Shown one piece after another: positions 1-30,711 of a stretch of DNA of 30,711 nt (its first letter is position 1; each line of letters begins with the position of its first letter). Source of the stretch: a virus. A program made the translations under genes and the position numbers. Below the pieces are notes generated by a model. It was not told the DNA's origin, searched no databases, and saw only the letters and a list, made by a program, of their open reading frames with translations. The stretch is from positions 1 to 30,711 of the IMG/VR virus record IMGVR_UViG_3300008266_000308. One strand, written 5' to 3'.

Positions 1-1
1 T

Positions 2-133
2 AAATCCACTGCACCTTACGTAAAAATTGTGTGGGACAACCATGCATCAGCTATGTTGCATGCACAGTCACGCATTTGTTTGGAAAAAGATTTACCTCAA
101 GTTACAGAAGATTATTTCACTACCCGAAACTAA
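2..133 (+). CDS. C-terminal 43 codons of an unidentified gene (truncated by window edge)
   Basis: Frame 2 is open from the left edge to a TAA at 131-133 and gives 43 residues beginning KSTAPYVKIVW and ending DYFTTRN. The composition is protein-like, and the stop lies two bases before the thyX ATG at 136, as expected of an upstream gene in the same operon. Its presence argues against longer thyX starts that would run through this stretch. I do not recognise the family from this tail; its place before thyX makes a nucleotide-metabolism role plausible but unproven. Confidence 0.6.
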   Translation, partial: KSTAPYVKIVWDNHASAMLHAQSRICLEKDLPQVTEDYFTTRN

Positions 134-135
134 TT

Positions 136-804
136 ATGGCTATTGAACTGGTCTGGGCTACACCCAATGCTGAACCTTTAATTACAAGGATGGCTCGCGT
201 TAGTAATCCATCTAACGCCGACAATCTTGAAACAGCTCCTAAGTTGTTACGTTATTTGATTAAACATAAACACTGGTCTCCATTTGAAATGGGATCCATG
301 TGTGTATCTATTCAAACGCAGCGTGACATTGCTGCACAAATACTTAGGCATAGATCATTCTCGTTTCAAGAATTCTCTACACGCTATGCCGTAGCTAATA
401 ACTACACAGTTCCAGAGTTTCGTCGTCAGGATACCAAGAATAAACAAAATTCATTTCATGATTTATCTGATGAAACAGTACGAGACTTAACTGAAAAAAC
501 AACTGAGTTGTTGGACCAGGTGTATGACTTATATCTACACATGCTTGAACAAGGTGTGGCCAAAGAAACTGCACGACGTATCCTTCCATTGTGTACAGAT
601 ACTCATATGTATATGACTGGAACGTTACGTAGTTGGATTCACTATCTACAGTTACGTTGCCATGAAGACACACAGCTTGAACATAGGTTAATTGCAAATA
701 GCATCCGCAATATTATCTGGGAACAATTCCCTGTTATTGCAGAGGCAGCGTTTGGTATTGAAACTAAACCTTATCAACCTACTAATGCACAAATCTATTT
801 TTGA
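136..804 (+). CDS. thyX: Flavin-dependent thymidylate synthase ThyX
   Basis: ThyX makes dTMP from dUMP with methylene-tetrahydrofolate as carbon donor and reduced FAD as hydride carrier, supplying thymidine for phage DNA synthesis. The 222-residue product carries the ThyX signature RHRx7S at residues 71-81 (RHRSFSFQEFS), followed by TRYA, which binds flavin and nucleotide. A second conserved stretch near residue 150 (ETARRILPL) and the HEDTQLEHR segment are also typical of the family. Length matches usual ThyX proteins (210-260 aa). The ATG at 136 is preferred over an in-frame ATG at 31 because an upstream gene ends at 133. It heads the replication module. The identification rests on motif recognition and is strong. 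Confidence 0.95.
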   Translation: MAIELVWATPNAEPLITRMARVSNPSNADNLETAPKLLRYLIKHKHWSPFEMGSMCVSIQTQRDIAAQILRHRSFSFQEFSTRYAVANNYTVPEFRRQDTKNKQNSFHDLSDETVRDLTEKTTELLDQVYDLYLHMLEQGVAKETARRILPLCTDTHMYMTGTLRSWIHYLQLRCHEDTQLEHRLIANSIRNIIWEQFPVIAEAAFGIETKPYQPTNAQIYF

Positions 805-828
805 TTATGGAACTTACATTTCAACTTA

Positions 829-934
829 GGGGAGCAGCCCCACGGTCATGACTCCGCAAGGCTGGTCACTTACCCACCAGGGGAAACTACAAAAACCCTG
901 ATGCCCCTTGGGCTGACGTAGTTCTGCTTCGCCC
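829..934 (+). ncRNA. Candidate structured RNA in the thyX-gp88 gap
   Basis: The 212-base gap after thyX has no convincing ORF but folds well by eye. AGCAG (833-837) pairs with CTGCT (924-928), and flanking GGG/CCC can extend this closing stem. Inside it, TGAC..CC-GCAA-GG..GTCA (about 848-869) forms a hairpin with a GNRA tetraloop. AACTAC (885-890) pairs with GTAGTT (918-923) around a GCCC-CTT-GGGC hairpin (903-913). GGGG at 880-883 could form a pseudoknot with CCCC at 904-907. This nested arrangement resembles a riboswitch, ribozyme or other cis RNA upstream of the Gp88-family gene. I could not match it to a known class. No energy calculation was made. Confidence 0.4.
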
Positions 935-954
935 ATCCCTACTGTATTATTAGT

Positions 955-972
955 ACGTCCTGGGTACGACGT
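955..972 (+). promoter_or_regulatory. Recurrent stem-loop, copy 1 of 4
   Basis: ACGTC and GACGT form a 5-bp stem around the 8-nt loop CTGGGTAC, directly followed by TAAACTGC. It lies 44 nt before the ATG of the Gp88-family gene. Three other copies lie upstream of genes at 4010, 5104 and 8409. Its function is unknown: promoter, operator, RNA-processing site or attenuator are all possible. Confidence 0.6.
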
Positions 973-1016
973 TAAACTGCCTATTAGTTTTGCTTATCAA
1001 TCAACTCAATTCAACC

Positions 1017-1790
1017 ATGACTCTCCTTAAGTTTTCGGTTGGCAATGCCAAGCTTGCTAACCGTTTGATTTTTAATCTGCCAGCAGGATACGCTTGTCCT
1101 CAAGCTGGTGTATGCAAGACGTTTGCAGACCGTGCCACAGGCAAGATCACCGATCTGCCTCAGCTAAATGGCACCACTGCAGAGGACTACCGCTGCTTTG
1201 CAGCCATGGCAGAAACCAGGCCCAACGTTCGTGCCGCACGATGGCACAATTGGGACTTGCTGCGTGAAGTAATGTATGAAGACACAGTGCAAACGGCAGC
1301 TGACTCCTTGTGTAATCTCATTGACAGATCATTGGATGCACAAGATTTCTATGATTTGATTCGTGTACATGAATCAGGTGACTTCTGGACCGAGCTTTAC
1401 ATGAAAGCATGGCTCAAGGTTGCCAAGAAAAGATCTAATCAAACATTTTATGCATACACTAAATCGTTGGGGATGTGGCTCTCATTGCAACAGGAAGTAC
1501 CAAGTAATTTCTACTTGACTGCTTCGCATGGCGGCACTCTTGATTATCTGCTGCCCAGGCATGCAGATGTATTCAAGCGTATTGCTTACGTTGTGTATAC
1601 AGAAGAAGAAGCCGAGGCCCTTGGCCTGGAGATTGACCATGATGACAGCCATTGCTTAGGCGATAAGCCTTTCGCATTGCTGGTCCATGGGTCTCAACGT
1701 GCTGGCTCTGCCGCAAGTAAGGCATTGTCTCAACGTAAGAAAGATGGGAAGTTTGTTGGTTACCATAAGGAAAAGCTTAAAGTGGCCTAA
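1017..1790 (+). CDS. Gp88-family conserved phage protein
   Basis: This 257-residue protein matches, by recall, the phage Gp88 family (named after a mycobacteriophage gene). Family-like landmarks in order are FSVGNAKL near the N-terminus, a cysteine cluster C27-C33-C60 around NLPAGYACPQAGVC and YRCFA, ARWHNWDLL (about 75-83), RVHESGDFW, FYAYTKSL, NFYLTASHGG, GLEIDHDDSH and FALLVHGSQRAGS near the C-terminus. No enzymatic activity is established for the family, but the conserved Cys and His residues suggest metal binding. The ATG at 1017 is preferred to an in-frame TTG at 990. The leader AACTCAATTCAACC just before it recurs almost exactly before the gene at 6733 and has no Shine-Dalgarno sequence. 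Confidence 0.8.
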   Translation: MTLLKFSVGNAKLANRLIFNLPAGYACPQAGVCKTFADRATGKITDLPQLNGTTAEDYRCFAAMAETRPNVRAARWHNWDLLREVMYEDTVQTAADSLCNLIDRSLDAQDFYDLIRVHESGDFWTELYMKAWLKVAKKRSNQTFYAYTKSLGMWLSLQQEVPSNFYLTASHGGTLDYLLPRHADVFKRIAYVVYTEEEAEALGLEIDHDDSHCLGDKPFALLVHGSQRAGSAASKALSQRKKDGKFVGYHKEKLKVA

Positions 1791-1804
1791 GGCCTCTTGC
1801 ATTT

Positions 1805-1841
1805 AAAGGAAGAGCGTATATCATTTATCCGTTCTTCCTTT
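1805..1841 (+). promoter_or_regulatory. 12-bp hairpin immediately upstream of the 1847 start codon
   Basis: AAAGGAAGAGCG (1805-1816) pairs along its whole length with CGTTCTTCCTTT (1830-1841), with one G-U pair and a 13-nt loop. It ends five bases before the ATG at 1847 and lacks a clear U-run. It may end upstream transcription, shield the mRNA end or control translation of the small gene that follows. Confidence 0.55.
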
Positions 1842-1846
1842 TCCTT

Positions 1847-2080
1847 ATGAGTTACGTTATTGCTATGTGGAAAGATGGTGTGCCATACGCCATTACAGCC
1901 TGTAATCAAACCAACTCTTTTCAATTAATTCCATTAGATTCAGATGTGGCTTTGAATAAAGCATTCAGCCATCCATATCGTGCGGGTGCTGCATCAATCT
2001 TGAATTGGATTCTAAAGAATGAAAGCATTGACAGTGCTGAAGATCTTTCCATCCAAGACGAAGGTCGCTTTCGTAAGTAA
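1847..2080 (+). CDS. Hypothetical protein, 77 aa
   Basis: A short ORF between the Gp88-family gene and polA encodes a 77-residue soluble protein starting MSYVIAMWKDGVPYAI. It has no signal peptide, membrane helix or motif that I recognise. It fills the gap neatly and lies 25 bases before polA, so it is probably co-transcribed. A strong hairpin sits directly before its start codon. Function unknown. Confidence 0.65.
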   Translation: MSYVIAMWKDGVPYAITACNQTNSFQLIPLDSDVALNKAFSHPYRAGAASILNWILKNESIDSAEDLSIQDEGRFRK

Positions 2081-2105
2081 ACATTGATTACGTTTGGATT
2101 AAATT

Positions 2106-3956
2106 ATGTCAACGCTTAAAGAATCTACATTTGCCATGCATCCTGGTGATGTAAATAAATGTTGGTTGATCGTTGATATTGAAACAGATAATCTGTATGA
2201 TGACGTTACGGTTGTCCACTGCGTTGTCATACATGATATCTGCAGAAACCAAACTTTTACTTACGGGCCTGACAATATTGATGCTGCTCTTCAGCATCTG
2301 GCTACCGGTGATGTACTCATTGGTCACAACTTAATTTTCTATGACATTCCAGTTCTGCAAAAGCTGCATTCAATTGACTGCAAATCACGCATTATCGACA
2401 CGTTAATTTGCACACGTTTAATCTGGCCCAAAGAAGTTCTCGATGGTCTTGACACAGAACAATATCCGCAGGTTCCACCGAAACTGCGAGGATCTGCATC
2501 GCTCAAAGCATGGGGCTATCGCCTTGCTGATTACAAAATTGAATTCAAAGATTTCAAAGAGTACTCAGAGGAAATGGCTGAGTACTGTAGGCAAGACGTT
2601 GCTATCACCTACAAATTACTTCAAAAGATCCAGGCAGAAAACTATTGTGAGGCAGCGCTCGCTCTTGAACACGACTTTGCTCTGGCAATTAACAAACAAA
2701 TTAGAGCAGGTTTTCCTTTTGATGTGGATGCAGCTCTTGATCTTGTGGATGATCTCCGAAGAAAAGAAGCTGAACTCGAAACTCAACTGAAGGAAATCTT
2801 TCCGCCAATCAAACACGAAACCATTTTCATTCCCAAAGTAAACAACAAGAACCGTGGCTATGTCAAAGGCGAACCGTTTACTAAAGTTTCGTATGAGACT
2901 TTTAACCCTGGCTCTCGCCAACAAATTGTTGATCGTCTACAAACAAAATACGGATGGGTACCTGAGAAAACTACTGAGAAAGGTAATCCTATTCTTGATG
3001 ATGACATACTTGCAGCTTTGCCCTACCCAGAGGCAGCGCCATTGGCTGAATATATGTTGATCAAGAAACGTCTTGGTCAAATTGCTGACGGTAACAATGC
3101 ATGGCTCAAGTTAGTAAACAACGAGACTAGTTGTATTCATGGTGATCTTGTTACTAACGGTTGTATCACTGGTCGCTGTGCTCACCGTAATCCAAATATG
3201 GGTCAGGTTCCTGCTGCCTATAGTCCTTACGGTAAAGAATGCCGTTCTTTATTCCATCCGCCCCAAGGATGGAACTTGATTGGCGTTGATGCCAAGGCAT
3301 TAGAACTTAGGTGCCTTGCTGGTTATCTTGCATTGTGGGACAACGGAGAGTACGCCAAACTTGTCATCAATCCAGAAGCTGACATCCATACAATTAACCA
3401 AGAACTATTTGGTGTGGCTACCAGGGATATCAGTAAGCGTTTACTGTATGGTTTGTTGTATGGCTGTGGTGCATTAAAAGCAGGCACCATTATTGATGCA
3501 AATGAAAAAGACGAAGTAGTTCTGCGTCAACAAGGAAGTGCTGCAATTAATTCATTTATGGATGGTGTGCCAGCACTGCGTAAGTTAAAGAACAAACTGT
3601 CAAATACAATTACGAATCGTGGTTACTTGCGTGGATTAGATGGACGTGCTTTGTATTGCAGATCGGAGTTCAAAGGATTGAATGTTCTGTTGCAATCTGC
3701 AGGTGCAATTCTTATGAAGCAAGTAGTCATTAACCTTCATGAAAATTTAAATGAACTTGGCTTGGTGCATGGACATGACTGGATGCAAAATGCTATGGTG
3801 CATGACGAAGTTCAACTCAGTTGCCCACCAGCATTGACAGCTACTGTCCAAGAGCAAGCCTTGAAAGCTTTCCCACAAGCCCAAGAGTTTTTTGGATTCC
3901 GTTGCAAGATTGAAGGCGACTCCAGGGTTGGCAACAACTGGTCTGAAACCCACTAA
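2106..3956 (+). CDS. PolA-family (T7-like) DNA polymerase with 3'-5' exonuclease
   Basis: Family A replicative DNA polymerase of 616 residues. The proofreading exonuclease domain has all three motifs: DIETD (D24/E26), GHNLIFYD (N75/D80) and YCRQD (Y160/D164). The polymerase domain has motif A GVDAKALELR (D395), motif B RDISKRLLYGLLYG (R440, K444, Y448, Y452) and motif C VHDEV (H566-D567-E568). There is no 5'-3' exonuclease domain, as in T7 gp5. Tyr448 aligns with E. coli Pol I Phe762 and T7 Tyr526, a state reported to be common in virulent phages, whereas Leu is linked to temperate-like ones. A later ATG at 2136 is also possible. It works with SSB and the primase-helicase in this window. Confidence 0.95.
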   Translation: MSTLKESTFAMHPGDVNKCWLIVDIETDNLYDDVTVVHCVVIHDICRNQTFTYGPDNIDAALQHLATGDVLIGHNLIFYDIPVLQKLHSIDCKSRIIDTLICTRLIWPKEVLDGLDTEQYPQVPPKLRGSASLKAWGYRLADYKIEFKDFKEYSEEMAEYCRQDVAITYKLLQKIQAENYCEAALALEHDFALAINKQIRAGFPFDVDAALDLVDDLRRKEAELETQLKEIFPPIKHETIFIPKVNNKNRGYVKGEPFTKVSYETFNPGSRQQIVDRLQTKYGWVPEKTTEKGNPILDDDILAALPYPEAAPLAEYMLIKKRLGQIADGNNAWLKLVNNETSCIHGDLVTNGCITGRCAHRNPNMGQVPAAYSPYGKECRSLFHPPQGWNLIGVDAKALELRCLAGYLALWDNGEYAKLVINPEADIHTINQELFGVATRDISKRLLYGLLYGCGALKAGTIIDANEKDEVVLRQQGSAAINSFMDGVPALRKLKNKLSNTITNRGYLRGLDGRALYCRSEFKGLNVLLQSAGAILMKQVVINLHENLNELGLVHGHDWMQNAMVHDEVQLSCPPALTATVQEQALKAFPQAQEFFGFRCKIEGDSRVGNNWSETH

Positions 3957-3961
3957 TTATT

Positions 3962-3977
3962 CGTCCCAGGTATGACG
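3962..3977 (+). promoter_or_regulatory. Recurrent stem-loop, copy 2 of 4
   Basis: CGTC and GACG pair around the 8-nt loop CCAGGTAT, followed by TTAAACTGC exactly as in copy 1. It sits in the polA-ssb gap, 32 nt before the ssb start. The loop carries CCAGG where the other copies have CCTGG. Confidence 0.6.
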
Positions 3978-4009
3978 TTAAACTGCTTTACACCTAACAT
4001 CTCGAACAC

Positions 4010-4819
4010 ATGAACTTTGTCTCTGTCTGCGCTCAAACAACCGAAGCACCTCGCGAGGTTTATATCAGCGCTACTTCTACTGCCATGCGTTGCAACGTAA
4101 TGTTGCCGCCTGTTGGTAACAAAGCACCCACTGCAATTGAACTCAATGTCTATGGTAAAAGTGCGGAGCGGTTTAGCCGTACTCCCAAGAACGCACAAAT
4201 TTACATTCATGGTGCCAAGCTACGTTTTGACTTGGAGACCAGGACGTATTCGTTACACGGCGGAGTCATTGCAACAGTCAATGATCAGTTTCCGATCTTT
4301 AATACCGTTATCCTTAGCGGTCGCTGCGTCAAGGACATCGATCAAGCGGATGCCCGTGCCTTCAAGACTACGGCGGATGGTTTGATGATTTGCAATCAAA
4401 CCCTTTCAGTTAACACTGGAAGGAATCAAGCAGATCTATTTAATTTCTACGCAATCAATTCAAATGAAGACAAGCTAAACAATGCTGAATTGTTGGTTAA
4501 CTTCACGCGTAAAGGTGTGGGCTTAACTATCCAGGGGCGATTGGTTACTGATGCTTGGGTTGATAAAGAATCCAGGGAGAAAAAACAAATCACCAAGATT
4601 CAACTGGTGTCCATGACGCTTGCACCTAAAGTAAGTGATGGACCCAAGCCCATCCAACCACAAACCACTGTGGTATCTGACAGCAATGTCAGCAGCCTGT
4701 GGGGCGGCAAGACGGCTGAAGATGAACCTGATCCCTGGACTAAGGCTTCTGGTGGTGGTCTGCCAGAGCTGCCAGGACAGTACGGCACAGCACCTGCACT
4801 GGAAGAAGAGCCGTTCTGA
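4010..4819 (+). CDS. ssb: Single-stranded DNA-binding protein with acidic C-terminal tip
   Basis: This 269-residue protein looks like a phage SSB. The first ~95 residues are rich in beta-strand patterns (VMLPPVGNK, AIELNVYGKSAERF, IYIHGAKLRFDLE). A second OB-like region follows (VILSGRCVKDID, DLFNFYAIN, LLVNFTRKGVGLTIQGRLV, ITKIQLVSMTLAP). It ends in a disordered Pro/Gly/Gln-rich linker and the acidic tip LEEEPF. That tip mimics the DDIPF tail with which bacterial SSBs recruit replication partners. Position between polA and other replication genes supports the role. The OB-fold assignment is by pattern, so I am fairly but not fully sure. Confidence 0.75.
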   Translation: MNFVSVCAQTTEAPREVYISATSTAMRCNVMLPPVGNKAPTAIELNVYGKSAERFSRTPKNAQIYIHGAKLRFDLETRTYSLHGGVIATVNDQFPIFNTVILSGRCVKDIDQADARAFKTTADGLMICNQTLSVNTGRNQADLFNFYAINSNEDKLNNAELLVNFTRKGVGLTIQGRLVTDAWVDKESREKKQITKIQLVSMTLAPKVSDGPKPIQPQTTVVSDSNVSSLWGGKTAEDEPDPWTKASGGGLPELPGQYGTAPALEEEPF

Positions 4820-5049
4820 TGGATTCCAGGATTGAATTTAAATATAAAGATGAAGACTTAACTGTCTCATTTGAGTCTCAAGGTGTGACTACGGATGAAG
4901 TGCTTGAACACTTTGTACGCTTTCTGCTTGGCATGGGCTATGCCCGTGAAAGCATCTATGAAGGCATGCAGGAAATTCTTGATGAGCACGAAGACTATCT
5001 TAAGAGTTGTGCCAAGTTGGATGTCAGTCCTTTACTTGACTTAAGCTAG
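4819..5049 (+). CDS. Hypothetical protein, 76 aa
   Basis: The ATG shares its A with the TGA stop of ssb (TGATG), so the gene is almost certainly translationally coupled to it. The 76-residue product is acidic and probably mostly helical (VLEHFVRFLLGMGYARESIYEG). There is no recognised domain. Coupling to SSB suggests a replication accessory role, but this is inference only. Translation ends just before stem-loop copy 3. Confidence 0.75.
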   Translation: MDSRIEFKYKDEDLTVSFESQGVTTDEVLEHFVRFLLGMGYARESIYEGMQEILDEHEDYLKSCAKLDVSPLLDLS

Positions 5050-5052
5050 GTC

Positions 5053-5071
5053 ACGTCCTGGAGGATGACGT
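5053..5071 (+). promoter_or_regulatory. Recurrent stem-loop, copy 3 of 4
   Basis: ACGTC and GACGT pair around the 9-nt loop CTGGAGGAT, followed by TAAAAGCC. It is 32 nt before the ATG at 5104. An in-frame ATG at 5065 falls inside this element and is therefore unlikely to be the start of the downstream gene. Confidence 0.6.
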
Positions 5072-5103
5072 TAAAAGCCTCATGCCTACACCCTAACTTG
5101 ATT

Positions 5104-6207
5104 ATGACTTCCACTCCGGTTGACATGATGAGTGAGGCTTGGATGGATTCCATGCAAGCTGAAACTAAAAAACCTGAACAATTCTTTAACCCTTCTACAA
5201 AAATGACTGTGAAGAAAACCTCTGCAATTGCTACTCGCGGGTTGGAATCCTTTAAGCTATTCCAAGCCAAAGAATTTGTATCGGGTTATCAAAACCTTGT
5301 TACTATTCAACCTCTCAATAAGTCCAAGACACGCGGCTGGTTCGTACGGAATTCGGACCTGGACACTTGTGGATGGTCAGCCACCGAAGCTGACTTTGAT
5401 AAGGGTTCAGTTCTCTGGGATTACAAGCAGACTTTTGGTGTTGCTCCCAATACTTCAGTTGAGGAAGGACTCAATTTCACTGCGCCTCGTCTCCAAATCC
5501 TTTTGCGTTCTCCCCTCATGGTTGAAGAAACCACTGGGATGCGTCAAACGATTGGTACGTTTGATAACCTTGAGGTCAAAGAACTTTGGGAAGCTGACAA
5601 AATTGCAGCAGACCTTGCCAACAGCAAGGGCGATATGTACAAGCGCAAGTACAGCGTTCGTACCAAATACTTGGTTTACATCCTTACCAAGGAGAATAAG
5701 CGGGCTCACAAAATCCCAATGGTTCTGACCCTGAAAGGGCTGAATGGTACTGATGTATCCGAGAAAGTAAAGCTGTACGAAAAAGAAATGTCCAAGTGTC
5801 TGAGCAAGGCACTGGATGCAGAAGTACCACTGAGTTTTAACGAAAAGTTCTATGCAACCACGGTGTTTGCACCTGTGCTTGCTAATGAGATGCGTGGTGC
5901 CAACAACGTTGAGATCTGCGCTATCGAATCGTTTGACATTCCTGATTACAGCGATCAGGAAACTGCAGTTGAGTCGCTCAGCCGTATGTCAATCCCTGAT
6001 GAAGATCGAGATTCCACTTGGAAATTCCAAGAGTTGTTCCAGGATTACATCAACCAACATTCCCGGCAAGATGCAGAGAAGTTGGGCGGTGCTTACGGAA
6101 TTAAAGCTGGGGTTGAAATCCTGCCCGCCATGCGTGGTGATGGGATGGAAATGAAAGCTCTGCAATCTGCTCGTGATCCCAACACAGGTGAGGACAGCAG
6201 CCTTTGA
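5104..6207 (+). CDS. Hypothetical protein, 367 aa, in the replication module
   Basis: A long well-formed gene that I cannot assign firmly. The product is soluble, with no signal or membrane segment. A central region (LVTIQPLNKSKTRGWFVRNSD, then CGWSATEADF) is reminiscent of the cyanobacterial DUF5895 family, but this is a weak recollection. The C-terminus (about 300-367) is charged and probably helical. It follows ssb and its partner gene behind stem-loop copy 3, so a role in DNA metabolism, perhaps single-strand annealing or recombination, is conceivable but not shown. ATG 5104 is preferred to ATG 5065, which lies within the stem-loop. Confidence 0.8.
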   Translation: MTSTPVDMMSEAWMDSMQAETKKPEQFFNPSTKMTVKKTSAIATRGLESFKLFQAKEFVSGYQNLVTIQPLNKSKTRGWFVRNSDLDTCGWSATEADFDKGSVLWDYKQTFGVAPNTSVEEGLNFTAPRLQILLRSPLMVEETTGMRQTIGTFDNLEVKELWEADKIAADLANSKGDMYKRKYSVRTKYLVYILTKENKRAHKIPMVLTLKGLNGTDVSEKVKLYEKEMSKCLSKALDAEVPLSFNEKFYATTVFAPVLANEMRGANNVEICAIESFDIPDYSDQETAVESLSRMSIPDEDRDSTWKFQELFQDYINQHSRQDAEKLGGAYGIKAGVEILPAMRGDGMEMKALQSARDPNTGEDSSL

Positions 6208-6462
6208 TTAGGTAACGTCGGGGTTTGTTAAGTCTGTTGCATCAACTGCAACATTGTTAAAGATAAACATATCTTGAACCAAGCCCCGAATAATTCCTTG
6301 CCTTTGAGTAGCAATCCTCGCCAAGAGGGTTGCTACTTCTTTTAAGGTACTTACCGAGTTACATTCTTCTATGGTTCGTTTGATTTTCTCTTCCCAAAAC
6401 TTATCCTCCATTGAGGGTTCGATTTGGAATTTCTGTAACGGTACGTATTTAATCTCGTTCAT
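6208..6462 (-). CDS. Hypothetical minus-strand protein, 84 aa
   Basis: A minus-strand gene lying tail to tail with the 367-aa gene; the stop codons are adjacent at 6207/6208. The 84-residue product starts MNEIKYVPLQ and is largely helical and charged (KFWEEKIKRTIEECNSV, then TLLARIATQRQGIIRGL). The repeated helix pattern and position suggest a real gene rather than a shadow, and I have an impression of similar proteins in cyanophages. A longer in-frame start at 6534 would overlap the plus-strand gene at 6506. Function unknown. Confidence 0.6.
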   Translation of the reverse strand: MNEIKYVPLQKFQIEPSMEDKFWEEKIKRTIEECNSVSTLKEVATLLARIATQRQGIIRGLVQDMFIFNNVAVDATDLTNPDVT

Positions 6463-6505
6463 TTGATTGAAGCGTACAGTTAATTCTACTTCTACACTAA
6501 ATGTT

Positions 6506-6709
6506 ATGAACAACCAGGAAAAAGCTGCAATCAAAGCGGGTAGTACAGCTGCTCTTATTGGAGGGGCCGTTGCTCTTGCCGTTGCCCATCCGCTGACATG
6601 GGCTGCCTTAATTTACGGCACCTATAAGATTGGCAAGAATGCGTACCGACAGGCCGCACCTCGTGGTACTGTGGTCCAGGATCAAGGCGACGAACACCTG
6701 TTCATCTAA
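6506..6709 (+). CDS. Small membrane protein, 67 aa
   Basis: The 67-residue product starting MNNQEKAAIKAGSTAAL has one long hydrophobic stretch, with Gly/Ala-rich LIGGAVALAVAHPLTWAALI at about 15-34. A positively charged segment (YKIGKNAYRQAAPR) and an acidic tail follow. This predicts one or two membrane helices with the C-terminus inside. It opens a plus-strand run after the lone minus gene. A small holin- or anti-holin-like role is possible, but the lysis genes lie elsewhere. Start chosen at ATG 6506; upstream in-frame TTG 6467 is less likely. Confidence 0.65.
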   Translation: MNNQEKAAIKAGSTAALIGGAVALAVAHPLTWAALIYGTYKIGKNAYRQAAPRGTVVQDQGDEHLFI

Positions 6710-6732
6710 TCCATTTCAAACTCAATTCAATC

Positions 6733-7674
6733 ATGACAACTCAAACGCTTACCGAACTCAATGCGGCACAGGCATCGATTTACACGCGCACAAATCTCCG
6801 TCGTGCGTTTGTTGAATTCGATGAGACGGATGTGGCCGGTATCTATGTCCGAGATGATTCTTGTGTTGTGGTCTACAGGGATGGTGCTGAACGTATATTT
6901 CCAAAACAAAAAGTAAAAGATGCATTCCTTCAATACACCCATCGACTAAAAGATTTCTTTTCTTATCTTGGCCCTAACTATCGAGGCCCTTCCATCTGGC
7001 ACAATAATGCATATGTCATGTTTAAAGGATGGAATTATTCCCATGCACTTGGGCATCTGACTTCTAATGCAAAACTCCAACACCACTGGGCAGACAAGTT
7101 CATACACCTATCAGACCCAAAGAAAGTCATCACTCTTCTCCAGAGTGACCAGACGGATCTGGGCCATTTGGTTTCACCGGACGGGATGCGCTTTACAACT
7201 GGGCCGGTTGATATGGAATCTGAATTGGAAGATGGACCTCAAGCCAACACCGTGCCTAATGAACCTTTCTGTTCATGTGGGTCCTTTCAACGTCAACTCA
7301 ACAGTCTTTCTGATTTCCAAGCGGAAGTCCAAGGATTCAAACCCTGGTGCATCCACCTGACTTGGTTTAATAAGTACCGTGAGCTGCTGTGCAAACGCAC
7401 TGACGTACGCAACGAAGCGCGTGGTCAGGTCTCCGATAAGTGCGTAGCATGGTGGTATGCGCCTCCAGGGGATGCAGCCAGGGATGGTCGATTCCTGTTG
7501 CTGCATACCAAGTCAGGTCCTCAGGCACCTCTGAGTCACTGGCGTACATACAAACCTAAGGAAGTCTTTACACAAGAACATGCCTGGGATTTGTTTTTTA
7601 ATATGATGGAGGCGGGCTACATTCCATTTCCAGGCATTGCACTTCCACAACTTTCTTCTGCAAACAAAAAATGA
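6733..7674 (+). CDS. Protein with SWIM-type zinc-binding motif, 313 aa
   Basis: The distinctive feature is C180-x-C182-x23-C206-x-H208 (FCSCGSF ... PWCIHLTW), which fits the SWIM zinc-finger pattern CxC-x(6-25)-CxH. SWIM modules bind nucleic acid or protein partners in, for example, SWI2/SNF2 proteins, MuDR transposases and Sws1/Shu recombination factors. The N-terminal ~130 residues (VDETD-like start, YVRDDSCVVVYRDG, then a WxHAxGHL region) have no recognised domain. The C-terminal part has many aromatics. A DNA-repair or recombination accessory role is possible in this context. The leader AACTCAATTCAATC before the ATG repeats that of the Gp88-family gene. Confidence 0.75.
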   Translation: MTTQTLTELNAAQASIYTRTNLRRAFVEFDETDVAGIYVRDDSCVVVYRDGAERIFPKQKVKDAFLQYTHRLKDFFSYLGPNYRGPSIWHNNAYVMFKGWNYSHALGHLTSNAKLQHHWADKFIHLSDPKKVITLLQSDQTDLGHLVSPDGMRFTTGPVDMESELEDGPQANTVPNEPFCSCGSFQRQLNSLSDFQAEVQGFKPWCIHLTWFNKYRELLCKRTDVRNEARGQVSDKCVAWWYAPPGDAARDGRFLLLHTKSGPQAPLSHWRTYKPKEVFTQEHAWDLFFNMMEAGYIPFPGIALPQLSSANKK

Positions 7675-7826
7675 CTAAGAACTTAACGCTGTTTAAAACT
7701 CTTACAGTGTTGGCTAACGCATTAGAAAAACGTAGCATCCAGGCAATTACGCCAAACCAGCTACGTGAACTTGCTAAAACTACTTTGAAAACCAATGACA
7801 ACTTGGGTAAGCAAACTGCAAATTGA
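7671..7826 (+). CDS. Small hypothetical protein, 51 aa
   Basis: Found by reading the gap. ATG 7671 overlaps the TGA of the SWIM-motif gene (ATGA), the coupling style used throughout this region. The product begins MTKNLTLFKTL and is basic and probably helical (LANALEKRSIQAI, then LRELAKTTLK). Its 3' end overlaps the next gene by 32 bases, which is more than usual here. Function unknown. Confidence 0.55.
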   Translation: MTKNLTLFKTLTVLANALEKRSIQAITPNQLRELAKTTLKTNDNLGKQTAN

Positions 7827-7980
7827 ATGTATTGACGAAGAAGATGGATCAATGATCATCCGCATTGATTGGGATGGGACAGATCCAGATCTTAAATACT
7901 GGACTGCTCTTGATCCAGAAGGTCAAGAACAGTTTATTATTGATGCATTAACTGCTGCTATTGATTGCTATGTCGATTAA
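7795..7980 (+). CDS. Hypothetical acidic protein, 61 aa
   Basis: The product starts MTTWVSKLQIECIDEEDG and is strongly acidic, with beta-strand-like IIRIDWDGTD and a C-terminal helix (QFIIDALTAAIDCYVD). No domain recognised. It overlaps both neighbours, so it belongs to a coupled cluster of small genes. The reading is plausible because the acidic D/E-rich pattern is maintained to the stop. Confidence 0.65.
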   Translation: MTTWVSKLQIECIDEEDGSMIIRIDWDGTDPDLKYWTALDPEGQEQFIIDALTAAIDCYVD

Positions 7981-8353
7981 CACTTATGGTATGAATGATG
8001 AACAGTATCTTGAACTGTTCCGAAAACAATCTCAATTCTTTTTTTGTACGATGCGAGAAATGATTATTGGTGGAATAGAAGAAAAGGTTGATTTAAACAA
8101 CTGGCCGCATGAAGTAATTTGGAAAATGTACGAGAGTATTCAGTACGACGTAACTGAAGAAGCTCGTATGATCCAAAAGAAAGAAGACCCTGAAGGATAT
8201 AAAGAAAATGTATATGAACCATTGTTAATGCCAAGTCATGTGGAGTTGAGCGAAGAAATTGCAGTAGTCAGTATAAAACTTGACGCACTGACTGACTATC
8301 TTGCTGAACTGTTAAACAAATCGAAAGATAACTTGACAGATAAGGTAGACTAA
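7970..8353 (+). CDS. Hypothetical protein, 127 aa
   Basis: A soluble, acidic, mostly helical protein starting MSINTYGMNDEQYLELF from ATG 7970, which overlaps the previous gene by 11 bases. ATG 7991 is an alternative start that would leave a 10-base gap. The C-terminal half (VELSEEIAVVSIKLDALTDY) looks like a heptad-containing coiled coil. No family recognised. It is the last gene before stem-loop copy 4. Confidence 0.65.
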   Translation: MSINTYGMNDEQYLELFRKQSQFFFCTMREMIIGGIEEKVDLNNWPHEVIWKMYESIQYDVTEEARMIQKKEDPEGYKENVYEPLLMPSHVELSEEIAVVSIKLDALTDYLAELLNKSKDNLTDKVD

Positions 8354-8358
8354 TGCCC

Positions 8359-8374
8359 GGTCCTGGTCATGACC
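8359..8374 (+). promoter_or_regulatory. Recurrent stem-loop, copy 4 of 4
   Basis: GGTC and GACC pair around the 8-nt loop CTGGTCAT, followed by CTAAACTG. Relative to the other copies the outermost C-G pair is replaced by G-C, so the stem is kept while the sequence changes. It lies 34 nt before the ATG at 8409. Confidence 0.6.
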
Positions 8375-8408
8375 CTAAACTGACCGCAACCAACCTAAAT
8401 TCAAAATC

Positions 8409-8522
8409 ATGTTTGAAACCTTTGCTTCAATGGTTATTCCTGTTCTCAAAGATTTTCTTTGGACAGCGGCCGTAGCGCTGCTGGCCTACACACTAAACAA
8501 ACTTCAAGCACACTTCGCATGA
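8409..8522 (+). CDS. Very small membrane protein, 37 aa
   Basis: Too short for routine ORF calling but well supported by context. It follows stem-loop copy 4 with an ATTCAAAATC leader, and its TGA overlaps the next start (ATGA). The product starts MFETFASMVIPVLKDF and has one hydrophobic helix (about residues 9-29, including FLWTAAVALLAYTL) and a short basic end. It is predicted to lie in the inner membrane. Single-span proteins of this size in phages may be holin-like or modulate host membrane complexes; no specific role can be assigned. Confidence 0.6.
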   Translation: MFETFASMVIPVLKDFLWTAAVALLAYTLNKLQAHFA

Positions 8523-8755
8523 TGTATCCAACATGGATTTGTCATGATTGTGGAGAACTGTTAGGTAATTGGTTTGCCAGTGGTGAATACACTGGGCCAT
8601 TTAACCTTTGTTCAACCATGCACACAGGAACCTGTGGTGTATGTAAACAAGAAAAAACAGTTACAGAACCAAGAGACTATGGTCATTTAATTCCTGACTG
8701 GGAAACAAAATTCAATTCAACACTTCAGACCAATGACACAAATCACAACGACTAA
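8519..8755 (+). CDS. Small zinc-ribbon-like protein, 78 aa
   Basis: Starting at ATG 8519 (or the adjacent ATG at 8522), the product has two CxxC knuckles: CHDC near the N-terminus (WICHDCGELLG) and CGVC at about residues 39-42 (GTCGVCKQEK), about 28 residues apart. That spacing fits a zinc ribbon, and additional Cys/His residues lie between them. Such small ribbons commonly bind nucleic acid or a protein partner. The 5' end is coupled to the 37-aa membrane protein, and the 3' end overlaps gp157 by 23 bases. Confidence 0.7.
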   Translation: MMYPTWICHDCGELLGNWFASGEYTGPFNLCSTMHTGTCGVCKQEKTVTEPRDYGHLIPDWETKFNSTLQTNDTNHND

Positions 8756-9434
8756 GCTTGAAGAACTGAACATCCTCAAACTCTACGAGCACTATGGTGC
8801 CCTGGAACGCTCTCTTCCTTTGCTCACTCCTGAGTCACAAGACTTGGCAAGAGCTGAGCTGGAGACCTGCGCCAGCATTCGCTCAGAGAAGGTGGATCGT
8901 GTTTACTATGCAATGGCATCCCATGAGGATGCTTTGGAACGCATTAAGAAAGAATCAGAACTGATGGTGTTGGCCAAGCGCCATCATGAATCGCAACTGA
9001 GTTCTTTAAAAGGTTTGCTCAACTGGTTACGACGTTCACTGCCTGTTGATTCCAACAAGATCACAGGTAGAAACTACCAATTTGTTTTGGTTAAAAAGAA
9101 AGATTTGACTGTAGAACTTTCAATTCAACCAGAAGACTGGACTGAAAAGGAACGGGATGATTTCTGTATTGAACAAGAGGTCACCACAACGAAGCAAACT
9201 GTGGTACGTTCTATGAGTGGTGCAGTTCTTGAAGAAAGGACTGAACCTAAAACCAAAGTCGAAGTACTACCTAATCTCGATGCAATCCGCACTGCTTACC
9301 AAGAAGGAAAACAAATCCCCCATGGCGTTAAAGTCTTCCAAGAATACGCAATCCGCTCCAAGCGAATCTACGCAGAGTCACGGATGGACCTACAAGCATC
9401 CGAATATCCAGGACAGTTTCTATCTGAAGATTGA
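8733..9434 (+). CDS. Siphovirus Gp157-family protein
   Basis: The 233-residue product matches the architecture of the Gp157 family. It has a long N-terminal coiled coil (about 45-100, EDALERIKKESELMVLAKRH), then LKGLLNWLRRSLP, a beta-strand core (YQFVLVKKKDLTVEL) and the typical end PNLDAIRTAYQEGKQIPHG followed by EYAIRSKR. The family is usually encoded near phage SSB, recombination and replication genes; a member from a Streptococcus phage was linked to phage resistance. Its molecular role is not settled. It has an unusual central insertion (about 140-175, EQEVTTTKQTVVRS) relative to the short bacterial-phage forms I recall. Confidence 0.8.
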   Translation: MTQITTTKLEELNILKLYEHYGALERSLPLLTPESQDLARAELETCASIRSEKVDRVYYAMASHEDALERIKKESELMVLAKRHHESQLSSLKGLLNWLRRSLPVDSNKITGRNYQFVLVKKKDLTVELSIQPEDWTEKERDDFCIEQEVTTTKQTVVRSMSGAVLEERTEPKTKVEVLPNLDAIRTAYQEGKQIPHGVKVFQEYAIRSKRIYAESRMDLQASEYPGQFLSED

Positions 9435-9468
9435 TCCGCCGGTTGGTCTAGAGGATGCTCACATCAAG

Positions 9469-9690
9469 ATGTCGTGTCACCAACACGCTATTGATGATTT
9501 CAATCTTCAGATTCAAATGAATGACATCGAACTATCTCTTCTTCTTGACAAAGAAGAAGAGGTGCTTCCTTATCATGAAAACAAAGCTGACGAACTTGAG
9601 CACAAGAAACTAAAGCTGCTTTTAGGTAAGCGGTTCCATCAAAATGCTGCCAGGTCTTACTGGTATTACATGGCGATGGTGGAAAAATAA
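9469..9690 (+). CDS. Hypothetical protein, 73 aa
   Basis: Begins MSCHQHAIDDFNLQIQMNDI at ATG 9469, 34 bases after gp157. The frame is open upstream to 9217, but that part overlaps gp157 and looks like shadow. The product is charged and helical, with KLLLGKRFHQNAARSYWYYM near the end. No family recognised. Last gene before a possible promoter. Confidence 0.6.
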   Translation: MSCHQHAIDDFNLQIQMNDIELSLLLDKEEEVLPYHENKADELEHKKLKLLLGKRFHQNAARSYWYYMAMVEK

Positions 9691-9697
9691 AACGGAA

Positions 9698-9720
9698 TAC
9701 AATAAGTAGATACTAAAGGT
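9698..9720 (+). promoter_or_regulatory. Possible promoter upstream of 9726
   Basis: TACAAT at 9698-9703 resembles a sigma-70 -10 box, and AATAAGTAGATACTAAAGG follows. The AATAAG plus GATACTAAA arrangement also occurs before the gene at 28180. No convincing -35 box. AAAGGTG at 9715-9721 may serve as ribosome-binding site for ATG 9726. Confidence 0.3.
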
Positions 9721-9725
9721 GTACC

Positions 9726-9986
9726 ATGACTGACGACAACCTGTCCAAATTATTGGCTGGGTTTACCAGTGATGGTACACCTCTTTCTGCAATCATTGGT
9801 TCCAAGTTGGAGTGGGGTGTTACCGTTCTTACTGCTGCAATGATTTCTAATGAAAATCTTTCTTCTCAGATGACTGCCGAAGAAATGGTTGATGCTTCTA
9901 TTAATTATTACAACGTAATTCAAGAACGCCTTGGGTATTATGAAATTTCCAAAACACATTCATTAGAACGCTTGCTGGAAAAGTAA
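9726..9986 (+). CDS. Hypothetical protein, 86 aa
   Basis: Starts MTDDNLSKLLAGFTSDG and is acidic and mainly helical (VTVLTAAMISNENLSSQMT, then EMVDASINYYNVIQERLGYY). One of the few genes here with a purine-rich Shine-Dalgarno-like sequence (AAAGGTG) at the right distance. Its TAA overlaps the ATG of the YdcF-like gene by one base, so the two are coupled. Function unknown. Confidence 0.7.
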   Translation: MTDDNLSKLLAGFTSDGTPLSAIIGSKLEWGVTVLTAAMISNENLSSQMTAEEMVDASINYYNVIQERLGYYEISKTHSLERLLEK

Positions 9987-10483
9987 TGGAAACTATTCTG
10001 CATTTAGGTGGTTCTTTGCAGCGTCTTACTAAGACGATTGAATTAGCAAAAGAAAAACCTACTTCGTTAGTTGTTGTGTCTTCTGAGGGAGACCCGCAAA
10101 AAGTAATGCGTACTTTATTGGACGCAGGTATTGAACGCTATCGGATTGTATTAGATTACCAGGCTTGGGATACGGTTACAAACTTTACAAAGACACAATC
10201 ATCAATTAAAAAAGCAGGAACAAAAACGCTTTATGTTGTAACAGATGGTTTCCATATGGCTAGAAGCATGGGCATTGCTCATGTTATTTATTTTTTGTCT
10301 GATGTAAAGCTTGTTGCTTCTCCTTCCAGTGTTGGTAAATCTGAGCCTTGGGACTTACTGCTTGGCGATTGGCTAAGGGCCTTGGTGTGGAAACTGTTTG
10401 GCTATCAGCATGTATGGCAACATGTATATGAAGCACGTTGGCCTCAATTGCAAAAAGATGCTGAAATTGCCAAGACGTTATGA
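9986..10483 (+). CDS. YdcF/SanA-like DUF218 domain protein
   Basis: The 165-residue product carries the DUF218 landmarks: LHLGGSLQR at the N-terminus (usual LGGG), LVVVSSEGD (29-36, usual SGG), a DYQAWDTVTNF segment (58-67) matching the family's nT.eNa motif, and LYVVTDGFHMARS (82-94) matching VT..fHm.RA. Family members such as ElyC and SanA are envelope-linked, and YdcF binds S-adenosylmethionine; the reaction is not established. No signal peptide or membrane helix is present, so this version is probably cytosolic. Its start shares one base with the preceding stop (TAATG). The family is unexpected in a phage. Confidence 0.7.
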   Translation: METILHLGGSLQRLTKTIELAKEKPTSLVVVSSEGDPQKVMRTLLDAGIERYRIVLDYQAWDTVTNFTKTQSSIKKAGTKTLYVVTDGFHMARSMGIAHVIYFLSDVKLVASPSSVGKSEPWDLLLGDWLRALVWKLFGYQHVWQHVYEARWPQLQKDAEIAKTL

Positions 10484-10533
10484 GGCATTGCTTTAAAAGC
10501 CTGCTATTGTTTTAAGGTTCTTTTGTTCTATCG

Positions 10534-10737
10534 ATGGAAAAGGTTTTTACACCAGTCTTAACTGTCGTAATGACTGTTGAGATTGAGATTGAATACAACC
10601 CCTTTGAAGGTCGAACTTCTGAAGAGCTGGCTATTGGGCTCCAGGATGAAATTAACGACTTGATTATGGAAGCCAATCCTAAAATCAAAGGTGTTTTTAC
10701 AAACATTAACTCAATCGACAACGCTTCCAATGACTGA
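10534..10737 (+). CDS. Hypothetical protein, 67 aa
   Basis: A small protein starting MEKVFTPVLTVVMTVEIEIEY. It has a hydrophobic beta-like N-terminal half and an acidic helical second half (TSEELAIGLQDEINDLI). No signal peptide is evident. It overlaps the next gene by 8 bases. The 50-base gap before it holds only a weak AGGC/GCCT inverted repeat. Function unknown. Confidence 0.6.
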   Translation: MEKVFTPVLTVVMTVEIEIEYNPFEGRTSEELAIGLQDEINDLIMEANPKIKGVFTNINSIDNASND

Positions 10738-11002
10738 AGATCTGAAAAAAAAGCTGAACACTGCTGGATCTTTTGATGGTCCTTGGCTTAAAAATCAACT
10801 TCGTAATTGGGATGTTGGTTTTGAACAACAAAAAGCAGACTTTATGGAGCACATGTACCAGATTTATCAACCTGGTAATAGCTGCTATAGCGGACTGTGG
10901 GAACGTTTTTGCTTGACAGAAGCTGGTCCGTATTGCCGCAATCAATACTTCCACGCACTGGCTGCTATTGAAGAGTTTGAATCTAAAAAAGAAACTCTTT
11001 AA
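10730..11002 (+). CDS. Hypothetical protein, 90 aa
   Basis: Starts MTEDLKKKLNTAGSFDGP at ATG 10730, overlapping the previous stop by 8 bases. The protein has several aromatics and three cysteines (SCYSGLWERFCLTE, GPYCRNQYFHAL) and a charged C-terminus. No family recognised. It is the last gene before a strong terminator at 11011-11040, so it closes the long small-gene operon. Confidence 0.7.
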   Translation: MTEDLKKKLNTAGSFDGPWLKNQLRNWDVGFEQQKADFMEHMYQIYQPGNSCYSGLWERFCLTEAGPYCRNQYFHALAAIEEFESKKETL

Positions 11003-11010
11003 ACTTAAGT

Positions 11011-11040
11011 GCGCTCACGTAAGTGGGCGCTATTCTTTTT
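11011..11040 (+). terminator. Rho-independent terminator
   Basis: GCGCTCAC (11011-11018) pairs with GTGGGCGC (11023-11030) around GTAA, giving an 8-bp GC-rich stem with one G-U pair. TATTCTTTTT follows at once. It lies 8 bases after the stop of the 90-aa gene and just before the ATG at 11048. Confidence 0.85.
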
Positions 11041-11047
11041 AAAACAC

Positions 11048-11362
11048 ATGACATTTTCTGATTGGCAAAAAGCAAATCGAGTTGTAGCTGAAATTGATGA
11101 GCCATTAGCAACAAAAAATTCTAGAGAAACTCTTCACAACACATCAAAAACTTTTGCAAGTTTAAATGCTGCTTTCACTTCCATGAGCAAGCCTAAAGAA
11201 AAACTCAAAGAGTATTTCCATGACACTATTACAGAGTTTGAAAGTGAATTAACACCTAACGAAATTGCTGATGCTTTTGTAGAAGTGCTTACCGAAAATT
11301 ATACACAAGCTTCTGATCAATACAAACGAGCAACTGAGTTGCTTGAGTATTTTCAAAAGTAA
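11048..11362 (+). CDS. Hypothetical helical protein, 104 aa
   Basis: Starts MTFSDWQKANRVVAEIDEP, 8 bases after the terminator T-run. The protein is almost entirely helical and charged, with no Cys, no signal and no membrane segment (KPKEKLKEYFHDTITEFESE, then QYKRATELLEYFQK). The longer in-frame start at 11009 runs through the terminator stem and is rejected. It is placed just ahead of the virion block, so a small assembly or scaffold-type role is possible but not supported by motif. Confidence 0.7.
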   Translation: MTFSDWQKANRVVAEIDEPLATKNSRETLHNTSKTFASLNAAFTSMSKPKEKLKEYFHDTITEFESELTPNEIADAFVEVLTENYTQASDQYKRATELLEYFQK

Positions 11363-11382
11363 TTACAACGGTAAAGGAAGAA

Positions 11383-11411
11383 TAGAATAAAGAAATATAT
11401 GATACAAAGCA
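11383..11411 (+). promoter_or_regulatory. Candidate late promoter TAGAATAAAGAAA
   Basis: TAGAATAAAGAAA (11383-11395) is followed by TATATGATACAAAGCA and then ATG 11412. It differs by one inserted A from the 15-base motif found before the holin-like gene and before the 107-aa minus-strand gene near the right end. Known late-promoter motifs of T4-like phages are also A/T-rich single boxes, but no direct match is claimed. Confidence 0.4.
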
Positions 11412-12722
11412 ATGCCTTTATATAGAGACGAGCTTGATAGCAATCTGTATGAAGTTGTTAAAGTTCAAACGTGCAGCGGGCATCCATTAGAAGTTACAAC
11501 TAGCAGCGGAACTCCTGTTTATGTGCAGCCAGCAACAACAGCTGGGGATGCATTTGGTCGCTTACGTGTTACTGAACCTTTTACAGTCTTTGATAGTCAG
11601 CATCGTTATCAACAGAACAGTAAGTGGGTAACAGTAACGGGTGGAGCAGGTAGTTCAACGTATCAAGCAAATGAAAGTGCCATTCATCTTGCAGTAACTA
11701 CTGCATCTGGCGATTATATTTACCGTGAAACAACAAGGGTATTTCCATACCAACCAGGGAAATCATTCTTATCGATGTTGTCGTTTGTTTTTGCAACAAG
11801 TAAAACCAATCTAAGGCAACGTGTTGGTTTATTTAGTACGCAAAACGGGGTTTTCTTTGAGCAAGTTAACAATGTAAATTATCTTGTTGTTCGTAGTTAT
11901 ACCTCTGGCAGTGTTTCTGAAACAAGAATTGCACAAACAGATTGGAACTATGACAAGTTTGATGGCTCTGGGGTAACGGGACGTATCTTAGATCCAAGCA
12001 AAGCTAATATCTTTTGGACTGATATTGAATGGCTTGGTGTCGGTGACGTTCGTGCTGGGTTTGTTGTAGACGGTAATTTAGAGATTGCACATACATTCCA
12101 TAACGACAACATTAATGCAACTTCTTATATGACTACAGCAATCTTGCCCTTGCGGCAAGAGATTGAAAACATAGGTACAACAGCTTCCAGCTCAACTGCA
12201 AAGCAAATATGTGCCACTGTTATTTCAGAAGGCGGCTATGAACCAAAGGGTCTTGGTGGTACGGCCGGTCATTCCGTTACTCAAAAGTATGATCTTACAG
12301 CTACTGGTGTATTTTATCCTGTTGCTGGTATTCGATTAAAAAGTACCAGGCTAGATGCTGCTGTCGTGTTGGCTGGTGTTTCGTTAATAGGAACGACCAA
12401 TAATGCCGTTTACAACTGGCAATTAGTTACCAACGCTACTTCTTCTGGCGGTACATGGGTTGATGCTGGAACAAACGCCGATGTCGAATACAATCTTACG
12501 GCAACTGGCTTTACTGGTGGTCGAAGATTAAGTGAAGGATATATGGTTGGTTCTAACCAGGGTTCAACAGTCACTGATCTTAGTCGCACAGATATTCTTA
12601 AATACCAACTCGAACGTAATTCTTTTACTTCAACACCGTTTGAATTAACACTAATTGTTCAAACAGACGTAGCAGGTGCTGATGTGCTTGCGGCAATTAA
12701 CTGGGAAGAAGTTACTGAATAA
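11412..12722 (+). CDS. Virion structural protein (tail or capsid-associated), 436 aa
   Basis: A large beta-rich, Thr/Ser/Gly/Asn-rich protein with no signal peptide. Its order of segments matches a conserved phage structural family seen in marine phages: DAFGRLRVTEPFTVFDSQ (about 46-64), STYQANESAIHLAV, YRETTRVFPYQPGKSFL, LRQRVGLFSTQNGVFFEQ, then a DIEWLGVGDVRAGFV segment and YMTTAILPLRQEI. The C-terminal third is a repeat-like beta region (LTATGVFYPVAGIRLKS, VEYNLTATGFTGGRRL). It is the first gene after the candidate late promoter. I am confident it is a virion component, but not of its exact place in the particle. Confidence 0.7.
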   Translation: MPLYRDELDSNLYEVVKVQTCSGHPLEVTTSSGTPVYVQPATTAGDAFGRLRVTEPFTVFDSQHRYQQNSKWVTVTGGAGSSTYQANESAIHLAVTTASGDYIYRETTRVFPYQPGKSFLSMLSFVFATSKTNLRQRVGLFSTQNGVFFEQVNNVNYLVVRSYTSGSVSETRIAQTDWNYDKFDGSGVTGRILDPSKANIFWTDIEWLGVGDVRAGFVVDGNLEIAHTFHNDNINATSYMTTAILPLRQEIENIGTTASSSTAKQICATVISEGGYEPKGLGGTAGHSVTQKYDLTATGVFYPVAGIRLKSTRLDAAVVLAGVSLIGTTNNAVYNWQLVTNATSSGGTWVDAGTNADVEYNLTATGFTGGRRLSEGYMVGSNQGSTVTDLSRTDILKYQLERNSFTSTPFELTLIVQTDVAGADVLAAINWEEVTE

Positions 12723-12757
12723 TTGTTTGATAAACTAAAAGTATTAAGTGTTGAATC

Positions 12758-13309
12758 ATGTACACCCCTAGCCCTCAAGCAGCTCAAGAACTTCAGACTG
12801 CTCCGATTCAAGCGGTGCCTCAGCCCCAGGACAAGCCTAAGGGTCCTGCTAAATCAAAGAACGGGGACGTTGGTTCGTTCATCCAGCAATGCATTGCCCT
12901 TTGTGCCTACATCAAAGAGCTGGAGACCCAGTCTCATTTAATCCATTTAAATTATGAGGGTGCTAACTTTTTAGGGGTGCATGCCTTTCTTAAAGATCAA
13001 TACGAAGCTCACCTGACGCAGTTCGATACGTTAGGCGAATTCATTCGGTCGATGGATTATCTGATGCCAACGTGTGGTTGCGGGTTAGCCGATATGTCTC
13101 CTGGTATCCAGAAGGTCACCAGCTATAAAGGCACTGACCAGCTTGCTGTGTACTACAAGAACCTTGAGGAGTTGGGCATGAAGGCTAAGAAGCTTGAGCC
13201 TATCGCTGCCAAGGTGGGCGCTATCGATATCCAAAACTACATGGCTGACCTTATTGGCCAGGCATTTAAAGCTGCTTGGTTTATCAAAGCAACACTTAGA
13301 AACAGTTAA
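12758..13309 (+). CDS. Dps-like ferritin-family protein with N-terminal extension
   Basis: After a Pro/Gln/Lys-rich extension (about 1-35), the protein shows the Dps core LIHLNYEGANFLGVHAF and QFDTLGEFI. The putative ferroxidase residues are H63, H75, D90 and E94. Their spacing (12, 15 and 4 residues) is exactly that of E. coli Dps H51, H63, D78 and E82, and the local context (HxNxxGxNFxxxH) matches too. Dps proteins oxidise and store iron, protect DNA from peroxide and can bind DNA through a basic N-terminus. A CGC motif follows the core (TCGCG, 105-109). It lies between structural genes and is coupled to the next by a shared base, so it may be packaged or act late in infection. Confidence 0.75.
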   Translation: MYTPSPQAAQELQTAPIQAVPQPQDKPKGPAKSKNGDVGSFIQQCIALCAYIKELETQSHLIHLNYEGANFLGVHAFLKDQYEAHLTQFDTLGEFIRSMDYLMPTCGCGLADMSPGIQKVTSYKGTDQLAVYYKNLEELGMKAKKLEPIAAKVGAIDIQNYMADLIGQAFKAAWFIKATLRNS

Positions 13310-13887
13310 TGGAATTTTTTAATTCAGCTTCGCTATCTAATCTTCCTGCTGACTACGGTGACATTGCGATGTCTCGTGGACAAGCACGACAAATTATTGA
13401 TCGGTTTACCCAAGAAGCTGTAAGAAAAAACATAACTCCTAATGCATTCCAAGAAGGTTTGTATTACTTAGGTCAAGTTGGTCAAAGCCCTGATTTTACT
13501 CGTAGCACTATTCGTAATACGTTAAAAAGCCCAATGGGTGCTTTAATGCTTGAAAATCCTGGCTTGGCTTCTCAAGCGGTAAATCAATTTGGAGATTTAA
13601 TTCAAGGTGTTAATCCTGCACTAGCAGGTAAGCACATGGGTTTAGTAAATCAATTACTCCAAGAAGCTAAAAAAGATAATTTATTGCGACCTAACGTAAC
13701 CAATGAAGAAATCAAACGTGAAGTGCAACAACCAATGTATGGTGCATTGCAAGATTGGTTAAAAACACAAAATAAAAATAACCCAAGTGCATCAAACGTG
13801 TTAATCAAATCTCCAATTGGAGCAAACGTAGGACAAGGCGGTAGAACTAAATTTGATTTACCAAGAATGGCTGTAGATTTTCGTTAA
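13309..13887 (+). CDS. Probable virion-associated protein, 192 aa
   Basis: The ATG shares its A with the TAA of the Dps-like gene. The product starts MEFFNSASLSNLPADYG and is Gln/Asn-rich, mostly helical and slightly basic, with no membrane segment. It ends in a Gly/Asn-rich tail (SPIGANVGQGGRTKF). Many short polar helices and a disordered tail are common in phage internal or neck proteins, but no family is recognised. The role is inferred only from its place in the late block. It ends tail to tail with the HNH gene. Confidence 0.7.
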   Translation: MEFFNSASLSNLPADYGDIAMSRGQARQIIDRFTQEAVRKNITPNAFQEGLYYLGQVGQSPDFTRSTIRNTLKSPMGALMLENPGLASQAVNQFGDLIQGVNPALAGKHMGLVNQLLQEAKKDNLLRPNVTNEEIKREVQQPMYGALQDWLKTQNKNNPSASNVLIKSPIGANVGQGGRTKFDLPRMAVDFR

Positions 13888-14232
13888 TTAACCCAGTAAA
13901 CACAATAAACCTTTGTGTAGTTTGCGATGGCAGACTGCACACACCATAATGCATTTATCAATCTCTTTCTTTATACGCTCCCATTTATATCCTGCCATCC
14001 TGGAGACTGTATACTCTTTTTTGTTGTGATCAATATGGTGAAAGTCAAAAGCAATGGGGTGGTCAATTACACCACATAAACTACAGTTGCATCCAAGCTC
14101 TTCTTTATACGCGTCAATTAAACCTCGGTTATCAGTTCGTCGTTTTTTAACGTTTGGTTTAAGGCGTGTTTTATTGTTGTGATACCAGGCAAGTTGATAT
14201 TCTCTATTTTTTTCTGTATCCCTAATTGGCAT
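13888..14232 (-). CDS. HNH homing-type endonuclease, 114 aa
   Basis: A free-standing HNH nuclease with a basic N-terminus (DTEKNREYQLAWYHNNKTR). It has a first knuckle C50-SL-C53, the catalytic HHID at 65-68 (FDFHHIDHNKKE), and a second knuckle C98-AV-C101-H102 followed by RKLH. This is the standard Zn-stabilised HNH layout (CxxC-HHxD-CxxCH). Such genes in phages cut DNA and spread with the adjacent region. It lies convergent to the structural gene, with stops touching at 13887/13888. An HNH insertion between gene blocks is typical. All catalytic residues appear intact. Confidence 0.9.
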   Translation of the reverse strand: MPIRDTEKNREYQLAWYHNNKTRLKPNVKKRRTDNRGLIDAYKEELGCNCSLCGVIDHPIAFDFHHIDHNKKEYTVSRMAGYKWERIKKEIDKCIMVCAVCHRKLHKGLLCLLG

Positions 14233-14260
14233 TTAAAATAATCCTTATCACTAAAGCATA

Positions 14261-14289
14261 ACAAAAACCCCAGGTTTTTATACCTGAGG
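14261..14289 (-). terminator. Rho-independent terminator for the minus-strand small-gene operon
   Basis: On the minus strand CCTCAGGT (14289-14282) pairs with ACCTGGGG (14275-14268), one pair being G-U, around a 6-nt loop. TTTTTGT follows (14267-14261). It sits 49 bases beyond the stop of the 66-aa basic gene and ends that operon before the HNH gene. Confidence 0.8.
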
Positions 14290-14337
14290 TCAGCAACCAA
14301 TACCCGTTCCATCTGGGATGGACTTTGGTATTCTAAA

Positions 14338-14538
14338 TTACTTTTTCTTTGTGGCCCTGGCTTTTTTGCTGGCTTTCTTTGCAGCTTCAGTGTTAGGCAC
14401 AAACTGTTTACCTTGTTTGCTGGCAGCTTTTTTCTTTGCGTCAGTCTTGGCTCGCTCCTCTTTTGATAAGGAGGCCCAGGCTTTCTCTGGTAAGTAGCGT
14501 TTGGTTTGGCCTTTTTGAATTGCTTTATCGGCTGTCAT
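14338..14538 (-). CDS. Small Lys/Ala-rich protein resembling the C-terminal half of DUF5872 proteins
   Basis: The 66-residue, highly basic product starts MTADKAIQKGQTKRYLPEKA and continues with SKEERAKTDAKKKAASKQGK and QFVPNTEAAKKASKKAR. From memory, the segments KGxTxRYLPxKAW and GKQFVPNT are typical of the second half of DUF5872-family proteins. The first half of such a protein is encoded two genes upstream (14863-15147). The start at ATG 14538 is preferred over ATG 14640, which would overlap the neighbour. A nucleic-acid-binding role would suit the charge but is unproven. Confidence 0.65.
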   Translation of the reverse strand: MTADKAIQKGQTKRYLPEKAWASLSKEERAKTDAKKKAASKQGKQFVPNTEAAKKASKKARATKKK

Positions 14539-14557
14539 TGTTATTGTTCTACAAAAG

Positions 14558-14863
14558 TTATTGGAACTCTTCGTAATAACGTCCCATATCATCATAAAGG
14601 ATACCAAGCATATCTTGTGATAACGTTTTTTGTTGGTCAATAATATTTTGAGCTTCTTCTTTAAGCGTTTGAGGTGTTACAGAAATTCCTTGGGATGCCA
14701 AGTTCTCTCTTGCTTCTTTTGCTAAAGCAGGAATACTAGAATAAGTTAGATCGCCACTTGGTTTTCTTAAAACTTGTTGATGTCTTAAAGGAGATAAAAC
14801 TGCTGCATCCCCTAATTGTTGGGCAGTTTGAAACATTTTTAAATAGCTACCTGCAAGCTTCAT
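14558..14863 (-). CDS. Hypothetical protein, 101 aa, between two DUF5872-like halves
   Basis: The ATG shares a base with the stop of the upstream DUF5872-like gene, so the two are coupled. The product starts MKLAGSYLKMFQTAQQLGDA and is soluble and helical, with Gln/Leu-rich stretches (TLKEEAQNIIDQQKTLSQDM) and an acidic end. No motif recognised. The length and terminal patterns recall small internal virion proteins, which is no more than an impression. It physically separates the two basic DUF5872-like pieces. Confidence 0.65.
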   Translation of the reverse strand: MKLAGSYLKMFQTAQQLGDAAVLSPLRHQQVLRKPSGDLTYSSIPALAKEARENLASQGISVTPQTLKEEAQNIIDQQKTLSQDMLGILYDDMGRYYEEFQ

Positions 14864-15147
14864 TACTTTGACTCCTTGTACTTCTTGGCCGCAGATTTTG
14901 CTTTGGCTCGTTTCTCATACTCGTCTTTCGTTTGCCATTTCTCTTTGCCCCACTTTTCTAAATCTTTTTGTTTCTCACCTTTGCCGCCTTTGTATCCACC
15001 GCCTGCTTTTTCATACTCTTGTACTAGAAGTTGACTTTTCCTAGCACTCCATTGCCCTGGTTTACTGCCCTTTGAACCAGCCATGATGCGATTTTTAATC
15101 CGCTCTCGCAGCTCGGGTTTATCGTATTTACTATCATCCTGTGGCAT
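14863..15147 (-). CDS. DUF5872-like protein (N-terminal half), 94 aa
   Basis: By recall the product matches the start of DUF5872 proteins, found in phages, cyanobacteria and some large viruses. The landmarks are YDKPELRERIKNRIMAGSKG, KPGQWSARKSQLLVQEYEKA, GGGYKGGK and LEKWGKEKWQT. Full-length family members continue after KEKWQT into a KGxTxRYLPxKAW region, which here is missing and encoded separately at 14338-14538. This protein ends instead in a short Lys/Ala tail. Strongly basic, function unknown; DNA binding is a guess from charge. The start overlaps the preceding gene by 14 bases. Confidence 0.75.
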   Translation of the reverse strand: MPQDDSKYDKPELRERIKNRIMAGSKGSKPGQWSARKSQLLVQEYEKAGGGYKGGKGEKQKDLEKWGKEKWQTKDEYEKRAKAKSAAKKYKESK

Positions 15148-15304
15148 TAGGATCTTTTTTTTGTCTTTCTTTAATTATACGTTCCCACTTACAAGGTTTT
15201 GCAGCCTTGGCCCAATCATTCCCTGGACTGGGGAGAAGTTCTTCTAGCTTCCAGAAGTAATCTGCAAGCCTTTCTTCGTCTGTTGGGATGTGAAAGTCAG
15301 CCAA
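15134..15304 (-). CDS. Small hypothetical protein, 56 aa, TTG start
   Basis: No ATG is available. A TTG at 15304-15302 overlaps the TGA of the upstream gene by 8 bases and opens a frame with protein-like content beginning (M)ADFHIPTDEERLADYFW and ending near KERQKKDPNATG. It contains ELLPSPGNDWAKAAKPCKWE. The frame is offset +1 from the upstream gene, so a ribosomal frameshift could also join them, but a coupled TTG start is the simpler reading. The coding call depends on composition and tight packing. Function unknown. Confidence 0.5.
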   Translation of the reverse strand: MADFHIPTDEERLADYFWKLEELLPSPGNDWAKAAKPCKWERIIKERQKKDPNATG

Positions 15305-15503
15305 AGAAAGAAGGTAGGTCGCGGGGCTTGCCGTACTTCTCCATGATCTCTTCCATGGATTCAAGTGATTCAAGTCGAACCAAGATATCCGTAATCGAGT
15401 TAATGACAATAGGGTGTTCAGTACGAGCGGCAAATGCAAGTCCTTCGCGCAATGCGGCGGCGGATTGATTTACTGCTTCTTTGACCTGAGAAGATAATGC
15501 CAT
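15297..15503 (-). CDS. Hypothetical helical protein, 68 aa
   Basis: First gene of the minus-strand small-gene operon (15503 down to 14338). The product starts MALSSQVKEAVNQSAAALRE and is a compact all-helical acidic protein, with ITDILVRLESLESMEEIMEK near the end. An upstream in-frame start at 15548 is less likely because the stretch resembles promoter sequence. No family recognised. It might be a small chaperone-like partner to the following overlapping frame, by loose analogy to phage tail chaperones. Confidence 0.65.
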   Translation of the reverse strand: MALSSQVKEAVNQSAAALREGLAFAARTEHPIVINSITDILVRLESLESMEEIMEKYGKPRDLPSFFG

Positions 15504-15525
15504 TTCAGAATCTTTTGGTGATCTT

Positions 15526-15553
15526 AGTATAACCGCAGAACAAAACATTTAAA
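15526..15553 (-). promoter_or_regulatory. Possible promoter of the minus-strand small-gene operon
   Basis: On the minus strand TATACT (15531-15526) is a good -10 box, 22 bases before ATG 15503. TTTAAA lies 16 bases further upstream as a poor -35. The AT-rich inverted repeat ACATTT/AAATGT (15545-15559) overlaps it. The 70-base gap contains no gene. Confidence 0.35.
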
Positions 15554-15573
15554 AAATGTAACTGTTGCTATTA

Positions 15574-16299
15574 TCAGCTGCAGTGAACCACGGGGATGTT
15601 GTAGAGACCGATCTTGTTGTAGCCGGATCTCCGAAACAATAAACAGATGTTAGTGGTGTCGCAGTCCCAACGATTGGTGAGTGGGTTAGTACCTGAGAAG
15701 CGAAGTCCTTTTATAAAAGGTATTGCGTTGTAGACGCAGAAACAATTAAAGGTGCTGGCTACGTCCAGGCGGTCGGGCATGTCTGGGAGTGAAGGCCCCG
15801 CAAATTCCTCATCCATCTGATGGACACGCGTGGCCCAGCAGTCATAAATCCAGTTGCTGGAACCAGGAAGAATGCTGTAACCAGAAGCAATGTCATCTGT
15901 TGTGTACAGAAGTTGACTCAGTTCAACTGGATCAAAATCAATGTCTGGTTCAATACAAACAATCTTGCTGTACTGCTCCAGGCCCTCAAGTTCTTCGATG
16001 ACATCAATGGTAAAGTTGCGGGCTCTTGCCAAGAATGAGACACGTTCTTCCTCCTTGATGGAATTGAAGTAGGGCCAATTTAAATCTTGAGTCTCAACTA
16101 AGACAGATGAGAAATGGTTAAGGAGTAACTCTTCGTGCTCCGCTAGGAGCTGCTTAGTGTTATCTGTAGAGTCATTCTCAAAAACTGACAAGTCAAACTC
16201 AATGTCTGGATTGAGTTTGGTCAAAGCGCAAAGTTGGTTTGCCCACCGAGATACATGGGCTTCACGGTTGCGAATAATGGTGGAGATCAGTATGCGCAT
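15574..16299 (-). CDS. GT-A-type glycosyltransferase, 241 aa
   Basis: The product begins MRILISTIIRNREAHVSRW and carries FENDSTDNT at about 40-48, the nucleotide-binding loop characteristic of a GT-A group that includes Cap59/CMT1-like (GT69) enzymes. A DxD-type motif follows in CIEPDIDFDP at about 115-124. A later Trp/Cys/Asp-rich part (NRWDCDTTNICLLFRRSG) resembles the acceptor side. There is no membrane segment, so it is probably cytosolic. It overlaps the ColD-like gene by 13 bases in the same operon and shares FENDSTDNT with the glycosyltransferase at 18511-19365. The sugar donor is unknown; a GDP-linked dideoxy sugar made by the neighbours is the natural candidate. Confidence 0.8.
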   Translation of the reverse strand: MRILISTIIRNREAHVSRWANQLCALTKLNPDIEFDLSVFENDSTDNTKQLLAEHEELLLNHFSSVLVETQDLNWPYFNSIKEEERVSFLARARNFTIDVIEELEGLEQYSKIVCIEPDIDFDPVELSQLLYTTDDIASGYSILPGSSNWIYDCWATRVHQMDEEFAGPSLPDMPDRLDVASTFNCFCVYNAIPFIKGLRFSGTNPLTNRWDCDTTNICLLFRRSGYNKIGLYNIPVVHCS

Positions 16300-17459
16300 T
16301 GGTGGGCTCGCGTTGCCATGTTTTTGATATCTTCAATGGTAACAAAGTGGTTGTTGCCAATGTAAAAAGAGTTGGTGTGGATACGTTCACTATTGGGAAG
16401 GTGTGGACGCTTGTCATAGTCGCACATGAAGGGTTGCCTAAGAAGATTCCCAACCAAAAACGGCCGAGTTTCAATACCTAATTGGGTAAGGCAAATTTTT
16501 AGCTCGTCTCGTTGCCAGTGAGTTTGGCAATGGAATGGCAGGGTCATTGCACTGTTGCCACACACCTTCGGCAGGTATTGGATCCAGGGGTGGTTGGAGA
16601 AGTAATGGACAAATGCTTCGTAGTTCTCGGCACGTCGCTGGTTATACTCGTCAAGTTTTTTCAGTTGGCATAAGCCAAGCACAGCACCGATCTCTGTGTT
16701 TCGGAAGTTATAGCCAAGGGTTGGGAAGAGGAACATCGGATCGATGGACTCAGCCGCTGCTTCTTCTGCTTCTCGATAGGGTGAGATCATTTCCCTGGAC
16801 ATACCATGGGAGCGCTTGGCCCGCATTAAGTTATACAATTCTTCATCGTCAGTGCAAACCATGCCACCCTCAATGGTGGTCATGTGGTGACCAAAGTAGA
16901 AGGAGAAGGTAGATCCCATTCCTGCATTGCCGACCTTTTGGCTGCCAAGGTTTTTGGCACCGTGGGATTCGCAGCAATCTTCAAGGATGACGGCATCGGG
17001 CCAGGTGTCTTTTAACATTGAAAGATCTGCCGCAATACCCATGATGTGGGTTACAAAGACAATGTCAGGCTCAAAGCCCATCTCTTTGTATTTGCGAATG
17101 GACTCTACGGTTGGTGAGTAAGTTTTGTAATCGATGTCGTAAAAGAAAAGATCGTGGCCCTGCTGCCTGAACGTTGAAATGTTTGTAGCCCAGTTGATTG
17201 CAGGGGAAAGAATCTTTAGTTTTTGTGAACGTGAAAAGTGATTCTCATGTACGGCATCAAGGAGAAGGGTGTTGGCTGTAGAGCCACTGCTTACAAACAA
17301 TGAGTATTTACAGCCTTGCCATTGGGACCATGCTTGTTCAAACTCGCGGCACTTAGGGCCGTTGGTGAAACGGTCACTAGTAAGAATAAATTTGATTAGC
17401 GAAATTTTTTCACTCCAGCCAATGGTGTTCTTTTGGAGGGGCCAATTAAATTCCGCCAT
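16287..17459 (-). CDS. ColD-type GDP-4-keto-6-deoxymannose 3-dehydratase (DegT fold, His in place of Lys)
   Basis: A 390-residue DegT/DnrJ/EryC1/StrS-fold protein. PLP-site landmarks are VSSGSTANTLLLDA (57-70), AINWATNIS (87-95), ILEDCCESHGA (159-168, D161 likely contacts the pyridine nitrogen) and STFSFYFGHHMTTIEGGMV (183-201). Sugar aminotransferases have a lysine (FSFYxxK) that binds PLP; here the aligned residue is H191. The same substitution defines ColD (His188) and RfbH/E1-type dehydratases, which use PMP to remove the C3 hydroxyl instead of transaminating. Size equals ColD (388 aa). Together with the divergent GDP-mannose dehydratase it predicts GDP-4-keto-3,6-dideoxymannose synthesis. 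The start could also be TTG 17474. Confidence 0.85.
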   Translation of the reverse strand: MAEFNWPLQKNTIGWSEKISLIKFILTSDRFTNGPKCREFEQAWSQWQGCKYSLFVSSGSTANTLLLDAVHENHFSRSQKLKILSPAINWATNISTFRQQGHDLFFYDIDYKTYSPTVESIRKYKEMGFEPDIVFVTHIMGIAADLSMLKDTWPDAVILEDCCESHGAKNLGSQKVGNAGMGSTFSFYFGHHMTTIEGGMVCTDDEELYNLMRAKRSHGMSREMISPYREAEEAAAESIDPMFLFPTLGYNFRNTEIGAVLGLCQLKKLDEYNQRRAENYEAFVHYFSNHPWIQYLPKVCGNSAMTLPFHCQTHWQRDELKICLTQLGIETRPFLVGNLLRQPFMCDYDKRPHLPNSERIHTNSFYIGNNHFVTIEDIKNMATRAHQCAY

Positions 17460-17509
17460 TTCCCGTGCTTTCAACTATGGTTATAGTAAGAGTATAGACA
17501 ACAATCCAA

Positions 17510-18532
17510 ATGACAAGCGCATTAGTTACGGGAATTACCGGACAAGATGGTGCCTACCTTGCCAAACTGTTGGTGGACAAGGGGTACGATGTGCTCGGAT
17601 TGGTGCGTAACAATGCAAATCCCAATCACACATCCAAGCTTAAGTGGATTTTTGGTGGGGAGATTCCCAAGAAATTGAAGTTGGAATATTCGGATATGAC
17701 TGATGCCACCTCGTTGGGCAGGTTGGTGGCAAGCTATGGACCAAATGAGGTGTATAACTTGGCTGCCCAAAGCCATGTTGGGGTCAGCTTTAAATCGCCG
17801 GGGAGTACGTCGCATACCAACGCACTTGGGGTGTTAAATATTTTGGAAGCTTGTCGTAATGCACCAGTGGTTCCCGCTTTTTACCAGGCATCTACATCGG
17901 AGATGTTTGGTAAGGTCAAAGAAGTTCCCCAGAATGAAGGCACGTACTTCCATCCGCGTAGCCCGTATGGTGTTGCAAAACTATTTGGGTACTGGCTAAC
18001 GGTTAACTATCGGGAAAGCTATGGGTTGTTTGGATGTAATGGCATCCTCTTTAACCATGAAAGCCCGGTGCGTGGTGAAGAATTTGTTACGAAAAAAATT
18101 ACGCAAGGACTGGTGTCAGTCTTGAAAGGTAAGCAGGAAGTTCTGGAGTTGGGAAATCTAGATGCACTTAGGGACTGGGGGCATGCACGGGATTATGTCG
18201 AAGCCATGTACCTGATGCTCCAGCAGGATACACCTGGTGATTACGTTGTGGCTACGGGAAAGCAAACGAGTGTGCGTCGGTTCTGCGAGATGGCATCCGA
18301 CTATCTGGATATGGATTTAGTTTGGATTGGTGAGGGTGTGAATGAGATTGGTTACAGCAGGGCCCTTGATAAAACTGTAATCAAAATTAATCCTGAATAC
18401 TACCGCCCAGCGGAAGTTGACACCTTACTTGGGGATGCTTCCAAGGCAAAACGAATCTTGGGCTGGGAGCCTGCTACAAGTCTTGAAAACTTGGTTGAAG
18501 AAATGGTCGCCTATGATTTGGCTACCCTTTGA
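17510..18532 (+). CDS. gmd: GDP-mannose 4,6-dehydratase
   Basis: Extended short-chain dehydrogenase that converts GDP-D-mannose to GDP-4-keto-6-deoxy-D-mannose, using bound NADP as internal hydride carrier. Visible landmarks are GITGQDGAYL (8-17) for the cofactor, YNLAAQSHV, QASTSEMFG with the catalytic Ser/Thr-Glu, PYGVAKLFGYW with the YxxxK pair, NHESPVRGEEFVTKKI, LGNLDALRDWGHARDYVEAM, and YYRPAEVDTLLGDASKA near the C-terminus. Length (340 aa) matches bacterial GMD. It is divergent from the ColD-like gene with about 50 bases between, and its 3' end overlaps the convergent glycosyltransferase by 22 bases. The short shared upstream region suggests joint expression with ColD. Confidence 0.93.
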   Translation: MTSALVTGITGQDGAYLAKLLVDKGYDVLGLVRNNANPNHTSKLKWIFGGEIPKKLKLEYSDMTDATSLGRLVASYGPNEVYNLAAQSHVGVSFKSPGSTSHTNALGVLNILEACRNAPVVPAFYQASTSEMFGKVKEVPQNEGTYFHPRSPYGVAKLFGYWLTVNYRESYGLFGCNGILFNHESPVRGEEFVTKKITQGLVSVLKGKQEVLELGNLDALRDWGHARDYVEAMYLMLQQDTPGDYVVATGKQTSVRRFCEMASDYLDMDLVWIGEGVNEIGYSRALDKTVIKINPEYYRPAEVDTLLGDASKAKRILGWEPATSLENLVEEMVAYDLATL

Positions 18533-19365
18533 GGCATCAGGAATTCTTGAAGACGTTGCTGGTGGAAGCGAACGATTTCTGGGTGGGGAACAACTTCATC
18601 TTTATGGATGACCTGGGCGTGAAGGGTGGGGTCGGCAATAACTTCAAAGCCGGCCTCGCGAACACGCCTGCAAAATTCCCAGTGCTCAACACCGTCAACC
18701 ACACTCCAATAGACATCTCCCGCATCGAGGGCTTCTGATTTCACCATTGCAATAGAACCGAACGCACTGTTACATGTAACTGGTTGCTTGTTGTCCCAGC
18801 GGTTGCGGTCTTCCGGACGCAAGAAGGGGTTGGCTGCGAACGTCATGCACTGGTTGCCGTCCAGATCAAGGAGAGACCAGCTATCAAAATAGGATTCGGC
18901 GTCGGTATCACCAATGAAATCACGCACATTTTGCGTGGTGTTGGGGGAAATCATTCCATAGGAGGAATTATTTTCTAGCCGTTCGATCATCCCCGTGATC
19001 AGATCGGGCTTCCAATAAATATCGCTGTCTGCAACCAGGAGGTAATCGTATTTGTAGTTGTCAAGTAGGTCGAGAGCTGCATTGCGGTACCTGGCTTGGT
19101 AGAGGACTCGATCTAAGGAGGCGACACTTCCCCAACGTGGGGCATTAATTCGTTCGGCTACAACAAAACCAATGCGTTCTTTTAGCCAAGAGTGGAGGAT
19201 GTGTGGGGTGTTGTCAGTTGAGTCGTTTTCAAAAAAACCGTAGACTGTTGCAATTTGTTGCTGGACGAGAGCGTCTTGCAGCTCTTCAAATTGAGCAAGG
19301 GACCGCTCGATGTACGGTTCGCTGTTCCGCCAAAGGGAAAGGACGGCGACGGTTTTGCTGCTCAT
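18511..19365 (-). CDS. GT-A-type glycosyltransferase, 284 aa
   Basis: The product starts MSSKTVAVLSLWRNSEPYIE and carries FENDSTDNT at about 45-53, the same nonamer as in the glycosyltransferase at 15574-16299. The metal-binding DxD motif is in YLLVADSDIYWKPDLI. A GISPN-like acceptor segment, CNSAFGSIAMVKSEAL and EHWEFCRRVREAGFEV follow in the usual GT-A order. No signal or membrane segment. It belongs to a minus-strand operon that starts at 19634 with two tiny genes. It probably transfers a sugar onto host surface glycan or virion protein; substrate unknown. The two glycosyltransferases likely share ancestry. Confidence 0.85.
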   Translation of the reverse strand: MSSKTVAVLSLWRNSEPYIERSLAQFEELQDALVQQQIATVYGFFENDSTDNTPHILHSWLKERIGFVVAERINAPRWGSVASLDRVLYQARYRNAALDLLDNYKYDYLLVADSDIYWKPDLITGMIERLENNSSYGMISPNTTQNVRDFIGDTDAESYFDSWSLLDLDGNQCMTFAANPFLRPEDRNRWDNKQPVTCNSAFGSIAMVKSEALDAGDVYWSVVDGVEHWEFCRRVREAGFEVIADPTLHAQVIHKDEVVPHPEIVRFHQQRLQEFLMPQRVAKS

Positions 19366-19368
19366 GGG

Positions 19369-19521
19369 TTAGAAATCAATGCGGGTGTAGTCGACATCTT
19401 CGGTTTGGAGGTCAAGCTCATATTGATCTGCCTCAATTGTTTCCATATCAACAAAAACCTTTCCCCCTTCGGTGGGAGAAGGGAACTCGTTGAAGTAGAA
19501 ACGAGTCAGATTCGATGTCAT
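19369..19521 (-). CDS. Small acidic protein, 50 aa
   Basis: Read from the gap upstream of the glycosyltransferase. The ATG at 19521 shares a base with the stop of the 37-aa membrane gene (TAATG), and its TAA lies 3 bases before the glycosyltransferase ATG. The product starts MTSNLTRFYFNEFPSPTEGG and has an acidic second half (ADQYELDLQTEDVDYTRIDF). The tight spacing on both sides supports translation. Function unknown. Confidence 0.6.
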   Translation of the reverse strand: MTSNLTRFYFNEFPSPTEGGKVFVDMETIEADQYELDLQTEDVDYTRIDF

Positions 19522-19634
19522 TATTGAAAAACAGTCGGATCTGACACGATTAATATAACGTCTACTACCAGGGTGAGCACAAAAGCTCCGACAATTACGG
19601 CAAATAATTCGTTTAAAGGGTCAAAGTCGTACAT
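19521..19634 (-). CDS. Very small membrane protein, 37 aa
   Basis: First gene of the minus-strand glycosyltransferase operon. It starts MYDFDPLNELFAVIVGAFVL and has one hydrophobic helix (about residues 9-31) with acidic residues before it and SDPTVFQ after. It is coupled by a one-base overlap to the 50-aa gene. It is similar in size and plan, though not clearly in sequence, to the 37-aa protein at 8409-8522. It may anchor the neighbouring glycosyltransferase activity at the membrane, or be unrelated. Confidence 0.6.
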   Translation of the reverse strand: MYDFDPLNELFAVIVGAFVLTLVVDVILIVSDPTVFQ

Positions 19635-19645
19635 TGGTTTACTTT

Positions 19646-19672
19646 TGTAATACGTTAAAATATATGTAATAC
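19646..19672. promoter_or_regulatory. Divergent regulatory region with two TGTAATAC repeats
   Basis: TGTAATAC occurs at 19646-19653 and 19665-19672, 19 bases apart, in an AT-rich 65-base gap between the minus-strand membrane-protein gene (start 19634) and the plus-strand nuclease (start 19700). The spacing of about two helical turns suits an operator or paired -10 regions read in opposite directions (TATTAC on minus). A CAGG..GGCCTG palindromic stretch follows at about 19675-19689. Confidence 0.4.
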
Positions 19673-19699
19673 ATCAGGTTTCAGGCCTGTAATAAAACA

Positions 19700-20518
19700 T
19701 TGGCCGTACATAAGTGGAATAAAAGCCTTGAGCATTTGAATCAAGGTCCTGCACGGATAACACTTAATGGCAAACGTCATTATGTCACACCTTTACCGAC
19801 GGGTCCTGCTCCGTCAGTAACTACCATTATTTCGGAAACTGCATCGGAAGCCAACAAGAAAAAGTTGGAGATGTGGTCCAAGGCGAATCCAGGGGTGAAG
19901 GAGCAGGCGGCGGAGAGGGGTACTGCAATCCACTATGGGATGGAACAGTACCTGAAAGGGAATAAGAATCCTGAAATCAAAGAAGAATATGCGGACTTTT
20001 GGGCGGGTATGCCGTCAATTCTGGATCAGTTCCAGGAAATTCTTTGGGCTGAATCCCCTGTACTGGACAAATTTAATTTTACTGTTGGTGCTGATGACGT
20101 GGCTCGCGTGTGGGGTTGCGATTCCGCAGGCCGTGCTTGGGCTGGGGCTCCTGACATTATTGGTGTGGCTAATGATAAATTGACGCTTGCTGATTTGAAA
20201 ACAAGTGTTAAGCCTTATAGCAGAAAATGGCCCAGCCATCTAGAGAAAGGTTCTCCTGAATGGAGAGACCTGTTGGGTGGGCATATGAAATTTAAAAAAA
20301 CTTGCAAGCAGTTGGCTGCGTACGATCTGGCAATTGAACAGACGCTTGGAATGAAAGTTCAACAAGCGGCAATCCTTGTATCAACGCCAGTTCGTACACA
20401 GGTATTTAAAATTTCCCGGAGGTTTTTAGATAGCCTCCAGGAAGATTGGTTGAAAGTCGTGGCTGAATACTACAGCCAGGTTGAGGAGTCTGGTCAGTAC
20501 GACCCAGACCTTATTTAG
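19700..20518 (+). CDS. RecB-like PD-(D/E)XK nuclease, 272 aa
   Basis: Motifs of the RecB/Cas4/lambda-exonuclease superfamily appear in order: RGTAIHYGMEQYL (about 73-85), GAPDIIGV (with the metal-binding Asp), LTLADLKTS (the DxK core) and CKQLAAYDLAIEQ (the QxxxY motif). Such enzymes resect double-stranded ends for single-strand annealing or degrade host DNA. There is no ATG near the N-terminus. TTG 19700 is the only ordinary start after an in-frame stop at 19667, and it gives a natural N-terminus leading to VTTIISET. The 3' end overlaps the convergent Lys/Ala-rich gene by 8 bases. A recombination exonuclease role is the best guess. Confidence 0.8.
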   Translation: MAVHKWNKSLEHLNQGPARITLNGKRHYVTPLPTGPAPSVTTIISETASEANKKKLEMWSKANPGVKEQAAERGTAIHYGMEQYLKGNKNPEIKEEYADFWAGMPSILDQFQEILWAESPVLDKFNFTVGADDVARVWGCDSAGRAWAGAPDIIGVANDKLTLADLKTSVKPYSRKWPSHLEKGSPEWRDLLGGHMKFKKTCKQLAAYDLAIEQTLGMKVQQAAILVSTPVRTQVFKISRRFLDSLQEDWLKVVAEYYSQVEESGQYDPDLI

Positions 20519-20750
20519 CAGGACGGCGAGCGCGACCAGCGGCAGACTTAGCGGTACCGGTGGCTTTAGAGCCTTTGGCTACGGGACGAGCTTTTTCTTT
20601 TGCAGCTTTACGTTCGGTGGCGCGAGCTTTGTTTGCTTCAACGCGAGCCTTGGCGGCTGCTTTGTTTTCAGCGGCACGAGCTTGGCCTGCTGCACGTTGT
20701 TGCTGACCACGCTCGGAGCCTTTGCCTGCGTACTTACCGGCTAATTCCAT
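20511..20750 (-). CDS. Lys/Ala/Arg-rich histone H1-like protein, 79 aa
   Basis: A low-complexity, very basic protein starting MELAGKYAGKGSERGQQQRA. It contains AENKAAAKARVEANKARAT and repeated KA/KAR blocks up to GRARRPAK, with almost no hydrophobic core, resembling the C-terminal tail of histone H1-like or HctB-like proteins. Proteins of this type neutralise and compact DNA or tether replication proteins. It overlaps the nuclease stop by 8 bases in convergent orientation. Composition, not homology, is the basis, so function is tentative. The plus-strand ORF over it is a shadow. Confidence 0.65.
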   Translation of the reverse strand: MELAGKYAGKGSERGQQQRAAGQARAAENKAAAKARVEANKARATERKAAKEKARPVAKGSKATGTAKSAAGRARRPAK

Positions 20751-20793
20751 GACAGTTTTAATAGCTTAGATTAATTTTAGCTTTAATTTACTT

Positions 20794-21075
20794 ATGTATA
20801 AAACCGTTTTAATTCAGTTCTTTCACGACTTAATTAAAGCTTTAAAGGCATTTTGGTTTCAGTGTTTAACCAGGGCTCGGTTTGATTTAATTGAGATTGA
20901 GAATAAGATTGAAGCTGAGGCTGAGCGGCAGGAACGCTTTAAACCTGTCTACCAAGAGAAGGAAATCAATGACGAACTACAAACAGGAAAATCCAGAAAA
21001 CTTGGGGGAGAGATGCGACTTGCAGCCAAGTGGGTCATTGAAGCTGAGGAAAAGTTGGGAGGAGATAAGCCCTGA
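20794..21075 (+). CDS. Hypothetical protein with N-terminal amphipathic helix, 93 aa
   Basis: Starts MYKTVLIQFFHDLIKALKAF with a hydrophobic/aromatic N-terminal helix. A long charged helix (LIEIENKIEAEAERQERFK) and a basic C-terminus follow. There is no clear membrane span of full length. It opens a plus-strand run leading to the primase-helicase. The 3' third overlaps the next frame by over 100 bases, so one of the two starts may be wrong. The AT-rich gap upstream (20751-20793) may hold divergent promoters. Confidence 0.55.
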   Translation: MYKTVLIQFFHDLIKALKAFWFQCLTRARFDLIEIENKIEAEAERQERFKPVYQEKEINDELQTGKSRKLGGEMRLAAKWVIEAEEKLGGDKP

Positions 21076-21211
21076 GGAAAGATTTAAAAGACTTGCTTGG
21101 TCAACTGCTGCAAGTTGTGCGTTGGAGTCTGGCGATGACGTTGTCAAAATTTATAACAAAATGATGGAGCGTTATTTTTTAAATGAAGATGAGTCTCATA
21201 AGACTTGCTGA
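20969..21211 (+). CDS. Hypothetical protein, 80 aa
   Basis: ATG 20969 gives a product starting MTNYKQENPENLGERCDLQP. The convincing coding part is the second half (SPEERFKRLAWSTAASCALE, then DDVVKIYNKMMERYF), a compact helical unit lying downstream of the previous stop. The N-terminal 35 residues overlap the 93-aa gene in another frame, so the true start could be later with a non-ATG codon. No family recognised. Confidence 0.5.
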   Translation: MTNYKQENPENLGERCDLQPSGSLKLRKSWEEISPEERFKRLAWSTAASCALESGDDVVKIYNKMMERYFLNEDESHKTC

Positions 21212-21282
21212 TCTACAGAAAGAGATAACGGTTCTTTTGGATTGGTGACCGTAGGATAAGAAAACATCAAACCGAAGCTCCC

Positions 21283-21468
21283 ATGGAAATCCATATTTCC
21301 TCTGGGGAGTGGGCTAATAGTCTCATGAGTCGCATGAATAATGCGGCGGATGGGGACTTATTTTGTCTGCCCACCCCTATCCATGAACATATTTTCTGGA
21401 TTGTAAAAAACGCTTCGTTCCCTGAGCGGCAGTTTAAAGTAGAAGTCAAGGAGTCCCAGCTGGCATGA
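21283..21468 (+). CDS. Hypothetical protein, 61 aa, coupled to the primase-helicase
   Basis: Starts MEIHISSGEWANSLMSRMNN and ends with the stop overlapping the ATG of the primase-helicase (ATGA), which supports both starts. It contains LFCLPTPIHEHIFWIVKNAS and a charged end. A minus-strand ORF over the same bases is judged a shadow because of this coupling. The gap before it (21212-21282) shows no other gene. Function unknown. Confidence 0.65.
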   Translation: MEIHISSGEWANSLMSRMNNAADGDLFCLPTPIHEHIFWIVKNASFPERQFKVEVKESQLA

Positions 21469-24116
21469 CAAGTCGGAATCAATTAGCTCTTCAGCCGGGT
21501 GAGATTCGGCTCGACTACCTTTCAGTTGACTGGCCCCTTACTCCTCTCGGTGGCAACAAGGATCCTTATGTTCCAGGCTGGCAAGGCAAACCGTTTAGCG
21601 TTCGCGAGATCGAGGAAGAAATTGCGGGCGGATCCTGTAAAGCTGTTGGCCTTATTGGTGGGCCTGTCTTCAATTTCCCTTATGGTTTGGTCTGGGTCGA
21701 TGTTGATGGCCCTACCGTGTATGACCTCATCGAGTCACTCGCTGGAGTTGAATTCGATAAAGCCTTGCCCGAAACGCTGACGATTAAAAGCGGTAAGGAG
21801 GGAAGAGAAAGGAAACTTTACAAATTAAACCGGGATAACCACAAGCATTTTGCTCGGAACAAATACACCTGGCATGCGGAAGGGGATAAAGAAAAACTGG
21901 AGATTCTTTGGAAGCGTCACCAGGGTGTGTTAATGGGTTTGCATCCGGAAACGGATGGGTACTTTACGGCAGAAGGTCAGGGGTTTGAGTGGATTGACGA
22001 GCTGCCTGAGTTTCCTGAATGGCTGCTGAATGCCATCATTAATAAAAATGTTAAGCAGGGGATTCCCTCCAGGGAAACCACTAGGATCGTCGGCCCGACT
22101 TTTGTTGTGCAGTCAGAGGTTTCGCTTGAGCGGGACATGAAACTGGCTGAGGAAGCTACTTGGTCCTTGCCCCCAGAGGCAGCCGACGACTATGACATTT
22201 GGATCACGGTTGGGCAGGCGCTTCATTCCTTGGATGAATCGTTGCTTGAAGTGTGGGAAGAATGGTCCAAGCAGTCGGAAAAGTATCGGGACGGTGAGTG
22301 TCAGCGGCGGTGGCGTTCCTTCAGTAAAGGTGGTGGAAGGGGCATGGGCTCCCTCATTCACATTGCTCAGGAGAATGGCTGGCGTCCGTCGCAGGACTAC
22401 CGTGCATTAAACGTTGATGATGAGACATTAGAGCGGGCGGCTCAACTACAGGCTCAACTTGAAGAGGAAATGGAAATGCCTTCGACCCAAACATTGGAAC
22501 CCATTGGTCAGATTGCTGAGAATATGTGGACGCAGCAAAGCAAACCTGCGGCAAAGCAACGGCAAAAGCAGAAAGGAGAAGAAAAAGACTTCCAGCCGCG
22601 TAATGCTTCATCTGATTTGGTGACGGATACATTGCTTGGTATGTACCAAGGGAACTTACTGTACAGCATTCGGCACGGTCAGTTTTTTATGTATGAGCAT
22701 GAGGCTCGTGGCCTTTGGTCTCCGTTGACAAAAGTTGAGATTGTAGGTGATATTCGCGCCAAGTTGTCTACGATGCGCGGACGTATGTTAACGGGTTTCA
22801 CCACCAAGTTGATCAATGACGTACACGATCAGCTTCAGTCGACACTTCACTTTAAGGAGTGGTATGAAGGCAATCAATTCCTGCTGTTTACCAATGGGGT
22901 GTTAGATGTAGAGACGCGGGAATTGCTTCCTTTCAAGCGGGACTTTTACTTGGTGCAGCAGATGCCGTACCCATATGATCCGTCTGCAACTTGTGAGGAA
23001 ATTGTTAAATGGCTGAAGCACGTTCAGCGTGATAGCTGGGAACGTACTCAGGTCTTGAGGGCTTGGTTGCGGGCAACACTACTGAGTCGTTACGACATGC
23101 AGAAGTTTGTTGAGATTGTGGGCCCAGGAAAATCTGGTAAGTCGACCTATGCAAACCTTGCCGTTGCATTGGTTGGCAAAAGGAATGTGTACTCAACTGA
23201 CTTTGAGAACCTGGAGAAGAACCGGTTTGAAGCAGCTGGTTACATGGGTAAAAAACTTCTGTTGTTCCAGGATGCTGATCGGTGGGGCGGATCTGTTTCT
23301 CGGCTGAAGGCTATTACCGGCAACGACTGGATTCGGAGTGAACGTAAGTATCAGAATGAGAATCAGGAGCCATTTCAGTTCAAGGGTGTGGTAATCATTA
23401 CGGCTAACGAAGCCATTCAATCGACTGACTATACGTCTGGTTTGGCACGTCGTCGTCTGACCATTCCTTTTGATCGCCCGTTCACGGGTGGTCCTAATGA
23501 ACAAAAAGAATTGATTAAGTTCAATTCAAAGGGTGAACCGCAGGGTGAGTTTGCGCCTTTGCTCCCAGGGCTGGTGAACTGGTTACTGGATATGCCTGAG
23601 GAGGAAATGCGCTCCTACCTGATGGAGACCGAGAAGAGGGTGTCGTTCTTTAAGAAGTACACCAAGGTCCAGAACCTTAGGTCTAATCCGTTGCTGGACT
23701 GGATGGATCACAAAACTATCTTTGATCCAGGCGTGATGTCGGCCATTGGCTTTACCAAGTTTGCGCCCTCCGGCTCATCCAACGTTTATGCCGAAAGCAA
23801 TGTTTGGCTGTATGCAAGTTATGCGGAGTTCTGTCGTGAATGTAATGTCGGCATCATGTCGAGGAATCGATTTGAACCCCTGCTCCTGGACATCTGCACC
23901 AACCAGTTGGGGATGAAGGTCTATTCCAAGCGGACTACGCGTGGACTTAAGGTCTTTAACATTGCCGTTCGCGCATCCAGTCCTAAGTACGAAAACTATC
24001 CCAGCCTTGTAGAAGTTGCGTCTAACAAAGAAGAGTACAAGGATTTTTATGGGGCTGAGCTAATAGCGGATCCTAATGCGAGAATGGAAGATGATTTAAA
24101 AGAAGGGAATGAGTAA
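21465..24116 (+). CDS. Prim-Pol / SF3 primase-helicase, 883 aa
   Basis: A multi-domain replication protein. Residues about 20-190 form a bifunctional Prim-Pol-like domain with the DxD motif in GLVWVDVDGP (D79, D81). A PriCT-2-like domain follows (YDIWITVGQALHSLDESLLE to GSLIHIAQENGW, 243-306), then a charged linker (330-380), and a D5-N-like region up to about 540. The SF3 helicase has Walker A GPGKSGKST (553-561), Walker B LLLFQDADR (598-606), a sensor in VVIITANEA (N648) and arginines ARRRL (661-665). It should unwind and prime the template for the PolA enzyme. This replaces the T7-type TOPRIM primase-DnaB helicase usual with T7-like polymerases. All core residues look intact. Confidence 0.9.
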   Translation: MTSRNQLALQPGEIRLDYLSVDWPLTPLGGNKDPYVPGWQGKPFSVREIEEEIAGGSCKAVGLIGGPVFNFPYGLVWVDVDGPTVYDLIESLAGVEFDKALPETLTIKSGKEGRERKLYKLNRDNHKHFARNKYTWHAEGDKEKLEILWKRHQGVLMGLHPETDGYFTAEGQGFEWIDELPEFPEWLLNAIINKNVKQGIPSRETTRIVGPTFVVQSEVSLERDMKLAEEATWSLPPEAADDYDIWITVGQALHSLDESLLEVWEEWSKQSEKYRDGECQRRWRSFSKGGGRGMGSLIHIAQENGWRPSQDYRALNVDDETLERAAQLQAQLEEEMEMPSTQTLEPIGQIAENMWTQQSKPAAKQRQKQKGEEKDFQPRNASSDLVTDTLLGMYQGNLLYSIRHGQFFMYEHEARGLWSPLTKVEIVGDIRAKLSTMRGRMLTGFTTKLINDVHDQLQSTLHFKEWYEGNQFLLFTNGVLDVETRELLPFKRDFYLVQQMPYPYDPSATCEEIVKWLKHVQRDSWERTQVLRAWLRATLLSRYDMQKFVEIVGPGKSGKSTYANLAVALVGKRNVYSTDFENLEKNRFEAAGYMGKKLLLFQDADRWGGSVSRLKAITGNDWIRSERKYQNENQEPFQFKGVVIITANEAIQSTDYTSGLARRRLTIPFDRPFTGGPNEQKELIKFNSKGEPQGEFAPLLPGLVNWLLDMPEEEMRSYLMETEKRVSFFKKYTKVQNLRSNPLLDWMDHKTIFDPGVMSAIGFTKFAPSGSSNVYAESNVWLYASYAEFCRECNVGIMSRNRFEPLLLDICTNQLGMKVYSKRTTRGLKVFNIAVRASSPKYENYPSLVEVASNKEEYKDFYGAELIADPNARMEDDLKEGNE

Positions 24117-24459
24117 TGGTCGTCACCTGATTCTCGACCTGTATGGTTGCGACGAAAAGCTCCTTGATGATTATGAGGAGCTTCAACGACTTATGGAAGT
24201 TGCTCTCCAGATGTCAAACGCAACCATCCTCAGGATTATTGGGGAGAAATTTCAGCCGCAGGGTGTGACGTTGTTGGCGTTGCTGGCTGAATCGCATTGC
24301 TCTTTGCATTCCTGGCCTGAGTTGGGGTATGCGGCAATTGATTTATATACCTGCGGGGATACGACTAACTCGCATAAGGCTGCTGAGTTTTTAAAAAACA
24401 AACTTAAATCAACCAGTGCAAATGAAAAAGAACTTATTAGGTCTGTGACACCGGAGTAA
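24109..24459 (+). CDS. speD: S-adenosylmethionine decarboxylase proenzyme SpeD
   Basis: Prokaryotic class 1b AdoMet decarboxylase, a self-cleaving pyruvoyl enzyme that provides decarboxylated AdoMet for spermidine synthesis. The hallmark LAESHCSLHSWPELGYAAID spans residues 59-78, followed by LYTCGD. S62 is the expected cleavage/pyruvoyl residue, H67 the processing residue and C82 the proton donor. Their spacing matches T. maritima S63, H68 and C83. At 116 aa it is of normal bacterial size. The ATG overlaps the primase-helicase stop by 8 bases. Known as an auxiliary metabolic gene in marine cyanophages; polyamines may support DNA packaging or host physiology. No spermidine synthase is seen in the window. 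Confidence 0.93.
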   Translation: MSNGRHLILDLYGCDEKLLDDYEELQRLMEVALQMSNATILRIIGEKFQPQGVTLLALLAESHCSLHSWPELGYAAIDLYTCGDTTNSHKAAEFLKNKLKSTSANEKELIRSVTPE

Positions 24460-24517
24460 TTTTCATAACACAAAGAGTAAGCAATAGGTTATATTTCGTA
24501 AAGAATTTACTATCTGA

Positions 24518-25774
24518 ATGACAAAGCAGAAACTTCTCTGGGTGGGTGACATTATCGCTCGCACTGGTTTTAGCCGCGTGACGGAAAATGTTCTTGCACG
24601 GATTAAAGATAAGTATGAGGTAGTGGTACTTGGGTGTAACTACCACGGGGATCCGGATCCTTTGCAGGATGATTACCGTATTTACCCAGCCACTAACCGT
24701 TTCCAGACGGCGCCTTTTGCTGAGGACCGCATCAGGGAAGTTGTTGAGCGTGAGACGCCAGATATTATTTTCACCATTAATGACATGTGGATCATTAATG
24801 AACAGTACCGGCGCATTCAGGATTACCACCAGCAAAAGAAATTTAAGTTTGTGGGGTACTCCCCCATGGATAGCTATGCCTGGACTGGTTGCTTAGCTGA
24901 TACAGCTAACGAGTGGGATGCGGTTGTTTCGTATACGGACTTTGGTGCACACGAATTTATTGCCGGTGGTATCCGTCGTCCTATTGATGTCATCCCTCAC
25001 GGTGTAACGAAGGGTCAGTTTTATCCCAAGGATAAGATCCAGAGCCGGAAGGAGCTTGGCCTGAGGGAAGATGCTTTTATTGTGCTGAATGCAAACCGTA
25101 ATCAATTCCGTAAGCGGATTGATATTACGATTGCTGCCTTTGCGGAATTTGCAAAGGATAAGCCGGAAGCGATGCTTTATCTGCACATGGGGATGAAGGA
25201 TCAAGGCTGGGATGTAATGCAGGTTTTCGCCAGGGAGATGGGGCGTAGGGGACTTGATCCGAACAACCGGATCATCATGACTGGTAATACGCACAACCCT
25301 CCGGCTGTGGAGGTGGAACTGCTTAATACCATCTACAACTGTGCCGACGTTGGGGTGAACACCTGTAAAGGTGAGGGTTGGGGACTTGTCAATTTTGAAC
25401 ACGCTGCCTGTGGCGTAGCACAGGTGGTGCCTGACCATACGTCCTGTAAGGAAATTTTTGAAGGGTACGGGAAGTTAATTCGTTGTGACCACGTCGATGT
25501 GGACATTAACTATTCCAGGGAGATGCCCTGCCCTTCCTACGAACACCTCGCTGAGATCCTCACTGAGCTTTACCAGGACCGTGAGGAGCTGCAGCGTACG
25601 GCTGATGCCTGCTACCGGCGGGTGACGGACGCACAGTTTGACTGGGACACGGTCGCTGCTCAGTTTGATGGGGTCTTCCAGGAGGTGTTGGTGAAGGCTG
25701 GGATCAAGGAGCCGGCTCGTACCAAGAGCAAGAAGAAGCGTAAGAAGGCGGATAAGGAGTTGGTTCCGGCCTAA
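24518..25774 (+). CDS. GT-B (GT4-like) glycosyltransferase, 418 aa
   Basis: Two Rossmann halves are recognisable: an N-terminal acceptor domain (LLWVGDIIARTGFSRVTENV) and a C-terminal nucleotide-sugar domain. The latter begins with VIPHGV and NANRNQFRKRIDITIAAFAE and ends with the GT4 signature GEGWGLVNFEHAACG, where acidic residues bind the donor sugar. An unusually basic tail (KSKKKRKKADK) is added at the C-terminus. There is no signal peptide; the tail may bind membrane phospholipid or nucleic acid. It lies downstream of speD after a 58-base gap and ends just before a terminator. A third glycosyltransferase of a different fold widens the glycan-modifying set; donor and acceptor unknown. 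Confidence 0.85.
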   Translation: MTKQKLLWVGDIIARTGFSRVTENVLARIKDKYEVVVLGCNYHGDPDPLQDDYRIYPATNRFQTAPFAEDRIREVVERETPDIIFTINDMWIINEQYRRIQDYHQQKKFKFVGYSPMDSYAWTGCLADTANEWDAVVSYTDFGAHEFIAGGIRRPIDVIPHGVTKGQFYPKDKIQSRKELGLREDAFIVLNANRNQFRKRIDITIAAFAEFAKDKPEAMLYLHMGMKDQGWDVMQVFAREMGRRGLDPNNRIIMTGNTHNPPAVEVELLNTIYNCADVGVNTCKGEGWGLVNFEHAACGVAQVVPDHTSCKEIFEGYGKLIRCDHVDVDINYSREMPCPSYEHLAEILTELYQDREELQRTADACYRRVTDAQFDWDTVAAQFDGVFQEVLVKAGIKEPARTKSKKKRKKADKELVPA

Positions 25775-25791
25775 TTTGGTAAGGAGAACGA

Positions 25792-25817
25792 GCCCCTGCC
25801 ATCGGCGGGGGTTTTTT
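25792..25817 (+). terminator. Rho-independent terminator
   Basis: CCCCTGCC (25793-25800) pairs with GGCGGGGG (25804-25811), with one G-U pair, around the loop ATC. A run of six T follows (25812-25817). It lies 18 bases after the GT4 gene stop and ends the primase-helicase/speD/GT transcript. Confidence 0.9.
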
Positions 25818-25828
25818 GTTGGGATGTT

Positions 25829-25865
25829 GTCTCAAGATGAGACTCATTTGTTGGTGCAGAGATTG
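25829..25865. repeat. Direct repeat copy 1 (37 bp) with internal palindrome
   Basis: This copy matches 25924-25960 at 33 of 37 positions; the shared core is TGTTGGTGCAGAGATTG. Its left end is the perfect palindrome GTCTCA-AGA-TGAGAC. Similarity continues for about 11 more bases with a 2-base gap. Start-to-start distance is 95 bp. Confidence 0.8.
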
Positions 25866-25923
25866 TGCAGAGTTTGAAGTGAGTCTTACGTGTATTGGAA
25901 TGAGATCCATTGGGAGGGAAGGC

Positions 25924-25960
25924 GTCTTAAGGTGAGACTCAAGTGTTGGTGCAGAGATTG
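25924..25960. repeat. Direct repeat copy 2 (37 bp)
   Basis: Second copy of the repeat at 25829-25865, differing at four positions; two of these weaken the palindrome (GTCTTA-AGG-TGAGAC). It runs directly into the 103-bp inverted-repeat element. The bases between the copies hold no ORF, but include another GAGTCTTAC variant at about 25881. Confidence 0.8.
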
Positions 25961-26063
25961 CAGACTTTGGGGTCTGTTTTCAAAACCCTCTCTAAGAAGG
26001 CGACATTTTTGGCAATTTTGTCGCCTTACTAGGGAAAGTTTTTAAAAATGACCCCAAAGTCTG
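25961..26063. repeat. 103-bp cruciform-like element with 14-bp perfect inverted repeats
   Basis: CAGACTTTGGGGTC (25961-25974) and GACCCCAAAGTCTG (26050-26063) are perfect inverted repeats. A second hairpin is nested inside: AAGGCGACA (25997-26005) with TGTCGCCTT (26019-26027), flanked by CCCT/AGGG that can also pair. AAAGTCTG is tandemly repeated at the right end (26056-26071). No coding potential and no obvious target-site duplication. Candidates are a replication origin, a miniature mobile element or a large RNA hairpin. Confidence 0.7.
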
Positions 26064-26103
26064 AAAGTCTGCACTTGCCCGTGCCAGGATTGACCCATGA
26101 TTA

Positions 26104-26808
26104 ATGCTGGTGGCGATGAAACCAAATCCCAAAACCCTGCTGCAGACAAGCTTTCGGCATGTAAATCTCATCGAGAGTCTCAATGAGGCACAACTTGCAG
26201 AACATGGGTACTACCAGGGGTATGCCTGCGCTCACGGTCATCTCATTCGAGACTCATCCCACCACTGGTGCTACGAATGCGCCAAGAAGATTCTGAGCAA
26301 CGTCTGTGGGTTCGACATCAACTACCTCCAGTTTGAGTACAAGACCAAATACCACAACCTTTGGAACATGGTGGAGATTGGTGAGCCGGACGAGTGCTGG
26401 TCGATTAAAAACAGTACGGGCAGCACTCCCAAAAGGGTCTGCATGCCCTCCTACAGGGCCTGGTACACCGGCAGGTTGTCCGACAACGTCAACGTCCACA
26501 AGGCGATTTACCAGTGCGCGTGGGGGGATGTGGGTGACCTGTCGGTGACGCGGTTGTGCGGGAACGGGGGGTGTGCCAACCCTCTACATATGGTCTCAAC
26601 TTGGAACCGGACCTACCCACCGTCCAAGGTGTATCCACTTGTTACAAAGTTTGATGCTGAGAAACTGATGCTGGCCGGTCGACGGATTCAGCAGAAGAAG
26701 TCCCTGGATGAAGTTGTGAAAAATGCTTACAAGATGCCCATAACAAATCCGCAATATGCTAAAGATGCCCCCGAGTACAATGAAGAAAACGATAATATCG
26801 ATATCTAA
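26104..26808 (+). CDS. His-Me-finger/HNH-like endonuclease-related protein, 234 aa
   Basis: The N-terminal zinc knuckle is ACAHGHLIRDSSHHWCYECA (C42/H46 with C56/C59). The C-terminal region VNVHKAIYQCAWGDVGD followed by RLCGNGGCANPLHMV resembles the zinc loop of His-Me-finger homing endonucleases (typically vHxCdnpxCvNPxHL). In those, a His precedes the first Cys; here that site is Arg150-Leu151-C152, so activity may be altered. C157 and H162 are kept. The middle of the gene (about 26300-26640) is markedly more GC-rich than its neighbours, suggesting separate origin. It sits beside a repeat-rich non-coding patch. ATG 26116 is an alternative start with GGTGG upstream. Confidence 0.65.
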   Translation: MLVAMKPNPKTLLQTSFRHVNLIESLNEAQLAEHGYYQGYACAHGHLIRDSSHHWCYECAKKILSNVCGFDINYLQFEYKTKYHNLWNMVEIGEPDECWSIKNSTGSTPKRVCMPSYRAWYTGRLSDNVNVHKAIYQCAWGDVGDLSVTRLCGNGGCANPLHMVSTWNRTYPPSKVYPLVTKFDAEKLMLAGRRIQQKKSLDEVVKNAYKMPITNPQYAKDAPEYNEENDNIDI

Positions 26809-27707
26809 TGACCAGGGGTAGCGCTCAACCTTCTCAGCGCCAACGCACTCAAGCTAATCCGCAAGTGCTTGGCTCCTTTAGCGAAACCTCTTTGCGTTAT
26901 TTGACGGGCAGTCTTGGGCCTGAGTACGTAGTTGGTCTTAATGGTTATGGCGGTGGTGCCATGAACCATTGGTATCAGATCAATTTACAAGTCCCTGCTT
27001 GGATCATTACTCGCAAAGGTGGACCACGTCCTAATTACATTCAACTATCTGCTTACGATTTAAACCACACTCCGATTCAAGGTCGGATGATCTTCCAGGC
27101 AGACAGTGGACAGTTTGCTGGATTAAGTGGTCAGCTTTACTATCCGTATTTGGGCAAAATTGCTGGGTCGCAATCTACTTTATATAATGAATTTAAGCCG
27201 GGACCGTTAAATACTACTGATGATTTATATTACACTTTAAATCCGGGAAGTTATTTACTTTGTATTTCCAGTACACGAAATGAGTCCTTAGATTATTCTC
27301 TTGGAATTGTTATTGAAGTTCCACTAACAGAGCTTTATTTATTACTTGAAGATCTTGATGTTGCTTTTTTAACTTTAGAGTCTGACGTTGATTTAAATAA
27401 CACTTTAATTATTGGACCAACTTTTGATACTAATTATGTATTACCATCTATTTTTAACGGTTTTACTTCTACAACGGCTACCGTTAACAACGGAATTACG
27501 GTGACAATTTCGCAGGGATCTACTTGGCTTATTGGTGCTCCTATTCCAGAATCACAAGATAAGTTTATTCTTGAGCCAACGGAAGATTATAATTTTAATG
27601 CCATTCATGAACATTCTTTGACAGAATGGACTGAAGCTTGGCAAAGGGAAAGGAGCCCAGGAGATCCATTACCTGAAATTTTTGCACCTTTAATTACCAG
27701 AGCGTAA
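26808..27707 (+). CDS. Probable virion structural protein, 299 aa
   Basis: The ATG shares a base with the upstream TAA. After a polar Gln/Arg-rich start (MTRGSAQPSQRQRTQANPQ) the protein is beta-rich and Gly/Tyr/Asn-rich (EYVVGLNGYGGGAMNHWYQI, YIQLSAYDLNHTPIQGRMIF, GSYLLCISSTRNESLDYSLG). A Leu-rich acidic helical segment follows (VPLTELYLLLEDLDVAFL), then a Thr-rich beta end. No signal peptide. The pattern suits a tail or fibre-associated protein, but I do not recognise a family. Base composition shifts to AT-rich relative to the gene before it. Confidence 0.6.
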   Translation: MTRGSAQPSQRQRTQANPQVLGSFSETSLRYLTGSLGPEYVVGLNGYGGGAMNHWYQINLQVPAWIITRKGGPRPNYIQLSAYDLNHTPIQGRMIFQADSGQFAGLSGQLYYPYLGKIAGSQSTLYNEFKPGPLNTTDDLYYTLNPGSYLLCISSTRNESLDYSLGIVIEVPLTELYLLLEDLDVAFLTLESDVDLNNTLIIGPTFDTNYVLPSIFNGFTSTTATVNNGITVTISQGSTWLIGAPIPESQDKFILEPTEDYNFNAIHEHSLTEWTEAWQRERSPGDPLPEIFAPLITRA

Positions 27708-27714
27708 ACAACTA

Positions 27715-27942
27715 ATGACCAAAAATGGGATTGAATACACGACGGCGCAAAAAGATTGGGACGACTTTTTTACCGAAGAACTTTCGTTTGAGGATTCGTT
27801 TGATCCCGTGGATTCGTACGAAGAGCGGGTGCGTATGGCTTGCGAGCTTAGCGGTGAGCAAATCACCAAGGCAAATAAACGATTGGATGAACGAACGAAG
27901 AAACGAAAGGGCCCGCCACCTGGCTGGCAGTTTGACAGGTAG
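27715..27942 (+). CDS. Hypothetical protein, 75 aa
   Basis: Starts MTKNGIEYTTAQKDWDDFFT. The first half is acidic (SFEDSFDPVDSYEERVRMAC); the second half is basic (KANKRLDERTKKRKGPPPGW). No membrane segment and no known motif. It follows the structural gene after 7 bases and overlaps the next frame by 11 bases. Function unknown. Confidence 0.65.
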   Translation: MTKNGIEYTTAQKDWDDFFTEELSFEDSFDPVDSYEERVRMACELSGEQITKANKRLDERTKKRKGPPPGWQFDR

Positions 27943-28162
27943 GTGTGGATTTAAAACACAAGCCTTAGCGATTCGCTATGTTCGCCAATGGATGAAAGAA
28001 ATTCCCCCTGGGGACTCGATTGCAATTCGTTGTGAGTCAGGGGTTCCAGAAAAACAATTCAGTATTTGGAAGAAGTGGTTTCAAAGACATGAGAATACTG
28101 ACTGGGAAATAAGTGATGAGTATAAATCTTTTTTCTGGTATAAATCACAAGCTATAGAATAA
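27932..28162 (+). CDS. Hypothetical protein, 76 aa, probable TTG start
   Basis: The frame beyond 27942 is clearly protein-like (IRYVRQWMKEIPPGDSIAIR, then QFSIWKKWFQRHENTDWEI). TTG 27932 overlaps the previous stop by 11 bases and gives (M)TGRCGFKTQALAI. ATG 27992 would give only 56 residues. The open frame continues upstream to 27725 but there it is shadow of the 75-aa gene. The basic, Trp-rich region may bind nucleic acid; unproven. Confidence 0.55.
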   Translation: MTGRCGFKTQALAIRYVRQWMKEIPPGDSIAIRCESGVPEKQFSIWKKWFQRHENTDWEISDEYKSFFWYKSQAIE

Positions 28163-28169
28163 GAAAAAA
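28154..28169 (+). promoter_or_regulatory. Candidate late promoter ATAGAATAAGAAAAAA
   Basis: TAGAATAAGAAAAAA (28155-28169) is identical over 15 bases to the motif on the minus strand at 30230-30216. It overlaps the stop of the previous gene and lies 10 bases before the ATG of the holin-like gene, with GATACTAAAC between. TAGAAT could act as a -10 box. Confidence 0.45.
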
Positions 28170-28179
28170 GATACTAAAC

Positions 28180-28344
28180 ATGGATCGCCTTACTCAGTAT
28201 TTAGAAATTGCACTTGCTGTTCACGCAGCTGCTTCTGCTATTTGCGCCTTAACGCCGACGCCTTCCGATGACAAGTTCATTGGTAAGGTTTATAAATTGA
28301 TTGAAATTTGTGCTCTGGTTATCGGTCGGGCTAAGCAACGCTGA
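28180..28344 (+). CDS. Holin-like small membrane protein, 54 aa
   Basis: Starts MDRLTQYLEIALAVHAAASA. It has a hydrophobic Ala-rich helix (residues 8-24), the turn LTPTPSDDKFIGKVYKLIE, a second weakly hydrophobic helix (IEICALVIGRAK) and a basic end. Small phage proteins with a TPTPxDD turn and an IGRAK-type end are, to my recollection, common beside lysis genes. Its position next to the lysin, and behind a candidate late promoter, supports a holin or lysis accessory role. No experimental family link is claimed. It ends tail to tail with the 53-aa minus gene. Confidence 0.6.
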   Translation: MDRLTQYLEIALAVHAAASAICALTPTPSDDKFIGKVYKLIEICALVIGRAKQR

Positions 28345-28506
28345 TTAATCGGGTAAACCCTGGAACCACCACACGGAACCGTTACGTTCTTCAACCCACT
28401 GTTTCGTTGCATAAGCCTCTTCTTTACTGAGGGTTACGCATTTTTTTTCGCCATCAACTTCCCAGCACATATTCACGCGGATGCGTGGATCACGACTCTT
28501 TTTCAT
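28345..28506 (-). CDS. Small hypothetical protein, 53 aa, coupled to the lysin gene
   Basis: Read directly from the gap. ATG 28506 overlaps the TGA of the lysin gene (ATGA), and the stop abuts the holin-like gene stop at 28344/28345. The product starts MKKSRDPRIRVNMCWEVDGE and has a compact Trp-rich end (QWVEERNGSVWWFQGLPD). The tight fit on both sides makes it convincing despite its size. Function unknown; a lysis-related role is possible from position. Confidence 0.65.
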   Translation of the reverse strand: MKKSRDPRIRVNMCWEVDGEKKCVTLSKEEAYATKQWVEERNGSVWWFQGLPD

Positions 28507-29615
28507 TTTGTAACTAAGATAGCCCAGCCGGTATTTTGACCATCACATTCCCAGCGCTTGAGCCAATTTTTCTTACTGTATTTAACACCGGTACCTCTCG
28601 ATGGTGACGTACTTACGTAGCCACCATTTACCACGTCTGCTTCTCCGTTTGGATCGTTAAAGATAAAACTATCTGGTGTAAAACCGATACAACAGGTCCA
28701 GTGACCACCACCTGTGGGATTAGTGGCTGTTCCGTGATGTAACCAACCAACGGCAGTTGGTCTGTTGTTGCGTATTTCGTTTTCTAGTAAAGCGGTATTG
28801 CCATTGGTAATGAACTTTGCATTAAGTCCCAGGGATTGCAGCGCTTTGATCTGAGCGTTGTTATCGGTTGTGTCTCCATATTTGGCACGGATTTTATTGT
28901 ATTCATCATCTGTTTTTACTTTGCCGTAATACGCAGCAATCATTGCGCACGACGAAGAAAAACACTCACGATAACCAGTGCCCGATTGATTATCTAACTG
29001 ATAAAAGTACGGGACATTTAATTTTTTTTCTGTGACTACACCTGTTGTATTTCCGCCGGGTGTTTGCAATTGCTTATCCATAATTTGAATAAGCTTTGTT
29101 GCATAGTTTGGATCAGTTGCATAACCTTCTTGGACCAGAAGTTCTGCACAGTTGTTTCTACTTGTTGCTCGATTTACACCGTTGTATGTTTTGTAGTCTT
29201 TGTACCAACGTGATACCAAGTAGTCAACACAGGTGTATAAATCGGGAAAGTCAATGAAGTCTGCAGTGATTGTGATCCACTGACCATTAATGAATTCTTG
29301 TGTGGTGGCAGAAGTTCCAGACCCTTTCAGTCCAAAGTAATTGTTCTTGCCACTGGTGTGTTGCCCCCAGTTACTTTCTAGTGCCCATTGGGCTGCAACA
29401 CATTCAGGGTATTTAGCTCCTGCTGCTTTTCCTGCCGCCAGAACACCGTCCCATGTGTTGGGGTACTGGTTTACTGGCTTTGGTTCAGTGCGATATTTAA
29501 CACCAAAAGACTCCAGGGTTTCAGGAGGTACCTGACCCTGGAGCCAATTCCACGCATCCTTTTGATGTTGAAGTTCTTTGTAGAACTTTGCCGCGTCAGT
29601 AAGGTTTATAGTCAT
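28503..29615 (-). CDS. Two-domain lysin: GH73-like glucosaminidase plus C39-like cysteine peptidase
   Basis: The N-terminal half (about 50-185) has the GH73 (FlgJ/LytB-like) signature AAQWALESNWGQH, with E80 as the probable acid catalyst, then NNYFGLKG and a Tyr/Trp-rich stretch CVDYLVSRWYKDYKTYNG. After a short Gly/Thr linker (187-195) the C-terminal half is a C39-like papain-fold peptidase. Its candidate catalytic triad is C223 (FSSSCAMIAAYYG), H305 (GGGHWTCCIG) and D321 (FIFNDPNGE). The pair would cut both glycan strands and peptide stems of peptidoglycan. No signal peptide, so it needs a holin (28180-28344 is adjacent) or virion delivery. Starts MTINLTDAAKFYKELQ. Confidence 0.85.
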   Translation of the reverse strand: MTINLTDAAKFYKELQHQKDAWNWLQGQVPPETLESFGVKYRTEPKPVNQYPNTWDGVLAAGKAAGAKYPECVAAQWALESNWGQHTSGKNNYFGLKGSGTSATTQEFINGQWITITADFIDFPDLYTCVDYLVSRWYKDYKTYNGVNRATSRNNCAELLVQEGYATDPNYATKLIQIMDKQLQTPGGNTTGVVTEKKLNVPYFYQLDNQSGTGYRECFSSSCAMIAAYYGKVKTDDEYNKIRAKYGDTTDNNAQIKALQSLGLNAKFITNGNTALLENEIRNNRPTAVGWLHHGTATNPTGGGHWTCCIGFTPDSFIFNDPNGEADVVNGGYVSTSPSRGTGVKYSKKNWLKRWECDGQNTGWAILVTK

Positions 29616-29658
29616 CGACCCAAAGCCGTTGTTTCAACTTTAGGTCAGGTGTACTAAC

Positions 29659-29847
29659 TCAACCTTCTTCTACGACTTCAACTTCTTTCGTTTCAACTTC
29701 CTCTTCGGTTTCAGGTTCAAACTCAAGAGTTTCAACAAGCTTGCCAATCAGGTTACCAGCAAATGCAATGAGGTTACCGTCACCTGTGGCGCGGGCAGAG
29801 CCAAAGGAGTTAATAGCGGAGATCAGTTCGCTTTTTTTGCAGGCCAT
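29659..29847 (-). CDS. Small conserved phage protein with acidic tail, 62 aa
   Basis: Starts MACKKSELISAINSFGSARA; an in-frame ATG three codons upstream is also possible. It has a helical core (NLIAFAGNLIGKLVETLEFE) and a Glu-rich tail (PETEEEVETKEVEVVEEG). I have an impression of similar MACKKSEL-type proteins in cyanophage structural regions, without a named function. It lies between the lysin and the 107-aa protein on the same strand. Confidence 0.65.
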   Translation of the reverse strand: MACKKSELISAINSFGSARATGDGNLIAFAGNLIGKLVETLEFEPETEEEVETKEVEVVEEG

Positions 29848-29883
29848 GAAAATCAATAAGGCTTTAAAAAGTATAGCAATAAA

Positions 29884-30207
29884 TTACCAGGGTAAACCTG
29901 AGGCAGAAGTGGGATTAAGTTTTTGTTGGATTTGGTTGTGCAGTGCTTCTTCAATCGTAACAACTTGGTCAATACTAAGAGTTGAAAGCACCCAATCAAC
30001 AACTTGCTCTTTGGTCAGTTGATCAAAAGGAGTGAAGTCTGCGGGATTTGGTTCACCAATTCCAACACTGCCATAAGAGCTGGCAGTTTCGCCATTTTCT
30101 TCCAGGGAAACCGTCCAATGGGCCGTGTATACGGCACCATCAGGACAAGTATCACCATCGGGAAGATGACGCTCAAGTTGTGCAATATCCCAAGTAGCGT
30201 TAGCCAT
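29884..30207 (-). CDS. Conserved cyanophage-type protein, 107 aa
   Basis: Starts MANATWDIAQLERHLPDGDT. It shows a pattern I recall from many cyanophages: MANATWxIAQLER, an aromatic beta stretch (VYTAHWTVSLEENGE), SSYGSVGIGEP, a TKEQVVDWV helix, VTIEEALHNQI and the terminal ASGLPW. These proteins are usually near tail genes and have no assigned function. It is soluble and acidic, with no membrane segment. A 15-base candidate late promoter ends 8 bases upstream of its start codon. Confidence 0.75.
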   Translation of the reverse strand: MANATWDIAQLERHLPDGDTCPDGAVYTAHWTVSLEENGETASSYGSVGIGEPNPADFTPFDQLTKEQVVDWVLSTLSIDQVVTIEEALHNQIQQKLNPTSASGLPW

Positions 30208-30215
30208 AATGAATG

Positions 30216-30230
30216 TTTTTTCTTATTCTA
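30216..30230 (-). promoter_or_regulatory. Candidate late promoter TAGAATAAGAAAAAA (minus strand)
   Basis: The minus strand reads TAGAATAAGAAAAAA here, identical to 28155-28169 on the plus strand. It is followed by CATTCATT and the ATG of the 107-aa gene. Finding the same word on both strands ahead of late genes supports a promoter role over chance. Confidence 0.45.
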
Positions 30231-30258
30231 CTACCAGGTTTTGTAGTGAAGGGGACTA

Positions 30259-30711
30259 CTAGGCAAGCCAACGAATCCAAGCCCTAGAGCGTTGAGAGGA
30301 TGACATGCTGGTTTTATTTCTTACAATTAAATTAGGGCTACTCCAAATAACCTCAAATCCTTGGTTTGATCCGGTAGTGTGATTGATGTTTGTAGTCGTG
30401 TTGATTGCATTTGTGTCTGCAGACCAATAAGCAACCAATAAGCCAACGTGGTTATTGGCGTTTAGTGTTGCGTAATCTTTACCAAAGCAATGAATCTCTG
30501 CTGCTAAAGCTCCTGCGGGCGGTGTGACCGACAAGATCGTTGCATTATTGCCATCTAAACCACTGAGAGCATGACTGCCAGCGCGAAATGTTCCCGCAAC
30601 ATGCAGTTGTGCGCTTGCAGACGTGGTGCCGATGGCGACGTTACCCGCACTCGTAATCCGCATAGCCTCCGTCGGAGAACTCGCCCCATCCGCCGTAGTG
30701 GAGAACTCTAG
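30259..30711 (-). CDS. Tail fibre-type protein, C-terminal part (cut by window edge)
   Basis: The frame is open to the right edge and reads LEFSTTADGASSPTEAMRIT, then SAGNVAIGTTSASAQLHVAG. This is the well-known phage fibre repeat (F.TtadgasspteRMRI.s.GnVGIGT). About 110 residues of beta-rich, Asn/Thr/Ser-rich sequence follow to the end (SQRSRAWIRWLA). An internal ATG at 30663 is not the start because the repeat continues upstream. The C-terminus lacks a recognisable intramolecular chaperone or lectin domain. It probably forms part of a tail or fibre that contacts the host. About 150 codons are visible. Confidence 0.8.
   Translation of the reverse strand, partial: LEFSTTADGASSPTEAMRITSAGNVAIGTTSASAQLHVAGTFRAGSHALSGLDGNNATILSVTPPAGALAAEIHCFGKDYATLNANNHVGLLVAYWSADTNAINTTTNINHTTGSNQGFEVIWSSPNLIVRNKTSMSSSQRSRAWIRWLA

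Follow-up and report, generated by a model that had tools for sequence, protein, structure and literature searches.

A compact H-type RNA pseudoknot with fixed loop bases recurs in gene leaders of S-EIV1-like cyanophages and of unrelated phages

The window, i.e., the whole stretch of DNA analyzed here, is a 30,711-base virus record, and the DNA polymerase that it encodes shares 72% identity with its counterpart in Synechococcus phage S-EIV1. The window carries four copies of a short element, which lie on the plus strand together with the genes that they precede. Copy 1 (956 to 983) ends 33 nt before a GP88-family gene (PF17338; 1017 to 1790), copy 2 (3962 to 3988) 21 nt before the gene for a single-strand DNA-binding protein (SSB; PHROG 44, PF00436; 4010 to 4819), copy 3 (5054 to 5081) 22 nt before a DUF5895 gene (PF19247; 5104 to 6207), and copy 4 (8359 to 8386) 22 nt before a gene for a 37-aa hydrophobic peptide (8409 to 8522), a conserved downstream gene (cluster CL1). 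The places reported in the initial annotation for the four copies held both in a direct reading of the sequence and in a gapped-pattern search of the window, which returned all four copies in one orientation and had no match on the opposite strand. When up to 3 mismatches were allowed, a 24-base consensus recovered three of the four and matched nowhere else in the window, against an expectation of 0 from 100 shuffles. The annotation had placed the copies upstream of replication genes, which is partly true, since the four genes encode GP88, SSB, DUF5895, and the 37-aa peptide. We failed to find a copy directly before the DNA polymerase gene of the window. Between thyX and copy 1 (805 to 955) lie about 150 nt of noncoding DNA with GC-rich inverted repeats.

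The element had been described as a stem-loop. Its stem is real, but the description was incomplete, because the loop of every copy is base-paired with the 3′ extension as well, which gives an H-type pseudoknot of approximately 28 to 30 nt. The order is stem 1 (S1, xGUC/GACx′), one C (L1), stem 2 (S2, usually 5 to 6 bp), one nucleotide (L2), and UUAAAC (L3), with the 3′ tail TTAAACTGC comprising loop 3 and the second strand of stem 2. Copy 1 has S1 at 956-959/968-971, L1 at C960, S2 at 961-966/978-983 with two wobbles, L2 at 967, and L3 UUAAAC at 972-977, and its covariance-model match spans 954 to 986 (45.5 bits). Copy 2 has S1 at 3962-3965/3974-3977, L1 at 3966-3967, S2 at 3968-3972/3984-3988, and L3 UUAAAC at 3978-3983 (44.6 bits). 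Copy 3 is a variant with longer L1 and L2 (23.2 bits), in which S1 lies at 5054-5057/5067-5070, S2 is GAGG (5061-5064) paired with CCUC (5078-5081), and L3 reads UUAAAAG. In copy 4 (36.2 bits), S1 is GGUC/GACC at 8359-8362/8371-8374, the outer pair being G-C in place of C-G, as had been noticed before; L1 is C8363, S2 lies at 8364-8369/8381-8386, and L3 is CUAAAC at 8375-8380.

In copies from relatives, the hairpin loop is complementary to the bases after UUAAAC, and both sides covary. We aligned 125 distinct copies with an 8-nt loop without gaps, under the structure ..((((.[[[[[[.))))......]]]]]]..., and found 93.6% of the stem 2 cells paired in this register, compared with 14 to 51% in slid versions. 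Cells with double changes numbered 146 versus 50 in shuffles, and further pair types 18 versus 13; the pair 10-28 alone is G-C in 63 sequences and A-U in 56. The inner pairs of stem 1 were set by the search pattern in this alignment and provide no evidence there. On the coding strand, the wobbles of stem 2 were G-T in 86 cases and A-C in 9, and the selected molecule is therefore the coding-strand RNA. An H-type pseudoknot acting as RNA is thus well supported. The RNA-level control element offered as one reading in the annotation gains strong support from the covariation of stem 2, the strand-asymmetric wobbles, and the co-oriented copies in leaders. The other reading offered there, an inverted-repeat operator or promoter at the DNA level, is disfavored, since a pseudoknot whose wobbles fall on the coding strand does not form a DNA palindrome.

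The window SSB has 76 relatives in IMG/VR. When ssb genes of S-EIV1-like phages were reached via the protein, leaving the motif unused, the pseudoknot was present in 74 of 74 ssb leaders. It escapes covariance models limited to nested structure; the covariance-model search of relatives that had been suggested was run with a model of stem 2 and gave 264 matches in 1.19 Mb, although the metagenome contigs are redundant and related, and copy counts do not equal independent events. The copies at the IMG/VR loci were all on the ssb strand, as were the seven of S-EIV1, all of which fall inside the block with polymerase, ssb, and thyX and none among the virion genes. Each genome holds 3 to 10 copies (27 long records). 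An ATG gene lies downstream of 196 of 198 distinct copies, nearly always within about 75 nt, and the largest groups of these genes encode SSB (56), a hydrophobic peptide of about 39 aa (31), DUF5895 (30), GP88 (26), and a PcfJ-like protein (25), followed by small singletons. The minus strand of S-EIV1 (KJ410740) also carries two further pairs of intergenic repeats that look structured, at approximately 43.4 to 43.8 kb and 40.8 to 41.5 kb (GATCCGTCAAAGCGGGT... and CAAACCCTGGGCNTCCATA...AAGTCCCAGGA), with no match in Rfam.

The pseudoknot is placed with precision between its neighbors. Among 174 copies with a recognizable upstream gene, 73 start exactly 5 nt past its stop codon, 22 more start 6 to 7 nt past it, and 3 start closer than 5 nt. 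The 5-nt spacing is seen in the window for copy 2, after the DNA polymerase stop codon (3954-3956), and for copy 4 (stop codon at 8351-8353); copy 1, with its 33-nt leader and no stop codon of a long gene close upstream, is the exception. On the other side, the end of stem 2 is 19 to 22 nt from the ATG in 148 of 196 copies. The leader in between is unstructured in the S-EIV1 clade, approximately 20 nt long, and C/A-rich with 1 to 8% G, and a Shine-Dalgarno motif is almost absent from it. Few S-EIV1 genes have the motif in any case (26 of 103 under a loose rule), and we rejected a role of the knot as its stand-in as unspecific, the motif being present in the wider set described below. Judged by general ribosome footprints, the two gaps would be the smallest that let the knot stay folded between a ribosome occupying the stop codon and a 30S subunit occupying the next start.

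The fold is not confined to these phages. A pattern scan independent of ssb matched at least 120 viral stretches and at least 73 bacterial ones, and many of the viral matches are S-EIV1 relatives while others are not. Among the matches listed, 102 of the 126 distinct viral sequences and 25 of the 70 distinct bacterial ones formed an in-register stem 2 of 5 bp or more, compared with about 1 after scrambling the loops. With the stem 1 pair exchanged (CGACC..GTCG), stem 2 was formed in 51 of 68 distinct matches, again among the matches listed. Patterns with an altered loop 3 hit 21 stretches, none with stem 2, and those with an altered loop 1 C hit 8, one with stem 2. A descriptor without fixed bases, run over 4.4 Mb, returned UUAAAC as loop 3 in 169 distinct matches, UAAAAC in 19, CUAAAC in 11, and others in at most 5; these loci are motif-enriched, yet 25 copies with other stem 1 types obey the same rule. 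Loop 1 was always C, and stem 1 followed NGWC except for a single NGCC.

Outside the S-EIV1 clade, the downstream gene mostly encodes a head scaffolding protein and the upstream gene a minor head or head morphogenesis protein. Staphylococcus phage 80 has the fold between its minor head and scaffold genes, with a stem 2 that we read as 4 bp; the descriptor gave no match in Staphylococcus phage 80alpha. In this wider set, placement follows the upstream stop codon as in the S-EIV1 clade, whereas the next start lies at a variable distance (about 10 to 160 nt) and often has a Shine-Dalgarno motif, so a direct role at the start codon does not hold generally. Of the bacterial matches with a good stem 2, seven fall within tiny peptide genes and several within regions of prophage-like or mobile character; an origin from a host gene was rejected, as no single host gene recurs among these approximately 25 of 70 matches. 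The seven bacterial mini-genes have about 20 codons (e.g., MFTKHWMLRETAHCKEGCLIPSRARR) and enter the pseudoknot with their 3′ end, and a terminator-like hairpin follows the pseudoknot in one of them. Several Paludibacteraceae/Bacteroidales genomes (six loci) show repeated pattern matches, mostly without the usual stem 2, which are possibly another repeat. One viral contig (L389) contains a type II hammerhead ribozyme at 2202 to 2271.

No Rfam family matched at its gathering score at the copies in the window, in S-EIV1, or at 18 bacterial and 13 phage loci. STAXI (RF01728) likewise gave no match from 900 to 8500 of the window, either at the gathering score or up to an E value of 10. We found no description of this pseudoknot in the literature searched, which left out most subscription papers, so that an earlier description is possible. 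A 2017 list of 224 motifs reportedly holds phage motifs near GP20 and DUF2800 genes.

On balance, it seems probable, by a modest measure, that the copies represent an unnamed and very widespread phage RNA family, defined by a pseudoknot about 28 nt in length whose C and UUAAAC loops are invariant, and found in unrelated tailed phages of cyanobacteria, Firmicutes, and other hosts as well as in some bacterial mini-genes. It would be a device of general use in the leaders of important genes, with a conserved host component recognizing the knot. For the mechanism, we tentatively favor a host-facing, cis-acting mRNA boundary element supporting the next, high-demand gene, a reading that may quite possibly be right. 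The pseudoknot lies between neighboring genes on a single phage mRNA. It starts right past the upstream stop codon and ends where the 30S footprint at the following start codon would just leave it clear, and it could thus remain folded as ribosomes end one gene and start the next. Its partner would be common to many bacterial hosts, such as the machinery of ribosome landing or of mRNA decay, and is preferred over one phage protein because the fold spans unrelated phages. The element may thereby raise and uncouple the expression of the next gene, i.e., SSB in S-EIV1-like phages and scaffold and capsid in many siphophages, which are presumably proteins in high demand.

The strongest rival, which we nevertheless consider unlikely, is a translational operator of the phage's own SSB of the T4 gene 32 type, in which SSB would bind the knot, spread over the leader, and block initiation, the other leaders forming an SSB regulon. 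The presence of the knot at every ssb and the unstructured leader of about 20 nt from knot to start agree with it, as does T4, where a pseudoknot of about 28 nt nucleates cooperative binding across the ribosome-binding site (PMC535899; PMC3014915). However, this fold, fixed bases included, also stands before scaffold and other genes in unrelated phages where this SSB is no neighbor, and a single phage repressor is therefore insufficient. Moreover, the SSB is of the PF00436 type, for which a likeness to gp32 is unsupported, and the leader is devoid of the repeated UUAAA elements required in T4. Slightly less likely still is a barrier in mRNA processing or decay, with the knot halting exonucleases or marking a cleavage past the stop codon and giving the downstream part a separate half-life, with no direct effect on translation. 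The tie to the upstream stop codon in both sets and the loose start distance outside the S-EIV1 clade would suit such a barrier, but the start distance within the clade is also tight, which decay alone does not need.

A small-molecule riboswitch with a minimal preQ1-I-like aptamer, its pocket formed by the L1 C and the L3 UUAAAC, appears improbable. Small H-type aptamers do exist, and the unpaired bases are fixed while the stems are free, but plain loop-helix triples would explain the fixed bases as well, no Rfam riboswitch model matches, the controlled genes have no common pathway, and there are up to ten copies per phage genome. Least credible is a recoding signal, in which a knot 5 nt past the stop would stimulate readthrough or frameshifting of the upstream gene, since the spacer and fold resemble viral recoding stimulators but we found no conserved extension past the upstream stop codon, the frames there being scattered in length and continuous with that of the following gene about one third of the time, which chance alone would give.

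One compact fold with fixed loop bases recurs in hundreds of copies, several per genome, in S-EIV1-like cyanophages and again before the scaffold/capsid operons of unrelated phages, including the cultured Staphylococcus phage 80. This recurrence suggests a host-facing mechanism used by many phages. Being short, the pseudoknot also lends itself to probing, binding, and reporter assays, and it may be of use as a part for controlling gene output.

To our knowledge, leader pseudoknots of DNA phages are known mainly from T4 gene 32. Among known elements, the T4 gene 32 operator, STAXI, and the tisB pseudoknot come nearest, but none of them is identical to the element described here. The rpsO (S15) pseudoknots likewise place a knot that meets the 30S subunit in a leader, but they are bound by S15, tied to rpsO, and of other sequence and size. 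STAXI is also a small pseudoknot near ssb and other DNA-handling genes (PMC2864571), although it forms tandem repeats with UUCG loops in Enterobacteriales, in contrast to the single copies about 1 to 3 kb apart seen here. In E. coli tisB, a pseudoknot and a single-stranded region can load 30S subunits (PMC7708055), and a knot with a single-stranded region before the start is found here too, the latter being, in the S-EIV1 clade, 19 to 22 nt long, C/A-rich, and G-poor. However, the tisB knot differs in topology (S1 of 9, S2 of 5, L1 of 0, L3 of 3) and lies far upstream of a sequestered ribosome-binding site, whereas the leader here is open and about 20 nt long. In addition, cyanobacteria and some Firmicutes may not use ribosomal protein S1, the tisB partner, for initiation (PMC5397173), and the element here need not work by the tisB route. 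The gene 32 operators of T4, T2, and RB69 resemble our element in having an H-type pseudoknot of about 28 nt in a phage ssb leader, followed by an unstructured leader, but they differ in sequence, loop rules, and gene sets, and the element here also occurs in unrelated phages. UUAAA/UAAA repeats follow the T4 knot, whereas here the leader is C/A-rich and UUAAA belongs to loop 3. The T4 SSB is of the gp32 family, while the best solved relatives of the PHROG 44/PF00436 SSB are bacterial-type SSBs, and the gene 32 operator occurs once per phage, compared with three to ten copies here.
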